A stretch of 64,000 nucleotides of DNA from Mangrovimonas sp. ST2L15 (lineage in GTDB: Bacteria > Bacteroidota > Bacteroidia > Flavobacteriales > Flavobacteriaceae). Within the stretch, counting starts at the first letter, position 1, and every line of letters begins with the position of its first letter. The position numbers were made by a program, and so were the translations under genes. Location of the stretch: NCBI RefSeq assembly GCF_001280515.1, contig NZ_LBIQ01000030.1:558001-622000 (forward strand), read 5' to 3'. Positions 1 through 64,000 of this stretch are shown piece by piece. Under the pieces are notes generated by a model that was not told the origin of the DNA, did not search any database, and saw only the letters and a program-made list of their open reading frames with translations.

Positions 1-1
1 A

Positions 2-2617
2 TTAGAGAATACTATTTTTTCACCTGAGGTAATTAGCATTGAAGAATTCACTCAAGAATTGTCGGGCTTAAAGCCATTATCAAATGTGGAATTGCTTTTT
101 GAGTTTTATAACGTGTATAGTCAATTGACTGAGTCATCAATAAGGGATTCCTTTGAGGGTTTTTCTAAATGGGGCCAAATATTGTTGCAAGACTTTAATG
201 AGGTGGATAGGTATTTAATCCCTGAAGAAGATATATTCAACTACATTAGTGCTATCCAGGATTTAAAAGTTTGGTATAAGGATGAATATGCCACCGATTT
301 TATAAAGCAGTATAAGGCTTTTTGGGGTAAGTTACTGGATTACTATCAAACACTGAGAGAAAGTCTCTTAAATAGCGGCTATGGCTATCAAGGTCTTGTT
401 TATAGGCAGGCCGTTTCAAACTTAGAGGATTATATACAGTCTTCAAAAAGAACACATGTTTTTATTGGTTTTAATGCGCTCAACCAAGCTGAGGAATCTA
501 TTTTCCAAGAACTTTTGCAAAATGAGATGGCAAGTGTCTATTGGGATATTGATAAAGTCTTTTTTGACAACAAGCTTAATGATACCGGTTTGTTTTGTAG
601 GAAATATCGGTTTGACTGGCCTTACTATAAAAAGCATGCTTTTAATTGGGTCTCAAACTACTATTCTGAAAGGAAAGAAATAAATATTTACGGCGCTCCA
701 AAAAGTATTTCCCAAGCTAAACAAATTGGAAATATTTTGAAGGCGGGAAATTTAGATATTACAAAAACAGCTGTTGTTTTAGCAGATGAAAAGTTTTTAT
801 TGCCAACATTAAATGCCCTTCCGAAGGACATCCAAACCTTAAATATTACCATGGGATTAAAACTGGAGTCCGTTCCCATGGCAAGTATGTTTGAGAAGCT
901 ATTTTATTTGCATAAACAAGGGAGGAGTACCATGTATTTTAAAGATGTTGAAAGCATCTTGGCACATCAGCATATTTGGCCTCTTTTTCAAACGGGAAAT
1001 GAAAATTGGGCACAGAAAATAATTCAAGATATAAAACTTAATAATTTATCTTTCTTAACCATTGAGAAACTTAAAGAATTAGCTCCCTACCACCATAACA
1101 TAATAGATGTTTTATTTTCAGATTGGAAGCATCGTTCTGAAATAGCTTTAGAGCGAATCGACCAACTTGTATTTTTAATTAAAAAACATTTGGAGGTTCA
1201 AAAGGAGGATCAAAAGTTGGCCTTAGAGTATTTGTATAAATTCCATGCTTTGTTCAATGACCTGAAGCATTTACAGCATCGCTTTGAACATCTTCAAACA
1301 ATCAAAACACTTCATGAAGTTTATAAAAATTTGTTGGGGTCTGAAACTGTTGATTTTGTTGGAGAACCACTAAGCGGACTTCAAATTATGGGGATGCTTG
1401 AAACTCGGGTGTTAGATTTTGAAAATGTAATTATTGCCTCAGTGAATGAGGGTGTATTGCCAGCGGGGAAAAGCCAGAATTCATTTATTCCCTACGACGT
1501 CAAACTGACCTATGGTTTGCCAACTTATAAAGAGAAGGATGCTATTTATACGTATCACTTTTTTAGGTTGATTCAAAGGGCTAAAAAGATACATATTATT
1601 TACAATACGGAAGTGGACCATTTTGGAGGAGGGGAGAAGAGTAGACTTCTACGCCAAATGGAGTTGGAAGGTATTCATGAAATAGAAGAACAAATGGTGC
1701 TTCCTCATGTTCCGCCCATTCAAAAGGAATTAAAATCAATTCCTAAAGATCAGACTATTTTGCAAATACTTCAATCCTATGCATCAAATAATGGATTTTC
1801 ACCTTCTTCACTGACGAGTTACATCAGAGATCCTTTTACGTTTTATAAACAACGGGTCTTAAAAGTGAAGGAATATGAAGAAGTTGAAGAAACTGTGGCC
1901 GCCAATACTTTGGGAACTGTTGTTCACAATACTTTGGAGGATTTTTACAGACCTTTTGTGGGATCGTTTTTAGAGGTTGAAAAACTAAAGGCGCTCAAAC
2001 CTAAAATTGCTTCCATGGTAAAAAAGCACTTTGACGGTATCTATAAGATGGGTGATATTACCAAGGGTCAAAACTTAATTGTTTTTGAAATAGCAAAGCG
2101 TTACGTTTCCAATTTTTTGGATAGGGAAATACAGGAACTTCAAAATGGTAATACCATTAAATTATTGGCTGTTGAAGAAGACAATAAAATAGCCATCCAA
2201 ATCCCAGAACTTGATTTCCCCGTCTTTATAAGTGGTAAGGTAGATCGTATAGATGAGTTTAATGGGATGACACGTATCATTGACTATAAATCAGGTAAGG
2301 TCGATCCTGGCCAAGTCGAGATAGTCAATTGGGAAGACCTTGTTACAGATTATGATAAATACAGTAAAAGCTTTCAGGTATTGACCTATGCATTAATGAT
2401 ACATGAAAAACAATTACGAACACTGCCATTTGAAGGGGGGATTATTTCTTTTAAAAACTTAAGTAAGGGTTTTATGAAGTTTGGAATCAAAGATAATCCA
2501 AGGTCAAGATCAAAAAATCAATTGATTACTCAAGAGGTTTTGAAGTCTTTTGAAGTAGAATTGAAAAAACTGATTATCGAGATTTTTGATTTGAACACCC
2601 CTTTCGTAGAGAAGTAA
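2..2617 (+). CDS. PD-(D/E)XK nuclease family protein, AddB-like (5' truncated)
   Basis: The reading frame is open to the left edge of the window, so the N-terminus is missing; an internal TTG at 59 is not the real start. The visible part is over 850 residues. The middle looks like an inactivated superfamily I helicase. The C-terminus carries a RecB-type nuclease motif: GKVDRID followed by IIDYKSGK, coded around 2230-2300, giving the catalytic D...D-x-K set. This fits AddB-like subunits of double-strand-break repair nuclease-helicases. The segment that in AddB normally holds the Fe-S cysteines reads YIRDPFTFYKQRVLKVKE, with no cysteine, so an iron-sulfur cluster is unlikely. The partner AddA/RecB-like helicase would be expected to the left but is not visible. 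The family call is confident; the exact subunit name is inferred. Confidence 0.85.
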   Translation, partial: LENTIFSPEVISIEEFTQELSGLKPLSNVELLFEFYNVYSQLTESSIRDSFEGFSKWGQILLQDFNEVDRYLIPEEDIFNYISAIQDLKVWYKDEYATDFIKQYKAFWGKLLDYYQTLRESLLNSGYGYQGLVYRQAVSNLEDYIQSSKRTHVFIGFNALNQAEESIFQELLQNEMASVYWDIDKVFFDNKLNDTGLFCRKYRFDWPYYKKHAFNWVSNYYSERKEINIYGAPKSISQAKQIGNILKAGNLDITKTAVVLADEKFLLPTLNALPKDIQTLNITMGLKLESVPMASMFEKLFYLHKQGRSTMYFKDVESILAHQHIWPLFQTGNENWAQKIIQDIKLNNLSFLTIEKLKELAPYHHNIIDVLFSDWKHRSEIALERIDQLVFLIKKHLEVQKEDQKLALEYLYKFHALFNDLKHLQHRFEHLQTIKTLHEVYKNLLGSETVDFVGEPLSGLQIMGMLETRVLDFENVIIASVNEGVLPAGKSQNSFIPYDVKLTYGLPTYKEKDAIYTYHFFRLIQRAKKIHIIYNTEVDHFGGGEKSRLLRQMELEGIHEIEEQMVLPHVPPIQKELKSIPKDQTILQILQSYASNNGFSPSSLTSYIRDPFTFYKQRVLKVKEYEEVEETVAANTLGTVVHNTLEDFYRPFVGSFLEVEKLKALKPKIASMVKKHFDGIYKMGDITKGQNLIVFEIAKRYVSNFLDREIQELQNGNTIKLLAVEEDNKIAIQIPELDFPVFISGKVDRIDEFNGMTRIIDYKSGKVDPGQVEIVNWEDLVTDYDKYSKSFQVLTYALMIHEKQLRTLPFEGGIISFKNLSKGFMKFGIKDNPRSRSKNQLITQEVLKSFEVELKKLIIEIFDLNTPFVEK

Positions 2618-2724
2618 TTAATCTTTCTTCCAAGATTATTAAAAAATACGTCAAATGACGTATTGTGCCAAGAAAGTGCTTTGTTGATATTTGAAGTATA
2701 TGAATATCTTATATACTTAATATT

Positions 2725-3504
2725 ATGAAAACTAAACAACTAGTCACTTTTCTATCACTTTTTATTGCAATATCGACAATGGGTCAGGATAAAGTGAAAT
2801 ATTCTGATGATGAAATCGATATGCTAAAGGCATATTATTTCAATGAAGGTTTCAATACTCCAGCAACCAAAAAGGTGTCTACCTTGGTTATGAAGAATGG
2901 AGCAATTCATAAAGGATATTGCAAAAGTATTGTCACTAAAAAGGGACAAATTCACCAGCTGTATTTCAAAGATAGTATTTCAGGAAATAAAGAAACTTAT
3001 AAGGCTGAGGATATATCAGAAGCATATCTATTTGCAAGTGGTATGGAGAAGTTTAACAAGATGTCCAAAAAATTCAGTAATTATGGAATGGGAGGTAGAA
3101 ATAGTGTGGATAAATTGACTTCGAGTGATGAGATATATTTCATAAACCAAAAAGTAGCTTTAAAAAATAAGAAAGACGAGAAAGAATTTTTAATGCAATT
3201 AATAAACCCTAGTTTCAGTAAATTCATTTCCGTTTATCATGATCCTTTTGCAAAGGAAACACAAGGAATGAAATTTGGTGCAGCTCCTAAAATAGGCGGA
3301 GGTATTATTAAGTCTTATTATGTGCAAAAAGGAGATAAGATTATTTGGCTTCATAAAAATGACTTTGAGGAAAATTACCAATTCCTTTTTGGTGACAACG
3401 AATCTTTCATGAAAAAATACCCCTATAATTCGGTAAACTGGGATTGGTTTAGTGCCTTAGTAAATGAATATACCAGACTGGCATTGGAAGATGAAAGTGA
3501 ATAA
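2725..3504 (+). CDS. Secreted hypothetical protein
   Basis: A 259-residue protein that I do not recognise. It starts with a clear signal peptide (MKTKQLVTFLSLFIAISTMG, cleavage probably before QD), so it is exported. No lipobox, membrane segment after the signal, or catalytic motif is evident. The mature part is charged and lysine-rich, with alternating strand-like stretches. It stands alone between the nuclease gene and a strong bidirectional terminator at 3529-3562, so it is probably monocistronic. Confidence 0.75.
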   Translation: MKTKQLVTFLSLFIAISTMGQDKVKYSDDEIDMLKAYYFNEGFNTPATKKVSTLVMKNGAIHKGYCKSIVTKKGQIHQLYFKDSISGNKETYKAEDISEAYLFASGMEKFNKMSKKFSNYGMGGRNSVDKLTSSDEIYFINQKVALKNKKDEKEFLMQLINPSFSKFISVYHDPFAKETQGMKFGAAPKIGGGIIKSYYVQKGDKIIWLHKNDFEENYQFLFGDNESFMKKYPYNSVNWDWFSALVNEYTRLALEDESE

Positions 3505-3528
3505 TTTTTTGTCAAAATAAGTAAAATA

Positions 3529-3566
3529 AAAACCCCATGAAACATTGATTTCATGGGGTTTTTATT
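3529..3566. terminator. Bidirectional rho-independent terminator
   Basis: A perfect 14-bp stem (AAAACCCCATGAAA, 3529-3542, with its complement at 3549-3562) encloses a 6-nt loop. It has T-rich flanks in both directions and lies between two convergent genes (ends at 3504 and 3648). Confidence 0.9.
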
Positions 3567-3647
3567 TTGGTGAAGTGTTTTGGGTTACAATTGATGAAAT
3601 CCCTTTTTAACTTTTAAATATAGTTGAAAAAACTCTAGTTGAATGGA

Positions 3648-4067
3648 CTATTCTAGTCTTTTAAACTTATATAGACATCCTTCGTCGCAATTTAAATAGG
3701 CAGGTGACAATAGAAGGAAGCCATCTTCAAAATTATAATATTCAACAAAAGTTGCTGGTGGGTCTCCAAGGGCAGTACTAAAATCTTCACAATTATAAAC
3801 AAGGGTTAGAGTGTTGTTTGTTAAGATGTAGTCGCCCGTAGAACATTCTGAAAATTTGTTTGAATAGAATGTTTCATCTTCTTTAAATTGATAAATATAT
3901 CCATTCTCGATAGCATTCCATTGATTTCCATTACTAAGGCCAAAGAAGGTTGCTTCTAATTGCCATAGTCCCAACAAATTGTCTGGTTGTTCGATATCCA
4001 TTTCATCATTTTCATTATTAGAGCAACCAAGGATTAGTAATGGTATTATAAATAGAAATTTTTTCAA
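3648..4067 (-). CDS. Lipocalin-like lipoprotein
   Basis: A 139-residue protein with a lipoprotein signal peptide ending in the lipobox LILGC (Cys15), followed by an acidic linker. The pattern LLGLWQLEATFF, a phrase describing input size (FKEDETFYSNKFSECSTGDYILTNN) and later beta-strands matches the small lipocalin-like lipoproteins common in Flavobacteriia. Four cysteines in the mature part could form disulfides, consistent with a periplasmic or outer-membrane location. The ligand is unknown. It is a single gene converging on the terminator at 3529-3566. Confidence 0.75.
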   Translation of the reverse strand: MKKFLFIIPLLILGCSNNENDEMDIEQPDNLLGLWQLEATFFGLSNGNQWNAIENGYIYQFKEDETFYSNKFSECSTGDYILTNNTLTLVYNCEDFSTALGDPPATFVEYYNFEDGFLLLSPAYLNCDEGCLYKFKRLE

Positions 4068-4202
4068 ACTTGATAAATTAGGGTGATTGATATTTATTTA
4101 GAGTGTGAATAAAATTATAAAATTTTTAAAACTTAATTAAAGTTATCAAGAAGGATTCACATTCGTTTTTTCAACTGCATTTCGTGTGCAAATATGGGGC
4201 AT

Positions 4203-4237
4203 AAAAAACGCAACCAATTATTAATTAACTGATTGCG
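4203..4237 (-). terminator. Terminator of tRNA-Ala
   Basis: On the minus strand an imperfect hairpin (CGCAATCAGTTAAT pairing with ATAATTGGTTGCG) is followed directly by TTTTTT. It starts about 10 nt after the 3' end of the tRNA. Confidence 0.8.
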
Positions 4238-4247
4238 AATTTAAAAG

Positions 4248-4321
4248 TGGAGCATATCGGAGTCGAACCGATGACCTCTACGCTGCCAGCGTAGCGCTCT
4301 AGCCAGCTGAGCTAATGCCCC
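4248..4321 (-). tRNA. tRNA-Ala (anticodon GGC)
   Basis: The reverse complement folds as a complete 74-nt cloverleaf: acceptor GGGGCAT/ATGCTCC, D arm GCTC...GAGC, anticodon stem CTACG/CGTAG with loop CTGGCAG, and T arm ATCGG-TTCGACT-CCGAT. The anticodon GGC reads GCC/GCU alanine codons. The acceptor contains the G3-U70 wobble pair that is the identity element for alanyl-tRNA synthetase. The discriminator is A73, and the 3' CCA is not encoded. Confidence 0.97.
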
Positions 4322-4334
4322 AAGCTCTAGAATG

Positions 4335-4342
4335 CGAAAATA
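4335..4342 (-). promoter_or_regulatory. Probable -7 element of tRNA-Ala
   Basis: On the minus strand TATTTTCG matches the Bacteroidota -7 box TAnnTTTG at seven of eight positions. It sits 13 nt upstream of the tRNA 5' end. No clear -33 TTG is seen. Confidence 0.45.
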
Positions 4343-4381
4343 CTACTTTTTCTAAATAAATTGAGTTTCTTTTAAAAGATT

Positions 4382-5179
4382 TTATTGAATGCCACTGAGC
4401 ACCAGAACAGGCATCGTACTGCAGTGAAAGTCCTTTTTTAAAATGGTATTGCTTTCCCATAATTTGGTGAAAAAACCACGTTTACGTCTTACCACACAAA
4501 GAAGATTGGCTTGATATGTTTGGTAATTCTCTAAAACGCCTTGAAAAGTTGTTGGACTTTCAACATGGGAAAATTGATGGACTAGGGATTCTAATTCAGG
4601 ATGTAAATTAAAATCTGCTTCTTTGTAAGTAGGCGTTTTGACTAAAAGAAGATCTAGTTTCGCATTAAAATGTTCCATGACTAATTTTAATGGCTCTAGA
4701 ACACCTTCTTTTTTGATGTTGGCCGATTTCATTGCCAATAATATTTTGGAGATGGGTTCAAACACATAGTTTTCAGGAACTATTAGCGCGGGAATCTGTG
4801 TTTGTTTAATCACTTTTCCAGAGGTCTGTCCTAAATATACCTCTTCCTTGATAGAGGTTGTTCTTGGGGCGATCATTAATAAATCAATTTGAAGATCAGA
4901 TTGAAGGGTCTCCAAAGTGGAAATGAGTTCCCCAATGATGGATTTCGAAATGATTTCTACCCCTTTTTGATCCACCGATTCGAGAAGTAATTCCAATTCT
5001 TTTTCTACTTCGTCAACCAAATAGTTTCCAACCTTGACACTAGTTCCTGAGTGTGGATAGATATCATTGATTTTAACTAAATAAATTTTCGCATTAAATG
5101 TGTGTGCAAAATCAATTGCATATTGTAGCAAACCTTTGGCATTTCCAGAAGATCCAATCAGAACTAAAATATTCCTCAT
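4382..5179 (-). CDS. Universal stress protein, two UspA domains
   Basis: A 265-residue protein built as two tandem Usp folds (about residues 1-135 and 140-265). The first begins MRNILVLIGSSGNAKGLLQYAIDFA, typical of UspA strand 1 and helix 1. It ends with GQTSGKVIKQTQIPALIVP, which matches the G-x2-G-x9-(S/T) nucleotide-binding pattern in outline. The second domain ends TMPVLVLSG but has lost the glycine loop, so it is probably a structural half. Tandem UspA proteins of this size are common in Bacteroidota; their role is general stress adaptation and the ligand is unknown. The gene is monocistronic, with a -7 box at 5210-5217. Confidence 0.9.
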   Translation of the reverse strand: MRNILVLIGSSGNAKGLLQYAIDFAHTFNAKIYLVKINDIYPHSGTSVKVGNYLVDEVEKELELLLESVDQKGVEIISKSIIGELISTLETLQSDLQIDLLMIAPRTTSIKEEVYLGQTSGKVIKQTQIPALIVPENYVFEPISKILLAMKSANIKKEGVLEPLKLVMEHFNAKLDLLLVKTPTYKEADFNLHPELESLVHQFSHVESPTTFQGVLENYQTYQANLLCVVRRKRGFFTKLWESNTILKKDFHCSTMPVLVLSGIQ

Positions 5180-5209
5180 AATTCAAATAATTAATAAGTA
5201 ATTTGGAAA

Positions 5210-5217
5210 CAAAATTA
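5210..5217 (-). promoter_or_regulatory. -7 element of the universal stress gene
   Basis: Minus-strand TAATTTTG fits the TAnnTTTG consensus and lies 31 nt upstream of the ATG at 5179. It overlaps the region that a TTG start at 5203 would give to the divergent acetyltransferase, which argues for the later start of that gene. Confidence 0.5.
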
Positions 5218-5226
5218 CAGATAATC

Positions 5227-5727
5227 TTGATAAGAAAAGCCCAATTGGCAGATTTGGATCGCTTGCTTGAAATTACAGGAGCATGTGCGAATCATATGCA
5301 GGAACAAGGCATATTTCAATGGAATGAATTCTATCCAAGTTTTGAAGCCTTTAAAACCGATGTAAACCGTCAGGAATTATACGTTTATGAATTAGAGGGT
5401 ACTGTTCAAGGATGTGTTGTACTTTCAAGCTTTAAAGATGCCGAGTATGAGACCGTGGAATGGTTAACCCCAGAAAGCAAGCACCTATATATCCATCGTT
5501 TGGCAGTTCATCCCAAGGTTCAGGGTCATGGACTCGCTAGAGAATTAATGACATTTGCCGAACAATGGGCAATCGATAATAACTATGATTCTATCAGATT
5601 AGACACGTTCTCCAAGAACCTCCGAAACCAAAATTTTTACGAACTTCGCGGTTATAAACGATTGGGTGAAATATATTTCCCCAAGCAGAGCGAATTTCCG
5701 TTTTATTGTTACGAACGTCTCTTGTGA
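5227..5727 (+). CDS. GNAT family N-acetyltransferase
   Basis: An acetyl-CoA-dependent N-acetyltransferase of about 166 residues. The acetyl-CoA loop is visible as RLAVHPKVQGHGLARELM, followed by the C-terminal FYELRGYKRLGE that closes GNAT folds. The substrate cannot be read from sequence. Two in-frame TTG codons (5203 and 5227) are candidate starts. I prefer 5227 because it gives MIRKAQLADLDRLLEI, the normal GNAT beginning, and because 5203 lies inside the divergent promoter. The stop overlaps the GTG of the MATE gene (GTGA), so the two are probably translated together; the enzyme could modify a compound that the pump then exports, but that is a guess. Confidence 0.85.
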   Translation: MIRKAQLADLDRLLEITGACANHMQEQGIFQWNEFYPSFEAFKTDVNRQELYVYELEGTVQGCVVLSSFKDAEYETVEWLTPESKHLYIHRLAVHPKVQGHGLARELMTFAEQWAIDNNYDSIRLDTFSKNLRNQNFYELRGYKRLGEIYFPKQSEFPFYCYERLL

Positions 5728-7058
5728 CTACCGATTTAAGTTTAAAACATATCAATAAATTGGCTATCCCGGCATTGATTGGTGGCATATCCGAGCCTAT
5801 ATTGTCTTTGACCGATACGGCGGTTGTGGGTAATATGGAGCTGAATGCTACAGAATCTTTGGCAGCCGTAGGTATTGTAGCCACTTTTTTATCCATGCTT
5901 ATTTGGGTGTTTGGCCAAACAAGAAGTGCGATTTCTTCTATTATTTCTCAATACCTGGGAGCCAATCGCCTTCCTGAAGTCAAATCATTACCTGCACAAG
6001 CCATTACTATTGTAGTCTTGATCAGTTTACTGATTTTGGCCATAACTTTTCCTTTTTCCAGACAAATTTTCAAGCTGTATAATGCGTCAGGACTTATCCT
6101 GGAATACTGTGTGGAGTACTTCAGAATCCGTATTTTCGGATTTCCGTTCACCCTTTTTACCATAGGTGTGTTTGGTGCTTTTAGAGGGCTTCAAAACACA
6201 TTCTATCCCATGGTGATAGCCATCATTGGTTGTGTGTCTAATGTGCTTTTAGACCTGGTTTTGGTATATGGTGTGGAAGGTTTTATTCCCGCAATGAATA
6301 TCCAAGGGGCTGCCTATGCCAGTGTGATTGCCCAAATTCTTATGGCATTGATTTCCGCGTTTTACTTGTACCAAAAAACACCATTGCCTCTTGTGGCGAC
6401 TTGGCCTCTAAATAAAGAAATTAAAAAATTCACTTTCATGGTCCTCAATTTATTTGTGAGAACTATAGCTCTTAATGTGACACTTTATTTCGGTTCTTCT
6501 TATGCTACAAGTTATGGAGCAAACTACATAGCGGCCTATACCATTGCCATTAATCTCTGGTTTTTGGGAGCCTTTTTGATAGATGGATATGCTAGCGCCG
6601 GTAATATTTTATCGGGTAAATTGTTAGGAGGAAAGCGGTATCATGATTTGATACAGTTAAGTAACAAGCTTATTATCTATGGGATTGTAGTTGGAACAAT
6701 CATGGCGTTAATTGGTACAGCGACCTATAGTTCTATTGGGCGTATTTTTACAGATGATGAAGCCGTTTTACGAGAGTTTTACAAGGTCTTTTGGATGATT
6801 TTAGCAATGCAGCCCTTGTGTGCCTTGGCATTTATTTTTGATGGTATGTTTAAGGGGATGGGAAAAATGAAGTATTTGCGCAATTTATTGTTGGTAGCAA
6901 CCTTTGGGGTTTTTATCCCTGTTTTACTTTTTGTTGATTACCTGAATTTGCAACTCTATGGCATTTTTATTGCTTTAACTGTCTGGATTATTGCCAGAGG
7001 AATTCCCTTAATCGTAAAATTTCGAAAACTCTTTTTACCCCTTGCCCAAAAAGCGTAA
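5724..7058 (+). CDS. MATE family efflux transporter
   Basis: A 444-residue inner-membrane protein with about 12 hydrophobic helices in two halves, and the family signatures LAIPALIGGISEPILSLTDTAVVG near the N-terminus and GYASAGNILSGKLLGG at the start of the second half. It resembles DinF/NorM-type multidrug and toxin exporters driven by Na+ or H+. The frame extends upstream to a TTG at 5706, but the GTG at 5724 overlaps the stop of the preceding gene in the form GTGA, a usual coupling arrangement, and gives MTTDLSLKHINKLA, the usual N-terminus. Substrate unknown. Confidence 0.9.
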   Translation: MTTDLSLKHINKLAIPALIGGISEPILSLTDTAVVGNMELNATESLAAVGIVATFLSMLIWVFGQTRSAISSIISQYLGANRLPEVKSLPAQAITIVVLISLLILAITFPFSRQIFKLYNASGLILEYCVEYFRIRIFGFPFTLFTIGVFGAFRGLQNTFYPMVIAIIGCVSNVLLDLVLVYGVEGFIPAMNIQGAAYASVIAQILMALISAFYLYQKTPLPLVATWPLNKEIKKFTFMVLNLFVRTIALNVTLYFGSSYATSYGANYIAAYTIAINLWFLGAFLIDGYASAGNILSGKLLGGKRYHDLIQLSNKLIIYGIVVGTIMALIGTATYSSIGRIFTDDEAVLREFYKVFWMILAMQPLCALAFIFDGMFKGMGKMKYLRNLLLVATFGVFIPVLLFVDYLNLQLYGIFIALTVWIIARGIPLIVKFRKLFLPLAQKA

Positions 7059-7063
7059 CTTTG
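7056..7063 (+). promoter_or_regulatory. -7 element before the small membrane gene
   Basis: TAACTTTG matches TAnnTTTG. It overlaps the end of the MATE gene and lies 23 nt upstream of the ATG at 7086, supporting that small gene as transcribed. Confidence 0.4.
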
Positions 7064-7085
7064 GTTAGTAAATTCACTAAGTGAT

Positions 7086-7256
7086 ATGTTTTTGTTGAAC
7101 TTTTTGCAGGAACCAAGCATTGAGGAAAAAATCAAAAATGCACCTGATAAAGGCTATGAAATAGGCGTTTTTATCGGGACTATGTTGCCTTTTTTGGTTT
7201 TGGTCCTGGTAGCTTATCTTATTTATAGATACAACAAAAATCGCGTCGATAAATAA
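7086..7256 (+). CDS. Small membrane protein, 56 aa
   Basis: An ORF of 56 residues starting MFLLNFLQEPSIEEKIKNAP, with one strong transmembrane helix (about residues 28-48, GTMLPFLVLVLVAYLIY) and a basic C-terminus (RYNKNRVDK) suggesting a cytoplasmic tail. A TAnnTTTG box lies 23 nt upstream, and nothing else occupies this stretch. I do not know the family. Membrane topology and clean codon use make a real gene likely. Confidence 0.55.
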   Translation: MFLLNFLQEPSIEEKIKNAPDKGYEIGVFIGTMLPFLVLVLVAYLIYRYNKNRVDK

Positions 7257-7262
7257 TACGTT

Positions 7263-7343
7263 ATGGGAGGAAATATGTTATTTCTGCTGTTGGCAGTCGT
7301 TTTAATTATTATTTATATCTACAATCGAAACAGAAGGCTGTAA
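7263..7343 (+). CDS. Possible 26-aa membrane peptide
   Basis: The ORF reads MGGNMLFLLLAVVLIIIYIY followed by NRNRRL: one hydrophobic helix with a positively charged end. It begins 6 nt after the stop of the 56-aa gene and fills the gap up to the convergent oxygenase gene. Its layout (helix then basic tail) repeats that of its neighbour. It is short enough to be chance, so confidence is low. Confidence 0.3.
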   Translation: MGGNMLFLLLAVVLIIIYIYNRNRRL

Positions 7344-7348
7344 GCAGT

Positions 7349-7990
7349 CTATCTGGTTTTTAACCAACCAGTGATACTCAACCTTCTTGTGTTAACGGGC
7401 TTGACCTCATGTTCGATAATTTGGCTTTCAAAAATAACCATACGACCCGGGAAGGGGTAAATAACTTTTTTAGTTTCCTCGCCATTTTCATTGAGATAAA
7501 GTACCAATTCACCACCATTTTCTGGTAACCAATTTTCGTTGTTTAAATAGCAAACAATGGATAATTTTCTTCTATCATCATTCTGAAAGGTGTCCAAGTG
7601 ACGCTTGTAAAAAGTACCCGTAGGATAAACGGCATAGTGAAACTCCTTTTGTAAGATGCCCAAAAAGCAGGTTCTATTTAAATAGGAAATCAGGTTGTTT
7701 ACCTTATCAAAGAACATGGTTTCAGCGGGAGTTGCCTGATTTTGGTCCAGCCACATGATATGATCGCCCCTTATGGATTTAATGATATTTTCATTGACCC
7801 TATTGCCAATGGCGGCCTTTTTAAAGGAGTCTTCTTTATAATTATCTAAAAGGGAATTACGAAGCGCATGCACTTCTTCTTCGGTAAAAAAGGTCTCAAC
7901 AATGCTATATTGTTGATGCATTAAATCAGATATAATCTGCTCATACTGCGGATTTTCAATAAAATCCAATTGCTCAAAAAGCTCTTCCAT
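7349..7990 (-). CDS. 2OG-Fe(II) oxygenase (prolyl 4-hydroxylase-like)
   Basis: A 213-residue dioxygenase using 2-oxoglutarate, O2 and Fe(II). The facial triad is visible as His131-x-Asp133 (YKRHLDTF) and His194 (IEHEV), with Arg202/203 (NTRRLSITGWL) binding 2-oxoglutarate. GGELVLYL and FPGRMVIFES are the core strands of the prolyl-4-hydroxylase alpha-type fold. The target (protein side chain or small molecule) is not evident. The longest frame starts at a TTG (7999), but the ATG at 7990 gives MEELFEQLDF and a better distance to the -7 box at 8014-8021. Confidence 0.88.
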   Translation of the reverse strand: MEELFEQLDFIENPQYEQIISDLMHQQYSIVETFFTEEEVHALRNSLLDNYKEDSFKKAAIGNRVNENIIKSIRGDHIMWLDQNQATPAETMFFDKVNNLISYLNRTCFLGILQKEFHYAVYPTGTFYKRHLDTFQNDDRRKLSIVCYLNNENWLPENGGELVLYLNENGEETKKVIYPFPGRMVIFESQIIEHEVKPVNTRRLSITGWLKTR

Positions 7991-8013
7991 TGACTTCAAT
8001 CACAAAAAGTGCG

Positions 8014-8021
8014 CAAATGTA
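8014..8021 (-). promoter_or_regulatory. -7 element of the 2OG-Fe(II) oxygenase
   Basis: Minus-strand TACATTTG fits TAnnTTTG, 24 nt upstream of the ATG at 7990. Confidence 0.5.
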
Positions 8022-8052
8022 ATTTAAAAACCCATAGATTTTACAAATTCAA

Positions 8053-8060
8053 TACCTTTG
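8053..8060 (+). promoter_or_regulatory. -7 element of queD
   Basis: TACCTTTG fits TAnnTTTG, 20 nt upstream of the ATG at 8080. It is back-to-back with the promoter of the divergent oxygenase. Confidence 0.5.
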
Positions 8061-8079
8061 CAGTGAAATTTTTTTAGTG

Positions 8080-8529
8080 ATGAGCCAAATAAGAATTACC
8101 AAGCAATTTTCCTTTGAAACAGGACATGCTTTATACGGGTACGATGGAAAATGTAAAAACGTTCATGGTCATAGTTACAAATTGGCGGTGACCGTCATTG
8201 GGCAGCCTATAGAAGATACTACCAATGTGAAATATGGAATGGTAATCGATTTTGGGGATTTAAAAAAAATTGTCAAGGAAGAAATCGTGAATGTCTTTGA
8301 TCATGCTACCGTGTTTAATAAAAACACGCCACATGTGGAGTTGGCAAGGGAATTGGAGAGTCGTGGCCACAATGTATTGTTGGTAGATTACCAACCCACT
8401 TCCGAACGTATGGTCATAGATTTTTCAGAAAAAATAAAAAGCAGATTGCCAGAGAATATCCAGTTGCACTCGTTAAGACTGCAGGAAACAGATTCCAGTT
8501 ATGCCGAATGGTATGCAAGCGATAATTAG
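8080..8529 (+). CDS. queD: 6-carboxytetrahydropterin synthase / PTPS family
   Basis: A 149-residue member of the 6-pyruvoyltetrahydropterin synthase fold, most likely QueD, which converts dihydroneopterin triphosphate to 6-carboxytetrahydropterin for queuosine (preQ0) synthesis. The zinc ligands are His16, His29 and His31 (FETGHAL and NVHGHSYKL), with catalytic Cys25 between them. The Asp-His pair of the second motif is in VFDHATVFN, and the substrate-binding glutamate in LQETDSSYAEW. A GTG at 8077 precedes the ATG at 8080; the ATG is preferred. No other que genes are in the window. Confidence 0.9.
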   Translation: MSQIRITKQFSFETGHALYGYDGKCKNVHGHSYKLAVTVIGQPIEDTTNVKYGMVIDFGDLKKIVKEEIVNVFDHATVFNKNTPHVELARELESRGHNVLLVDYQPTSERMVIDFSEKIKSRLPENIQLHSLRLQETDSSYAEWYASDN

Positions 8530-8597
8530 TTAAATTTGATAAATTGAATTGTCGCAATTAGCCCGTCAAAGGGTACGCGCCATTTAGTATCGACTAT

Positions 8598-9350
8598 ATG
8601 AAAATCCCCGCCGGAAAGAAAATATATTTTGCTTCAGACAACCATTTAGGTGCTCCCACATACAAAGAGTCATTGCCTAGGGAGAAGAAGTTTGTGGCAT
8701 GGTTGGATGAAGTTAAGGAGGATGCAGCCGCCATTTTTCTGTTGGGTGATTTGTTCGATTTTTGGTTTGAATACAAAACCGTTATTCCAAAGGGTTTTAC
8801 TCGAACTTTAGGGAAGCTAGCTGAAATTACTGATTCTGGAATTCCTGTCTTTTTCTTTGTGGGCAACCACGATTTGTGGATGAATGGGTATTTTGAAGAA
8901 GAACTGAACATTCCAGTCTATCACAAACCTCAAGAATTTGTTTTCAACAACAAGGTATTTTTAATTGGTCATGGTGACGGATTGGGACCGGGAGACAAAG
9001 GATACAAACGAATGAAAAAAGTCTTTACCAATCCCTTTTGTAAATGGCTATTCAGGTGGTTACACCCCGATTTGGGCGTTAAATTGGCAACATACCTTTC
9101 GGTGGAAAACAAATTGATATCAGGAGAAGAAGATGCTAAATTTTTAGGGGAAGATAACGAGTGGTTGGTGCAATACTGTAAACGAAAACTGGAGACCAAT
9201 GCCATTGATTATTTTGTGTTTGGTCACCGGCACTTACCACTGGAAATAGACCTAGGAGGGAATTCCCAATACATCAATTTAGGAGACTGGATCGGCTATT
9301 ACACCTATGGCGTTTTTGATGGGGAGAAGATGACTTTGGAAAAATATTAA
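8598..9350 (+). CDS. lpxH: UDP-2,3-diacylglucosamine diphosphatase
   Basis: A 250-residue metallophosphoesterase of lipid A synthesis that cleaves UDP-2,3-diacylglucosamine to lipid X at the inner membrane. All motifs of the fold are present: D14-x-H16 (ASDNHLG), GD51LFDFW, G-N90-H91-D92, GH124GD and GHRHLP. The LpxH-type insert GDGLGPGDKGYKRMKK follows the fourth motif. Length fits the family. Its stop overlaps the stop of the convergent MFS gene by 4 nt. Confidence 0.92.
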   Translation: MKIPAGKKIYFASDNHLGAPTYKESLPREKKFVAWLDEVKEDAAAIFLLGDLFDFWFEYKTVIPKGFTRTLGKLAEITDSGIPVFFFVGNHDLWMNGYFEEELNIPVYHKPQEFVFNNKVFLIGHGDGLGPGDKGYKRMKKVFTNPFCKWLFRWLHPDLGVKLATYLSVENKLISGEEDAKFLGEDNEWLVQYCKRKLETNAIDYFVFGHRHLPLEIDLGGNSQYINLGDWIGYYTYGVFDGEKMTLEKY

Positions 9351-10612
9351 TCTTCCTCATGTGCTTCCATATCCTTGGTTAAATCCAAGCGTCTAAAGGA
9401 AGGTGACACCAAACCTGTGGTGATTACGGTTAATAAGGTCATAGTACCTCCAAAAACGACTGCAGTGACTGTTCCCATAAGTTTTGCGGTTAGACCACTT
9501 TCAAAAGCACCCAATTCGTTTGAGGAACCTACAAAAATGGAGTTGACCGATGAGACGCGTCCACGCATATGATCTGGGGTTTTAAGTTGTAAAATGGTTT
9601 GCCGAATCACCACCGAAACGCCATCAAATACACCACTAAAGAATAAAGCGGCCAAGGAGATCCAAAAGTATTGTGACAAACCAAAAACAATAATACTTAC
9701 CCCAAATCCAAACACGGCCCCGAGCAACTTAAATCCAGCTTTTTTGCTTAAAGGCATGTAGGCGGTTACCAACATGGTAAGCAAAGAACCTACTGCGGGA
9801 GCTGCCCGTAAAACGCCGAACCCTTGGGAGCCTACTTTTAGAATGTCTTGGGCAAAAACCGGTAATAAGGCTACGGCACCTCCAAACAAAACAGCAATCA
9901 TATCTAAGGTGATGGCTCCTAAAATGGCTTGGTTTCCAAACACAAATTGAATGCCTTCTTTCAAACTTTTTCCTACCGATTCCCCAATTTTAGGATTGAG
10001 AATGGGCTTTTTGGAAATATTAAATAACGCAGCCAGCGCTAAGACTACGCAACCAAAAATAAAAAGCATGGTCCAATGAACCCCTATCCAGTGAATGGAA
10101 AACCCAGCTAGGGCAGGTCCCATTACGGCAGCCATTTGCCAGGTAGAGCTACTCCAAGTGGCGGCATTGGGGTAAAGTTTTTTGGGAACAATCAAAGCCA
10201 CTAGGGAGAATACCGTAGGGCCAATGAAAGCGCGAACAAAGCCACCAAGAAATACCAAAAAGTAAATGGCATACAGGATGAGCTTGGTGTTCCAGTCGGC
10301 CACAATCTGATCCCAGGTTAAAAGGAACAGGGCAAAACTGATAAAAGAAAACGCTACAATACACTTGATGAGTAGATTTCGTTTTTCATTCTGATCGACA
10401 AAATGACCCGCATAAAGCGCCATTAGGACCGCGGGTACAACTTCCATCAATCCGATGATACCCAATGAAAAGGGATCTTTGGTCATGGAATACACTTCCC
10501 ATTCAATCACTATAAATTGCATGGACCAGGCAAAAACCAAGGCAAACCTGACAATAAGGAATATATTGAACTCTTTTATACGAAGTGAAGCGTATGGGTC
10601 TTTTTTGGCCAT
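9347..10612 (-). CDS. MFS transporter, EntS/MFS_3-like
   Basis: A 421-residue inner-membrane protein with about 12 predicted helices. The N-terminus (LRIKEFNIFLIVRFALVFAW) and the loop GHFVDQNEKRN match the MFS_3 exporters related to enterobactin exporter EntS and macrolide exporters. The late stretch MRGRVSSVNSIFVGSSNELGAFESG is characteristic of the same group. Substrate unknown. Transcribed alone from a promoter at 10635-10642. Confidence 0.88.
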   Translation of the reverse strand: MAKKDPYASLRIKEFNIFLIVRFALVFAWSMQFIVIEWEVYSMTKDPFSLGIIGLMEVVPAVLMALYAGHFVDQNEKRNLLIKCIVAFSFISFALFLLTWDQIVADWNTKLILYAIYFLVFLGGFVRAFIGPTVFSLVALIVPKKLYPNAATWSSSTWQMAAVMGPALAGFSIHWIGVHWTMLFIFGCVVLALAALFNISKKPILNPKIGESVGKSLKEGIQFVFGNQAILGAITLDMIAVLFGGAVALLPVFAQDILKVGSQGFGVLRAAPAVGSLLTMLVTAYMPLSKKAGFKLLGAVFGFGVSIIVFGLSQYFWISLAALFFSGVFDGVSVVIRQTILQLKTPDHMRGRVSSVNSIFVGSSNELGAFESGLTAKLMGTVTAVVFGGTMTLLTVITTGLVSPSFRRLDLTKDMEAHEED

Positions 10613-10634
10613 TTGGTTTTGGGAATTGGAAACT

Positions 10635-10642
10635 CAAATGTA
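10635..10642 (-). promoter_or_regulatory. -7 element of the MFS gene
   Basis: Minus-strand TACATTTG fits TAnnTTTG, 23 nt upstream of the ATG at 10612. Confidence 0.5.
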
Positions 10643-10681
10643 CAATTTGAAATTGGGTTTAGGAATTCTATTAGAAGTAAA

Positions 10682-11785
10682 TTAAGAGGCTATAAGTTTA
10701 AATTCTACCCGTCTATTTTGCTCCCGTCCAGCATCCGTTTTATTACTTGCTTTGGGCTTGGAGCTCCCAAAACCAAACCATTTAATTCTCTGCGAATCCA
10801 AACCTTTTTGAATCAAATAGTCTGATACGGCTTTGGCGCGTTGTTCAGATAGCTCTTGGTTTCTTTCAGATGTTCCCACGTCATCTGTATGACCATAAAT
10901 CTCCACAGACAGGTTGGGATGTTTTTTTAAATGCTCGTAAAGGGCATTCAATTCGTCTTTGGAGTTTGGAAGGAGGATGGATTTATCAAATTCGAAAAGA
11001 ACATTTTTTAAGGTGTAGACTGTTTGTTCTTCAAAGCTTACTGAAGATTGTTTTGCAGGTTTTTCAATCTGTTTTATCGGTTTAAGATGAAGGGGCTTTA
11101 TCTCGACATCATCAATGTAGTAATATCCCATGGGCTTCAATTCATTGCTTTCAAGCTTTTCCACATCAGCATTCAAATTGCTTTCAAAATTGCCAATAAG
11201 AAAATAGGTCTCAAACCCTTTGGCTTTGTAAGTGGTTTTTATTTCTACCCATTGGGTTTTATCATTTACATACCCCTTATTAAAAATAGGTCTGTAACTA
11301 ACATTACTTGATTTTTCTGCAATCCTTTTAGCATTGATGGCTCTATCATAATTAATGTTACTCAATTGATGGTCTAAAAAATAAACCCCAAAATGTTTAA
11401 TGGCTCTGTTGGATAGTTCTGCGAGACTGACATAAAATGAGATCTGATACGTGCTGTCTTTTTCTAAAGTAGTGGCCAAGGTTCCTTGAATGTATTCGCG
11501 GTAATTTCCATAGGCAAATCCATAAAAACCAGCATAACCCTTTCCTGTTCTCGCTTTTTGGTACCCGTTGAAATTTTTGTAACCTACTATCTGACTACAC
11601 TCATTAAAATAATCGGGTGTCCCACCTGTTGGGCGCAACCAATGGTTTACACCATTGCCTCCTTCTTTGAGGCTGATATAGCCAATGCTTTCTGGGCAGT
11701 TTTTATAATCTTCAAAGCTGGAATTTAAAACCAAGTTTTGAGCATAAAGCCCTGAACAAAATAGAAAAAGAAAGAAAAATCTCAT
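10682..11785 (-). CDS. OmpA family protein
   Basis: A 367-residue exported protein: signal peptide MRFFFLFLFCSGLYAQ, an N-terminal carbohydrate-binding-like beta domain (NLVLNSSFEDYKNCPESIGY onward), then a C-terminal OmpA peptidoglycan-binding domain. In the latter, VEIYGHTDDVGTSERNQELS and QRAKAVSDYLIQKG are the usual signature, with the Arg of REQNRRVEFKL. It is expected to tether the outer membrane to the cell wall. A GTG at 11812 extends the frame by nine residues, directly after the recJ stop, but the ATG at 11785 places the signal peptide properly. It is the last gene of the minus-strand run starting at 15843. Confidence 0.88.
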   Translation of the reverse strand: MRFFFLFLFCSGLYAQNLVLNSSFEDYKNCPESIGYISLKEGGNGVNHWLRPTGGTPDYFNECSQIVGYKNFNGYQKARTGKGYAGFYGFAYGNYREYIQGTLATTLEKDSTYQISFYVSLAELSNRAIKHFGVYFLDHQLSNINYDRAINAKRIAEKSSNVSYRPIFNKGYVNDKTQWVEIKTTYKAKGFETYFLIGNFESNLNADVEKLESNELKPMGYYYIDDVEIKPLHLKPIKQIEKPAKQSSVSFEEQTVYTLKNVLFEFDKSILLPNSKDELNALYEHLKKHPNLSVEIYGHTDDVGTSERNQELSEQRAKAVSDYLIQKGLDSQRIKWFGFGSSKPKASNKTDAGREQNRRVEFKLIAS

Positions 11786-11812
11786 AACAAGCGGAACGAA
11801 AAGACGACTCAC

Positions 11813-13498
11813 TTATTTTATGTCCCTTAATTTTAATTGCAAGGAAGTCTGTCCGTTCCAGTGGTTTTCATCTACCGAATAGACTGCTTTAAAGGTTTTT
11901 GGTTTTTCGATAAGAGGTAACTTCTCACCCAATCCAAAGCCTATGGCCACAAAGGAGTCGCTGTCATTTTGTTTGACATTAATCCTGAGGTGTGAGCCAT
12001 CTCCCACACATTTTCCATAACCGGTATCTTGAAGGTCTTCTGTCATAAAAATGGGAGTCATGTTACCTGGACCAAAGGGTGCAAATTGTTTTAGAATGCG
12101 GTAAAACTTAGGCGTGATATCACTTAAAGGAATCTGGGCATCAATTTTAATTTCAGGGGTTAAAAGGGTTTTGTCAATGGTGTTTGAAACCACATCTTCA
12201 AAAGCTTGTTTAAAGGCTTCGTAGTTTTCTTCTTTAAGCGTTAACCCGGCAGCATACTTATGACCACCAAACTGCTCAATGTGGTCGCTACAGGCTTCCA
12301 AGGCATTATAAACATCAAACCCACTCACCGATCGAGCTGATGCAGCCAGCTTATCACCACTTTTTGTAAATACCAAAGTGGGTCTGTAGTAGGTTTCGGT
12401 TAATCGGGAGGCGACAATGCCAATGACTCCTTTGTGCCAAGAATCTTGATACACAACGGTTGTGTAACGTTCTATTTCGTTTTTCTCCAGAATTTGCTCC
12501 AGCGCTTCTTCTGTAATACGGCTGTCTTCTTCTTTTCTATCAGAATTATAGGTTTCAATGGCCTTTGCAAATTCTACGGCTTTTGAATAATCTATTTCCG
12601 TTAATAATTCCACGGCATGATTGCCATGTTTCATACGTCCAGCCGCATTGATACGAGGTGCAATAATAAACACCACATCGGTGATGGTCAATTGGTCTTT
12701 TTTTACTTGAGCAATAATGGCTTCAAATCCAGGTCTTGGTTGGGTATTGATCACCTGCAAACCAAAATAGGCCAAGACTCTATTCTCTCCTGTAATAGGG
12801 ACAATATCAGCACCTATGGCGGTAGCTACTAGATCAAGATACTCCATAAGATCTTCTGGCGTTTCTCCCTGTTTGGAAGCCAAGGCCTGAATCAATTTAA
12901 AACCCACACCACATCCGCATAATTCTTTGTAAGGATATTTGCAATCTTCCCGTTTGGGATCCAAAACAGCCACCGCTTTTGGAAGTTCTTTACCAGGCCT
13001 GTGGTGGTCACATATAATAAAATCGATGCCTTTTTCTTGGGCGTAAGAAACTTTATCTAATGCTTTGATCCCGCAATCCAGAGCAATGATGAGACTGAAT
13101 TCGTTATCATGGGCAAAGTCAATACCTTTAAAAGAGACCCCATAGCCTTCATCATACCTGTCCGGAATGTAAGTAGCCACCAAATCAGTCCGGGTCCTTA
13201 AATAGGTGCTCATTAAGGAAACCGCGGTAGTACCGTCAACGTCATAATCACCATAAACCAAAATTCGTTCATCATTGATTAAAGCTGTTTTAATGCGTTC
13301 TACAGCTCGATCCATATCGGTCATTAAAAACGGATCGTGCAAATCACCCAAACTTGGGCGAAAAAAGGTTTTGGCTTCTTCAAAGGTTTCAATACCACGT
13401 TGAACCAGCAAACTCGCAACTGCACTTTCCACCTGTAAATCGTTGGAAAGGGTAGCTACTTTTTCTGGTTGAGGTTTGGGTTTGATGGTCCAACGCAT
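11813..13498 (-). CDS. recJ: Single-stranded-DNA-specific exonuclease RecJ
   Basis: A 561-residue 5'-3' ssDNA exonuclease of the DHH superfamily used in recombination and mismatch repair. The signatures are YGDYDVDGTTAVSLM (motif I), IIALDCGIKA (motif II), DFIICDHHRPG (the DHH motif) and the late SVSGFDVYNALEACSDHIEQFGGHKYAAG of the DHHA1 region. The frame reaches a TTG at 13504, adjacent to the upstream stop, but the ATG at 13498 is the more likely start. Length is normal for RecJ. Confidence 0.95.
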   Translation of the reverse strand: MRWTIKPKPQPEKVATLSNDLQVESAVASLLVQRGIETFEEAKTFFRPSLGDLHDPFLMTDMDRAVERIKTALINDERILVYGDYDVDGTTAVSLMSTYLRTRTDLVATYIPDRYDEGYGVSFKGIDFAHDNEFSLIIALDCGIKALDKVSYAQEKGIDFIICDHHRPGKELPKAVAVLDPKREDCKYPYKELCGCGVGFKLIQALASKQGETPEDLMEYLDLVATAIGADIVPITGENRVLAYFGLQVINTQPRPGFEAIIAQVKKDQLTITDVVFIIAPRINAAGRMKHGNHAVELLTEIDYSKAVEFAKAIETYNSDRKEEDSRITEEALEQILEKNEIERYTTVVYQDSWHKGVIGIVASRLTETYYRPTLVFTKSGDKLAASARSVSGFDVYNALEACSDHIEQFGGHKYAAGLTLKEENYEAFKQAFEDVVSNTIDKTLLTPEIKIDAQIPLSDITPKFYRILKQFAPFGPGNMTPIFMTEDLQDTGYGKCVGDGSHLRINVKQNDSDSFVAIGFGLGEKLPLIEKPKTFKAVYSVDENHWNGQTSLQLKLRDIK

Positions 13499-13504
13499 GG
13501 GCAA

Positions 13505-15418
13505 TTATTCTTTGACTCTGATATAACTTGAATAAATCTCTTGATCGTTTTTTAAAACAACCACTTTGTAATATTGATTCTTAGTAAGATACGATAAATT
13601 TAAATCAATTGGTCCAGATTTAAAATTTGGATAATAATGTTCTTCATATACTTGGTCCTCCTTCTCTCTATCAACAATTTTAATGGTCACTTTTCCAGCT
13701 GTATTTGAAAAGTAATCAATGCTTACTGGGCCATAAGTATTTCTAGGAAAGGCCGTCACCTTTTCAGCTGTATCTAAATGATACGTCTTGGTTGAATAGA
13801 CTTTAAAGTTATAAACGATATCATTTCCAAAATCGGAATTGAAGTGTTTAATAGCCCGTCCCTGTAAATCCTCAAATCTAATTTCTCCTCTGCCAGCCGT
13901 ATCGTGGTACCAAAAATCAAGACCATCGCCTACACTATCGGTCAATTTAAATTGATAGAGACCTTCTTTTAGTCGGATGGTATCCCGATACACTTTATTC
14001 GGTTTGATTTCGGTGGTATCTTTTACAAAAATAGATTGCCCTTCAGCATTTGTGAAACCATAGATGTTTTCACTTTGTTTTTGGTTGGTTTTATAATAAA
14101 CAACAAATTCTTTTGGGAGGTGGTCAGGACGTTTGTACTCGGTCTCCAAAGAATTGTCATGAGAAAAAGCATCCTTTTTCCCATTTGGCTTACTTAAACG
14201 GATTTGAAACATAGCAGTTTCCTTGTCTGTAAAAATGATTTCAGGGAGTTTCAGTTCTTGTGTTTCTCCAAATGCTAAATAACCTTTCCATTGGTAGGTT
14301 TTTTGAGGTTCACCTTTCAAACCATACTGAATGTCTAAGCTCTCCAATGCTTTAGAACCATTGTTTTTTATTTTGATAATGGGATAGCCCAAAGTAGGAT
14401 TTCGTCTGCTGTTCACATCCGATCCTGAAGGTTCGATGACTTCCAAAAGGGATACATCGTTTTGATTGTTGGGAGCTTCATATTCAATCACATAGGCCGT
14501 GATGACTTCATCTGCGCTAGGGTCTTCGGTTTCATAAGGTTCCATGTTGATGTCCATCACAAAAGGTTGCCCTTTTTCTATGGGTAGCACCAATTCATCG
14601 GGTTGCAGCAAATATCCGGGACACCAATTGGCCCGATCAAAAATCCAAGTACCAGCTTGGGGATATAAAGGGTTGCTTCCACAGCTCGTCCAAACATCTT
14701 TATGATCTATTAATTTATCATTTACTAACACCTCCCGATATTTACTGCAAAACTCACCGCAACCATTGGCGTCCATACCATGTCCGGTATGAAGAATTTT
14801 AATTTTAGCAACGCTCGTTTTTTTGTGAAGTTTGATATTTTGAGGAGTTAGGTGGCTTTCAATGGGGTTGTTTTTATCTCCATATCGAAACTTGCCATCA
14901 TACACTTTATGAATGGCTAAAGGATGAGCAACAGGTTCTCCAAAAGTGATTTCAAAATCAACAGAAATCTTCCAGCCTCGTTGTTTGTTGTCTTCATAAC
15001 CCGTATGAATGTATTCCACTTCAATATCATCTCTCAGTAACATGCTGAAATCAGTGACATCCAATTGCCATTTGAAGCTCCAGTCCTTTTGATAAAAGGC
15101 GCCATAAGGTGTCAGCATCCTAGCAATTTCATAAACGGTGGTGTCTTTTTTGGAACGGATGTTAATCTTGTCGGCATAATCCCAGTGGGCGCAGTTGATG
15201 GAATCAGGACACTCAAAAGTTAAGTTTAAAATGATACTCCTGATATCTCGTTTTTTACTAGGAAATTTCACCCAATGTTTATAACTGTTTTCCCCTTTGG
15301 AAGGGTCAGTGACAATGACTTCCTGATTATGGGAAATGACATGGGACTTATTTTGGGCCAATAGAAAATGGGTGCCTCCAAGAATGAGGAAGCACCCTAT
15401 TAAAATTCTTAATTTCAT
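13505..15418 (-). CDS. PNGase F-like peptide-N-glycosidase-related protein
   Basis: A 637-residue exported protein (signal peptide ending LLAQ). Residues about 60-310 align by eye with PNGase F of Elizabethkingia, which removes N-glycans from asparagine: FECPDSINCAHWDYADKINI versus NECPNKTCDEWDRYANVYV, YEIARMLTPY, NGCGEFC, and TWIFDRANWCPG. The catalytic Asp60 and Glu206 of PNGase F correspond to Asp80 and Glu222 here. Glu118 has no clear counterpart (HTGY in place of TETW). The C-terminal 300 residues are beta-rich and end in a segment (YYKVVVLKNDQEIYSSYIRV) resembling a type IX secretion sorting tail. It sits in a packed run between the osmC-like gene and recJ. The homology is confident; activity is uncertain. 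Confidence 0.8.
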   Translation of the reverse strand: MKLRILIGCFLILGGTHFLLAQNKSHVISHNQEVIVTDPSKGENSYKHWVKFPSKKRDIRSIILNLTFECPDSINCAHWDYADKINIRSKKDTTVYEIARMLTPYGAFYQKDWSFKWQLDVTDFSMLLRDDIEVEYIHTGYEDNKQRGWKISVDFEITFGEPVAHPLAIHKVYDGKFRYGDKNNPIESHLTPQNIKLHKKTSVAKIKILHTGHGMDANGCGEFCSKYREVLVNDKLIDHKDVWTSCGSNPLYPQAGTWIFDRANWCPGYLLQPDELVLPIEKGQPFVMDINMEPYETEDPSADEVITAYVIEYEAPNNQNDVSLLEVIEPSGSDVNSRRNPTLGYPIIKIKNNGSKALESLDIQYGLKGEPQKTYQWKGYLAFGETQELKLPEIIFTDKETAMFQIRLSKPNGKKDAFSHDNSLETEYKRPDHLPKEFVVYYKTNQKQSENIYGFTNAEGQSIFVKDTTEIKPNKVYRDTIRLKEGLYQFKLTDSVGDGLDFWYHDTAGRGEIRFEDLQGRAIKHFNSDFGNDIVYNFKVYSTKTYHLDTAEKVTAFPRNTYGPVSIDYFSNTAGKVTIKIVDREKEDQVYEEHYYPNFKSGPIDLNLSYLTKNQYYKVVVLKNDQEIYSSYIRVKE

Positions 15419-15420
15419 AG

Positions 15421-15843
15421 TTAGTGATTGTGGTAATGGATAGCAATCTTTATTTCAGCAAATTGACGGAACATTTCCATGACGCCACAATATCTTTCAA
15501 CTGATAAATCTACCGCCTTTTTAATTTTCTTTTCATCCAATTCGCTTCCGTGAAAGTGATATTCTACCAACACTTTATTGTAGTATTTTGGGTGTTCTTC
15601 GGTAAGTTCCCCATGTACATCTATTTTGAACTTGGTGTATTCAACTCTCATTTTTTTAAGAAGAGACACCACATCCAAGCCAGAACACCCTGCTAATGAC
15701 GACAGCATCAAAGCTTTTGGGCGCAGGCCTTCACTTTGTCCACCATGTTCTGGAGAGGCTTCTATAAAAAAGGTGTTGCCACTAGGGTTGTTTGATTCGA
15801 ATAGCATCCCTGATTCCCATTGAGTTGTCACTAAATCTGTCAT
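15421..15843 (-). CDS. OsmC family protein
   Basis: A 140-residue OsmC/Ohr-fold protein. The first redox cysteine is in SLAGCSGLDVVSLLKKM and the second in VERYCGVMEMFRQFAEI, the positions of the peroxidatic and resolving cysteines that reduce organic peroxides. The pattern is closer to the YhfA-like OsmC group than to Ohr. It is first in a minus-strand run whose next gene starts 3 nt after its stop. A -7 box lies at 15874-15881. Confidence 0.9.
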   Translation of the reverse strand: MTDLVTTQWESGMLFESNNPSGNTFFIEASPEHGGQSEGLRPKALMLSSLAGCSGLDVVSLLKKMRVEYTKFKIDVHGELTEEHPKYYNKVLVEYHFHGSELDEKKIKKAVDLSVERYCGVMEMFRQFAEIKIAIHYHNH

Positions 15844-15873
15844 CTAAATAAAATTTTTTGTTACTTGAAGTTT

Positions 15874-15881
15874 CAAAAATA
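15874..15881 (-). promoter_or_regulatory. -7 element of the osmC-like gene run
   Basis: Minus-strand TATTTTTG fits TAnnTTTG, 31 nt upstream of the ATG at 15843. Confidence 0.4.
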
Positions 15882-15909
15882 CCACTTAAAAATCTAAAAA
15901 AGAACAATT

Positions 15910-16500
15910 ATGCCGTTAGTTACACCCTTACCTGCAGACCATGATTTAGAAACCAAAGAATTGGCAAATTTCTTTAATGAAACCTTGGGCTTTTGTCCTA
16001 ATTCTGTGTTGACTATGCAACATAGACCCGCCATTTCGAAAGCTTTTATAAATCTCAATAAAGCCGTTATGGCCAATGAAGGGAAGGTTACTTCTGCACT
16101 AAAGCGGATGATTGCCTGGGTAAGCAGTAATGCTACCGGTTGTAGGTATTGTCAAGCCCATGCCATAAGGGCTGCAGAACGCTATGGTGCCGAACAAGAA
16201 CAACTGGATAATATTTGGGATTACAGGACGCACCCCGCTTTTAGTGAAGCAGAGCGGGCGGCATTGGATTTTAGTTTGGCGGCCTCCCAAGTTCCCAATG
16301 GTGTAACTGAGGAAATAAAAACAAGACTTTATGAATACTGGAATGAGGGGGAAATTGTAGAAATGTTAGGTGTGATTTCTTTATTTGGTTATCTAAACCG
16401 GTGGAATGATAGTATGGCGACAACAATTGAACAAGGTGCTGTAGCAAGTGGTGAACAATATCTGAGTAAGCATGGTTGGGAGAAAGGGAAGCATCTTTAA
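15910..16500 (+). CDS. Carboxymuconolactone decarboxylase / AhpD-like protein
   Basis: A 196-residue all-helical protein of the AhpD/CMD fold. The redox motif CRYCQAH (C-x-x-C-x-x-x-H type) lies in the middle helix, as in AhpD-like alkylhydroperoxidases. Residues before it (LKRMIAWVSSNATGCRYC) match the peroxidase-related CMD group. A thiol-dependent peroxide-detoxifying role is likely, and the divergent osmC-like gene nearby fits that. It is monocistronic. Confidence 0.88.
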   Translation: MPLVTPLPADHDLETKELANFFNETLGFCPNSVLTMQHRPAISKAFINLNKAVMANEGKVTSALKRMIAWVSSNATGCRYCQAHAIRAAERYGAEQEQLDNIWDYRTHPAFSEAERAALDFSLAASQVPNGVTEEIKTRLYEYWNEGEIVEMLGVISLFGYLNRWNDSMATTIEQGAVASGEQYLSKHGWEKGKHL

Positions 16501-16559
16501 AAAGTTTTTATAGGGAGAGAGAAATAAAAGAAATCTTGTTACGTACATTACATTATTTG

Positions 16560-16586
16560 ATGGTTAACTTTTTATAATTTAACCAT
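16560..16586. promoter_or_regulatory. Inverted repeat upstream of the DUF3604 operon
   Basis: ATGGTTAA (16560-16567) and its exact complement TTAACCAT (16579-16586) are separated by 11 nt. A further GTTAAC half-site lies near 16614. The repeat is about 100 nt upstream of the first DUF3604 gene. It could be a regulator site; no regulator is adjacent. Confidence 0.3.
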
Positions 16587-16686
16587 TTACCTTTTAAATT
16601 ATCTTTTTAAAATGTTAACTTAGTAGACCCTTGAGTTAATTGAAGCTACACCAATTACATTTTTGTTGACTTAACACATAGGTTCT

Positions 16687-18579
16687 ATGAAACGTCTGCT
16701 ATTTCCATTCCTCGCGTTATTTCTTCTAAATGGTTGTAAAAACAATACTAAAGAAGAGACTGTAACTAATAATTCTTCTGTTGAAGAAGAGGCTACCAAC
16801 ACAAGTGTGGCCACGAATCCTTTAAAAAATGTCTATTGGGGAGACACCCACAACCACACAGGCAACTCTTTTGATGTATTTTTATTTGGTACCCCAAATT
16901 CAACTCCTGAAATCGCTTATCGTTTTGCCAAAGGAGAGGAAGTAGAAAGTCCAACAACAGGTAAACCTTGGAGGCTTTCAAAACCTTTGGACTTTCTGGT
17001 AGTGGCCGACCACGCCGAATTAATAGGGTCAATTCCATTGATGTATAAAAATACCCCTGGCATTTCTGATACAAAAACAGGAAAGGCCTTTTTAGGAATT
17101 GCGCCCAACAAATCAGAAGAAAACATGCAAACATTGTATGATATTCTTAATTACGCAGCCTTCGACCAACCTAATCAGTCGAACTTGACAGCGAAAGATT
17201 TAATTAATGATTTTGGAGGTGAAAAAGTTAGCGATGCTTGGAATAGTTATATTGAAACTGCTGAAAAACACAATGATCCTGGGAAATTCACCACACTTAT
17301 AGGATGGGAATGGTCTTCTAACAATAGTGGCGCCAACTTACATAGAGTTGTTTTTATGCCTCAGGGAGGTGATGTGGCTAAACAGTTTATACCCTATAGT
17401 GCTCTAGAAAGCGATAATCCAGAAGACCTTTGGGCTTGGCTTGAAACCACAAGTAAACGAACAGGCGCTGAGTTTGTGGCCATCCCACATAACCCAAATA
17501 TTAGCTTAGGGCTTATGTTTCCCGAAACCCGTTTAAACGGACAACCTGTAGATAAGGCCTATGCCGAAGCCCGAATGAAATGGGAGCGCTCCGTAGAAAT
17601 TACCCAAATTAAAGGAGACTCTGAAACCCACCCGGCATTGTCTCCCAACGATGAATTTGCCGATTTTGAAACCTACGATTTTGCTTTAACTCCTGATGGT
17701 ACACGACCTGCTCCAACCAAAGCAGATTATGTTCGCTCAGGTTTAAAAACCGGATTGGAACTTGAAAAGAAAATTGGAGCGAACCCTTATAAAATTGGAT
17801 TTGTAGGGAGTTCTGATTCTCATACGGGTATGTCGGCTATTGAAGAAACCAACTTTGCAGGAAAGGGCCAACATGATTCCGAACCAAAGAAACGAGCACA
17901 CCCTACGGGCATTGGTTCATCCAAAGGATGGGATATGGGAGCTGCAGGATGGGTAGGTGTTTGGGCCGAAAGTAACACGCGCCAAAGTATCGTGGATGCC
18001 TTCCAACGTAAAGAAGTTTATGCTACCACAGGACCTCGCATCACCTTACGTGTGTTTGGAGGCTATAATTTTGCTGAAAGTGACCTGAATGCTGAAATGG
18101 TTAAAACAGGCTATGATAAAGGCGTACCTATGGGTGGCGATTTAAATAAAACCGATGAGGGTACAGTGCCTGGGTTTTTAATATCTGCATTAAAAGATCC
18201 TGATGGCGCAAATCTTGACAGAGTTCAAGTAGTTAAAGGCTGGTTAAAAGCAGATGGCACTGCTGATGAGAAAATATATGACGTTGCCTTATCAGATGGC
18301 AGAACAGACGGTAAGCAAAAAGTTGGCAATACTGTAGATATTAAAACCGGAAAATACACTAATAGCATTGGGGCTACAGAGCTAAAAGTATTTTGGCAAG
18401 ACCCCGATTTCAATCCTAATCAAAGTGCCTTCTATTATGTGAGAGTTTTAGAAATACCAACACCAAGATATTCCTTATTGGATGCTATAACCTTGGGCAT
18501 TGACGTTAAAGAAACCAATCACCCTGCGACTATTCAAGAAAGGATCTATAGTTCGCCAATTTGGTATAATCCAAACTAA
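16687..18579 (+). CDS. DUF3604 lipoprotein, copy 1
   Basis: A 630-residue lipoprotein (lipobox LLNGC, Cys17) of the DUF3604 family. The fold looks like a PHP-type metal-dependent hydrolase. Probable metal ligands are H55-x-H57 (YWGDTHNHTG), D108-H109 (VVADHAE), a histidine in AIPHNPN and one in GSSDSHTGMS. Other conserved blocks are TLIGWEWSS, ITQIKGDSETHP, LSPNDEFADFE and VWAESNTRQSIVDAFQRKEVYATTGPR. The substrate is unknown. It is the first of three tandem paralogs, 40 nt before the second, and the probable start of an operon running to 24310. The C-terminus ends SSPIWYNPN, shared by all three copies. Confidence 0.9.
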   Translation: MKRLLFPFLALFLLNGCKNNTKEETVTNNSSVEEEATNTSVATNPLKNVYWGDTHNHTGNSFDVFLFGTPNSTPEIAYRFAKGEEVESPTTGKPWRLSKPLDFLVVADHAELIGSIPLMYKNTPGISDTKTGKAFLGIAPNKSEENMQTLYDILNYAAFDQPNQSNLTAKDLINDFGGEKVSDAWNSYIETAEKHNDPGKFTTLIGWEWSSNNSGANLHRVVFMPQGGDVAKQFIPYSALESDNPEDLWAWLETTSKRTGAEFVAIPHNPNISLGLMFPETRLNGQPVDKAYAEARMKWERSVEITQIKGDSETHPALSPNDEFADFETYDFALTPDGTRPAPTKADYVRSGLKTGLELEKKIGANPYKIGFVGSSDSHTGMSAIEETNFAGKGQHDSEPKKRAHPTGIGSSKGWDMGAAGWVGVWAESNTRQSIVDAFQRKEVYATTGPRITLRVFGGYNFAESDLNAEMVKTGYDKGVPMGGDLNKTDEGTVPGFLISALKDPDGANLDRVQVVKGWLKADGTADEKIYDVALSDGRTDGKQKVGNTVDIKTGKYTNSIGATELKVFWQDPDFNPNQSAFYYVRVLEIPTPRYSLLDAITLGIDVKETNHPATIQERIYSSPIWYNPN

Positions 18580-18619
18580 TTTACAGCTATAGGTTACCAT
18601 AATCTGAAACACATAAATT

Positions 18620-20521
18620 ATGACAAAATCTAGTTTTTCAATAATCACCTTGTTTGTACTTCTTTTGGTGAGCTGCAAAGACACACCAAAAGAACCCACT
18701 GTTACAGACAATCCCCCTGAGAAGGAAACCTCCATTACATCAAGCATTCCCACCAATCCCTTAAAAAATGTGTATTGGGGAGACCAGCACTTACACACTG
18801 CTTGGTCTGCTGATGCCGGAGCTGTCGGTACACGTTTAGGTCCTGAAGACGCTTTACGTTTTGCTCGAGGTGAAGAAGTGATTAGTGCTACCAAACAAAA
18901 AGCCAAATTAAACCGTCCATTAGATTGGTTGGCTATTACAGACCACTCCGATGGTGCTGGAGTTATTACCGCGGTGATTGAAGGAGATGAAGCTGTTATG
19001 GGCGATCCCATTGTAGCTCAGTACTATGCAGATATGGAGGCAGGAGGCGAAAAAGCGGCTGCCGTAATGATGGATTTGATTAACCGCCAATCCAACAACA
19101 ATTTACCTCCAGTGTTCACAGATCCTGAATTTGCTAAATCCGTATGGTTAAAAAACATAGACATTGTTGAGAAATTTAATGACCCAGGAAAGTTCACTGC
19201 TTTTATTGCTTATGAATGGACCTCCAACTTTGGAGGGGGTAACAACCTTCATCGAAATGTCATATATCGAGATGGTGGAGATATTGCCAGACAAATGAGC
19301 CCCATGACCACCTTCGATTCGGAAAACCCAGAAGATTTATGGAAATGGATGGCTAATTTTGAGGAAAAAACTGGTGGTTCGCTGTTGGCCATTCCGCACA
19401 ATGGAAACCTATCAAACGGACTTATGTTTAAAAATACTGCATTTGGCGGAACTCCTTTAACAAAAGAATTAGCAGCCTTACGTAATAAATATGAAGTACT
19501 TTACGAAATTACCCAAGGTAAAGGCACCAGCGAAACACATCCCATTTTATCACCTAATGACGAGTTTGCCAATTTTGAACTTTGGGATAAAGGGAATCTG
19601 GTAATGGTACCCAAAACCAAAGACATGTTGCAAACCGAATACGCCCGAAAAGCCTTAAAAGATGGTTTAAAACTAGAAAGCGAGCTTGGGGTCAATCCCT
19701 TTAAATATGGATTTGCAGGAGGTACGGACTCTCATACGGCACTTTCTACGGCCGAGGAAGACAATTATTGGGGTAAATACGCCTCTTCCGAACCCAGTGC
19801 AGAACGCTGGTCTGAAAAAGCTTTAGATTTCCCATCTGGATATGTTCGAGGATGGCAATTAGGCGCTTCCGGATATACTGGTGTTTGGGCTGAATCTAAC
19901 ACAAGGGAAGCCCTCTGGGATGCCATGAAACGTAAAGAGACCTTCGCTTCTACTGGTCCTAGAATGAGTGTTCGATTCTTCGGTGGATTTGAATATACCG
20001 CTAGCGACATTGAGGATCCTAATTATGTAGTCACAGGATATGATAAAGGAGTTCCTATGGGTGGTGATATTAGTAATGCTCTGGAAGTTAAGGCGCCCAC
20101 ATTCTTAATCAGCGCAGTTAAAGATCCTGCCAGTGGTAATTTAGACCGTATTCAGGTAATCAAAGGTTGGTTAGATGCCACTGGAAACACCCACGAAAAA
20201 GTTTATAATGTCGTTTGGGGTGATGCCGACAAACGAAAATTGGATGCCGAGGGTAACTTACCTCCAGTTGGTAATACCGTAGACGTAAAAAATGCTTCTT
20301 GGGAAAATACCATTGGCGCTACCGAATTGAAAACCTTTTGGCAAGATCCCGATTTCGACCCAACACTCAAAGCCTTTTATTATGTGAGAGTTCTAGAAAT
20401 TCCTACTCCAAGATGGACAACCTTCGACGCCGTGAAATACAATTTAGAAATGACCGACGATGTACCCCGCACTATACAAGAACGTGCCTATACCTCGCCT
20501 ATTTGGTACAATCCAAATTAA
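18620..20521 (+). CDS. DUF3604 lipoprotein, copy 2
   Basis: A 633-residue paralog with lipobox LVSC (Cys19). The metal-ligand candidates are kept: H57-x-H59 (YWGDQHLHTAWS), ITDHSD, AIPHNGN and GGTDSHTALS. Unlike copy 1 it carries an aromatic residue after HxH (AWS) and a longer inserted stretch with VITAVIEGDEAVMG near residues 115-130, suggesting a different substrate pocket. The C-terminal region (IQVIKGWLDATG, then VRVLEIPTPRW, then TSPIWYNPN) closely matches copy 3. It is 51 nt upstream of copy 3. Function unknown. Confidence 0.9.
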   Translation: MTKSSFSIITLFVLLLVSCKDTPKEPTVTDNPPEKETSITSSIPTNPLKNVYWGDQHLHTAWSADAGAVGTRLGPEDALRFARGEEVISATKQKAKLNRPLDWLAITDHSDGAGVITAVIEGDEAVMGDPIVAQYYADMEAGGEKAAAVMMDLINRQSNNNLPPVFTDPEFAKSVWLKNIDIVEKFNDPGKFTAFIAYEWTSNFGGGNNLHRNVIYRDGGDIARQMSPMTTFDSENPEDLWKWMANFEEKTGGSLLAIPHNGNLSNGLMFKNTAFGGTPLTKELAALRNKYEVLYEITQGKGTSETHPILSPNDEFANFELWDKGNLVMVPKTKDMLQTEYARKALKDGLKLESELGVNPFKYGFAGGTDSHTALSTAEEDNYWGKYASSEPSAERWSEKALDFPSGYVRGWQLGASGYTGVWAESNTREALWDAMKRKETFASTGPRMSVRFFGGFEYTASDIEDPNYVVTGYDKGVPMGGDISNALEVKAPTFLISAVKDPASGNLDRIQVIKGWLDATGNTHEKVYNVVWGDADKRKLDAEGNLPPVGNTVDVKNASWENTIGATELKTFWQDPDFDPTLKAFYYVRVLEIPTPRWTTFDAVKYNLEMTDDVPRTIQERAYTSPIWYNPN

Positions 20522-20572
20522 TTATTAGAAAAGAAAAGAAAAGAAAAGGTATGAACTAATAAAAACAACATC

Positions 20573-22444
20573 ATGAAAAAGTCCATTTTTATTTCAGCCT
20601 CCTTCATAATCATGTTCTTGATTGGATGCAAGAATGACCCCAAAACCAATGTTAGTGAATCGGTGAGCCATGCTGAGGAATCAACAACGGAATCTAAAGT
20701 AAAGGTTAACCCCAATAAAGATGCTTATTTTGGCAACCTTCACGTACACACCAGTTGGTCCTTTGATGGTTACACTAATGGTTCTGTAACCACTCCAGAT
20801 GATGCCTATCGTTGGGCAAAAGGTGAAGCCATTCCTGGTGGAGGTGGTGGCGGTGATTTACAAATAAAGGTTCCTTTAGATTGGTACGCTGTTTCGGATC
20901 ATGCAGAATACATGGGCGTATTCAAAAAAATGGAAGACCCCGAAAGCCCATTTAGTAAACTCCCCATAGCAAAAAGAATTACTTCTGATGATGTCTCTGT
21001 ATCTTTTGCAGCCTTTGCTGAAGTATTGGATGGCATGAATAAAGGAGTGCCTCAAGATGAATTGACCGATTCCAATTTAGCCAAATCCCTTTGGAAAGAG
21101 ATAATTGCCATTGGCGATAAACATAATGAGCCAGGAAAATTCACAACCTTTTCTGCTTTCGAGTGGACTTCGGCACCAAACAATCGCAATCTTCATAGAG
21201 TTGTTTTGTTTGGCAATAATTCCAATATTCCAAGCCTGCCCTATTCTGTATTTGATTCTGCAAAACCTGAAGATTTATGGGTTTACATGGAAAATGCAAG
21301 AACTAAGGGAGCTACACTATTAGCAGTTCCTCATAATGGGAATGCCAGTGACGGAATGATGTTTGAATTAGTAGATTCTGAAGACAATGCCATTACCAAA
21401 GCCTATAGTGAGACCCGAATGAGAAATGAGCCGCTCTATGAAATCACTCAAATTAAAGGGACCTCAGAAGTGCATCCAGACCTGAGTCCTAATGATGAAT
21501 TTGCCAATTTTGAACTATGGGACTATACCCTTTCTGCCATTACAGAACGCCCTAAAAATAGAAAAGGAAGCTATTTAAGAGAGGCTTATAAAGATGGATT
21601 AAAATTAGATAGTGAAGGAGCAGGAAATCCCTTTAAATATGGTATTATTGGAGATTCCGATACCCACAACTCGGCATCCAGTATAGAAGAAGACAATTAT
21701 ACCGGAAAATTTGGAATGGAAAACAATCCTGAGCATCGCCTTGAAGGAATTCCTGGAAATAAAGAAGCCAGTAACCAGCAAATACGTGAGTTTAGCTCTG
21801 GAGGATTGGCTGGGGTTTGGGCCGAATCAAATACCAGGGAATCCATTTTTGAGGCCTTGAAAAGGAAGGAAACTTTTGGGACTTCAGGTCCGCGTATGAA
21901 AGTGCGGTTCTTTGGTGGTTATAATTATTCTGAAGATTTAGTAAGTCAAACTAATTGGCTCAATACCGCTTATGAAAGTGGTGTACCCATGGGAAGTAAC
22001 CTGCAGTCATCTACTGGGAAGTCACCTACCTTTGTGATACATGCTGTCAAGGAAGCCGATGGTGCTAATCTTGATCGTATTCAAGTTATAAAAGGTTGGC
22101 TGGATGCCAATGGCAAGACCCATGAAAAAATATACAATGTTGCCATGTCTGATGGAAGAACGGCAGAAAGCAACGGCAATGTTTCTGATGTAGGAAATAC
22201 GGTAGACATTAAAAATGCGTCTTACACGAATGATATTGGAGCTACTGAATTAAAAACCGTTTGGACCGATCCCGATTTTAACGCCCAACAATATGCCTTT
22301 TACTATGTAAGGGTTTTGGAAATCCCAACGCCACGATGGAGTACGTATGACGCCAAAACTTTAGGTATAGAACCTCGAAAAGATTTGCCTGCAACCATTC
22401 AGGAACGAGCTTGGAGTAGCCCAATATGGTATAACCCAAACTAA
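20573..22444 (+). CDS. DUF3604 lipoprotein, copy 3
   Basis: A 623-residue paralog with lipobox LIGC (Cys19). HxH is at H57/H59 (YFGNLHVHTSWSFDG); further ligand candidates are in VSDHAEYMG, AVPHNGN and GDSDTHNSAS. A run of glycines (GGGGGG) follows the first motif, a flexible loop absent from the other copies. The gene ends 4 nt before the parvulin-like gene, so the two are co-transcribed. The enzyme activity is unknown. Confidence 0.9.
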   Translation: MKKSIFISASFIIMFLIGCKNDPKTNVSESVSHAEESTTESKVKVNPNKDAYFGNLHVHTSWSFDGYTNGSVTTPDDAYRWAKGEAIPGGGGGGDLQIKVPLDWYAVSDHAEYMGVFKKMEDPESPFSKLPIAKRITSDDVSVSFAAFAEVLDGMNKGVPQDELTDSNLAKSLWKEIIAIGDKHNEPGKFTTFSAFEWTSAPNNRNLHRVVLFGNNSNIPSLPYSVFDSAKPEDLWVYMENARTKGATLLAVPHNGNASDGMMFELVDSEDNAITKAYSETRMRNEPLYEITQIKGTSEVHPDLSPNDEFANFELWDYTLSAITERPKNRKGSYLREAYKDGLKLDSEGAGNPFKYGIIGDSDTHNSASSIEEDNYTGKFGMENNPEHRLEGIPGNKEASNQQIREFSSGGLAGVWAESNTRESIFEALKRKETFGTSGPRMKVRFFGGYNYSEDLVSQTNWLNTAYESGVPMGSNLQSSTGKSPTFVIHAVKEADGANLDRIQVIKGWLDANGKTHEKIYNVAMSDGRTAESNGNVSDVGNTVDIKNASYTNDIGATELKTVWTDPDFNAQQYAFYYVRVLEIPTPRWSTYDAKTLGIEPRKDLPATIQERAWSSPIWYNPN

Positions 22445-22448
22445 TTTT

Positions 22449-23321
22449 ATGAAACAACTACTTAAAGAACCCCTAATTCACTTTTTCCTATTAGGCGCCT
22501 TATTATTTGTGTTATATAGTCAAGTTAACAAAAGTGATACCGAACAGGATATCGTTATTGACAATGCCGATGTTGAACATATGGCCGAACTTTGGCGCAT
22601 GCAGTGGCAGAGGCCTCCAACTACTGAAGAGTTGCAGGGACTTATCGACAAGTACGTGAATCAAGAAGTTTTGTACCGGGAAGCGCTTAGAATGAACCTA
22701 GACCATAACGACGAGATTGTCAAGCGTAGGTTGGCTCAAAAGATGGAATTCCTTGGGCAGGATCTTTCTGGTTTAGTGTCACCAGCTTCAGAGAAAAATC
22801 TTAAAGCTTATTTTGAAGCGCATCAAAAGGACTTTGAAACACCCTATCTCTACAGCTTTTATCATGTCATTTTCACTCCGGATAATCACACTAATCCTTC
22901 AGAAAAAGCTAAAACAGTTTTGAGGGAATTTAAGGAGACTTCGCCTTTAAAAATGAAAACCTACGGGGATAATTTTCCTTTAGATTTTGAAATATCAGAT
23001 ACTGATGCTTTCTTCTTGAAAAGAGAATTTGGAGAACAATTTAGCAAACAACTAGAAACTTTGCCAACAGGGCAGTGGACAGGCCCTATCGTCTCTGGTT
23101 ATGGGGTGCACTTGGTGTATATTGAATCTCGAACACCTCCGAGTATCCCAAACTTTATAGATGTAAAAGATGAGGTGCAGCGCGAATATGAATACCAAAT
23201 GGAACAAGAAAGTCAAGAGGCCATCCTGAAAGCGCTGAGAGACAATTATAAGGTACGCATAACTGCAGACAATCTTGAAAAAGCCACCACGGACGAACTT
23301 GCCCAAAATCAACAACCATGA
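22449..23321 (+). CDS. Membrane-anchored parvulin-like peptidyl-prolyl isomerase
   Basis: A 290-residue protein with an N-terminal membrane helix (about residues 10-25, HFFLLGALLFVLYS) and a periplasmic part of the SurA/PpiC type: an N-terminal chaperone-like segment (about 45-120), then a parvulin-like domain ending in LPTGQWTGPIVSGYGVHLVYIESRTPP. The parvulin core is shortened and several classic active-site residues are hard to place, so it may act as a chaperone more than an isomerase. It overlaps the HupE gene as ATGA, showing translational coupling. It is likely to help fold or deliver the DUF3604 lipoproteins or HupE; that is inference. Confidence 0.8.
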   Translation: MKQLLKEPLIHFFLLGALLFVLYSQVNKSDTEQDIVIDNADVEHMAELWRMQWQRPPTTEELQGLIDKYVNQEVLYREALRMNLDHNDEIVKRRLAQKMEFLGQDLSGLVSPASEKNLKAYFEAHQKDFETPYLYSFYHVIFTPDNHTNPSEKAKTVLREFKETSPLKMKTYGDNFPLDFEISDTDAFFLKREFGEQFSKQLETLPTGQWTGPIVSGYGVHLVYIESRTPPSIPNFIDVKDEVQREYEYQMEQESQEAILKALRDNYKVRITADNLEKATTDELAQNQQP

Positions 23322-24310
23322 AACGCTTCCTTCGTTACATTCTATTGGAGTTTATATTATTGCTGGCTCTTCCCACAGAAGCCCACGAGATTAGGCCAGC
23401 CTATTTACAGATGGTTCAACAAAGCGACACCCAGTACCAAATACTATGGAAAGTACCTGCTATGGGTGATATGTCATTAAAGATATACCCGCGTTTCGAA
23501 GATGGCTTTCAGCTGAGCGAATCGGGACTCCCAAGGTCTGTAAGTGGTGCTATGATACACAATTACACACTTGTGGGTAACCATCCTTTGGAAGGAAGTT
23601 CTATTGAAATTGTCAACCTTAACAAAACCATGGTAGATGTCTTGGTGAATATTACCTACCTCAATGGTGAAAAGGTTTCCTTAATGCTCCGTCCAGATGC
23701 GCCTATGGCTGTTTTACCGGGTAGCAATAGTAAATGGCAAGTAGTCAAGACTTATACCATTTTGGGAATTGAACACATATGGTTTGGTATAGACCATCTC
23801 CTATTTGTTCTGGCGCTTATCATTATAACAACAGGGTTTAATAAAATTGTGAAAACCATTACAGCATTCACCTTAGCCCATAGCATTACTTTAAGTTTAG
23901 CGGTTTTGGGTTACGCCAATTTACCCGGACCTCCTGTAGAGGCTATTATTGCTTTGAGTATAGTGTTTTTAGCCTTGGAAATGATCAAAATACATCAAGG
24001 CAAACCCACTTTAACGGCTCAAAAACCATGGCTGGTGGCTTTTAGTTTTGGCTTACTTCACGGTTTTGGTTTTGCAGGTGCTTTAACTGAAGTGGGATTA
24101 CCTCAATCGGAAATTCCTTTAGCTTTAGCCTTTTTTAATATTGGTGTAGAACTTGGACAAATTGTTTTTGTTGTGGTTGTATCTGCTATTCTATATGTAT
24201 TAGCATTTAAAAAAGACTGGTCTTTAGTTGCTAAAAAAGTGCCGGCCTATGCCATAGGATCACTTGCTGCTTTCTGGACTATTGAACGTATTATTGGATT
24301 TTGGGGTTAG
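23318..24310 (+). CDS. HupE/UreJ family membrane protein
   Basis: A 330-residue protein with a signal peptide ending EAHE, an exported beta domain (about 23-135), and then six or so membrane helices. The membrane part has the histidine-bearing motifs of the HupE_UreJ_2 family: WFGIDHLLFVLAL, FTLAHSITLSLAV, FGLLHGFGFAGAL and FFNIGVELGQIVF. Classical HupE and UreJ proteins are nickel permeases. This subgroup with an N-terminal soluble domain is usually only annotated by similarity, so metal transport is likely but the ion is unknown. It closes the DUF3604 operon. Confidence 0.85.
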   Translation: MKRFLRYILLEFILLLALPTEAHEIRPAYLQMVQQSDTQYQILWKVPAMGDMSLKIYPRFEDGFQLSESGLPRSVSGAMIHNYTLVGNHPLEGSSIEIVNLNKTMVDVLVNITYLNGEKVSLMLRPDAPMAVLPGSNSKWQVVKTYTILGIEHIWFGIDHLLFVLALIIITTGFNKIVKTITAFTLAHSITLSLAVLGYANLPGPPVEAIIALSIVFLALEMIKIHQGKPTLTAQKPWLVAFSFGLLHGFGFAGALTEVGLPQSEIPLALAFFNIGVELGQIVFVVVVSAILYVLAFKKDWSLVAKKVPAYAIGSLAAFWTIERIIGFWG

Positions 24311-24369
24311 GAAAGTCTTAAGATTAGATAATGTGCCGTTTAAAATACAGAATAACCTAATCAATATTT

Positions 24370-24852
24370 ATGAAAACACTTCTTTTGACACTTTGTTTCG
24401 TTTTAATGACTCCCAAATTGGAGGTGGCCAAAGACCCTATAATTGGCACCTGGAAAATGACCAAATTGGTTTGGCAATATGAAAATGGCACTACAAAGGA
24501 CAGGGCGCTAGGTAAACATGCCTTACATAAAACCTTTACGTACTATGGTGATGGTAACCTTTTATTTAGGGAATACCTTTACAATGATGAAACCGATCGT
24601 TTTGATTTACCCGGGAATGAAATAACAAAAGGGACTTGGATTAAAGGAGAAGGACAAGAATATCAAAGGGAAATGAAACGGTATTATGGAGACAAATTAT
24701 CATCTAGCTACCCCAATTCTTCTCGTGTTTTTGTGTTTTCTGAGGACCAAAACTCCATGCAGATAACCACAGATTTTGAAAAAGACGGAACCATATTTGA
24801 AGGAGATAATAAACCTGTTAAAGAGGTGGCCTATTTTGTAAGGATGAGATAA
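24370..24852 (+). CDS. Exported lipocalin-like hypothetical protein
   Basis: A 160-residue protein with a short N-terminal hydrophobic signal and the lipocalin-like opening DPIIGTWKMTKLVWQYENGT. Later strands (HKTFTYYGDGNLLFREYLYN, EITKGTWIKGEGQEY) repeat the pattern of small beta-barrel proteins in this phylum. It is 59 nt after the HupE gene on the same strand and may be the last gene of that operon. It converges on rsmI with no gap. Ligand unknown. Confidence 0.65.
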   Translation: MKTLLLTLCFVLMTPKLEVAKDPIIGTWKMTKLVWQYENGTTKDRALGKHALHKTFTYYGDGNLLFREYLYNDETDRFDLPGNEITKGTWIKGEGQEYQREMKRYYGDKLSSSYPNSSRVFVFSEDQNSMQITTDFEKDGTIFEGDNKPVKEVAYFVRMR

Positions 24853-25524
24853 CTATTTTTTCCCAGCTACCACAATTGCAATTTCCCCTTTAGGTGGCTT
24901 TTGAGTGTAATAATCTAAAACCTCTTTGGCTGTGCCACGAACGGTTTCTTCATACAGTTTGGTAAGTTCTCGAGAGACCGATACCTGGCGGTCTTCACCA
25001 AAGTATTCACAAAAGTGTCCTAAGGTTTTAATGAGTTTATGCGGACTCTCATAAAAAATCATGGTTCTGGGTTCTTCGGCAAGCAAGGTCAAGCGGGTTT
25101 GTCTACCTTTTTTAACAGGTAAAAAGCCTTCAAATACAAACTTGTCGTTAGGTAAGCCACTATTCACCAAAGCAGGTACAAAGGCAGTAGCCCCAGGCAA
25201 ACATTCTACCTCTATGTTGTTTTCTATAGCGGCCCGGGTCAATAAAAACCCAGGATCAGAAATGGCTGGGGTGCCAGCATCACTTATCAAGGCAATAGAT
25301 GAACCGCCTTTAAGACGTTCTATTAGCCGCTCTACCGTTTTATGTTCGTTGTGCATGTGGTGTGACTGGGAGGGCGTTGTAACCTCAAAGTGCTTGAGCA
25401 ATTTACCAGAAGTTCTGGTGTCCTCGGCGAGAATCAAATCGACGTCCTTTAAGACCTCAATGGCTCTAAAGGTCATGTCTTTTAAATTTCCAATGGGAGT
25501 AGGAACAATATAGAGTTTGCTCAT
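24853..25524 (-). CDS. rsmI: 16S rRNA (cytidine-1402-2'-O)-methyltransferase
   Basis: A 223-residue SAM-dependent methyltransferase of the tetrapyrrole-methylase fold that modifies C1402 of 16S rRNA. Diagnostic stretches are LYIVPTPIGNLKDMTFRAIEVL, ILAEDTRTSGKLL, ALISDAGTPAISDPGFLL and FEGFLPVKKGRQ. The longest frame starts at a TTG (25545), but that lies inside a -7 box at 25543-25550; the ATG at 25524 gives MSKLYIVPTP, the normal start. Confidence 0.95.
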   Translation of the reverse strand: MSKLYIVPTPIGNLKDMTFRAIEVLKDVDLILAEDTRTSGKLLKHFEVTTPSQSHHMHNEHKTVERLIERLKGGSSIALISDAGTPAISDPGFLLTRAAIENNIEVECLPGATAFVPALVNSGLPNDKFVFEGFLPVKKGRQTRLTLLAEEPRTMIFYESPHKLIKTLGHFCEYFGEDRQVSVSRELTKLYEETVRGTAKEVLDYYTQKPPKGEIAIVVAGKK

Positions 25525-25542
25525 TTTGTAACGTTGAATGTT

Positions 25543-25550
25543 CAAATTTA
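25543..25550 (-). promoter_or_regulatory. -7 element of rsmI
   Basis: Minus-strand TAAATTTG fits TAnnTTTG, 18 nt upstream of the ATG at 25524. A TTG lies 23 nt further upstream, close to the usual -33 spacing. Confidence 0.55.
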
Positions 25551-25614
25551 CAATCTTTTAGGGTATCTTAACGCAACCAAAAAAGGAATTTGACGTCTAC
25601 TATAAAACCAACCT

Positions 25615-28600
25615 ATGCTTCAAAGGATCTTACTATTCTGTTTCTTCCTGTTCAGTATGCCATTTATTTTTTCACAGACGACAGATTTGTCGGTCTCGGT
25701 TGCGGCTCAAAATTTGGAAGGAAGTGATGTGTCGCAGGTTCATATTTTAGAAGATTTTCAATATGTTGTTACCATAAGTAATTCTGGAGGGGCAGTAAGC
25801 AACGCCACCTTTTCTATTGGCCTGAGTGATGCGGTAATTGTGGAATCTTATACGTCACAAAACAATTTGGGAGGAGCTAGTTTAGCATCCGATTTTAATT
25901 TGGAAGGAAGTAATGTGCTAACAGGAACAGTTCCTAATTTACCAAACAATTCCAGTGTAGAAATCAAGATCATGGTTACGGCACCGCCAACTCCTGGGGG
26001 GATTGCCATAAATGCCTCTGTAGCGGCTCCAACAGGCACTACGGACGTGAATATGGGAAATAACCAATCTATTATTTCTATGGACGTGGTTGATCTTCCC
26101 ATTGATTTTACGGTGTCCCACTGGCAGGTGAGTCCGCCAGAAGGAACTGGTATTAGCGCTTGGGGAGAAATGGTGACTTATCAATTTACCATTACGAATA
26201 ACAGTGTCATAGACTATCCATTAAATTGGTTTTCTGGCCGCATGAATTTGCTTTCCAATATTAATGCGGGGAAGGCCTTTGTGGTTTTGGAATCTTTAAG
26301 CTGTATAGGAGCAAGTGGGGGTATGGATTGTACAGATGTTTCGGGTACAAGCGGGACAGCTGTTGTGAGCTCTTCACAAAGTGTTTTTACCTTTTCAAGT
26401 CCTATCGAGTTTACAGCTGGTGGATCTTTGACCTTTGAAGTGCAATACCAATTTACTGGTGCTACTTGTGCTCTAGCCCTGGAACCTCTGGAAGTGGGAA
26501 GTTATATTCGATTGAATATAGATCATGAAAATGAGTCTTCAGACGATTCCAATATTGTTGAAACGGGCCTTTTGGAAAGTGAGCTCTGTGATGCAACGGA
26601 TGTTTGTATAGACACCGTTCAAATCAATCCAGAGCCTACTGAGGTAGTTGGATGGGGAGAGGAAGTTACTTTGGTGACAACTGTTTGTAACAATGGACCC
26701 ATGGACTCTATTGTGGAGTTCTTTCTTCAGAATTTAAGTTCGGCGCTTATTGATTGGGACGTTATTTCATTGAACTGTACGGCTACCACGGGTGACGTTG
26801 GTTGCGATGATTTTGAATTGAGTATAACCGAAATGTTTTGGACCAGTGATACGTTTGTTTTACCGGCCAATACAACGATTACCATTGAAACCGTAGTCGT
26901 TTTTAATGGGCCTGAATGTGCTACAAGTCCGGGGACTTTATTGGCCACTTTAAAAAGTGTGATCAATATCATGCAGAGTGGGCTTTTTGACACCAACACT
27001 GATAATAATTATCAATCTGACAATGTCATTTTAGAAATGTTGCCAGATTGCCCAACGGCAGATATTTTTGTTTCAAAAGATCAAATATATCCTGAACTGC
27101 CCATTGGTTCGTCAGAAGATAATACTGCCTATTGGGGCGAAATCACTTATGAAATCACAGCCCAAAATAATACAGAAGTAGATGTTCCTATTGGACTACA
27201 AGACTACATAACTGTAGTGCAAGGAGTAGATATCACTGGTACTTTGGTTTCGGTTGATTGTGTTTCAACAACGGGTTCTGCCACTTGTTTCGCCCTGGAG
27301 CATTTGTATATAGGACAGGTTTTTGATGGGCTTCCCGAAGGTGGTGAGGATGATGTTTTGTGGGAGATTTTGGAAGCTGATAATTGGATGTTGCCTTCTC
27401 AAAGTTCGGTGACCTTTCATGTGGTGGTAGATTGGCAACCCAGTTGTTCTGATGAGGATGTTTATGTAGATAACCATGTGACCATTGATTATTTTAGCAA
27501 TTTGGTAGTAGACAACAATGAGAACAATAATGAGACAAGCGTAAGAACCTTTTTGGCACCTTGCGTGGATTTGCTAGTGCAGACCTTTCCAGAATTTCCG
27601 CAGGTCAATATCAACCAAGGGTTTAACTGGATTGTAGATATTACCAGTAGCAGTGCTAGCTATAATGCTGTCAATATTGATTTTGAAAATATTTTGGGAA
27701 ATGAATTCATTATTAATGGTACACCTACTTGTACGGTTACCAATGGTAATGCTGAATGCATGAGTAATATCAACATCAATGGAAACACCCTAACAGGGAT
27801 CATCCCATTTATGGATGCTAATTCCACAATTCGGGTGATTATCCCGGTAAATGCACCCAATTTTGGTGGCGCTTTCACCAATACGGTTTCAGCAATACCA
27901 AATCCCGAAGATAATGAGGAAATATCTCCAGAGACCAATATTTCCATTAGTAACGTGCAAGTAATTGCACCCTTTTTAGTGAAGTCCTTTGATCCAGATA
28001 TGATCTATGAGGGACAGCAAACTACCTTGACATTTACCATTAATAATACTTCTACCAGTCCGCAACAAACGGGTATTGCGTTTGTGGATAATCTTCCCAG
28101 TGGAATGGTATTAAATGGTCCTCCCACTTGGGTCATGGCCAATGGGGCCACAGGTGATTTTGTTGGTGATATAGGCGATACGTTTGTGGGTATTACCAAT
28201 TTGAGTATCCCACAAGGGATTTCGAATTGTACATTTTCTGTAGAGGTAACAGCCAATGAACCGGGAGTTCTGGTCAATGCGTATACCAATTTTAGTGATT
28301 TCGTGAATATTGATGCCACCCAAACCTTTGCAGAGCTTACCGTTTTGGAGGATACTACAGATGTCGATGTTGCTGTAATCAAATCAGTAGAGCCAGGTGA
28401 AAGTTCTCTGGGTGAAAGTGTTGAGTTTACCATCCAAGTCACAAATAATGGTTCTTCCACAGGGAATAATATAGAAATAACCGAGATGCTTCCTACCAGT
28501 TTTGTGGTGGATAATTATGAGGTAAGTGCGGGTATTTTTGATATAACGACTTACATTTGGGGTCTTTCCAGTTTGGCGCCCCAGCAAACAGAAACCTTGA

Positions 28601-29007
28601 CTCTGGAAACTACCATCGTTTCATCTTCTGGACTTACCAATGTGGCAGTGTTAACAGGGCTTCTGGAAACAGATAGGGATGAGACAAACAATGTTGATGA
28701 GGCATCGGTGACCTTGGATAATTGTTTGGAAATACCTCAGGCATTTACTCCCAACAATGACGGATTCAATGATTATTTTGTGATTCCGTGTCTTCAGGAT
28801 TATGGTTCCAATAATATCCAAATCTATAATCGATATGGCACCACTGTTTTCAAAACAAAGAATTATGACAATAACTGGAATGGAAAACCAAACCAAGGAA
28901 TCTTGCATGACTCCAAGGCACTATTACCGGTAGGCACCTATTACTATGTCCTAGAGGTTGATGCTTTGGAAAAACCTATGGTTGGGTGGGTGTATTTGAC
29001 GTATTAA
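25615..29007 (+). CDS. DUF11-repeat adhesin with CHU_C type IX sorting domain
   Basis: A 1130-residue secreted surface protein. A signal peptide (ending MPFIFSQ) is followed by about seven beta-sandwich repeats of the DUF11/CARDB type, recognisable by phrases like VTISNSGGAVSNATFSIGLS and EFTIQVTNNGSSTGNNIEI. The C-terminal 85 residues form a gliding-motility-associated CHU_C domain: PQAFTPNNDGFNDYFVIPC, IQIYNRYGTTVFKT, YDNNWNGK, LPVGTYYYVLE. That domain directs export by the type IX system (type B sorting). Expected role: cell-surface adhesion. Acidic, with very few lysines. It converges on the gene at 29004 with a 4-nt overlap. Confidence 0.88.
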   Translation: MLQRILLFCFFLFSMPFIFSQTTDLSVSVAAQNLEGSDVSQVHILEDFQYVVTISNSGGAVSNATFSIGLSDAVIVESYTSQNNLGGASLASDFNLEGSNVLTGTVPNLPNNSSVEIKIMVTAPPTPGGIAINASVAAPTGTTDVNMGNNQSIISMDVVDLPIDFTVSHWQVSPPEGTGISAWGEMVTYQFTITNNSVIDYPLNWFSGRMNLLSNINAGKAFVVLESLSCIGASGGMDCTDVSGTSGTAVVSSSQSVFTFSSPIEFTAGGSLTFEVQYQFTGATCALALEPLEVGSYIRLNIDHENESSDDSNIVETGLLESELCDATDVCIDTVQINPEPTEVVGWGEEVTLVTTVCNNGPMDSIVEFFLQNLSSALIDWDVISLNCTATTGDVGCDDFELSITEMFWTSDTFVLPANTTITIETVVVFNGPECATSPGTLLATLKSVINIMQSGLFDTNTDNNYQSDNVILEMLPDCPTADIFVSKDQIYPELPIGSSEDNTAYWGEITYEITAQNNTEVDVPIGLQDYITVVQGVDITGTLVSVDCVSTTGSATCFALEHLYIGQVFDGLPEGGEDDVLWEILEADNWMLPSQSSVTFHVVVDWQPSCSDEDVYVDNHVTIDYFSNLVVDNNENNNETSVRTFLAPCVDLLVQTFPEFPQVNINQGFNWIVDITSSSASYNAVNIDFENILGNEFIINGTPTCTVTNGNAECMSNININGNTLTGIIPFMDANSTIRVIIPVNAPNFGGAFTNTVSAIPNPEDNEEISPETNISISNVQVIAPFLVKSFDPDMIYEGQQTTLTFTINNTSTSPQQTGIAFVDNLPSGMVLNGPPTWVMANGATGDFVGDIGDTFVGITNLSIPQGISNCTFSVEVTANEPGVLVNAYTNFSDFVNIDATQTFAELTVLEDTTDVDVAVIKSVEPGESSLGESVEFTIQVTNNGSSTGNNIEITEMLPTSFVVDNYEVSAGIFDITTYIWGLSSLAPQQTETLTLETTIVSSSGLTNVAVLTGLLETDRDETNNVDEASVTLDNCLEIPQAFTPNNDGFNDYFVIPCLQDYGSNNIQIYNRYGTTVFKTKNYDNNWNGKPNQGILHDSKALLPVGTYYYVLEVDALEKPMVGWVYLTY

Positions 29008-29738
29008 TTGAATTTACGTTCTATAATTTCCATGAAACGTTCTTCAAACTCTTCTTTTCCTGCCCAATTATTATGATCAGGTTTGATCAGGTTTTGGATT
29101 AGATTTTCGGCATCTTCAAAATCGTCCAGTGTATTAATTTGAGAGATCACACGGTCATAATCTTGCGAGTTACCACCAAACAGATGTTTGATAAAGGCAA
29201 GTTTATCGTTTAAGCCTATGGTGAAACCACCACGATTAATATGGTCGTTTAGAGATTTCTTTCCGTTGCCTTGTTTGGAGAGTGGCTCAAAAACGGGAGT
29301 TTCTTTATAGTCGGCCGTTATTTCGTCAAAATCGTTTTTGTGGTATTTGGGTTGATTTGGGATGGCTTTTTCAAACAGCTCATCTACCTGTTGTGATTCT
29401 TGAGGCATGTGAGCTACCATATCCTTGATTTTTTCAATGGCAGGTTCCATAATTTCTTCATGCTCATTATCATCCAAATTAATGTAGATTTTATCATCAA
29501 TTTCAATGTTGTCGCTAATATTGTGATTGAATGCTATATTAATGAGGTCAAAAAAGGAAGAATCACTTTCTATAGTGGGTAAATCTTCTTGAAAATTATC
29601 TCTAGCAAATTTTAAAACCGTAAGTTTTTCATACAGCGCCGCTACTTCACGATGCATTTTGTCAATATCATCCTTTCCTTTTAATTTAAGGATTCTATGG
29701 GCAATGCTCATCAATTCAGCTTCCAACTTCTTCTTCAT
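29004..29738 (-). CDS. Conserved hypothetical protein (Flavobacteriia)
   Basis: A 244-residue soluble acidic protein that I cannot assign to a family. Residues 1-45 are helical with heptad-like leucines (coiled-coil character). The middle is acidic and likely disordered (IEIDDKIYINLDDNEHEEIM). The C-terminal half, from INRGGFTIGLNDKLAFIKHLFGGNSQDYDRVISQINTL, is helical and the best conserved in appearance. It has no signal peptide or membrane segment. It is transcribed alone, away from tdk. Confidence 0.7.
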   Translation of the reverse strand: MKKKLEAELMSIAHRILKLKGKDDIDKMHREVAALYEKLTVLKFARDNFQEDLPTIESDSSFFDLINIAFNHNISDNIEIDDKIYINLDDNEHEEIMEPAIEKIKDMVAHMPQESQQVDELFEKAIPNQPKYHKNDFDEITADYKETPVFEPLSKQGNGKKSLNDHINRGGFTIGLNDKLAFIKHLFGGNSQDYDRVISQINTLDDFEDAENLIQNLIKPDHNNWAGKEEFEERFMEIIERKFN

Positions 29739-29841
29739 AACTTTTAAGATTTAATCCAATATATGCTTTTGTTTTTTAATAAATTTACGCCACCTTTATA
29801 CAGAACGAGTCATCACCCTGATTTAGTGTTAAAATTACAAA

Positions 29842-30516
29842 ATGTTTCTCGAAAATACGGTAAATCATAAAGAACAATTTGGTTGGATTGAAGTGATATG
29901 TGGATCTATGTTCTCGGGTAAGACCGAAGAATTGATTCGTAGATTGAAGCGCGCCCAATTTGCCAGACAGAAGGTTGAAATTTTCAAACCGGCTATAGAC
30001 GTACGCTATGATGAGGATAAGGTGGTGTCTCATGACTCCAATGAAATAAGGTCTACACCTGTACCGGCTGCAGCCAATATTCCCATTTTGGCAGATGGTT
30101 GTGATGTTGTAGGGATCGATGAGGCCCAGTTTTTTGATGATGAGATTGTAAGGGTTTGTAATGACCTTGCTAATAAAGGGGTACGTGTGATAGTAGCTGG
30201 CTTGGATATGGATTTTAAAGGAAATCCATTCGGACCCATGCCGCATCTTATGGCAACAGCCGAATATGTTACTAAAGTGCATGCCATTTGTACGAGAACA
30301 GGAAACTTGGCCCAATATAGTTATCGTAAATCAAAGAGTGACGATTTGGTTTTGTTGGGAGAGGTTGATGAGTATGAGCCTTTGAGTAGGGCTGCGTTTT
30401 ACAAAGCTATGTTGCGTGACAAAGTAAGGAACATGAAGGTAAATGATCCTGAAGTGGTTATTAATAAATCTAAAGAAGACCATGCCGAAGACCAAGGAGA
30501 CCCTATTGGAGATTAA
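29842..30516 (+). CDS. tdk: Thymidine kinase
   Basis: A 224-residue type II thymidine kinase that phosphorylates thymidine with ATP in the salvage pathway. The P-loop [14 protein letters not shown], the IDEAQFF metal/Walker B motif and the substrate lasso [21 protein letters not shown] are clear. Of the four zinc cysteines found in many type II enzymes, only the one in AICTRTG remains; the C-terminal pair reads [13 protein letters not shown]. The end of the gene overlaps the alr start by 35 nt. Confidence 0.93.
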
Positions 30517-31588
30517 CCTGAATTCTCTAGCTCATAACTTCCAATATTTAAAATCCCAAATTTCAAATAACACCAAGTTTCTGGCTGTAGTAAAAGCCTT
30601 TGCTTATGGTAGTGATGCGGCTGTAATTGCTGGTGAACTTGACAAATTAGGAGCTGATTATTTTGCGGTGGCCTATTCTTATGAGGGAGCCGCCTTGAGG
30701 GATTCTGGTATAACAAAACCTATTTTGGTATTGCATCCCCAGCCAATTCATTTTAATACTATTATAGAGAGATGTTTGGAGCCGAATCTCTATAGTTTTA
30801 AAGTACTTAAGGCGTTTATTAAAACAGCTGAAGAAGGCAATCAAATAGATTATCCTATTCATATTAAATTCAATACAGGTTTAAATAGATTGGGATTTAA
30901 TGAGCAAGATGTTCCAGAAATCATTCAAATTTTAAGTACTACAAAAGCTGTGAAGGTACGATCCATATTATCGCATTTGGGTGCTAGTGAAGATCTGAAT
31001 GAAAAGGAATTTACAGGAAAGCAAATTAATTTGTTTAAAAACATAGCAGTAACTTTTGAAAGCCAGTTGGGAACCAAAGTCCTTAAGCATATGTGCAATA
31101 CTTCGGGTATTTTAAATTATCCAGAAGCGCATTTTGATATGGTAAGAAGTGGTATTGGTTTGTATGGTTTTGGGAATTCGGAGTTGCAGAATAAAAATTT
31201 CAAACCCATAGCAACATTAAAATCGGTTATCTCTCAAATCCATCAATTGTATGAAGGGGATAGCTTGGGATATAACCGAGGATTGATTGTTGAGAAGCCT
31301 ACGAGGACTGCTACTATTCCAGTAGGTCACGCTGATGGTATCAGCAGACTGTATGGAAAAGGAAAGGGTTATGTTTTAATCAATGGTCAAAGGGCTTATA
31401 TTTCTGGGAATGTTTGTATGGACATGATCATGGTGGATGTTACCGATATTGACTGTGAAGAAGGTGATGAAGTTATCGTTTTTGGAATGGCTTCAACTGC
31501 CGATCAATTGGCACAAAGAGCAGGCACCATTTCCTATGAGTTGTTAACCGCTATATCACAGCGCGTTAAAAGAAAGATTATCTCATAA
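30482..31588 (+). CDS. alr: Alanine racemase
   Basis: A 368-residue PLP enzyme that makes D-alanine for peptidoglycan. The PLP lysine is Lys38 in [14 protein letters not shown], and the catalytic tyrosine is in [22 protein letters not shown] and [15 protein letters not shown] are further family blocks. The frame extends to an ATG at 30443, but [16 protein letters not shown] from the ATG at 30482 is the natural start. It overlaps tdk, so the two are translated from one message. Confidence 0.93.
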
Positions 31589-31653
31589 TTTTTGTTTTAG
31601 GGATTGGTTTTTTTCTATTTTCGTACTAGTTCTAACTATTAATCAATATTATT

Positions 31654-32055
31654 ATGTTAAAAGAGTTTAAAGAATTTGCCATGAAAGGCAATTTGGTGGA
31701 TATCGCCGTCGCGTTTGTAATGGGTGCTGCTTTTAATAGTGTTGTTACTTCATTTACTGGAGGTATCGTTTCCCCACTAATTGGTTTGATTTTCAAAACC
31801 GATTTCAAGGACTTAAAGTATGTTGTAGAAGAGGGTACTTTAAATGAAGCAGGAGAAAAGGTGGGAGAAGTGGCTGTTATGTACGGTGAGTTTTTGACCA
31901 ACTTGTTGGACTTCATCATTGTAGCCTTTGTAATGTTTATGATTGTTAAGGCTGTTAATGCAATGAAAAAGAAGGAAGAGCCAGCTCCAGAAGCGCCAAA
32001 AGGTCCAACTGAAACAGAATTGTTGGTAGAAATAAGAGATTTATTAAAAAAATAA
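31654..32055 (+). CDS. mscL: Large-conductance mechanosensitive channel
   Basis: A 133-residue inner-membrane channel that opens under turgor to release solutes. The N-terminal amphipathic helix FKEFAMKGNLVDIAVAFVMG, TM1 (AFNSVVTSFTGGIVSPLIGLI) and TM2 (LLDFIIVAFVMFMIVKAVN) are standard. The C-terminal helix (TETELLVEIRDLLKK) is the cytoplasmic bundle. Length is normal. It is followed by a strong terminator. Confidence 0.96.
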   Translation: MLKEFKEFAMKGNLVDIAVAFVMGAAFNSVVTSFTGGIVSPLIGLIFKTDFKDLKYVVEEGTLNEAGEKVGEVAVMYGEFLTNLLDFIIVAFVMFMIVKAVNAMKKKEEPAPEAPKGPTETELLVEIRDLLKK

Positions 32056-32086
32056 TTATTCGCTACACTATATATTCTAAACCTAA

Positions 32087-32116
32087 AACCACCCAACACG
32101 GGTGGTTCTTTTTTTT
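32087..32116 (+). terminator. Rho-independent terminator after mscL
   Basis: Perfect 8-bp stem AACCACCC/GGGTGGTT with a 5-nt loop, followed by CTTTTTTTT. Confidence 0.92.
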
Positions 32117-32147
32117 AATTAAAATTCATGGAAATTTGAATATTAAT

Positions 32148-32155
32148 TACTTTTG
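32148..32155 (+). promoter_or_regulatory. -7 element of asd
   Basis: TACTTTTG fits TAnnTTTG, 22 nt upstream of the ATG at 32178 and downstream of the mscL terminator. Confidence 0.5.
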
Positions 32156-32177
32156 TAGCTTATTAAATTTTTAAATC

Positions 32178-33167
32178 ATGAAAATAGCAGTTGTAGGCGC
32201 CACAGGTATGGTTGGCGAGGTGATGTTGAAAGTTTTGGAAGAAAGAAACTTTCCAGTATCTGAATTAATTCCAGTAGCATCAGAAAGAAGTGTAGGGAAA
32301 AAGGTGACTTTTAAGAATAAGGAGTTCACTATTGTTGGTTTGGAGACTGCTGTGAAGTTAAAACCTGAAATCGCTATTTTTTCGGCAGGTGGGGGAACCT
32401 CATTGGAATGGGCTCCTAAGTTTGCTGAAGTTGGAACTACGGTTGTAGACAATTCATCAGCATGGAGAATGGATCCTACCAAAAAATTGGTAGTTCCAGA
32501 AATCAATGCCAAAGTTTTAACAAAGGAAGATAAAATTATTGCCAATCCTAATTGCTCAACCATTCAATTGGTAATGGCATTGGCACCATTACATGACAAA
32601 TACAGAATGAAGCGTGTGGTAGTTTCAACCTACCAATCGGTTTCTGGTACAGGTGTAAAGGCGGTCAATCAAATGGAGAATGAAGTAAAAGGTGTGGAAG
32701 GCGAAATGGCCTATCCTTACCCTATCTTTAAAAATGCGCTTCCTCATTGCGATGTGTTTGAAGATAATGGATACACTAAAGAAGAGATGAAATTGGCACG
32801 TGAGCCTCAAAAGATTCTTGATGATAAAACGTTTTCCGTTTCCGCTACTGCAGTGAGAATTCCAACGGCTGGAGGGCACAGTGAATCTGTGAATGTGGAG
32901 TTTGAAAATGATTTTGACTTGGCTGATGTGAGAACTTTGCTAAGTGAAACACCAGGTGTCATCGTTCAGGATAATCCGGGAGCTAATTCCTATCCGATGC
33001 CTATTTATGCGCACAATAAGGATGAGGTGTTCGTAGGAAGAATTAGAAGGGATGAAACACAACCCAATACGTTGAACATGTGGATTGTGGCTGATAACTT
33101 AAGAAAAGGAGCAGCTACCAATGCGGTCCAAATTGCTGAATATCTAGTAGAAAAGGAATTAGTGTAA
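32178..33167 (+). CDS. asd: Aspartate-semialdehyde dehydrogenase
   Basis: A 329-residue NADPH enzyme that reduces aspartyl phosphate to aspartate semialdehyde, the branch point to lysine, diaminopimelate, threonine and methionine. The NADP-binding N-terminus is MKIAVVGATGMVGEVML, and the nucleophile is Cys126 in ANPNCSTIQL. VSTYQSVSGTGVKA and the substrate-binding RIPTAGGHSESVNVEF complete the site. Length and order fit the bacterial class. It is monocistronic, between two terminators. Confidence 0.96.
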   Translation: MKIAVVGATGMVGEVMLKVLEERNFPVSELIPVASERSVGKKVTFKNKEFTIVGLETAVKLKPEIAIFSAGGGTSLEWAPKFAEVGTTVVDNSSAWRMDPTKKLVVPEINAKVLTKEDKIIANPNCSTIQLVMALAPLHDKYRMKRVVVSTYQSVSGTGVKAVNQMENEVKGVEGEMAYPYPIFKNALPHCDVFEDNGYTKEEMKLAREPQKILDDKTFSVSATAVRIPTAGGHSESVNVEFENDFDLADVRTLLSETPGVIVQDNPGANSYPMPIYAHNKDEVFVGRIRRDETQPNTLNMWIVADNLRKGAATNAVQIAEYLVEKELV

Positions 33168-33193
33168 TCACTTCCAAAAATATAATACATGTG

Positions 33194-33222
33194 AAAACCA
33201 CCTTCTGTAAGGTGGTTTTTTT
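33194..33222 (+). terminator. Rho-independent terminator after asd
   Basis: Perfect 11-bp stem AAAACCACCTT/AAGGTGGTTTT with a CTGT loop and a run of T. Confidence 0.93.
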
Positions 33223-33293
33223 ATCACCTCATATTTTAATTAATCTTTGCTCGGTTATGAATTGATTGTCAATAGGGGAGAAAAGCAGGCAAA

Positions 33294-33337
33294 CAAAAAC
33301 CTGCCTTATGAACCACTTAAATTTCATAAAGGCAGGT
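33294..33337 (-). terminator. Terminator of the AlbA_2/SDR transcript
   Basis: On the minus strand a 13-bp stem with one bulge (ACCTGCCTTTATGA pairing with TCATAAGGCAGGT) is followed by TTTTTGTTTG, about 115 nt after the stop of the gene at 33453. A second possible pairing, GCAGG at 33285 with CCTGC at 33300, would compete with it. Confidence 0.7.
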
Positions 33338-33349
33338 CTGTAAAATCGA

Positions 33350-33377
33350 TTAATAGCATTCCAAATGTCGCTATTAA
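33350..33377. repeat. Perfect inverted repeat of unknown role
   Basis: TTAATAGC (33350-33357) and GCTATTAA (33370-33377) are exact complements around a 12-nt loop. There is no T tract on either side, so it is not a terminator by itself. It lies in the 285-nt gap between convergent genes, which otherwise holds only the two terminators. Confidence 0.5.
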
Positions 33378-33452
33378 TTTTAAACCAGACACTAAAAATC
33401 TATCAATAGCATGAAAATCTGATAAGTTGCTTTGATTTGTATTTTATTGGGA

Positions 33453-34592
33453 TTAACTGTATTTCACCATTCTTAGAATTCTCATGGCGTCTTTGTATAG
33501 GGTGTATATTTCCTCATTGTAAGCCTTTAGGTAAGGTCTAATTTCAATGAGTTTATCAATAGCATCATGAAATAGATTAAAATAGCAAAGGAGGTAGGTG
33601 ATAGGTAAGTTTTTGAGGTCGTGTTCCTCATGGTTGCTTAAACTCATTCCTTTTTTTAATTTCTCTAGGAGGTTATTGTTTGTATTATAAATATGATAGA
33701 GTACCCTTTTGTCATATTGCGGGGGTTGAAACAATAAATCGGTTTTAATGTGGTAGGTAGCATTGTTTTTAAACTCAATTGTGGTTTCTTCAAGTGGGTA
33801 ATATTTATAGGAATTCTGAAGTCCCAAACGAACATACTCAATAATCTTAAATGTGTTTTCGTCATATTTAATAGAAACCTCGTCTAGATTGGAATAAAAA
33901 AGTCTAACCTGCTCGTTAATTAACTTGATATCCACCCGGGAGAAAAACACTTCCTCTTTAACCACTTTCTTCAGGCCAGCCCAACATACCACGAAGTACT
34001 CCTTAAATACCTTGTATTGGGGCGAAAAATCTTTTCGTGTATTCATGAAATCAAACACACCGTCCAGAGTGTGTTCTATGTTGTTTTGGGCATGCCTTTC
34101 AATATCAGCAACAATACTGGAATTGTTATCTTTGATTTCGATATCAAATACTTTGGGCATACTCATACTGCCATCCCTAAAGAAAACGGACCCTCCATAG
34201 TACTTCCAGATATTCTTTCTAAGGGAAGTTATCTTGTTATCGCCTTTAGCTCTAATAGTTACCAAACCCACTACTTTGTCGTCTGGCAAATGGGGAAAGG
34301 GAATGTTTTCATATTGCACGATAGGGGGATTGGTCAAATAGGCATTGATTAAGTTTTGAATTTTACTATCGTCAAAAAAATCAGTCCCTACAATTTGATT
34401 GTCTTCGTCCTCAACTCCAATAACAATAAAGGAATTGTTGTTAGGGTTGCTGTTGGAGAGGGCACAAATATGCTTTAAGAATTTGGCCTTTCCTTCTTTG
34501 TGCGAAATATCAATTCGACGCTTTTTGTCATAAAAACTGTTCTCATCATTGTGAGCCAATAAGTTTTTAATGAGCAAGCGTTTGTTAATCAT
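33453..34592 (-). CDS. AlbA_2 (Schlafen-like) domain protein
   Basis: A 379-residue cytoplasmic protein. Residues about 15-165 match the AlbA_2 / Schlafen AlbA-type domain, often annotated as a putative transcriptional regulator or ATP-binding protein: a modified E-x-K region (DISHKEGKAKFLKHICALSNS), NNNSFIVIGVEDEDNQIVGTD, and GSVFFRDGSMSMPKVFDI. The C-terminal half is helical and unassigned (repeated aromatic-rich stretches such as EYVRLGLQNSYKYYPLEETT). The next minus-strand gene upstream (SDR) ends 22 nt before it, so the two may be one transcript. Its role could be nucleic-acid binding or RNA cleavage; nothing nearby settles it. Confidence 0.75.
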   Translation of the reverse strand: MINKRLLIKNLLAHNDENSFYDKKRRIDISHKEGKAKFLKHICALSNSNPNNNSFIVIGVEDEDNQIVGTDFFDDSKIQNLINAYLTNPPIVQYENIPFPHLPDDKVVGLVTIRAKGDNKITSLRKNIWKYYGGSVFFRDGSMSMPKVFDIEIKDNNSSIVADIERHAQNNIEHTLDGVFDFMNTRKDFSPQYKVFKEYFVVCWAGLKKVVKEEVFFSRVDIKLINEQVRLFYSNLDEVSIKYDENTFKIIEYVRLGLQNSYKYYPLEETTIEFKNNATYHIKTDLLFQPPQYDKRVLYHIYNTNNNLLEKLKKGMSLSNHEEHDLKNLPITYLLCYFNLFHDAIDKLIEIRPYLKAYNEEIYTLYKDAMRILRMVKYS

Positions 34593-34614
34593 GATAAAGA
34601 TGGGGAAGATTTAA

Positions 34615-35367
34615 CTAAACTTCCTTTTTTAATATGGTTGATGAGGCTTGAGCTGTTGGAAAAATAAGCATGTCTGCAATATTCACATGAGGAGGTCTGG
34701 AGACAGCAAAATATATCGCTTCGGCAATATCCTCCGCTTGAAGCGCTTTATAACCTTTATAAACATTATCGGCTTGTGAGCCACCTTTAAATCGAACCTT
34801 GGAAAACTCGGTTTCAACCAATCCAGGATTGATAGCTCCTACTTTGATGCCATAAGGATTCAAATCAATACGCATACCTTCTGTGATAGCTAGTACAGCA
34901 TGCTTACTGCCACAATAGACATTACCCTTAGGATAGACTTCTTTTCCGGCCGAAGAACCTATATTTATGATATGTCCAGATTGTCTGTCTCGCATAGAGG
35001 GAATAATAGCTTTGCTTATATATAATAGTCCTTTGACATTGATATCCATCATAGCATCCCAGTCGTCAAGAGATCCTTCATCTATGGGGTCTAGCCCATG
35101 GGCATTTCCAGCATTATTAATTAGGATATCAATCGTTTTAAAGGAGTTTGGTATAGAGTCAATAGCTTTAAAGACTTCGTCTTTGTCTCTCACGTCAAAA
35201 TTTAGGGTTGTTACGGGTACAAGAGGCGACAATTCTGTTTTTAATTCATCTAGTCTGTCTTGTCTTCTTCCACAAAGAATAAGTTGAATGCCTTTTTTAG
35301 CAAATTCAACAGCTGTAGCCCACCCTATGCCACTGGTTGCGCCAGTAATTAATGCAGTTTTGGTCAT
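34615..35367 (-). CDS. SDR family NAD(P)-dependent oxidoreductase
   Basis: A 250-residue short-chain dehydrogenase. The cofactor motif TGATSGIG is at residues 9-16, the structural motif NNAG is in the middle, and the catalytic Ser and Y-x-x-x-K are in NIGSSAGKEVYPKGNVYCGSKHA. It resembles the YdfG group of 3-hydroxy acid / serine dehydrogenases (NAGNAHGLDPIDEGSLDDWD). The true substrate is not known from sequence. It is the upstream gene of a probable two-gene transcript with the AlbA_2 gene. Confidence 0.92.
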   Translation of the reverse strand: MTKTALITGATSGIGWATAVEFAKKGIQLILCGRRQDRLDELKTELSPLVPVTTLNFDVRDKDEVFKAIDSIPNSFKTIDILINNAGNAHGLDPIDEGSLDDWDAMMDINVKGLLYISKAIIPSMRDRQSGHIINIGSSAGKEVYPKGNVYCGSKHAVLAITEGMRIDLNPYGIKVGAINPGLVETEFSKVRFKGGSQADNVYKGYKALQAEDIAEAIYFAVSRPPHVNIADMLIFPTAQASSTILKKEV

Positions 35368-35674
35368 GTTGTTATTAATAGATCGTTTAATTCCTCATAA
35401 AAATAATTAAATCAGGCTTGAAAAGCATAGGTAAGGAACAGGAAAATAGGATTTTTAAACATATCCAAATACAGACTTCTCTATTTTCAGAATTTACTAT
35501 GTCTTAAAGGAAAGGTACTTTTGTTTCTGGTCTTACGGATTTGTTTTTTGGAAAATGTCGGTTGAAACACCTTGTTTTCATTGGGGTTTAACAAACTTTC
35601 ACATTTTAAAAAGGTCTTTTTAAGAAGATTTGTGCGTATATTATTTCAAACGAAGTTTAACCAAATTTAATTTT
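35368..35674. other. Intergenic region between divergent genes
   Basis: This 307-nt stretch has no convincing ORF. It must hold the promoter of the DUF4382 lipoprotein on the plus strand and that of the SDR gene on the minus strand. A TACTTTTG box on the plus strand lies near 35516. A perfect 8-bp inverted repeat is at 35606-35623. No tRNA or repeat array is seen. Confidence 0.6.
35606..35623. promoter_or_regulatory. Perfect palindrome upstream of the DUF4382 gene
   Basis: TTAAAAAG and its exact complement CTTTTTAA are separated by GT, 51 nt upstream of the ATG. It is AT-rich and could be chance, but its position fits an operator. Confidence 0.3.
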
Positions 35675-36484
35675 ATGATTCGATTCAAACAACTTACACT
35701 AACACTACTAAGTATACTAACTCTTACCTTTATGGGATGTAGCGATGATGACGGTGATTCAACCCCTCAAGCTAGTACATCTCAAATATCTGTTAAACTG
35801 ATGGATGAGCCCGGAGACTATGAGCATGTTTTTGTAGAGGTACTAGATGTCATGGTCAAAGTGAATGATGAATCAGAAGGAGAAGATGGATGGGAAAGTT
35901 TGGGAGCCATCAATACAGGTATTTATGACTTATTGGAACTAACAGGCGGTATTAATGTGCTTTTAGTTGATGATTACACCATTCCTGCTGGAACTTTAAA
36001 CCAAATCAGATTGATTCTTGGCGATGAAAATACTATTGTTATTGATGGTGTATCACATCCTTTAAATACGCCTAGTGCACAACAATCAGGATTGAAAATT
36101 CAAGTGAACCATACATTAGAGCCAAATATCCACTATACCTTTTTATTGGATTTTGATGTTGATGATTCTATTGTAGAAGCAGGTAATTCAGGAAACATTA
36201 ATTTACATCCAGTCATCAGAGCGACTACAGAAGCTGACACTGGAGCCATAGCGGGAAGCATTCAAAATGATGTGCAAACTGAAATTGTAGCAACCAATGG
36301 TATTGAAACAGTTTCCACTTTTGCCGATGAAGATGGTAATTTTGTTTTGGTAGGTTTAACAGGAGGTACTTACATTGTAACTGTAACACCAGATCCAGAA
36401 TCCTTATTGACACCAATTGAAATTCAAGACGTTGAAGTAACCGTAGGGAGCACAACGCAATTAGACCCTATCGTATTAGAGTAA
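35675..36484 (+). CDS. DUF4382 lipoprotein with regulatory-like C-terminal domain
   Basis: A 269-residue lipoprotein (lipobox FMGC, Cys21) followed by an Asp/Ser linker. Residues about 33-180 are a DUF4382 domain: ISVKLMDEPGDYEHVFVEVL, TGIYDLLELTGGINVLL and the metal-rich LDFDVDDSIVEAGNSGNINLHPVI. The last 75 residues (GAIAGSIQNDVQTEIVATNG ... GTYIVTVTPD) form a carboxypeptidase-regulatory-like beta domain. The function of DUF4382 is unknown; exposure at the outer membrane is likely. The frame reaches an ATG at 35630, but the lipoprotein signal fixes the start at 35675. Confidence 0.85.
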   Translation: MIRFKQLTLTLLSILTLTFMGCSDDDGDSTPQASTSQISVKLMDEPGDYEHVFVEVLDVMVKVNDESEGEDGWESLGAINTGIYDLLELTGGINVLLVDDYTIPAGTLNQIRLILGDENTIVIDGVSHPLNTPSAQQSGLKIQVNHTLEPNIHYTFLLDFDVDDSIVEAGNSGNINLHPVIRATTEADTGAIAGSIQNDVQTEIVATNGIETVSTFADEDGNFVLVGLTGGTYIVTVTPDPESLLTPIEIQDVEVTVGSTTQLDPIVLE

Positions 36485-36509
36485 TATCCGTTTCTTTTAA
36501 ATATATGTT

Positions 36510-36540
36510 AAAGAGCAGCAATCCTTTGCTGCTCTTTTAT
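36510..36540 (+). terminator. Rho-independent terminator after the DUF4382 gene
   Basis: Perfect 12-bp stem AAAGAGCAGCAA/TTGCTGCTCTTT, loop TCCT, followed by TTATTTTT. Confidence 0.92.
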
Positions 36541-36631
36541 TTTTAACCTTACCTTAACAGCATCAAAATAAAAATTTTAACAATTTGCACCTCTTTAACG
36601 AGCAAAAAAACATACGGCTTAAATTTTGAAT

Positions 36632-37636
36632 ATGATGGAAGAAACAGGCACCATAGACATCAAATCAATCAATGAGAAAATTGAAAGGGAAAGTGCTTTT
36701 GTAGATTTATTGACCTATGAAATGAATAAGGTCATTGTGGGTCAAAAGCATATGGTTGAACGGTTGTTAATAGGTTTGTTGGGTCAGGGACACATTCTGC
36801 TGGAAGGAGTTCCTGGATTAGCAAAAACACTAGCGATTAATACCTTGTCTCAGGCTGTTGATGCTAGCTTTAGTAGAATTCAGTTTACACCAGATTTACT
36901 TCCCGCAGACGTAGTAGGTACCTTAATATATAACATGAAAGAGAATGATTTCTCTATCAAAAAAGGACCTATTTTTGCCAATTTTGTTTTGGCAGATGAG
37001 ATTAACCGTGCTCCGGCAAAAGTACAGTCTGCCTTATTGGAGGCGATGCAGGAAAAACAGGTTACCATTGGTGACGAAACTTTTAAACTGGACAAGCCAT
37101 TTTTGGTAATGGCAACACAAAATCCTGTGGAGCAAGAAGGTACTTACCCGCTCCCAGAAGCACAAGTAGACCGTTTTATGTTGAAAACGGTAATCGAATA
37201 TCCGTTACAAGCAGAGGAGCAACTTATTATTAGAGCCAATTTAAAAGGGGCTTTTGAAAAAGTAAATGCAGTTGTTTCTATTGATCAAATCTTACGTGCA
37301 CAACAAGCAGTTCGCGAGGTTTACATGGATGAGAAAATTGAAAAATATATACTCGATATCATCTTTGCGACACGTTTCCCAGAGAAATATAAACTTTCAG
37401 ATTTAAAACCGCTTATCTCCTTCGGGGCCTCTCCGCGTGGTAGTATCAATTTGGCAACAGCTGCCAAATGTTATGCTTTCTTAAAACACCGTGGTTATGT
37501 GATTCCTGAAGATGTAAGAGCTGTGGTTCATGATGTGTTGCGTCACAGAATAGGAATTACCTATGAGGCCGAAGCCGAAAACATTACTTCTGTAGATATT
37601 ATCAATAAAATAGTAAATGAGGTAGAGGTACCTTAA
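36632..37636 (+). CDS. moxR: MoxR family AAA+ ATPase
   Basis: A 334-residue MoxR-type AAA+ ATPase, thought to act as a chaperone that loads or activates VWA-domain partner proteins. Walker A is LLEGVPGLAKT, Walker B is VLADEINRAP, and sensor-type stretches are MATQNPVEQEGTYPLPEAQVDRF and SFGASPRGS. The frame reaches a TTG at 36626, but the ATG at 36632 (MMEET) is the more likely start. It is the first gene of the Bat cluster; DUF58 follows after 65 nt. Confidence 0.93.
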   Translation: MMEETGTIDIKSINEKIERESAFVDLLTYEMNKVIVGQKHMVERLLIGLLGQGHILLEGVPGLAKTLAINTLSQAVDASFSRIQFTPDLLPADVVGTLIYNMKENDFSIKKGPIFANFVLADEINRAPAKVQSALLEAMQEKQVTIGDETFKLDKPFLVMATQNPVEQEGTYPLPEAQVDRFMLKTVIEYPLQAEEQLIIRANLKGAFEKVNAVVSIDQILRAQQAVREVYMDEKIEKYILDIIFATRFPEKYKLSDLKPLISFGASPRGSINLATAAKCYAFLKHRGYVIPEDVRAVVHDVLRHRIGITYEAEAENITSVDIINKIVNEVEVP

Positions 37637-37701
37637 TGGAAGTCTAAAGCCTAGTCTTTTTCATTTCAGTTATTAAGGGCTTTAAACTTGAGGACTAATT
37701 T

Positions 37702-38568
37702 ATGGATACGAAAGAATTACTTAAAAAGGTACGTAAAATAGAAATCAAGACACGTAGGTTGTCTGATCATATCTTTGGAGGGGAATATCACTCTACCTTC
37801 AAAGGTCGTGGTATGACTTTTTCTGAAGTTCGCCAATATCAATTTGGGGATGATGTAAGAAGTATTGATTGGAATGTGACGGCACGATACAATGAACCTT
37901 ACGTGAAGGTGTTTGAAGAGGAACGTGAACTAACCATGATGTTAATGGTGGATATTTCAGGTTCTGAAATGTTCGGTACCAGTCAGCAATTTAAAAATGA
38001 AGTCGTTACCGAAATCGCCGCTACTTTGGCGTTTTCTGCTACCCAGAACAATGACAAGATTGGGTTGATTTTGTTTTCAGAGGATGTTGAACTTTACATT
38101 CCACCCAAAAAAGGTAGGTCTCACGTTTTAAGAATTATCAGGGAGCTCATAGAGTTTGAGCCTAAAAGCAAGCAAACCAATATTTCTGAAGCTTTAAAGT
38201 TTTTATCCAATGTGATGAAAAAGAAGGCCATTGTGTTTGTTTTGAGTGATTTTATATCAGATGATTATCAGCGTACCCTAAAGATTGTGTCTGGGCGCCA
38301 TGATGTTACAGGGATACGCGTTTATGACCAGCGTGAGGAAAGTATTCCTAATCTGGGAATGGTTCAAATGCAAGATGGGGAAACGGGAGAGATGATGTTG
38401 GTAAATACGTCTTCCAAATCGGTAAGAAGGCAATACGAAGCTTATTACCACGACAAGGTAAACTATTATAAAGACAGTTTTGCCAAATCTGGTGCAGGCA
38501 GTTTAAGTTGCCGAACCGATGAAAGCTATGTGAAAAAATTATTAGGATATTTCAAAAGAAGAGGATAG
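37702..38568 (+). CDS. DUF58 domain protein (Bat cluster)
   Basis: A 288-residue cytoplasmic protein with a degenerate VWA fold. The signature RGMTFSEVRQYQFGDDVRSIDWNVTAR is the DUF58 core, followed by MMLMVDISGSEMFG, a MIDAS-like D-x-S-x-S. It is usually encoded directly after MoxR and is a probable partner of that ATPase. The next gene begins 2 nt after its stop. Confidence 0.92.
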   Translation: MDTKELLKKVRKIEIKTRRLSDHIFGGEYHSTFKGRGMTFSEVRQYQFGDDVRSIDWNVTARYNEPYVKVFEEERELTMMLMVDISGSEMFGTSQQFKNEVVTEIAATLAFSATQNNDKIGLILFSEDVELYIPPKKGRSHVLRIIRELIEFEPKSKQTNISEALKFLSNVMKKKAIVFVLSDFISDDYQRTLKIVSGRHDVTGIRVYDQREESIPNLGMVQMQDGETGEMMLVNTSSKSVRRQYEAYYHDKVNYYKDSFAKSGAGSLSCRTDESYVKKLLGYFKRRG

Positions 38569-38569
38569 A

Positions 38570-40255
38570 ATGTGTAAAGATTGGTTGGATAAAAAGTATC
38601 TTAAAAATAGGCGAGCTCGAGTTTTAAAGCCTGTTTTTTCTTTTTTATTGGTACTTACTTCATGGTTTAGCATGGGACAAGTTACCACCTCCATAGATTC
38701 CACCTCCATTAAAATTGGGGAACAAATCACCTATCAAATCAAGGTTGAAAGTGAACCTGAAGATTTGGTTCTTTTCCCAGAAGGGCAATCCTTCAAACCC
38801 CTTGAGATGATTGAGTCTTATGCGGTGGACACCATTAAAAAGGACGCCAATTTTGAATTAATTAAAAAATATGGGTTGACCCAATTTGACTCCGGAACTT
38901 ATTTCATTCCGAAGCAAAAAATAGTTGTGGGTAGTAAATCCTATTTTACAGATTCCCTTAAAGTTGAGGTCAACAACATTCAAATAGATACAACAAAGCA
39001 AGGACTTTATGATATCAAGCCGCTAATTGAGGTTAAAAAGCCTAGTAGTAATTGGTTTCAAACCCTGTTGATCATACTAGCTGTTATTGTGGTCCTTGGT
39101 GCTTTGGCTTATTGGTTTTTCTTCAGAAAAAAACCATTGACCGAAGAAGAGAAAATTGCTTTACTTCCACCTTATGATCGTGCCAAGTTGGCTTTAAAGA
39201 AACTGGAAGAAAGTCCGTATTTGGAAAATTCGGAATACAAGCAATATTATTCTGAATTGACTCTGGCCATCAGGAATTATTTGGATGAAAAAGTATATGA
39301 CCACGCCTTAGAAAGTACTACTGATGAGTTAATCAACAGATTAAGACTTTTAAAGGATGGAAATCAAATTGATCTAAGTGTTGAAACTATAAAGAACTTG
39401 GAGTCCATTTTAAAAAGAGCCGATTTGGTGAAATTTGCCAAGTCTGAGCCAGATAAGGAATTGGCCAAGTTGGACAGGCAAACCGTTGATTTGGAGATTG
39501 ATCATGTTAAAGAAGCCCTTCCAGAGCCTTCGGAAGAAGAAAAGCTCATGGATGAACAATATAAACTGGAGCAAGAGCGCAAATTAAAGCGTAAAAAGCA
39601 ATGGACTTTGGCCGGAGTGATAGGAGCCTTTATTGTTTTGATATTTGTTGGTTTCGGTTTGAAGTATGGCTTCAGTTATGTGAAAGATAAGTTGTTTCAA
39701 AATAACTATTTGGAGCTTATGGAAGGCGAATGGGTTGATAGTGCCTATGGGGTTCCACCTGTTTATATGTCAACACCAGAAGTTTTAAAGAGGATAGATA
39801 AAGATACGGATGACAGCATCATGACCAAGACCACAACCTTTACTTACGGTTCGGTTGAAGATTTGGGAGTGTCCGTCAGTACGACCGTTAATCAGAATCA
39901 AGGACAGCAGCAACAAGGGATGCAACCACAACAAGGACAACAGACTCCTAGCAATCCAGAAATTGACTTGAATGCTGCAGGAGAAAAAATAATGAAGGGA
40001 TTCGAAGATAAAGGAGCTACTAATATCCTTACTAAGCAAGATAAATATACGACCCCAAATGGAGCCGAAGGATTGAATGTGCATGGGACATTCAGCGTAT
40101 CGGGTGAAGAAATGAATTATTCTTTGTTCTTGTTTGTAGCAGAGAATAATGCGGTATTACAGCAAATATTGATTACTTGGCCACAAAACCAAGAATATGC
40201 CGAGAAGATTGCCAATAGAGTCGTTGGTTCCATTGAATTAAAAAAGCCTGAATGA
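38570..40255 (+). CDS. Bat-cluster membrane protein, DUF4381-like
   Basis: A 561-residue protein with an N-terminal signal-anchor (VFSFLLVLTSWFSMGQ), a periplasmic beta domain (about 45-150), a membrane helix (about 168-190, LLIILAVIVVLGALAYWFFF), a cytoplasmic helical part beginning PLTEEEKIALLPPYDRAKLALKKLEE (DUF4381-like), a second helix (about 348-368) and a C-terminal domain with a Gln-rich linker (NQGQQQQGMQPQQGQQ). The periplasmic part looks like a shortened BatD. It overlaps batA by ATGA. Its role in the Bat complex is unknown. Confidence 0.75.
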   Translation: MCKDWLDKKYLKNRRARVLKPVFSFLLVLTSWFSMGQVTTSIDSTSIKIGEQITYQIKVESEPEDLVLFPEGQSFKPLEMIESYAVDTIKKDANFELIKKYGLTQFDSGTYFIPKQKIVVGSKSYFTDSLKVEVNNIQIDTTKQGLYDIKPLIEVKKPSSNWFQTLLIILAVIVVLGALAYWFFFRKKPLTEEEKIALLPPYDRAKLALKKLEESPYLENSEYKQYYSELTLAIRNYLDEKVYDHALESTTDELINRLRLLKDGNQIDLSVETIKNLESILKRADLVKFAKSEPDKELAKLDRQTVDLEIDHVKEALPEPSEEEKLMDEQYKLEQERKLKRKKQWTLAGVIGAFIVLIFVGFGLKYGFSYVKDKLFQNNYLELMEGEWVDSAYGVPPVYMSTPEVLKRIDKDTDDSIMTKTTTFTYGSVEDLGVSVSTTVNQNQGQQQQGMQPQQGQQTPSNPEIDLNAAGEKIMKGFEDKGATNILTKQDKYTTPNGAEGLNVHGTFSVSGEEMNYSLFLFVAENNAVLQQILITWPQNQEYAEKIANRVVGSIELKKPE

Positions 40256-41259
40256 TGTTTGAGGGATTTGAGTTTCAAAATAAAGAGTTTTTTTGGTTGC
40301 TATTGCTACTGCCAATAGCATTGGCATGGTATATTTTTACCTATAAAAGGCAAACAGCCGAGTTAAAGATTTCAAGTTTGAAAGGTTTTAAAGTGGCTAA
40401 TTCCTGGTTGCCAAAAACCAAACACATTCTTATTCTTTTAAGGTTGGCTGCCTTGGCACTGGTTATTACGGCTATGGCAAGACCAAGAACTGTTGATGTT
40501 TCAACCAAAACCAAAACGACACGAGGAATCGATATTGTTATGGCGATAGACGTTTCTGCAAGTATGTTGGCTAAGGATTTGAGACCAAACAGATTGGAAG
40601 CATTAAAAAGTGTAGCAGCTCAATTCATAAAGGAGCGACCGAATGACCGAATTGGCTTGGTGGAATATGCAGGTGAGAGTTATACAAAAACGCCAATTAC
40701 AAGTGATAAAGCAATTGTTTTACGCTCCTTGGAAGACATCAAATACAACAAGGTGATCGAATCGGGGACAGCTATAGGAATGGGATTGGCCACTTCAGTA
40801 AACCGATTAAAGGATAGTAAGGCTCAAAGTAAGGTTATTATTCTTTTAACCGATGGTGTGAACAATACCGGTTTTATTGATCCAAAAATTGCCAGTGAAT
40901 TGGCGGTAGAATATGGTATAAAGGTATATACCATAGGATTGGGAAGCAATGGAATGGCGCTTTCACCTGTGCAAATCTTACCTAATGGTAATTTTCAATA
41001 TGGTAGAGTACAGGTAGAAATAGATGAAGCACTTTTAAAAGATATAGCCAAAGTAACTGGCGGAAGGTACTTTAGAGCAACCAATAATGAAAAGCTAACA
41101 GAGATCTATGAAGAGATCAATAAATTGGAAAAAACAGAGATAGAAGAGTTTAAATTCTATAATTATCAAGAAATGTTTCGTCCGTTGGTATTGTTGGCTG
41201 CTTTGTTGTTGATGGTTGAATGGTTATTAAGAATAACAGTTTATAGAAGTTTTGTGTAG
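40252..41259 (+). CDS. batA: VWA domain protein BatA
   Basis: A 335-residue membrane protein with two N-terminal helices (about 12-30, 62-80), a VWA domain with intact MIDAS (AIDVSASM, TPITSD and LLTDGVNNTGF), and a C-terminal helix (LVLLAALLLMVEWLL). This is the BatA arrangement. The Bat (Bacteroides aerotolerance) proteins help survival under oxygen stress, by an unknown mechanism. It starts within the stop of the preceding gene and ends directly before batB. Confidence 0.93.
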   Translation: MMFEGFEFQNKEFFWLLLLLPIALAWYIFTYKRQTAELKISSLKGFKVANSWLPKTKHILILLRLAALALVITAMARPRTVDVSTKTKTTRGIDIVMAIDVSASMLAKDLRPNRLEALKSVAAQFIKERPNDRIGLVEYAGESYTKTPITSDKAIVLRSLEDIKYNKVIESGTAIGMGLATSVNRLKDSKAQSKVIILLTDGVNNTGFIDPKIASELAVEYGIKVYTIGLGSNGMALSPVQILPNGNFQYGRVQVEIDEALLKDIAKVTGGRYFRATNNEKLTEIYEEINKLEKTEIEEFKFYNYQEMFRPLVLLAALLLMVEWLLRITVYRSFV

Positions 41260-42297
41260 ATGTTTCAATTAGAAGAAAAAATATGGTTTTGGGGCTTACT
41301 GGTAATACCAGTATTGGTTTTGTTTTTCTTGTTGTTGCAACTTTGGAAAAAAAGAGCAGGGAATAAGTTTGCAGATAAGACGTTACTTAAGAGACTAAGT
41401 CCCAATCAATCTTTATTTAAATCGGCCTTAAAGCTATTTTTGCTTTGTTTGGCTTTTGCTTTTTTGGTGATTGCTTTGGTCAATCCTAAAATTGGCACCA
41501 AACTAGAAACAGTTAAACGTGAAGGGGTAGATGTGGTTTTTGCTATAGATGTTTCAAAAAGTATGTTGGCAGAAGACATTGCTCCAAACAGGTTACTGAA
41601 AACCAAGCAGCTGGTTACTCAAATTATCAATAATTTGGCGAGTGACCGCATCGGAATTATTGCCTATGCCGGGAATGCTTATCCGCAACTTCCCATAACG
41701 ACTGATTATGCCTCCGCAAAAATGTTTCTTCAAAACATGAATACCAATATGATGTCGTCACAGGGAACAGCCATCAATGAAGCTATTGAGCTGGCAAAAA
41801 CGTATTATGATGACGAAGACCAAACCAACCGGGTTTTAATTATCATTTCTGATGGGGAAGATCATGGCGAAGGTGCAGAGCGTGCCGCAGAAGAAGCTTC
41901 AGAACAAGGAATACGCATATTTACCATAGGTGTTGGTGACGTTAAGGGAGGTCCAATTCCTATTAAAAGAAATGGTATCGTTCAAGAGTATAAAAAAGAT
42001 AGTAATGGGGAAACTGTTATTACCCGTTTAAATGAAGAAACCCTAAAGAATATTGCATCTGAAGGAAATGGAGAATATATTCACGGGGAAAATACAACTG
42101 AGGTTGTAGAAAAGATTTCTGACGAATTGAATAAAATGGATAAAAAGGAATTTGAGTCGAAACAATTTGCCGATTTCAAAGACCAATTTCAATGGTTTTT
42201 GGCAGCAGCCATTTTATTGCTTTTTATTGATATTTTCCTTTTGGAACGTAAGACAGAATGGCTAAAACGTTTAAATCTCTTTAATGAAAACCTTTAA
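41260..42297 (+). CDS. batB: VWA domain protein BatB
   Basis: A 345-residue paralog of BatA: two N-terminal membrane helices (about 8-28, 55-75), VWA domain with MIDAS (AIDVSKSM, ITTDYASAK, ISDGEDHGEGA), and a C-terminal helix near residue 315. It begins immediately after the batA stop. BatA and BatB probably form a complex in the inner membrane, serviced by MoxR. Confidence 0.93.
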   Translation: MFQLEEKIWFWGLLVIPVLVLFFLLLQLWKKRAGNKFADKTLLKRLSPNQSLFKSALKLFLLCLAFAFLVIALVNPKIGTKLETVKREGVDVVFAIDVSKSMLAEDIAPNRLLKTKQLVTQIINNLASDRIGIIAYAGNAYPQLPITTDYASAKMFLQNMNTNMMSSQGTAINEAIELAKTYYDDEDQTNRVLIIISDGEDHGEGAERAAEEASEQGIRIFTIGVGDVKGGPIPIKRNGIVQEYKKDSNGETVITRLNEETLKNIASEGNGEYIHGENTTEVVEKISDELNKMDKKEFESKQFADFKDQFQWFLAAAILLLFIDIFLLERKTEWLKRLNLFNENL

Positions 42298-42386
42298 CTT
42301 TTATAAATTTTTTAACTGTCATCAAATCATCTGTTTGCTATATTCGTCTGTTATTTAAAGCCTAAATTAAAGAAATGACACGTTAA

Positions 42387-43250
42387 ATGAACCGGATTAT
42401 TACCTACATATTTTTAGTATTTACCACCGTTGGGCTAGCTCAAAATAAAGAGCAGGAGAAAAAGGAAGCTTTAGATTTAGAGCAGTCTAATGATATGGTT
42501 TATAACGGTAATGAATATTTAGGAAGTGATGATTATACCGCTGCAGAAATGGAGTATAGAAAGGCTATTTCCAAAAAATCCAGCAATGTTGCCGCATCCT
42601 ATAACCTGGGGACCTCTTACTATCAAAACGGCAACATGGATGAGGCTCTTTTTAGATTGCAGGAAACTGTGAAAAAGGCGACTTCAAAGGAGGAAAAGCA
42701 CAGAGCATTTCATAATATCGGTAATATTTTGATGAAGAATGAAAAGTGTAAGGAAGCCGTAGAAGCCTTTAAAAGTGCCTTAAGAAATGACCCTAAGGAT
42801 GATGAAACCAGATATAACCTCGCGTTAGCTAAAGAATGTGCTAAACAACAGCAGGATCAAAATCAAGATCAAGACGATAATAAGGACCAAAATCAAGATC
42901 AGAACCAAGATCAAAATCAGGACCAGCAAAATCAGGATCAACAAGATCAAGAGAATAAAGACCAAGAAGGTGATCAAGATCAAGATCAAAAAGATGAGGG
43001 TGACCAAGAAAAGAAAGATGGGGACGATCAGAAGGATGACGAAGGCCAGCCTAAGGATGATAAACAAGATGAAGGCAAAGGAGATGATCAAAAGGATCAA
43101 AAACCGCCTCAACCACAACCAGGGCAGTTATCTCCTCAGCAAATTAAAAACCTGCTAGAGGCCATGAATAATCAAGAACAAAAGGTTCAGGAAAAAATGA
43201 ATGCTGAAAAGCAGAAGGGCGTAAAAGTCCCAACAGATAAAGATTGGTAA
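42387..43250 (+). CDS. batC: TPR protein BatC with acidic Gln/Asp tail
   Basis: A 287-residue exported protein (signal peptide ending LAQ) with TPR repeats (about residues 50-150; ASYNLGTSYYQNGNMDEALFRLQE and HNIGNILMKNEKCKEAVEAFKSAL). A long Gln/Asp/Lys-rich, low-complexity stretch follows (about 152-245, repeats of NQDQ and QDQ). It ends with a basic helical segment. This layout is that of BatC. The stop overlaps the batD start (TAATG). Confidence 0.9.
   Translation: MNRIITYIFLVFTTVGLAQNKEQEKKEALDLEQSNDMVYNGNEYLGSDDYTAAEMEYRKAISKKSSNVAASYNLGTSYYQNGNMDEALFRLQETVKKATSKEEKHRAFHNIGNILMKNEKCKEAVEAFKSALRNDPKDDETRYNLALAKECAKQQQDQNQDQDDNKDQNQDQNQDQNQDQQNQDQQDQENKDQEGDQDQDQKDEGDQEKKDGDDQKDDEGQPKDDKQDEGKGDDQKDQKPPQPQPGQLSPQQIKNLLEAMNNQEQKVQEKMNAEKQKGVKVPTDKDW
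42841..43100 (+). repeat. Low-complexity coding repeat in batC
   Basis: Degenerate 6- to 12-nt units (variants of AATCAAGATCAG and AAGATGA) code for the Asp/Gln/Lys tract. The repeats give long open frames on other strands, which are artefacts. Such tracts are prone to length change by slippage. Confidence 0.8.
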
Positions 43251-45055
43251 TGAAGATGATAAATGAAGCAAAATCCATGAAAACATTAAAGTACATATCA
43301 GTTCTACTTTTTCTACTTTCTACTGGCTTTGCTACAGCTCAAGTAACATTTGAGGCCAAGGTAAGTAAAACCACTTTAGGGGTCAATGAACGTCTTAGGG
43401 TGGACTTTGAGATGAACAAGGATGGTGATAATTTCAATCCTCCAAACTTTGACAACTTTATGGTTGTAGGCGGACCTAACCAAGCAGTAAGTCATTCTTG
43501 GGTGAACGGAAAGAAATCTTTCAGTAAAACCTATAGTTTTTATTTAGCTCCTAAAGGTTTGGGAACCTTCACAATCAAACAAGCAACTATAGAAATTGAT
43601 GGTGAAATTTATAAAACCACACCAGTAAAAGTCAAGGTTACCAAGGCTGTTGATAAGCCAAAAGATGGAAATAATGCCGATTATATAGCTTCTGAAAATA
43701 TTCATTTGGTGGCCGATGTTTCCAAAACAGACCCTTATTTGAATGAAGGCATTACCGTAGAATATAGGTTGTATGTTTCAGCCAACACAGGGGTTAGTAA
43801 TTGGCGTGAAATAGAGAGCCCCAAATATAGTGACTTCTGGAGTCAGAACATTGATATTAAGGTGCCTAAAGTTCAAAATGGATCCTATAAAGGAGAACCT
43901 TATCGTTATGTCGTTTTAAGAAAAACTGTTTTATACCCTCAGAAATCAGGAAAACTGGAAATCGAACCTTTAAGCTTGGATATCACCATTGAGGTGCCAA
44001 CTAATAGAAGGGATATTTTTGGGAGTCGTTTAATGACCCAAGTGCATAAAACCATTTCTGCTGGAAGTAAAACCATAAGGGTAAAACCTTTACCTGAAGA
44101 AGGGAAACCAGCTAATTTCACCGGAGCTGTTGGAGAGTTCGATTTTGCAGTAGTTACTTCAAAAACAGAGTTGAATGCTTCCGAATCCTTTAGAGCGAAA
44201 TTAGAGGTAAAAGGAAAAGGAAACCTAAAGTTGTTTGAAATTCCAAAACCTACTTTCCCTAGTTCTTTGGAGGTGTATGAACCAGAACATGATGAAAATG
44301 TTAGGACAGATGAAAAATTAGGCATGAATGGAAGCATTTCAGATACCTATACCATCGTGCCTCAGTACAAAGGAAAGTACCCTATTCCAAGTATTTCCTT
44401 TTCATACTTTGACTTAAAAACAAAATCATATAAGGAGGTGTCTTCTGGTGAAATATTGATAAGTGTGATTGATGGACCAACTAATAATTCTTCTTCTGAT
44501 AATGCGATTACATCTGTTAAAGCCAACAAACAGGAAGTAAAAACAAAAGGAAATCACTTAGCTTTTATAAAGACAGATACAAGTTTAAGCCCAATTGAAG
44601 GGGATGATTTTTTTGGCTCGAATGGTTTTTGGGCATTATTGTTGGCGCCTTTATTGGCCATTCCATTGGCTATAGTGTTTAGACGGAAAGCCGATGAGCG
44701 TCGTGCCGATGTGGTGGGAAATCGCTTGAGACAAGCAGATAAATTGGCCAAAAGGTATTTGGGAGAAGCCAAAAAATCACTTGGTAACAAAGAAGCATTT
44801 TATATTGCTCTGGAAAAAGCTTTGCATAATTATCTAAAAGCGAAATTGAGTATTGAAACGAGCGATATGAGTAAAGAAAAAATTCAAGCTCTGTTGCAAG
44901 AAAAAGGAGTAGAGGAGCCAACTGTTTTAAGCTTTATGCAGATTTTACATAACTGTGAATTGGCAAGATATACGCCCATAACACAGGTTGAAATGCAACA
45001 GGATTATCAAAAGGCAGCTGAGACTATTAATTTGGTTGATAAACAAATGCGATAA
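43250..45055 (+). CDS. batD: BatD family protein (oxygen tolerance)
   Basis: A 601-residue membrane protein with a signal peptide (VLLFLLSTGFATAQ), a large periplasmic beta-rich region (about 35-440) typical of BatD, a membrane helix (about 465-485, WALLLAPLLAIPLAIVF), and a cytoplasmic helical tail (LRQADKLAKRYLGEAKKSLGN). The start at 43250 overlaps the batC stop as TAATG; an ATG at 43277 (MKTLKYISVLLFLLS) is an alternative start with a tighter signal peptide. It acts with BatA and BatB. Confidence 0.9.
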   Translation: MKMINEAKSMKTLKYISVLLFLLSTGFATAQVTFEAKVSKTTLGVNERLRVDFEMNKDGDNFNPPNFDNFMVVGGPNQAVSHSWVNGKKSFSKTYSFYLAPKGLGTFTIKQATIEIDGEIYKTTPVKVKVTKAVDKPKDGNNADYIASENIHLVADVSKTDPYLNEGITVEYRLYVSANTGVSNWREIESPKYSDFWSQNIDIKVPKVQNGSYKGEPYRYVVLRKTVLYPQKSGKLEIEPLSLDITIEVPTNRRDIFGSRLMTQVHKTISAGSKTIRVKPLPEEGKPANFTGAVGEFDFAVVTSKTELNASESFRAKLEVKGKGNLKLFEIPKPTFPSSLEVYEPEHDENVRTDEKLGMNGSISDTYTIVPQYKGKYPIPSISFSYFDLKTKSYKEVSSGEILISVIDGPTNNSSSDNAITSVKANKQEVKTKGNHLAFIKTDTSLSPIEGDDFFGSNGFWALLLAPLLAIPLAIVFRRKADERRADVVGNRLRQADKLAKRYLGEAKKSLGNKEAFYIALEKALHNYLKAKLSIETSDMSKEKIQALLQEKGVEEPTVLSFMQILHNCELARYTPITQVEMQQDYQKAAETINLVDKQMR

Positions 45056-45057
45056 GG

Positions 45058-45822
45058 ATGAAAGGATTGATGAGGATATATTTGTTTTTAAGTTTATTTT
45101 TTGTTGCTGGATTCTTAGGGTATTCGCAAAACGATTCTCTTTTTAAGCAAGGAAATAAACTTTACAATGATGGGGAATACCAAGCAGCTATAACTAAATA
45201 TCAGAAGATATTAGAAAATGGGAAGCATTCGGCAGAAGTCTATTTCAATTTAGCCAATGCCCATTATAAATTAAATCATATAGCACCCAGTATTTATTAC
45301 TACGAAAAGGCATTACAATTAAAACCCAATGATAAAGACATTAATAACAATGTCGGGTTTGCAAGGAATATGACCATTGATGCCATTGGAAAGGTGCCAG
45401 AAGTAGGTTTTTCAAGATTTATGAAATCCATTATTAATACCTTTTCATATAATACTTGGGGTATGATATCAATAGGATTCATGATTCTATTTGTTTTATT
45501 CTTTTTAACTTATTATTTTACCTATTCTACGGGGAAAAAAAGAGTTTCCTTTGTATTGAGTCTGTGTTCCTTTGGAGTCAGTCTTACCATGCTGTTTTTT
45601 GCTTTTAGTAAATCGGGACTGGACGCCAAGGACCAACCTGCCATTGTTTTTGCACAAGAAACCCAGGTGAAAAGCGAGCCCAATTTAAGAAGTAATGAGG
45701 TGTTCTTGTTACATGAAGGTACCAAGGTTCAAATCTTGGATACCGTTAATAATTGGAAGCGAATCAAATTAGCCGATGGAAAAACGGGTTGGATCATTGC
45801 AGGAGATTTGAAAGCCCTTTAG
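45058..45822 (+). CDS. batE: TPR and SH3 protein BatE
   Basis: A 254-residue membrane protein: signal segment, TPR repeats (about 25-95, NKLYNDGEYQAAITKYQKIL and AEVYFNLANAHYKLNHIAPSIYYYEKALQL), two membrane helices (about 137-160, 165-185), and a C-terminal bacterial SH3 domain (VKSEPNLRSNEVFLLHEGTKV...). This is the BatE arrangement and it closes the cluster, 2 nt after batD. Confidence 0.92.
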   Translation: MKGLMRIYLFLSLFFVAGFLGYSQNDSLFKQGNKLYNDGEYQAAITKYQKILENGKHSAEVYFNLANAHYKLNHIAPSIYYYEKALQLKPNDKDINNNVGFARNMTIDAIGKVPEVGFSRFMKSIINTFSYNTWGMISIGFMILFVLFFLTYYFTYSTGKKRVSFVLSLCSFGVSLTMLFFAFSKSGLDAKDQPAIVFAQETQVKSEPNLRSNEVFLLHEGTKVQILDTVNNWKRIKLADGKTGWIIAGDLKAL

Positions 45823-45860
45823 TTTTAGGTTAATTCTCAAATTTATTAATTGGCAAACCT

Positions 45861-45889
45861 TATATTTGTATAAGAATAATTTATACAAA
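45861..45889 (+). promoter_or_regulatory. -7 box overlapped by a 9-bp perfect inverted repeat
   Basis: TATATTTG (45861-45868) is a perfect TAnnTTTG box. TTTGTATAA (45865-45873) and TTATACAAA (45881-45889) are exact complements with a 7-nt spacer. The repeat overlaps the box and ends at the first base of the ATG, so a bound protein would block transcription, or the RNA arm could mask the start. Confidence 0.6.
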
Positions 45890-46191
45890 TGTTTAAACGG
45901 CTGGTTTCTACATTCTTTTTTGTGGTTTTTGTTGCATTTTTAACAGGGCCGACAATTCTCTCCATAATTGATGATGGTTATGATGTCACCGTGTTTTATA
46001 ATTTGAACGAGGAAGAGAACATCCAAAAGGAAATTGCGAAACATTTAGAAGTTAAATTTTTAGAGAGTAATTACAGCCACTTAAACTCAGTATTTCAAGA
46101 GGACTCAGACCTTATAGTGTTTTACCAAAAGGCGTATGCACCTCTAAGTCAAGAAAATATTTACCCCCCTCCCGAGAAGCACTTGCATTAG
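45889..46191 (+). CDS. Small membrane-anchored hypothetical protein
   Basis: A 100-residue protein with one N-terminal signal-anchor (about 5-25, VSTFFFVVFVAFLTGPTILSII) and an acidic soluble part (DVTVFYNLNEEENIQKEIAKHLEV). I do not recognise the family. It lies 72 nt before the SulP transporter under a strong TATATTTG promoter with an operator-like repeat, so it probably belongs to the carbonate module. Confidence 0.7.
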   Translation: MFKRLVSTFFFVVFVAFLTGPTILSIIDDGYDVTVFYNLNEEENIQKEIAKHLEVKFLESNYSHLNSVFQEDSDLIVFYQKAYAPLSQENIYPPPEKHLH

Positions 46192-46263
46192 TTTTATTTT
46201 TCGTTAACTTTTCTAAAAAAAGTTAAATACATAGTTATTATTTAACATCTAAAATAGCATAGT

Positions 46264-47856
46264 ATGTTTAAAACAATTAAAAGTGACTTGCCGGCAAGTA
46301 TTGTAGTGTTTTTTGTAGCCTTACCCTTGTGTTTAGGTATAGCTTTGGCTAGTGGGGCTCCTCTTTTTTCCGGATTAATTGCAGGAATTGTAGGCGGTAT
46401 AGTTGTAGGGGCTTTAAGTGGGTCTAATATTGGTGTTAGTGGTCCAGCAGCAGGTTTAGCTGCTATTGTACTAACAGCCATAGGATCATTAGGGGGCTAC
46501 CAAAATTTTTTAGTAGCCGTTGTTTTGGCTGGAATTATTCAAATCATTTTAGGATTCCTTAAAGCAGGAATTATAGGGTATTATTTCCCTTCCTCTGTTA
46601 TTAAGGGGATGCTCACTGGAATAGGAATTATCATAATATTAAAACAAATCCCTCATTTTTTTGGATATGATGCAGAACCTGAAGGAGCTGATAGTTTTAT
46701 AGAAGCCAGTGGAGAAAATACGTTTTCAGCCATCTTTCATGTAGCCGATAATATTTCTCTCGGTGCAACTTTAATAGGAATTGTGGGATTGTTAGTTATT
46801 TTGTTCTGGGATAACATCTTGGCTAAAAAAGCTAAATTTTTTAAGATTTTACAAGGCCCCTTGGTAGCAGTCGTATTAGGAATAGTATATTTTATTTTAA
46901 CTCAATCCCATGAGTCTCTGTCAATAGATTCCTCACATCTCGTTTCGGTGCCTATTCCAGATGATTTGAATTCATTTTTAGGCCAGTTTAGTTTCCCTAA
47001 TTTTTCAGCGATAACTAACTCAGAAGTTTGGTTGGTTGGTTTTACCATGGCTTTGGTAGCCAGTTTGGAAACTTTGTTGTGTGTGGAAGCTACTGATAAA
47101 TTGGATCCAGACAAAAACGTAACACCAACCAATCGTGAATTACTCGCACAAGGTACCGGAAATATCATCTCTGGTTTAATAGGTGGTTTGCCCATAACAC
47201 AGGTTATCGTGAGAAGTTCAGCAAATATACAATCTGGTGGGAAATCGAAATTATCTGCAATTATACATGGCTTCCTTTTATTAATTTCAGTTATTCTTAT
47301 TCCAAGGTTATTAAACAAAATACCTTTATCAGTTTTAGCTGCCATCTTATTGGTAGTAGGCTATAAATTGGCTAAACCAAGTTTGTTTAAGAAAATGGTT
47401 AAGATGGGGTGGAAACAATATGTGCCCTTTTTTGTGACGGTATTGGGAATCGTATTTACTGATCTCCTTGTTGGAATTAGTTTGGGCTTAGGTGTTGGAA
47501 TTATTATCATTTTGATCAAAAGTTATCAGAACTCTCATTTCTTACATATTGAAGATAGAAGTAATGACCGTCACAAAATAAAAATGACTCTTGCGGAGGA
47601 GGTCACCTTTTTTAATAAAGGGGCTATTCTAAAAGAATTGGAAAACCTTCCAAAAGATACGTATCTCGAGTTAGATTTAATAAATACGAGATACCTTGAT
47701 CAGGACATCATTGAGATTTTAGAAGATTTCCTATACAAGGCAAAAGAAAGAAGAATAGATATCAAATTAGTTTCAAAAAGAGGGGTGGTTGAAAATCCAG
47801 AAAGTTTTGTGGAGTTTTTCAAGACACGGCCCAAATCAAGTAAAAGTTTAAGTTAA
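46264..47856 (+). CDS. SulP family anion transporter with STAS domain
   Basis: A 530-residue inner-membrane SulP (SLC26-type) transporter: about 10-14 hydrophobic helices with the signature PASIVVFFVALPLCLGIALA, GSNIGVSGPAAGLAAIVL and TGNIISGLIGGLPITQVIVRSSANIQSG. The last 100 residues form a STAS domain (KMTLAEEVTFFNKGAIL, YLELDLINTRYLDQDIIEILEDF). The family carries sulfate, bicarbonate or other anions. Two carbonic anhydrase genes follow, which makes bicarbonate the most likely substrate. Confidence 0.9.
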   Translation: MFKTIKSDLPASIVVFFVALPLCLGIALASGAPLFSGLIAGIVGGIVVGALSGSNIGVSGPAAGLAAIVLTAIGSLGGYQNFLVAVVLAGIIQIILGFLKAGIIGYYFPSSVIKGMLTGIGIIIILKQIPHFFGYDAEPEGADSFIEASGENTFSAIFHVADNISLGATLIGIVGLLVILFWDNILAKKAKFFKILQGPLVAVVLGIVYFILTQSHESLSIDSSHLVSVPIPDDLNSFLGQFSFPNFSAITNSEVWLVGFTMALVASLETLLCVEATDKLDPDKNVTPTNRELLAQGTGNIISGLIGGLPITQVIVRSSANIQSGGKSKLSAIIHGFLLLISVILIPRLLNKIPLSVLAAILLVVGYKLAKPSLFKKMVKMGWKQYVPFFVTVLGIVFTDLLVGISLGLGVGIIIILIKSYQNSHFLHIEDRSNDRHKIKMTLAEEVTFFNKGAILKELENLPKDTYLELDLINTRYLDQDIIEILEDFLYKAKERRIDIKLVSKRGVVENPESFVEFFKTRPKSSKSLS

Positions 47857-47907
47857 TGGTTTCGCAAATTTTATCGAGAAGCAAACCAACGATCCAAATA
47901 GAAAATT

Positions 47908-48537
47908 ATGAAAGCACATACTAAGGAAACACAAGCTACAATGACTCCAGAAAAGTCATTGCAATTCTTAAAAGAAGGAAATTTAAGATTCCAAAATAAC
48001 TTAAAAGCCAATAGAAATTTATTGGAGCAAGTTAACGATACCAGTGAAGGACAATTCCCATTTGCAACCATTTTGAGTTGTATTGATTCCAGAGTTTCTG
48101 CAGAATTGGTTTTTGACCAAGGATTGGGAGATATTTTTAGTGTACGAATTGCAGGTAATTTTGTAAATGAAGATATCTTAGGAAGTATGGAGTTTGCATG
48201 TAAATTGGCAGGAACCAAACTTATTGTGGTTTTGGGTCATACCAGCTGCGGTGCTGTAAAGGGAGCCTGTGACCATGCTGAAATGGGAAATTTAACCAAG
48301 CTGATTGAAAAAATCACTCCGGCTGTGAAGGCAGTGAAAGAACCTTCTGAAGAAAGTATGAGAACCTCTGAAAATCTGGAGTTTGTTGATTCAGTTTCAG
48401 AGAAAAATGTTCATTTAACCATTGAAAGAATACATTCTGAAAGTCCTATTTTGGACGAAATGGAAAAAAATGGAGAAATTAAGATTATTGGAGCCATGTA
48501 TGATATTAATACGGGAGCTGTTACATTTTTTGAATAG
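47908..48537 (+). CDS. Beta-carbonic anhydrase (type 1)
   Basis: A 209-residue beta-class zinc enzyme interconverting CO2 and bicarbonate. Zinc ligands are Cys58, His111 and Cys114 (ILSCIDSR and LGHTSCGAVKGA), and the Asp60-Arg62 catalytic dyad is intact. The stretch DIFSVRIAGNFVNEDILGSMEFA is the group found next to SulP transporters. No signal peptide, so cytoplasmic. It lies 52 nt after the SulP gene. Confidence 0.94.
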   Translation: MKAHTKETQATMTPEKSLQFLKEGNLRFQNNLKANRNLLEQVNDTSEGQFPFATILSCIDSRVSAELVFDQGLGDIFSVRIAGNFVNEDILGSMEFACKLAGTKLIVVLGHTSCGAVKGACDHAEMGNLTKLIEKITPAVKAVKEPSEESMRTSENLEFVDSVSEKNVHLTIERIHSESPILDEMEKNGEIKIIGAMYDINTGAVTFFE

Positions 48538-48593
48538 AAATAGAACATAGCGATTTTTAAAAAATTAATGATTTTGTATTTTTAATGTAGCAC

Positions 48594-49220
48594 ATGGACT
48601 TAAATAGAGTATTCGAAAATAACGAAATATGGATCCGAGAGAAATTGTCTAAGGACAAGGATTATTTCAATAAATTGGGCGCAGGTCAAAGTCCGCAATT
48701 TCTTTATATAGGTTGCTCAGACAGTCGGGTAGATGTCGAAGGACTTATGGGTTTGGAACCTGGAGAAGCTTTTGTCCATCGTAATATAGCCAACATGGTT
48801 ATTGCAACCGATTTAAATGCCATGTCTGTGATAGAGTATGCTGTTAATCATCTCAAGGTTGCAGATGTGGTCGTTTGTGGACATTATGCCTGTGGAGGTG
48901 TTAAAGCAGCCATGTTATCGGAAGATCTGGGATTATTAAACCCATGGTTGCGAAGTATACGGGATGTTTACAGATTACATTCAGAAGAACTAAATGCTAT
49001 TTTGAATGAAGATGAAAGGTATGATAGATTGGTAGAGTTGAATGTTCAAGAACAATGCGTCAACTTAATTAAAACTGCCGCTATACAAAAGGCTGTTAGA
49101 GAGCGAGGGTTAAAAGTTCATGGTTGGGTTTTTAATGTCCATACGGGAAAACTTATAGATCTAAAAATTGATTTTGAATCTATTCTGGAAACAATTAGGC
49201 AAATTTATCATTTAGATTAA
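48594..49220 (+). CDS. can: Beta-carbonic anhydrase (Can-like)
   Basis: A 208-residue beta-carbonic anhydrase of the Can/CynT group. Zinc ligands are Cys41, His97 and Cys100 (IGCSDSRVDVEGLMG and CGHYACGGVKAAM), with Asp43-Arg45 as dyad, and HRNIANMV is the group signature. It differs clearly from the preceding enzyme, so the two are not recent duplicates. Cytoplasmic. It ends the carbonate module, followed by a bidirectional terminator. Confidence 0.94.
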   Translation: MDLNRVFENNEIWIREKLSKDKDYFNKLGAGQSPQFLYIGCSDSRVDVEGLMGLEPGEAFVHRNIANMVIATDLNAMSVIEYAVNHLKVADVVVCGHYACGGVKAAMLSEDLGLLNPWLRSIRDVYRLHSEELNAILNEDERYDRLVELNVQEQCVNLIKTAAIQKAVRERGLKVHGWVFNVHTGKLIDLKIDFESILETIRQIYHLD

Positions 49221-49242
49221 ATAAACCCTTAATAGTAAATCT

Positions 49243-49275
49243 AAAAAGCCATTGCATTTGCAATGGCTTTTTGAC
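49243..49275. terminator. Bidirectional rho-independent terminator
   Basis: Perfect 14-bp stem AAAAAGCCATTGCA/TGCAATGGCTTTTT with a 2-nt loop, between the convergent carbonic anhydrase and HmuY genes. Confidence 0.93.
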
Positions 49276-49310
49276 TTAAAAACTAATTCTACCTTTAAAA
49301 TATAAAGTGC

Positions 49311-50402
49311 TTATTGTAATAAACTATAGACAAATTCTGGATAGCCACGTTCTCCTGATTCGTTAGACATAGCTAAAAATTTAAGCTTGTAAAGGTTGCC
49401 ATCGGTATCTTTGACAATGTAAAAAACATTATCCTTAAGAGAAGGTTGAGTTCCAGGGCCACCGCCATTCCTCCAACTACTTCCTAAAGTTCTTTGGTCG
49501 TTATACACAAAATTATTTTCCACCACATTAGATAAAGCAAACGTGTTGTAAGTCATGTCAGTTTCCTCTTCGGTATCAATCATATATACACCAACATTAG
49601 CTTTTGAATTATTCACCACAAAATCTGAGTACCCATAGGCCCCATAATTTTCAATTAAATTGGTAAAGACGGTAAAGTTTAGATCCCAGTTTGTTGAGGT
49701 TGGTTCAATGTTAACTTCACTGTTTGTATTGAAACTAAAGAAAGTGAAGTTATAATCAGTATTTTTTGTAATAGTTACTTCTTGATGAGTGGTAGCATCC
49801 AATTCAGCATATTGCAAGATATAATTGTTTCCATCTTTTAACACACGGATTTTCATCCATCCCCGGCTTTCTCCCGTCACAGAAATGCTTCCAGTTTCAG
49901 GTGTGTCGGTTCCAACTTCATATCCTAAATTCAATAGGTATACTTTGTTATCAGAATCATTTTCAGAAATCTCTGCTATTGCAGTCCCAGAGATATCTCC
50001 GTTTGGCGCATCTACAAAGGCAGCACTCTCGCTTTGAAAGGTTCCAACCGCAGCAAAAGGTTGCAGTTCCTGTACCTCCTGGTCACTTGAGGTAACTACA
50101 TCAATATCAGTGGTAGTAAGGGCGGCAGCGGCCATATAGATAGAACCGTTGATAGCTACTCTAAAGCTATCACCAGAGTAAAATCCCAAATCCCAAGAAT
50201 CACGTTGGATGCTTGTAGTTGTATTAGTACTTAAATCTACATATACTTGGTTTTGTTGATTCGGTCCGCCTATTTCTGGAGTGACATTGGCACCCTCAAT
50301 AATAATATTAATGGGTCCAGTGGGCGTGTCGTCTTCACTGCTACAACTTGTAAAACCCAAGACGGTAGCTATACATAAAACAGAAAAAAATTTGTTGATC
50401 AT
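49311..50402 (-). CDS. HmuY family heme-binding lipoprotein
   Basis: A 363-residue lipoprotein (lipobox FTSC, Cys20). Two related beta units are visible (SWDLGFYSGDSFRVAINGSIYM and NWDLNFTVFTNLIENYGAYGYSDFVV), a pattern typical of the HmuY family, which captures heme and hands it to a TonB receptor. The upstream TonB receptor gene is 13 nt away. No classical paired heme-binding histidines are seen, so heme as the ligand is by family only. Confidence 0.85.
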   Translation of the reverse strand: MINKFFSVLCIATVLGFTSCSSEDDTPTGPINIIIEGANVTPEIGGPNQQNQVYVDLSTNTTTSIQRDSWDLGFYSGDSFRVAINGSIYMAAAALTTTDIDVVTSSDQEVQELQPFAAVGTFQSESAAFVDAPNGDISGTAIAEISENDSDNKVYLLNLGYEVGTDTPETGSISVTGESRGWMKIRVLKDGNNYILQYAELDATTHQEVTITKNTDYNFTFFSFNTNSEVNIEPTSTNWDLNFTVFTNLIENYGAYGYSDFVVNNSKANVGVYMIDTEEETDMTYNTFALSNVVENNFVYNDQRTLGSSWRNGGGPGTQPSLKDNVFYIVKDTDGNLYKLKFLAMSNESGERGYPEFVYSLLQ

Positions 50403-50415
50403 AATGGTTTTGATT

Positions 50416-52548
50416 TTAAATATTCAGATTGTATAAAAGTTTTAAATAATAGGAGCGTCCATAACCCAATAGCAGGGATTGACTTCCATTGGAATGTGTC
50501 CCTCCTGAAGCAGAATTGCTGATATCTACAGAGGTTATATCCAAAAGATTTCTGGCGCCCAAAGTAAGTGTGAGGGCATTGTTAAAAACCGATTTTTTCA
50601 AGGAGGCATCCAGCCACCCATAACCATTGGTAGTTTGCTTTGCATAAAGGGAATTTCCGTTGTCGTCTTCCCCAGAGGCTAAATAGGTTTGCTGTGGTCC
50701 TTGGTATTTGAAAAGCATGGTTACAAAAGTATTCCACTCCTTAAGGTGATAGGTACTACTGGTATTGATTTGGTAAGCATATAAAAAGTCATCATTGCCA
50801 TTGACTTCATTATGGTTAATGCGGGAAATACCTTGGATGGTAGCACCTAGCTTTAAAGTCCATCGCTCTGTATTTATAGCATTGTCTGAGGTGATTCCCC
50901 ATAGTTTGTAGGCATCAATATTAATGTATTGATATTGAAGAGGCAGAGTGTTTACAACCGCCAAGTCAATTTTGTCTTGAACATCTATAAAACTTAATTT
51001 CAGGGAATTCAACAAAGACATGTCACCTAGATAACTGTTCTTTTTAAAATTGATAAAAGCTGTAATTCCGTTTTCTGGTTTTAGGTTTTCATTGCCTCTT
51101 ACATCGTGGTTGGAATCGACAAAGTAGTAATAGAGTTCTTCAAAATTTGGGGTTCTGTAAGAAGTGCCCACATTTGCTCGTAATTGAAAACCGTGGGATA
51201 ATAAGTATCTGGCACTCAGACTACCGGTCAGTTGCGAGTGGTATTTGCTGTTGTACTCATAGCGTAATCCCGGTCTTAGCGATAGGGATTGGGTTACATT
51301 GTATTCCGACGAACCAAATAAGCCATAATTACCTTGAGTATGTGTTTTGTCTTGTTGTGTATAGTCCCCAGAAGCTTGGGTGTCAAACCCTTCAATATAT
51401 CTAGTTTCATAACCCAATTGAAAATTGAAATCCTCACTTTTTATCAAATTATTGACAGCTCCTTTAGAGAAAATCACCTTGCTAGATTGGTAGGTTTCAT
51501 TGGTTTCATCCGTTTTTTCTTTGGTAAGAATGTAGTAGTTAAATTCGTTAAGGTCTCTTTCTTGTTGTTGAAATGAAAAGGAAGCATCATAGTTGATTCC
51601 AGATTCCAATCGTCCATTGATATTGAGGTTGTTAACCCATCTATTGGTTCTGAAAATCTTATCCGAAGCTGATGGATTGCTGGTTTGAGTTTCAACATCT
51701 ATGTTAGATCTTACAGCTCGGTCATAGTAGTTCAGGATTTCATTGAAATACTCAAACTTGTAATTCAAGTTGAATTTTTCTGTTCGGTAATTAATCATAG
51801 CGTTACCAGTCCATTGTGTTTTGGGCAACCACTCATAACCGCGTAAACTATCGTTGAAGTAATGGTCCCTACCTTGGCTATTATTTAAATAACCCGCAAA
51901 TTGATTGCGGTTAAAACCTAGTTTTCCAAACCATTTGTCTGAAAAATTATGAGCTAAGTTTAAGCCTTGAATATGCCTCCCCTTGTCAAACCAAGCGTAT
52001 TCATCGCCTACAGTTTCTTCTTGCAAAAGAGCTTCTAGTTTCCAGTTACTGTCAATGGATTTTTTCGTGATAATATTAATTACTCCTGAAACGGCATTGG
52101 CTCCGTATTCCACACCCATAGCACCTTCAACAATTTCAATGCGTTCAATGTCATCCAAATTGATTTGTGTAAGATCCATATTGTTCCCAAGTCCGTTATC
52201 ACTAACAAGTGGGATATTATCTACCAAAATATTAAAGTATTGAGAGTCCAGACCGAAAAAGGAAATGGTTGATTTTCCAGATTGGGAATTGGGAATAATG
52301 GTAAGGTTTAAATTAAAGTTTAGCAGGTCTGCTAAATTATTGGCTGCTTGATTGTCTATTTGTTCACGTTTGATAACAATGACGTTATGCACCGATTTTT
52401 TTATGGATTGTGGATTGTATTGGCCCGTAACCACGACTTCAGTCAATTGTTCTGTAAGGGTTGAGTCTTGTTTGACCTCTTGGGAGAAGGTAAAGTAGCT
52501 TAAAAAAAGCAAAAAATAAATAACGATTTTATTTTTATTTAGACTCAT
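50416..52548 (-). CDS. TonB-dependent outer-membrane receptor, HmuR-like
   Basis: A 710-residue outer-membrane receptor. A signal peptide (ending FTFSQ) is followed by a TonB box region (QLTEVVVTGQYNPQSI), a plug domain (about 45-160, including IVEGAMGVEYGANAVSGVINIITKK) and a 22-strand barrel ending GYGRSYYLKLLYNLNI. It has no CarboxypepD-like N-terminal extension. Paired with HmuY, it most likely takes up heme or another iron compound. Promoter and Fur-like site lie at 52567-52603. Confidence 0.9.
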   Translation of the reverse strand: MSLNKNKIVIYFLLFLSYFTFSQEVKQDSTLTEQLTEVVVTGQYNPQSIKKSVHNVIVIKREQIDNQAANNLADLLNFNLNLTIIPNSQSGKSTISFFGLDSQYFNILVDNIPLVSDNGLGNNMDLTQINLDDIERIEIVEGAMGVEYGANAVSGVINIITKKSIDSNWKLEALLQEETVGDEYAWFDKGRHIQGLNLAHNFSDKWFGKLGFNRNQFAGYLNNSQGRDHYFNDSLRGYEWLPKTQWTGNAMINYRTEKFNLNYKFEYFNEILNYYDRAVRSNIDVETQTSNPSASDKIFRTNRWVNNLNINGRLESGINYDASFSFQQQERDLNEFNYYILTKEKTDETNETYQSSKVIFSKGAVNNLIKSEDFNFQLGYETRYIEGFDTQASGDYTQQDKTHTQGNYGLFGSSEYNVTQSLSLRPGLRYEYNSKYHSQLTGSLSARYLLSHGFQLRANVGTSYRTPNFEELYYYFVDSNHDVRGNENLKPENGITAFINFKKNSYLGDMSLLNSLKLSFIDVQDKIDLAVVNTLPLQYQYINIDAYKLWGITSDNAINTERWTLKLGATIQGISRINHNEVNGNDDFLYAYQINTSSTYHLKEWNTFVTMLFKYQGPQQTYLASGEDDNGNSLYAKQTTNGYGWLDASLKKSVFNNALTLTLGARNLLDITSVDISNSASGGTHSNGSQSLLLGYGRSYYLKLLYNLNI

Positions 52549-52566
52549 TCTTGATTAGATTTGCTG

Positions 52567-52574
52567 CAAATATA
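52567..52574 (-). promoter_or_regulatory. -7 element of the TonB receptor / hmuY operon
   Basis: Minus-strand TATATTTG is a perfect TAnnTTTG box, 18 nt upstream of the ATG at 52548. Confidence 0.6.
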
Positions 52575-52580
52575 TCATTG

Positions 52581-52603
52581 TTATTTGAAATTAGTCTAAA
52601 TAA
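52581..52603. promoter_or_regulatory. Candidate metal-repressor site (Fur-like)
   Basis: TTATTT and AAATAA form the outer arms of a 23-bp imperfect palindrome with TTAGTCTAAAT inside, 6 nt upstream of the minus-strand TATATTTG box. It sits in the 79-nt gap between the divergent arms of the iron locus, so a single site could control both. Confidence 0.45.
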
Positions 52604-52627
52604 GTATAAAAAATAAATCCAAAAATT

Positions 52628-53533
52628 ATGAAACATGTTTTTACTTCACTTTGTTTAATCGTTTTATTAAACTTTTACGGGTTTTCTCAGTCTAAAAAAC
52701 GACAAGATCAAGAAGCTATAAAAGAGATGTGTGGTTGTTATGAAGTAACTTTTAATTTTGCAGAAACTTTTGAATACTCTGGTGATTCCACTTATGTGCC
52801 TTCTAAAACAAAGCATGATCGCGGACTGGAATGGGTACAATTGGTTGAGGATGAATCCAACAAAATTTCGATGCAACATTTATTGATTGTAGGAAAACCA
52901 GATAGTCCATACATTGTGAAGCATTGGAGACAGGATTGGGAATTTGAAAACACCCACTTTTACATGTACGATCATGATAATAAATGGCAGTTTGTAACTC
53001 TTCCTAAAAATGATGTTAAAGGACAATGGACGCAAAAGGTGTTTCAAGTAGATGACAGTCCGCGTTACGAAGGTTCAGCTTCATGGGTTCATGTAGATGG
53101 CAAAAGCTATTGGGAAAATGAAGCTTCTGCACCACTTCCAAGACGGGAGTATACCACTAGAAGTGATTATAATGTAACTATCAGAAGAAACCGTCATGAA
53201 ATAACCAAAAATGGTTGGATTCATGACCAAGATAATGACAAAGTGATTCGTGAAGCAGGTAAGGATGATGTAATTTTGGCGCAGGAAAAAGGATACAATA
53301 CCTATGAGAAGGTCGATGATTCCAAATGTCAGGCAGCTCAAGATTATTGGTCCAAAAATCAAGGGAAATGGGCCGTGGTAAGAACAAAATGGAGTCAAGT
53401 ATTTGCCAGACACCAAGATTTAATTCTTGCTGAAAAAGTAGATAATAAAGGACTGTTTAAATATTTGTTGGATGACGCAAACTACCAAACAGCTGATCAA
53501 ATTAACCCAGTAATTGATTCCTTCGTAAAATAA
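52628..53533 (+). CDS. DUF6607-like exported protein
   Basis: A 301-residue exported protein (signal peptide ending GFSQ). The opening block IKEMCGCYEVTFNFAETFEYSGDSTY, with the CGCYEV cysteine pair, and many Trp/Tyr residues (HWRQDWEFENTHFYMYDHDNKWQF) match what I recall of DUF6607 proteins found beside TonB receptors. The function is unknown; a periplasmic or surface role in heme/iron uptake is inferred from position. It is the first gene of the plus-strand arm, 5 nt before the ankyrin gene. Confidence 0.75.
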   Translation: MKHVFTSLCLIVLLNFYGFSQSKKRQDQEAIKEMCGCYEVTFNFAETFEYSGDSTYVPSKTKHDRGLEWVQLVEDESNKISMQHLLIVGKPDSPYIVKHWRQDWEFENTHFYMYDHDNKWQFVTLPKNDVKGQWTQKVFQVDDSPRYEGSASWVHVDGKSYWENEASAPLPRREYTTRSDYNVTIRRNRHEITKNGWIHDQDNDKVIREAGKDDVILAQEKGYNTYEKVDDSKCQAAQDYWSKNQGKWAVVRTKWSQVFARHQDLILAEKVDNKGLFKYLLDDANYQTADQINPVIDSFVK

Positions 53534-53538
53534 GTTAT

Positions 53539-55011
53539 ATGATAAAGAATATTTTATTCGTTTTAGCACTAATTCAAGTAACGGTTGGTGTGTCTCAAGA
53601 AAATGTATTTCTGAACAGAGATTTTTGGAAAGCAAAACCTACCATGGCATTGGTAGATGAAAAGATTAAAGAGGGTAATGACCCAGCCCAAGCCAATGGG
53701 AACAATTTTGATGGTGTGGTAATGGCCATTTTAGCCGATGCTCCTTATGAAACCATCACTCACCTCATTTCTCAGAAGGGGAACGATGTTAATAAATTGA
53801 CCCATGACGGTAGAACTTATGTGTTTTGGGCTGCCTACAACGGAAATACCGAATTGATGCAGTTTCTTATTGATCGTGGTGCAAGAATGGATATAACAGA
53901 CGACCATGGTTTAACTCCTTTGAACTTTGCTGCAGGTCGCGGACAAATGAATACTAAGGTATATGATATTTGTTTAGCCAACGGTGCCAATCTTCAAAAG
54001 GATGTGAATAACCATGGCGCCAATGCCTTACTTCTTGCCGCTCCAAACGATCAAGATATTAAATTGATAACTTATTTTAAGTCTAAAGGACTTGATGTGA
54101 ACAGTGTTGATAGAGAAGGTAACGGGGTGTTTAACTATGTGGCTAGAACTGGTAATCTAGAATTATTGAATCAACTTCTTGAAAAGGGAATCAAAGGAAA
54201 TGATCAGGCCTTTTTATTTGCCGCTGCTGGTGCTAGAGGAAGTGCCAATGGAGTTGAGGTTTATAAATTTTTGGAGACTAAAGGTTTAACTCCAAATGTC
54301 ACCAATGACGAAGGTCAAACCCCTTTACATATTGTCGCAGCTCGCAGTAAGGATAAGGAAGTTATAAACTATTTGTTGAAAAAAGGACTAAGTGTCAATC
54401 AGGAAGATCACAATGGCAATACCCCTTTCATGAATGCGTGTCAAAGAAATGAATTGGAAGTCGTTCAATTATTAGGGGAAGATGTCAAGCAAATCAACCA
54501 TGCCAATAAAAAAGGTGAAACAGCTTTGTACTTGGCAATTGCAGGGAATAAATCCAATGTAGTAGGTTACTTGATAAATAAGGGAGCTGAAATAGGTGTA
54601 ACAACTGCAGAAGGGAACAATTTGGTTTTTGCTTTGTTAGAATCTTACAATGCTAGGAACAAAGAAGCCTTCGATGGTAAGTTAAAACTATTAAGTGAAA
54701 AAGGTTTAGATCTCCAACAAGAACAAGGTAACGGTGATACATGGTACCACCTAGCGGTTAAAAAGGGAAGCAAGGAGCTTTTAGATATGGCTGCTAAAAT
54801 GAATTTGGATATCAATGCCAAAAACAAGGAAGGAAATACGGCCTTACACTTGGCTGCTATGAAAGCTAAGGATGATCAAATCATGAAATGGTTGCTTAAC
54901 CATGGTGCCAATAAAAAAATCACCACCGAATTTGAAGAAACAGCACACGATTTGGCACAAGAGAACGAGTTGTTAGAAAAGAATCAGGTATCAATAGAAT
55001 TTTTAAAATAA
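53539..55011 (+). CDS. Exported ankyrin-repeat protein
   Basis: A 490-residue protein with a signal peptide (ending VGVSQ) and about ten ankyrin repeats from residue 75 on, such as HDGRTYVFWAAYNGNTELMQFLIDRGA, DDHGLTPLNFAAGRG, DEGQTPLHIVAARSKDKEVINYLLKKG and KEGNTALHLAAMKAKDDQIMKWLLNHGA. Ankyrin repeats give protein-protein contacts; being exported, it probably works in the periplasm. It lies 5 nt before the DUF2271 gene. Its partner is unknown; the adjacent redox proteins are candidates. Confidence 0.88.
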   Translation: MIKNILFVLALIQVTVGVSQENVFLNRDFWKAKPTMALVDEKIKEGNDPAQANGNNFDGVVMAILADAPYETITHLISQKGNDVNKLTHDGRTYVFWAAYNGNTELMQFLIDRGARMDITDDHGLTPLNFAAGRGQMNTKVYDICLANGANLQKDVNNHGANALLLAAPNDQDIKLITYFKSKGLDVNSVDREGNGVFNYVARTGNLELLNQLLEKGIKGNDQAFLFAAAGARGSANGVEVYKFLETKGLTPNVTNDEGQTPLHIVAARSKDKEVINYLLKKGLSVNQEDHNGNTPFMNACQRNELEVVQLLGEDVKQINHANKKGETALYLAIAGNKSNVVGYLINKGAEIGVTTAEGNNLVFALLESYNARNKEAFDGKLKLLSEKGLDLQQEQGNGDTWYHLAVKKGSKELLDMAAKMNLDINAKNKEGNTALHLAAMKAKDDQIMKWLLNHGANKKITTEFEETAHDLAQENELLEKNQVSIEFLK

Positions 55012-55016
55012 ATAAA

Positions 55017-55505
55017 ATGTTTAAAAAAGTAAGTTTTTTATCATTCTTGACCTTGTTAGTATTAGGGTTTTACTCCTTTACTAATAATGTAGATCCTATT
55101 AAGTATAAATGTATGGTTCAAATGACCAATTATACTGGTGAAGGCGCGTATATCGTTATTTCGTTAATCAATCCAAAAGGGGATTATGAAGAAACGCTAT
55201 ATGTTCAAGGGGATGACAGTGAGTGGTACAATACTTTGGAATCTTGGTGGAAATTTTATGGTAAAAAGCGTAATAACATCGATGCCATTACAGGAGCCAC
55301 TATTTCTGGAGGGGAACGAACCATTTCTGTTATTTCCATAGATGATTCAAAAATCAATGCAGGTTATAAAATTCGATTTGAGACCGCAGTTGAAGATCAA
55401 GAATATTATCAAACGGATTTGGAATTTCCGTTAACTACTGAGAGTATTAAAGACAAACATGAAGGAACAGGATTTATCCGATATGTTCGTATGATGCCTA
55501 ATTAA
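55017..55505 (+). CDS. DUF2271 protein with flavinylation-type motif
   Basis: A 162-residue protein with an N-terminal signal segment and a DUF2271 beta domain. Residues 89-95 read D-A-I-T-G-A-T, which fits the consensus (D-x-x-S/T-G-A-T) recognised by the flavin transferase ApbE, with Thr95 as the predicted FMN attachment site. No apbE is in the window. It sits 10 nt before a PepSY-flavodoxin-FNR reductase, so a role as extracytosolic electron carrier is likely. Confidence 0.8.
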   Translation: MFKKVSFLSFLTLLVLGFYSFTNNVDPIKYKCMVQMTNYTGEGAYIVISLINPKGDYEETLYVQGDDSEWYNTLESWWKFYGKKRNNIDAITGATISGGERTISVISIDDSKINAGYKIRFETAVEDQEYYQTDLEFPLTTESIKDKHEGTGFIRYVRMMPN

Positions 55506-55515
55506 AGAAACATTT

Positions 55516-57693
55516 ATGACCATTTCAATTTGGAGATACAGTCACTTGGCGTTGGCTGTATCTTCCTTTGTATTTATTCTTTTGGCCTCGATTACCGGAA
55601 TTATTTTGGCATTTCAGCCTATTTCGGAACAAATGCAGCCCTATCATGTTTCCGATTTGGGCCAAGTTTCTTTGGCGGAAACCGTAGCTGTTTTTAAAAA
55701 GAATTATTCAGAGATTATTGAAATAAATATTGATGCAAATGGTTTTGTTGCGGCTTCTGTTTTTACAGAAGATGGTGAAAATTTAGAAGGATATTTCAAT
55801 CCAGAAACAGCGCAGTATTTAGGGGAGAAAATAAAACCATCACCTTTTTTTCAATGGGTCACCAATTTCCATAGGTCCTTATTTTTAAAAAGCACAGGGA
55901 GGTTTCTAGTGGGGCTTTTCTCCTTCTTTTTGTGTTTAATTGCGCTCTCTGGATTAGTCTTGGTGATTAAACGACAAAGAGGACTCAAACAGTTTTTCTC
56001 CAAGGTTGTCAATGAAAACTTTAACCAGTATTGGCATGTTGTATTAGGCAGATGGTCATTGATTCCAATAATTATAATTAGTTTAACAGGAGTCTATTTA
56101 TCCTTAGAAAAGTTTGATGTTTTACCCCAAGAAGCAAATGGACACCATGTAAATTTCGAAACGCTTAAAGCAAGTCCTGTCAAACCTATTTCTGTATTTA
56201 ATTCCACTCAACTTTCTGAAGTTAAGTCCTTGGAATTTCCATTCTCTGATGATGTAGAAGATTATTTTATTCTGAAACTAAAAAATAGGGAGCTAGCCAT
56301 AAATCAGTTTACTGGCGAGATTTTAAGTGAGATTCCGCAGTCTAATTTCCAACTGTTGTCCAGATTAAGTTTGAATCTGCATACAGGTAAGGGAAGTATA
56401 TTATGGTCTTTAATTTTAGCTATAGCAGGAGTCAATATTATCTATTTTGTGTATTCCGGTTTTGCCATGACCTTAAAACGTCGGAAGTCGCGCTTGAAGA
56501 ATAAATTTAAAAAGAATGACTGTGAGTATATCATTTCGGTCGGTTCAGAAAACGGTTCTACTTTTAGTTATGCCCAAGTGCTCTATGAAGGATTGCTAAA
56601 GGCCAATAAAAAAGTGTTTATTTCAGAATTGAATGATTTTGGAGATTACCCAAATGCCAAACATCTTATTGTCATGACGGCGACTTATGGTCAGGGCGAA
56701 GCACCAACAAATGCCAATAAGTTTTTGGACATCGTAAAGGACATGAAGCCATCAGGAGTCAACTATTGTGTGGTAGGGTTTGGATCTTTGGCTTATCCAG
56801 ATTTTTGTCAATTTGCCTTTGATGCAGATGAAATAATGAATTCTAGATTTTCTCAGTTTTTGAAGCCATTCACCATTAATGATAAATCCATAGAATCTTT
56901 TCAGAAATGGGTTAATAGGTGGTCAAAAAAAGCAGAAATTCCGCTATCGATAGCATTGGAAGAGCTTCAAACAAAACCAAAACTAACCAAAAAGGCAACC
57001 ATTCTTTCCAAAACGGATGTCCATAATCAACCAGATGATACTTTTTTATTAACGCTTAAATCCAAAGGGTATCAGAGGTTTCAATCTGGTGATTTATTGG
57101 CTGTTTATCCCAAAAATGATTATAGGGAACGTTTGTATTCTATTGGGAAAGTGAAGGGCCACATGCAATTGAGCATTAAGTTTTATGAGAACGGTCTGGG
57201 ATCAAATTACCTTTATAACGGCGAAGCAGGAGATATTCTAAAAGGAAAAATTATAAGTAATACCCATTTTCATCTTCCAAAGAAGAAATCTCAAGTCATG
57301 ATGATTGCCAACGGTACTGGGGTTGGCCCATTTTTAGGGATGATTGATGAAAACAAAAAACATGACATTCAATTGTATTTAGGGTTAAGAACCCAAGATT
57401 CCTATGAGCTCTATAAATCACAGGTTGAGGGCTATTTACAAGATAGGAAACTTCGTGGTTTTCAATTGGCATTGTCTCGGGAGCATCATAAAGCGTATGT
57501 ACAAGACCTACTTTTGAATGATGCCGAAAAGGTTGCAAAATTACTGTTGAATGGAGGAACCATCATGCTTTGTGGCTCCTTGGCTATGCAGAACGGAGTC
57601 ATAAATGCTTTGGAAACTATATGTTCTGACTATGCTCAAAAACCATTAAGTTATTTTCAAAAGGAACAGCAATTAAGGATGGACTGTTACTAG
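55516..57693 (+). CDS. PepSY membrane protein fused to flavodoxin-FNR reductase
   Basis: A 725-residue fusion. Residues 1-330 form a PepSY-associated membrane module with about four helices (near 12-30, 130-155, 185-205, 295-315) and histidines usable as heme ligands (FHRSLF, YWHVVLG, LHTGKG). Residues about 335-470 are a flavodoxin domain (ISVGSENGSTFSYAQ, TATYGQGEAPTNA). Residues about 490-725 are a ferredoxin-NADP+ reductase/sulfite-reductase-type FAD/NAD(P) domain (RERLYSIGKV, ANGTGVGPFLGMI, and a C-terminal MDCY whose aromatic end usually stacks on FAD). Electrons should pass from cytoplasmic NAD(P)H through FAD and FMN to the membrane part. A ferric or heme reductase role is likely. Confidence 0.88.
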   Translation: MTISIWRYSHLALAVSSFVFILLASITGIILAFQPISEQMQPYHVSDLGQVSLAETVAVFKKNYSEIIEINIDANGFVAASVFTEDGENLEGYFNPETAQYLGEKIKPSPFFQWVTNFHRSLFLKSTGRFLVGLFSFFLCLIALSGLVLVIKRQRGLKQFFSKVVNENFNQYWHVVLGRWSLIPIIIISLTGVYLSLEKFDVLPQEANGHHVNFETLKASPVKPISVFNSTQLSEVKSLEFPFSDDVEDYFILKLKNRELAINQFTGEILSEIPQSNFQLLSRLSLNLHTGKGSILWSLILAIAGVNIIYFVYSGFAMTLKRRKSRLKNKFKKNDCEYIISVGSENGSTFSYAQVLYEGLLKANKKVFISELNDFGDYPNAKHLIVMTATYGQGEAPTNANKFLDIVKDMKPSGVNYCVVGFGSLAYPDFCQFAFDADEIMNSRFSQFLKPFTINDKSIESFQKWVNRWSKKAEIPLSIALEELQTKPKLTKKATILSKTDVHNQPDDTFLLTLKSKGYQRFQSGDLLAVYPKNDYRERLYSIGKVKGHMQLSIKFYENGLGSNYLYNGEAGDILKGKIISNTHFHLPKKKSQVMMIANGTGVGPFLGMIDENKKHDIQLYLGLRTQDSYELYKSQVEGYLQDRKLRGFQLALSREHHKAYVQDLLLNDAEKVAKLLLNGGTIMLCGSLAMQNGVINALETICSDYAQKPLSYFQKEQQLRMDCY

Positions 57694-58220
57694 GAAGCGT
57701 TTTCATCTTCTTTAGTGGGACGCTCTATCGCATTAGCATTTCGGTCCATAATAATCGGGAAAATGGTAGGCAATAAAGATTGAACCGGTTCATAAAGCAC
57801 AGAGTCCTTCATGTGCTCTTCTTGTCCCAAATCGATAGTATCATTATATTTCCCGTAAATGACCAAAAGAGCACTTAGAATCAATGCTATTTTAAGTCCG
57901 CCAAAAATGGCTCCAAGTAACCTATTTAAAATACCCAATGCTGCAAAATCGGCCAGTTTAGTTAAAGCTTTCCCTGCAAGGGCAATAGCTAAAACGATAA
58001 TTAAAAAAGTAATGGCAAAAGCTACAATGGAAATGGTATTTTCTTCCCACTCAAAATGTTCTTTGAGAAGGTCAGAGGCGAAATAACTGAAGTGAATCGC
58101 TCCAAAGACACCCGCTACCAGGGCAACCAAAGATGCAATTTCTACAAACAGACCTTTCATAAACCCTCGAACAATTCCGAATAATATGAGGGCGGCCAAA
58201 ACAATATCAATAATGCTCAT
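57690..58220 (-). CDS. CvpA family membrane protein
   Basis: A 176-residue protein with about four membrane helices and the family start MSIIDIVLAALILFGIVRGFMKGLFVEIASL. CvpA proteins affect envelope stress resistance and export in other bacteria; the mechanism is unclear. The frame extends to 58289 but the ATG at 58220 starts the conserved sequence. It converges on the reductase gene with a 4-nt overlap. Confidence 0.9.
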   Translation of the reverse strand: MSIIDIVLAALILFGIVRGFMKGLFVEIASLVALVAGVFGAIHFSYFASDLLKEHFEWEENTISIVAFAITFLIIVLAIALAGKALTKLADFAALGILNRLLGAIFGGLKIALILSALLVIYGKYNDTIDLGQEEHMKDSVLYEPVQSLLPTIFPIIMDRNANAIERPTKEDENAS

Positions 58221-58247
58221 AGGTGTATTATTTCTGTAAATATACTG

Positions 58248-58255
58248 TAACTTTG
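58248..58255 (+). promoter_or_regulatory. -7 element of the 58272 gene
   Basis: TAACTTTG fits TAnnTTTG, 17 nt upstream of the ATG at 58272. Confidence 0.45.
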
Positions 58256-58271
58256 CAACTTTAAAATTATT

Positions 58272-58628
58272 ATGTCTAGAGACGAACAATTAAAGGAACG
58301 TTGGGAACTCGTAGTGACCAAATTATCCACTCAATTTGCAGACGGAGACCCATTAGATCTGGATGCTATTATCTATTTAATAGGGGTTCAGGAATTGGGA
58401 CAGTTACATAGAAAATTTAAAAAAGACCATAAAGTCGATTTGATGCATATAGCTATTTGTAGGCTATTGGAGCCATATGGCTATTATGAGTTTGATTTCT
58501 TTGATGATGAGGGATGGCCTCATTATAAAGTCAAGGAACAACTTCCTAATTTAAAATCTGGAGAGCAAAGTGTTTTAATGAAGGAAGCCATTGTAAACTA
58601 TTTTTTGGAAACAGAATATATCAAGTAA
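58272..58628 (+). CDS. Conserved small hypothetical protein
   Basis: A 118-residue soluble helical protein, apparently conserved in Flavobacteriia but of unknown function. Notable blocks are DLDAIIYLIGVQELGQLHRKFKKDHKVDLMHIAICRLLEPYGYYEF and the acidic-aromatic FDFFDDEGWPHYK. It has no signal peptide or membrane segment. It is 34 nt before pheS and divergent from cvpA. Confidence 0.75.
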   Translation: MSRDEQLKERWELVVTKLSTQFADGDPLDLDAIIYLIGVQELGQLHRKFKKDHKVDLMHIAICRLLEPYGYYEFDFFDDEGWPHYKVKEQLPNLKSGEQSVLMKEAIVNYFLETEYIK

Positions 58629-58635
58629 GATTTAT

Positions 58636-58643
58636 TAAATTTG
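58636..58643 (+). promoter_or_regulatory. -7 element of pheS
   Basis: TAAATTTG fits TAnnTTTG, 19 nt upstream of the ATG at 58663, so pheS may have its own promoter. Confidence 0.45.
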
Positions 58644-58662
58644 CCACTCATTTTTAGGAGTT

Positions 58663-59682
58663 ATGATAGATAAGATTAAAGAGTTGATTGCTGAAGCAGA
58701 GGAATTTAAAGCTCAGTCGAAAGATGAGATTGAAGCTTTCCGAATCAAATATTTAGGTAAAAAGGGTTTGCTTAATGACTATTTCAAGGAGTTCAAGAAT
58801 GTTGCAAACGATCAAAAAAAGGAATTTGGACAAACTATCAATACTCTAAAATCTACGGTTCAGGAGAAGGTAAATACTCTAAAGGAAGAGTTTGAAAGCA
58901 AGGAAGAGGAAAAGGGTATTTATGGGGATTTAACCCGACCAGGCGAACCTATTGAAATTGGGTCTAGACATCCTATTTCCATAGTAAAAAATCAAATTAT
59001 AGATATATTTTCGAGGATAGGTTTTAACGTGAGTGAAGGACCAGAGATTGAAGATGACTGGCATAACTTTACAGCATTGAACTTGCCTGAATACCATCCA
59101 GCTAGAGATATGCAGGATACCTTTTTTATTCAAACCGATCCAGATATTCTTTTAAGAACACACACCAGCTCTGTTCAGGTGAGATATATGGAGAATAACA
59201 AGCCTCCAATTAGAACGGTGTCTCCAGGAAGGGTTTATAGAAATGAGGCTATTTCAGCTAGATCACATTGTTTCTTCCATCAAGTGGAAGGGTTGTATAT
59301 TGATAAGGATGTAAGTTTTGCGGATTTAAAGCAAACGCTTCAGTATTTTACTACGGAGATGTTTGGGAAATCAAAGATTAGGTTACGTCCTTCTTATTTC
59401 CCGTTTACGGAGCCAAGTGCTGAGGTTGATGTATATTGGGGCTTGGAAACGGAAGTAGATTATCGCATTACCAAAGGAACCGGTTGGTTGGAAATCATGG
59501 GTTGTGGAATGGTAGATCCTAATGTATTGGAGAATTGTGGAATCGATTCAAAAACCTATTCTGGATTTGCCTTTGGTATGGGAATTGACAGAATCGCCAT
59601 GTTGCTTCATCAAATAGGCGATATTCGACTGTTAAGTGAAAATGATGTTCGTTTCTTAGAGCAGTTTAAGTCCGCTTTATAA
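58663..59682 (+). CDS. pheS: Phenylalanine-tRNA ligase alpha subunit
   Basis: A 339-residue class II aminoacyl-tRNA synthetase subunit charging tRNA-Phe. The N-terminal coiled coil (1-85) is followed by the catalytic core with motif 2 ([25 protein letters not shown]) and motif 3 ([21 protein letters not shown]). [10 protein letters not shown] is conserved in PheS. The beta subunit is not in the window. A strong terminator follows. Confidence 0.97.
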
Positions 59683-59705
59683 AAAGCACCACATAAATAG
59701 ATTTG

Positions 59706-59732
59706 AAGTCCGATAAACATCGGACTTTTTTT
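59706..59732 (+). terminator. Rho-independent terminator after pheS
   Basis: Perfect 9-bp stem AAGTCCGAT/ATCGGACTT, loop AAAC, followed by TTTTTTT. Confidence 0.93.
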
Positions 59733-59758
59733 ATTTAACAATTTTTTAACTTCGATAA

Positions 59759-59776
59759 GTTCGGAATTGTCCGAAC
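59759..59776. promoter_or_regulatory. Palindromic operator candidate of the efflux operon
   Basis: GTTCGGA (59759-59765) and TCCGAAC (59770-59776) are exact complements with a 4-nt centre. It sits just upstream of a TACCTTTG -7 box and 32 nt before the regulator start, the place expected for an autoregulatory operator. Confidence 0.6.
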
Positions 59777-59782
59777 CAAACG

Positions 59783-59790
59783 TACCTTTG
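59783..59790 (+). promoter_or_regulatory. -7 element of the efflux operon
   Basis: TACCTTTG fits TAnnTTTG, 18 nt upstream of the ATG at 59808. Confidence 0.55.
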
Positions 59791-59807
59791 TTTCAAACTT
59801 TCTGAAA

Positions 59808-60299
59808 ATGGACCAAGATCTGGTAGAAAAAAAGAAGCTTTTAATTGAGAAGTTAGGTGTGTTTATTGAAAAAAGAGACAATCTAGCTCCAGTTGCAGCA
59901 AGAATACTGTCCTATATTATTCTAACGGGGAAAACCGGAACTACCTTTGAAGATTTGGTGACCGATTTATGTGCGAGTAAAAGTACTATTTCAACCCACC
60001 TAAATCATCTTTTGGATTTAAAGTCTCTTAATTATTTCACCAAACCTGGAGATAGAAAAAAATACTATATCCTGAATAGAGATTCCATAATACAAAACAT
60101 GGATAAAATGATTCAAATGTGGAAAGCTGAGTTGGACCTTCATTTGGAAATTAAACAATACAAAAAAGACAAGAATGTAATACTTGACGATGAGTCAAAA
60201 TTTGAAATGACATTTCATGACGATTATATCACTTATTTAAATGTGGTGATGGAGTCAGTAGTAATATTAAAAGAAAAATTAACCGAAACACATTCATAA
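59808..60299 (+). CDS. GbsR/MarR-type transcriptional regulator
   Basis: A 163-residue winged-helix regulator. The helix-turn-helix spans about residues 45-70 (TFEDLVTDLCASKSTISTHLNHLLDLKSL), and the wing ends FTKPGDRKKYYILN. The C-terminal helices should form the dimer. It resembles GbsR-like regulators that control adjacent RND pumps in Bacteroidota. It is 15 nt before the adaptor gene, and probably represses its own operon by binding the palindrome at 59759. Confidence 0.88.
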   Translation: MDQDLVEKKKLLIEKLGVFIEKRDNLAPVAARILSYIILTGKTGTTFEDLVTDLCASKSTISTHLNHLLDLKSLNYFTKPGDRKKYYILNRDSIIQNMDKMIQMWKAELDLHLEIKQYKKDKNVILDDESKFEMTFHDDYITYLNVVMESVVILKEKLTETHS

Positions 60300-60314
60300 T
60301 CCGAGTACATTAAA

Positions 60315-61439
60315 ATGAAAACATTGAATTATCGCCTAGTATCGCTTTTTATATTGTCGATTTGGATATATAGCTGTAAACAAGAACCTCAGCAAAGCCA
60401 ACAACAAGCTCAGGCATTACCATTTGCCGTTACTGAAATTCCTCAAAAGGACATTACATCCTATGTGACTTATCCAACAACCATAGAAGGAACTATAAAT
60501 AGTGAAGTTCGTGCTAAGGTTTCAGGATACATTCAAAAGGTTTTAGTAGATGAGGGGCAAAAAGTAAAAAGGGGACAAGCTTTATTTAAGCTAGAAACCC
60601 AAAGTTTGAGCCAAGATGCCGAAGCAGCCAAGGCAAGTGTCAATGTGGCGCAAGTTGAGGTTGAAAAATTAAAGCCATTGGTAGACAAGAACATCATCAG
60701 TCCGATGCAATTGGAGACGGCTAAAGCTAATTTAGCTCAAGCCAAAAGTAACTACAACAGTATTTTGGCTAACATAGGCTATGCTACTGTTACAAGTCCT
60801 GTTGATGGATATGTAGGCGCTATTCCTTATAGAGAAGGGTCTTTAGTAAGTGCTACAAATGCTAGACCTTTAACCACTGTCGCTAGTATTGAAAACGTAT
60901 ATGCCTTTTTCTCAATGAATGAAACGGAGTACCTGAACTTTTTACAACAGACCGAGGGTAAAACGCTTCAAGATAAAATAAACAATTTCCCAAAGGTGGG
61001 ATTGCTTTTGGCTAATGGTCAAGCATATGACCAGAAGGGAACTATAGAAACAGTAACGGGTCAAATAGATGCAAACACAGGTACTGTTAGTTTTAGAGCT
61101 ACCTTTAGTAATCCTAATCTATTACTTACTAATGGGAATAGTGGAACTATTGAAATTCCTAAAAATTATGAAAATGCTGTGGTAGTTCCACAGTCAGCAA
61201 CTTTTGAGCAACAAGGACAAACCTTTGTATATAAAGTGGACGAATCGAATACAGCAGTGGCAACTTTGATAACTATTGCAGATAAGTCAAATGAACTATA
61301 TGTTGTGGGGTCTGGTGTTAAGGCTGGAGACCTTATTGTCGTTAAGGGAATCGGAAAATTACGTAATCGTACACCGATACAACCACAAAAGATGGCTTTT
61401 GATAGTATTGTTAAGCCTATTAAACCTCTTTTTCAATAA
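60315..61439 (+). CDS. RND efflux periplasmic adaptor (AcrA-like)
   Basis: A 374-residue lipoprotein adaptor (lipobox IYSC, Cys21) linking an inner-membrane RND pump to an outer-membrane channel. The biotinyl-lipoyl half (VSGYIQKVLVDEGQKVKRGQALFKLE), an alpha-hairpin (about 95-150), and the beta-barrel part (VTSPVDGYVGAIPYREGSLVSA, ATFSNPNLLLTNGNSGTIEIP) are in the usual order. Length is typical. It is 19 nt before the RND gene. Confidence 0.94.
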   Translation: MKTLNYRLVSLFILSIWIYSCKQEPQQSQQQAQALPFAVTEIPQKDITSYVTYPTTIEGTINSEVRAKVSGYIQKVLVDEGQKVKRGQALFKLETQSLSQDAEAAKASVNVAQVEVEKLKPLVDKNIISPMQLETAKANLAQAKSNYNSILANIGYATVTSPVDGYVGAIPYREGSLVSATNARPLTTVASIENVYAFFSMNETEYLNFLQQTEGKTLQDKINNFPKVGLLLANGQAYDQKGTIETVTGQIDANTGTVSFRATFSNPNLLLTNGNSGTIEIPKNYENAVVVPQSATFEQQGQTFVYKVDESNTAVATLITIADKSNELYVVGSGVKAGDLIVVKGIGKLRNRTPIQPQKMAFDSIVKPIKPLFQ

Positions 61440-61458
61440 TATTTAGAAGACAGAAATT

Positions 61459-64000
61459 ATGTTAAAAACATTTATAGAAAGACCGGTATTGTCTACCGTT
61501 ATTTCCATCATTATAGTGATTCTGGGTGTTCTGGGCTATACCACGTTGCCCGTAGAACAGTATCCAGATATTGCACCACCAACCATTCAGGTGAATGCGA
61601 CTTATCCAGGAGCAAGTGCCGAAACTATTTTGGAAAGTGTGATTATCCCGATTGAAGAGCAGATTAACGGTGTTGAGGGGATGACTTATATGACCTCTTC
61701 TGCTGCCAACAACGGTACCGCTAATATTACCGTTTTCTTCGATCAAGAAATGGATCCGGATATTGCTGCGGTAAACGTTCAAAATAGAGTGTCGCGTGCT
61801 AATCCCTTATTGCCTCAAGAGGTTGTACAAACTGGGGTGACCACACAAAAACAGCAAACATCAGCTTTGATGTTCCTTTCCGTATATTCAGCAAATGATG
61901 ATTACAATGCAACATTCGTTCAGAATTATTTAAAAATCAACGTTATTCCTGCATTACAAAGGGTTAATGGTGTTGGTGACGTCAACGTATTTTCCAACCA
62001 GGATTATGCAATGCGTGTTTGGTTGAAACCAGAAAAATTGGCCGCCTATAATTTAGTTCCAAGTGATGTAACTGCTGCCTTACGTGAGCAAAGTTTAGAG
62101 GCTTCTGCCGGATCGTTAGGTCAGAATGACGGACAGGCATTTTCATATAATATCAAGTATAGTGGTCGTTTTAAAACTGAAAAACAATATGAAGATATTA
62201 TTGTAAAAGCTCTTGACAATGGAGAATATTTGAGGCTTAAAGATGTTGCTAAGATAGAATTAGATGCTCAAGGATATGACTCATACGGTTTTACAGAAGG
62301 GCATCCAAGTGTCAATATGGGTATTTACCAAACGGCAGGGTCGAATGCACAAGAGATTATCAATAGTATTAAAATAGAATTAGATCGTTTGTCTAAGGAT
62401 TTTCCAGATGGGATTGATTATGAAATCAATTATGATACCAATAACTTCTTGACTGCTTCCATGAATAAGGTTAGAAATACCTTGGTAGAAGCTTTCTTGT
62501 TGGTATTTCTGGTAGTGTTTATTTTCTTGCAGGATTTCCGGTCTACTCTTATTCCAGCCATTGCAGTGCCAGTGGCAATTGTTGGAACCTTCTTTTTCTT
62601 GAATTTATTTGGTTACTCCGTAAACTTATTAACCCTTTTCGCCTTGGTATTGGCAATTGGTATTGTGGTGGATGACGCCATTGTAGTTGTTGAGGCGGTA
62701 CACGCCAAAATAGATCAAGGGGCTAAAAGTGCGAAAACAGCAACATTAGATGCGATGCATGAAATTTCGGGAGCCATTATCTCAATTACTTTAGTTATGG
62801 CGGCCGTATTTATACCTGTAACTTTTATTCAGGGGCCAACAGGAGTATTTTACGAACAATTTGGTGTCACATTGATTGTTGCTATTTTAATATCGGCGGT
62901 GAATGCCTTGACCTTAAGTCCAGCATTGTGTGCGTTACTTTTAAAGGGTCATGACGACCATGAGGATAAAAAGAAAAGTTTCCTTCAAAAATTCTACGAT
63001 AGATTTAATGCTGGGTTTAATGCTACCACCGAGCGCTATGGAAGATCTTTAACATTTTTATACAAAAACAAGTGGGTTTCAGCTGTTATTTTAATATTGT
63101 CAGGAGTTGGGATATACTGGGCAGCAAATAGTACACCTACAGGTTTCGTGCCTAATGAGGACCGTGGAATCATCTTTATGAATGTGGAATTACCTGCGGG
63201 TGCTTCTATGGATAGAACCAGTATGGTAACCCAAGAAATGTATCAAAAAGCCAAACAAATTCCTGGTGTAAGAGGAGTTACTGTAATCAATGGTAGAAGT
63301 TTAATTAGTGGTGCTGGTACCAATTATGGTCTGGGATTCGTAAAATTAAATGATTGGTCAGAACGTGAAAGTGAAGATCAATCCTCCAATGCCATTATAG
63401 GTAAATTATTTGGAATAGCAGCGAGTATTCCAGATGCCAATATTATATTCTTTGCACCACCAAGTATTCCAGGATTTGGACTTTCTGGAGGATTTGAAGT
63501 GAACTTGTTAGATAAATCAGGAGGAAGCTTTGAAGATTTAGATGCTACCACCCAGCAGTTTATAGGTAATTTGATGAAACACCCAGAAATTCAGTATGGA
63601 CAATCGTCATTTAACACCAAATATCCGCAGTATGAATTGGATATCAATGTGCCATTAGCAAAACGTTTTGGGGTGCCTATCAGTAGCATTTTCTCAACCC
63701 TACAGGGTTATATCGGAGGGGTATATGCAGCAGACTTTGCAAGATTTGGTAAGCAATACCGTGTATATGTACAAGCGCAACCTGAAGATAGAAGTGATGC
63801 TAGTTCCTTGAATGAATTATATATTAAGACCGGTAGTGGTGATATGGCGCCAATCACGCAGTTTGTAAGTTTAAAGCGCGTTTATGGTCCGCAAACGGTA
63901 ACCCGTTTTAACCTTTATAATTCAGCAAAGATTAGTGGGGCATCTAATCCAGGATTCAGTACAGGTGACGCCATTGCCATTGTTAATGAAGAGATCAAAG
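61459..64000 (+). CDS. RND multidrug efflux permease (AcrB-like), 3' truncated
   Basis: The frame opens at ATG 61459 (MLKTFIERPVLSTVISIIIV) and runs open to the right edge, giving 847 residues of an expected 1040-1060. It is a proton-driven hydrophobe/amphiphile efflux-1 (AcrB/MexB) pump: porter-domain blocks YPDIAPPTIQVNATYPGAS and GVGDVNVFSNQDYAMRVWL, and the proton-relay aspartates Asp405-Asp406 in LAIGIVVDDAIVVVE on TM4. The outer-membrane channel gene is expected just beyond the window. Confidence 0.95.
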   Translation, partial: MLKTFIERPVLSTVISIIIVILGVLGYTTLPVEQYPDIAPPTIQVNATYPGASAETILESVIIPIEEQINGVEGMTYMTSSAANNGTANITVFFDQEMDPDIAAVNVQNRVSRANPLLPQEVVQTGVTTQKQQTSALMFLSVYSANDDYNATFVQNYLKINVIPALQRVNGVGDVNVFSNQDYAMRVWLKPEKLAAYNLVPSDVTAALREQSLEASAGSLGQNDGQAFSYNIKYSGRFKTEKQYEDIIVKALDNGEYLRLKDVAKIELDAQGYDSYGFTEGHPSVNMGIYQTAGSNAQEIINSIKIELDRLSKDFPDGIDYEINYDTNNFLTASMNKVRNTLVEAFLLVFLVVFIFLQDFRSTLIPAIAVPVAIVGTFFFLNLFGYSVNLLTLFALVLAIGIVVDDAIVVVEAVHAKIDQGAKSAKTATLDAMHEISGAIISITLVMAAVFIPVTFIQGPTGVFYEQFGVTLIVAILISAVNALTLSPALCALLLKGHDDHEDKKKSFLQKFYDRFNAGFNATTERYGRSLTFLYKNKWVSAVILILSGVGIYWAANSTPTGFVPNEDRGIIFMNVELPAGASMDRTSMVTQEMYQKAKQIPGVRGVTVINGRSLISGAGTNYGLGFVKLNDWSERESEDQSSNAIIGKLFGIAASIPDANIIFFAPPSIPGFGLSGGFEVNLLDKSGGSFEDLDATTQQFIGNLMKHPEIQYGQSSFNTKYPQYELDINVPLAKRFGVPISSIFSTLQGYIGGVYAADFARFGKQYRVYVQAQPEDRSDASSLNELYIKTGSGDMAPITQFVSLKRVYGPQTVTRFNLYNSAKISGASNPGFSTGDAIAIVNEEIK

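Follow-up and report, generated by a model that had tools for sequence, protein, structure and literature searches.

Why would a haem uptake system be encoded back to back with a transmembrane flavoreductase? Such an arrangement is found in the window (the whole 64-kb stretch of DNA analysed here), and the sequence-only reading had proposed that uptake is coupled to periplasmic reduction of iron or haem, with an ankyrin and a DUF6607 protein as structural partners. The ORF list of the window and Pfam confirmed the positions and strands of the six genes, the plus-strand intergenic gaps of 5, 5, and 10 nt, and the placement of haem/iron uptake genes beside a transmembrane flavoreductase. The locus comprises the following features.

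49311..50402, minus strand: HmuY-like lipoprotein, predicted to bind haem, in the RhuA/HfpY position (Pfam HmuY PF14064, E = 3.4e-30)
50416..52548, minus strand: TonB-dependent receptor in the RhuR/HfpR position (Pfam barrel 3.6e-23, Plug 6.8e-21)
52567..52574, minus strand: TATATTTG, candidate -7 element (Bacteroidota type) in the promoter of the receptor operon
52580..52604, strandless: palindromic operator and possible Fur box, located between the divergent operons
52628..53533, plus strand: DUF6607 protein, predicted RhuH-family haemophore (Pfam PF20311, 8.5e-96)
53539..55011, plus strand: exported ankyrin-repeat protein, usually part of the reductase module (Pfam Ank_2, 1.3e-50)
55017..55505, plus strand: DUF2271 protein, predicted periplasmic electron carrier (Pfam PF10029, 3.2e-41)
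55516..57693, plus strand: PepSY_TM - flavodoxin - FNR transmembrane reductase (PepSY_TM 1.4e-36, Flavodoxin_1 3.1e-15, NAD_binding_1 9.5e-8)

The locus consists of two modules, each of which also occurs without the other; the sequence-only reading mentioned neither this division nor the palindrome. Module A comprises the HmuY lipoprotein, the TonB receptor, and the DUF6607 protein, and its layout matches rhuA-rhuR//rhuH of Riemerella anatipestifer. Module B, composed of the exported ankyrin, the DUF2271 protein with a flavinylation motif, and the PepSY-flavodoxin-FNR protein, represents a variation on the PepSY/DUF2271 electron-transfer clusters already published. Its ankyrin, a companion of the reductase module in most relatives examined, is the least explained part of the locus. 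The gene identities, haemophore family, haem contacts, flavinylation motif, invariant histidines, and operator described below were read directly from the sequence.

A PDB profile search with DUF6607 matched RhuH (8XJC, E = 2.5e-109), and Foldseek superposed the DUF6607 model on the two 8XJC chains with TM values of 0.83/0.90 and 0.81/0.88 at 47 and 45% identity. In RhuH, published with crystal structure 8XJC, His96 is reported as the haem ligand and R143, Y144, R170, R183, and Q198 as further contacts (PMC11967795). When these residues were transferred by hand on the DUF6607/8XJC profile alignment, H99 of the window protein corresponded to His96, and R146, Y147, R173, R186, and Q201 corresponded to the contacts in the same order; all were invariant in 62/62 aligned proteins. 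Because of the profile match, the superposition of the model, and the invariant haem contacts, we assign the DUF6607 protein to the RhuH haemophore family as a predicted haemophore, and its proposed role as a structural partner was wrong. DUF6607, a Pfam family of unknown function that was not named in the literature searched, is now tied to a published haemophore fold. A CpcT/CpeT-like bilin-lyase fold, considered on the basis of motif resemblance, was dropped because the PDB profile search returned RhuH. Nitrobindin barrels ranked after 8XJC in the fold search, with a query TM of only about 0.33.

As in the RhuH system, the haemophore gene is divergent from the receptor-lipoprotein pair, the short promoter region they share contains a candidate regulatory box, and the encoded protein has the same fold and haem-contact residues (PMC11967795). 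The HmuY-like lipoprotein has Cys20 at a lipobox-like place in 57/57 aligned sequences, among which no His or Met but several Tyr residues were kept at 90%; the haem ligands of the HmuY family (His-His or Met-Met) vary between members. The receptor contains a YRTP..His..NENLKPE segment, which we take to resemble the FRAP/NPNL haem-receptor motif, and a regular expression of this type fitted 14/57 receptors of the window's class and 0/37 of a second class. A haemophore combined with a haem-binding lipoprotein and an importer in the outer membrane is a known kind of haem-capturing system. HfpR-HfpY of Flavobacterium psychrophilum, induced by iron scarcity, likewise pair a TonB receptor with an HmuY-like haem-binding protein, although a DoxX gene separates them there (PMC9331221). 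Because the region described around HfpR/HfpY spans 19 kb, responds to iron, and includes putative genes for transmembrane electron transfer (PMC9331221), the earlier statement that the whole set has no described mechanism was too strong for most of it. For the ankyrin, the literature searched yielded neither a description of its role nor its occurrence together with DUF2271.

In module B, the sequence TGAT at residues 92-95 of the DUF2271 protein fits the motif [S/T]GA[S/T] and predicts FMN attachment; 17/93 DUF2271 sequences deviate from this motif. DUF2271 was reported to be an ApbE-flavinylated protein linked to electron transfer, with flavinylation published for one family member (PMC8238504). 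The PepSY-like clusters with DUF2271, ApbE, and DUF4198 described there share with the window PepSY_TM, the DUF2271 motif, and the link to iron, whereas the window has flavodoxin-FNR fused to PepSY, an exported ankyrin added, and ApbE outside the cluster; ApbE and DUF4198 are frequent in such clusters but not obligatory (PMC8238504). The genome has two ApbE matches, neither of them in the window, and a closely similar ApbE is encoded elsewhere in this genome; among 91 loci, 14 have ApbE no more than about 320 bp from the PepSY gene, 11 of these on the same strand. DUF4198 had no match in the window's genome and none near DUF2271 in 149 family genomes, as judged by eye from the match lists.

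The PepSY protein carries H10, H119, H174, and H289, invariant in 91/91 aligned sequences; four such residues agree with the pair of His-ligated haem sites that FoxB and HiuB are reported to have (PMC12424826). Its residues ~330-725 matched P450-reductase and NOS-reductase folds with Z values of up to 29.4 in a fold search; FoxB was absent among the matches listed for this model, of which the membrane half was barely covered. FoxB, HiuB, and XusC are also PepSY membrane proteins paired with TonB receptors and were proposed to reduce ferric siderophores (PMC12424826, PMC13142918), but the accessible text on them mentions neither a fused flavodoxin-FNR nor an ankyrin partner, both of which are present here. 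In some loci, a ~440-aa lipoprotein separates another TonB receptor from the ankyrin; we do not claim it as XusB (DUF4374), because it had no credible Pfam or PDB match. In the available portions of an Elizabethkingia iron paper (PMC7221216), ankyrin, PepSY, HmuY, DUF2271, sulfite reductase, and flavodoxin were not found, and those of a Bizionia paper (PMC9478572) mention PepSY once, without other cluster genes.

The ankyrin protein has a signal-like N-terminus in 87/92 relatives by a crude test, and its H89, H264, and H404 are each kept in at least 89/91 sequences. One reading of this protein is a periplasmic haem chaperone that passes haem on from the receptor. Campylobacter Cj1386, an ankyrin protein according to a cited title, binds haem via Tyr57 and serves catalase (PMC11442138), and catalase activity in Pseudomonas and Campylobacter requires ankyrin proteins, AnkB being cited as periplasmic (PMC7567364). 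However, the kept histidines look like ankyrin consensus positions, and in 18/22 fetched phylum loci the partner of the ankyrin is DUF2271-PepSY and not a haem receptor; we consider a chaperone role improbable. NCBIfam matches to Legionella effectors were far below the cut-off and were taken as repeat similarity only.

The next question was how regularly the two modules occur together. Of the 80 named DUF6607 loci (the top 80 of 280 relatives, weighted towards close kin), 71 carry ankyrin, DUF2271, and PepSY downstream; this count leaves out L067 (distance cut) and L040 (contig end), and a DUF6607 fragment in G270 was excluded from the neighbourhood counts. Six of the 80 have no receptor labelled beside DUF6607, and among the 28 with the second receptor class, 6 have no module B. 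In a separate sample of 149 Flavobacteriaceae genomes from 148 genera, DUF6607 and DUF2271 were both present in 36 (Fisher p = 7e-11, phylogeny ignored), and in 30 of these 36 the two genes lay within 8 kb on one strand. The gene grouping therefore exceeds chance, and some members of the family do conserve the co-occurrence that the sequence-only reading expected.

These data also bear on the possibility that the modules are independent and share just an iron-responsive operator, with module B serving ferric siderophores or other chelates and not haem. Elsewhere in the phylum, 18/22 fetched DUF2271 loci contained a complete ankyrin-DUF2271-PepSY set with DUF6607 absent from the fetched stretch, 9 of these 18 had another receptor class (labelled TBDT3, some scores being weak), and none of 23 fetched DUF6607 loci had the full module B, one (L106) having DUF2271 alone. 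In a genome of the same genus (L131), the same site has module B but neither module A nor the operator (best motif score -2.1). Haem genes are not a fixed companion of module B, which in other parts of the phylum stands alone or near another TonB receptor class. On the other hand, 30/36 family genomes with both DUFs have them joined, and 27 of these 30 have gaps of 1.55-1.8 kb, which fit the ankyrin gene (one is 4.1 kb; unfetched loci were judged by the gap). Independence is a serious contender at somewhat less than even odds. The opposite possibility, that module B when joined is a dedicated haem reductase that reduces haem iron or feeds a periplasmic haem-degrading step, agrees with its joining to the haemophore system across many genera. 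Nevertheless, module B is found close to a different receptor class as well, and none of the six cluster proteins has a Pfam match to a haem-degrading family, and we regard so narrow a role as unlikely.

We favour, with a probability of roughly 0.7, an iron-starvation unit of two adjoining modules, haem capture (A) and a transmembrane electron path (B), under a Fur-type repressor. Haem taken by the exported RhuH-type haemophore would be carried across the outer membrane by the HmuY-like lipoprotein and TonB receptor. In the cytosol, NAD(P)H would reduce the FAD/FMN of the FNR and flavodoxin parts; electrons would then pass to the two membrane haems of the PepSY part, to FMN covalently held on periplasmic DUF2271, and finally to periplasmic ferric iron from haem or other chelates, yielding Fe(II) for FeoB. 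The window's genome has a match to FeoB_C. Uptake is likely to be followed by reduction in the periplasm and import through FeoB, and the adjoining module probably frees iron by reduction. The exported ankyrin would most likely act as a scaffold, or as a dock for DUF2271 with the PepSY protein or substrate. RhuH haem binding and use, flavinylation of one DUF2271 protein, and regulation by iron and Fur were established by others in relatives; the electron route, its substrate, the operator-binding regulator, the coupling of the modules, and the ankyrin role are what we infer here. Periplasmic processing of ferric iron and haem in Bacteroidota is little known, and the locus offers a testable coupling of haem capture to reduction. 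The exported ankyrin is a frequent partner of the flavinylated iron-reductase module. A bolder version, which we find doubtful, makes it a regular, undescribed working part of the Bacteroidota module in the place that many published PepSY/DUF2271 clusters give to DUF4198, binding haem or docking flavinylated DUF2271, with some Flavobacteriaceae coupling the module to the haemophore as one haem-capture and periplasmic-reduction pathway.

Both operons would be switched by a Fur-type repressor at 52580-52604. This palindrome, separated from the DUF6607 start by 23 nt, was the sole motif match of at least 10 bits in the 64 kb (25.2 bits), and the motif was absent at 8 bits from five block-shuffled copies of the sequence. 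CAAATATA (either strand) was present in 79/85 intergenic regions, and TATATTTG at 52567..52574 is a candidate -7 element according to the Bacteroidota consensus. In 33 loci fetched around DUF2271, the palindrome motif occurred within 300 bp upstream of 17/27 ankyrin genes (the other 10 being without it) and 14/17 labelled TonB receptors, compared with 14/287 other ORFs. We regard the palindrome as a conserved operator and possibly a Fur box; it differs from the printed R. anatipestifer Fur-box consensus, which is of the E. coli type. In R. anatipestifer, a Fur box lies 25 bp upstream of rhuH in the rhuH//rhuR-rhuA region (PMC11967795), a location that corresponds to that of the palindrome here.

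The induction by iron limitation that had been predicted is borne out by annotated R. anatipestifer counterparts: B739_0173-0177 and B739_1415-1417 go up in iron limitation (PMC5429918), although B739_0174-0177, with the module B counterparts, were matched by annotation and order only. Whereas module B directly follows the haemophore gene in the window, the locus tags of the iron-induced R. anatipestifer genes annotated as ankyrin, predicted periplasmic protein, and nitric oxide synthase (B739_0175-0177) are distant. Fur binds the B739_0173 promoter in R. anatipestifer. A Caulobacter PepSY/DUF2271/DUF4198 locus is a Fur target, and insertions in it reduce fitness in EDTA (PMC12004947).

The sequence-only reading had placed six genes at this locus, and the open reading frames of the window bore them out at the same coordinates and gaps, with each label backed by Pfam. 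They form two modules, A and B:

49311-50402, minus strand: HmuY lipoprotein (A)
50416-52548, minus strand: TonB receptor (A)
52628-53533, plus strand: DUF6607 protein (A)
53539-55011, plus strand: exported ankyrin protein (B)
55017-55505, plus strand: DUF2271 protein (B)
55516-57693, plus strand: PepSY-flavodoxin-FNR protein (B)

A profile of 62 DUF6607 proteins returned one credible PDB match, 8XJC, labelled as a haemophore (E value of 2.5e-109; next match, 0.09), on which the AlphaFold2 model of the window protein (pLDDT of 86.9) superposed with TM-scores of 0.83/0.90. This structure is RhuH of Riemerella anatipestifer, which is reported to be required for normal growth on haemin and haemoglobin, to bind haem with a Kd of 3.44e-11 M and, from modelling and mutation tests, to use His96 as the haem ligand (PMC11967795). 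In the DUF6607 protein of the window, the ligand and five propionate contacts correspond to H99, R146, Y147, R173, R186 and Q201, and these residues are invariant in 62/62 DUF6607 proteins. The rhuH gene is described as divergent from rhuR-rhuA, the two sharing a 122-bp promoter region that carries a Fur box (PMC11967795), and the window HmuY gene and receptor occupy the positions of rhuA and rhuR. By sequence and modelled structure, module A matches the known haem system of the rhuH//rhuR-rhuA type; the name DUF6607 is absent from the main text of PMC11967795 and was not found in the literature searched.

Module B resembles, by sequence, the flavinylated electron-transfer clusters described in PMC8238504, where DUF2271 is reported as a demonstrated ApbE substrate with the site [S/T]GA[S/T] that occurs alongside PepSY proteins and has a link to iron. 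The window motif is TGAT; 17/93 aligned DUF2271 sequences depart from this site, the printed variants being SGET or TGET, and L021, L055 and L106 are among the loci with deviating motifs. Four histidines of the PepSY protein are kept in 91/91 aligned sequences, and the 400 residues at its C terminus match the folds of P450 reductase and NOS reductase. An ApbE gene lies near the PepSY gene in 14/91 loci, all 14 being DUF2271-centred phylum loci. Two ApbE genes lie away from the cluster in the window genome, scoring 361 and 90 bits against the module-linked ApbE of locus L109. The module-like ApbE of this genome, at L003 (G000:C29, ~266913-267752), adjoins, by eye, a thioredoxin-like gene and a DUF3570-like exported protein.

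Modules A and B can be separated. Among 296 phylum genomes, DUF6607 occurs in 25 and DUF2271 in 22 above the cut-off (35 at E 0.001). In the 23 fetched phylum DUF6607 loci, counted with the window and the G270 fragment left out, a labelled TonB receptor lies within 6 kb in 23/23 and an HmuY-like protein in 21/23; an ankyrin gene was found in 0/23, and DUF2271 adjoins DUF6607 in 1/23. Ankyrin and PepSY genes accompany DUF2271 in 18/22 fetched phylum loci, the exceptions being L106, L120, L122 and L125, of which L125 lies at the end of its contig. Of 149 family genomes, 55 carry DUF6607 and 48 DUF2271, with 19 having the former only, 12 the latter only and 36 both, joined (within 8 kb on one strand) in 30 and not in 6; the window genome has a single match to each. 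Two joined genomes (G182 and G344) have a gap too small for ankyrin, and none was found between DUF6607 and DUF2271 in fetched L106 and L134. The joined form can therefore occur without the ankyrin, as in L134 (9312-12910), which reads DUF6607-DUF2271-PepSY. Ankyrin-DUF2271-PepSY was present in 9/12 further loci (11 from DUF2271-only genomes plus L134; L138 is cut by its contig end). One of the nine, L137 (2594-10630), has HmuY and a receptor divergent from this trio with no DUF6607 between. In a same-genus genome (L131, 6320-12515), the trio is present and HmuY-receptor-DUF6607 absent; by eye, the genes flanking it match the SulP/carbonic anhydrase and CvpA/PheS-like neighbours of the window cluster, and a scan for the operator box gave no site there. 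A SulP-like gene (by eye) stands in place of module A at apparently the same chromosomal site. Conversely, L063 retains DUF6607 and a receptor before CvpA/PheS-like genes, and module B is absent.

The likeliest reading is that module A would capture haem and module B would reduce ferric iron for FeoB, in parallel or in series with module A; FeoB_C matches are found in the window genome. Serial coupling of module B to haem is a proposal, and the occurrence of this module in loci that lack haem genes favours a general ferric reductase. Comparable PepSY proposals have been reported for Caulobacter (PMC12004947, PMC12424826) and Bacteroides XusABC (PMC13142918), as have iron-responsive DUF2271 genes near TonB receptors in Alteromonas (PMC7190382). 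The nearness of haem uptake and electron-transfer functions is already noted in PMC9331221, whose main text contains neither 'ankyrin' nor 'PepSY'. The exported ankyrin is the hardest part of the locus to account for: haem-binding or catalase-supporting ankyrin proteins offer a precedent by analogy only, and no paper on ankyrin together with DUF2271 was found in the literature searched.

A 25-bp palindrome (CTTATTT..AAATAAG) recurs in 85 receptor/DUF6607 intergenic regions, 68 of which yielded aligned sites; the window has one site of at least 10 bits (52580-52604), and five block-shuffled copies have none. We scored 33 DUF2271-centred loci, none used in training the motif, at a threshold of at least 12 bits and found it within 300 bp upstream of 17/27 ankyrin genes, 14/17 labelled TonB receptors and 14/287 other ORFs; certain motif-less ankyrin genes sit behind a motif-bearing receptor (L135, L139). 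By analogy with the rhuH system, the window palindrome may be a Fur box. Against this name stands the consensus printed for R. anatipestifer in PMC7976709, which follows the E. coli type and is reportedly found also upstream of B739_0173. Under iron limitation, R. anatipestifer B739_1415-1417 are reported to rise (log2 4.71, 3.77 and 4.55), as are B739_0173-0177 (3.31, 3.64, 2.41, 3.06 and 1.05; PMC5429918), and B739_0173 is described as Fur repressed, with its promoter bound by Fur (PMC7976709). Annotation and gene order point to B739_0175-0177 as the module B counterparts; the annotation of B739_0177 as a nitric oxide synthase may reflect the resemblance of the PepSY-protein C terminus to NOS reductase.

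In L108 (5636-9347), L117 (11917-15734) and L128 (4249-8042), a TonB receptor, carrying a Pfam-checked carboxypeptidase-regulatory domain in L108, and an approximately 440-aa lipoprotein lie immediately 5′ of the ankyrin operon. Searches of Pfam and PDB gave no credible match for this lipoprotein, which might bind siderophores. Among the best 80 of 280 DUF6607 relatives, the first nine (L005-L013) share 74-78% identity and are all Flavobacteriaceae, for example Mangrovimonas, Tamlana, Winogradskyella and Bizionia. Across the 80 loci, the receptor beside DUF6607 belongs to the window class in 46 and to a second class in 28, and is unlabelled in 6. The second-class receptor of L063 (6689-10882) adjoins DUF6607, a short HmuY (PF14064, 1e-10) and DoxX (PF07681) with no reductase module, a layout seen also in L074, L076 and L081.
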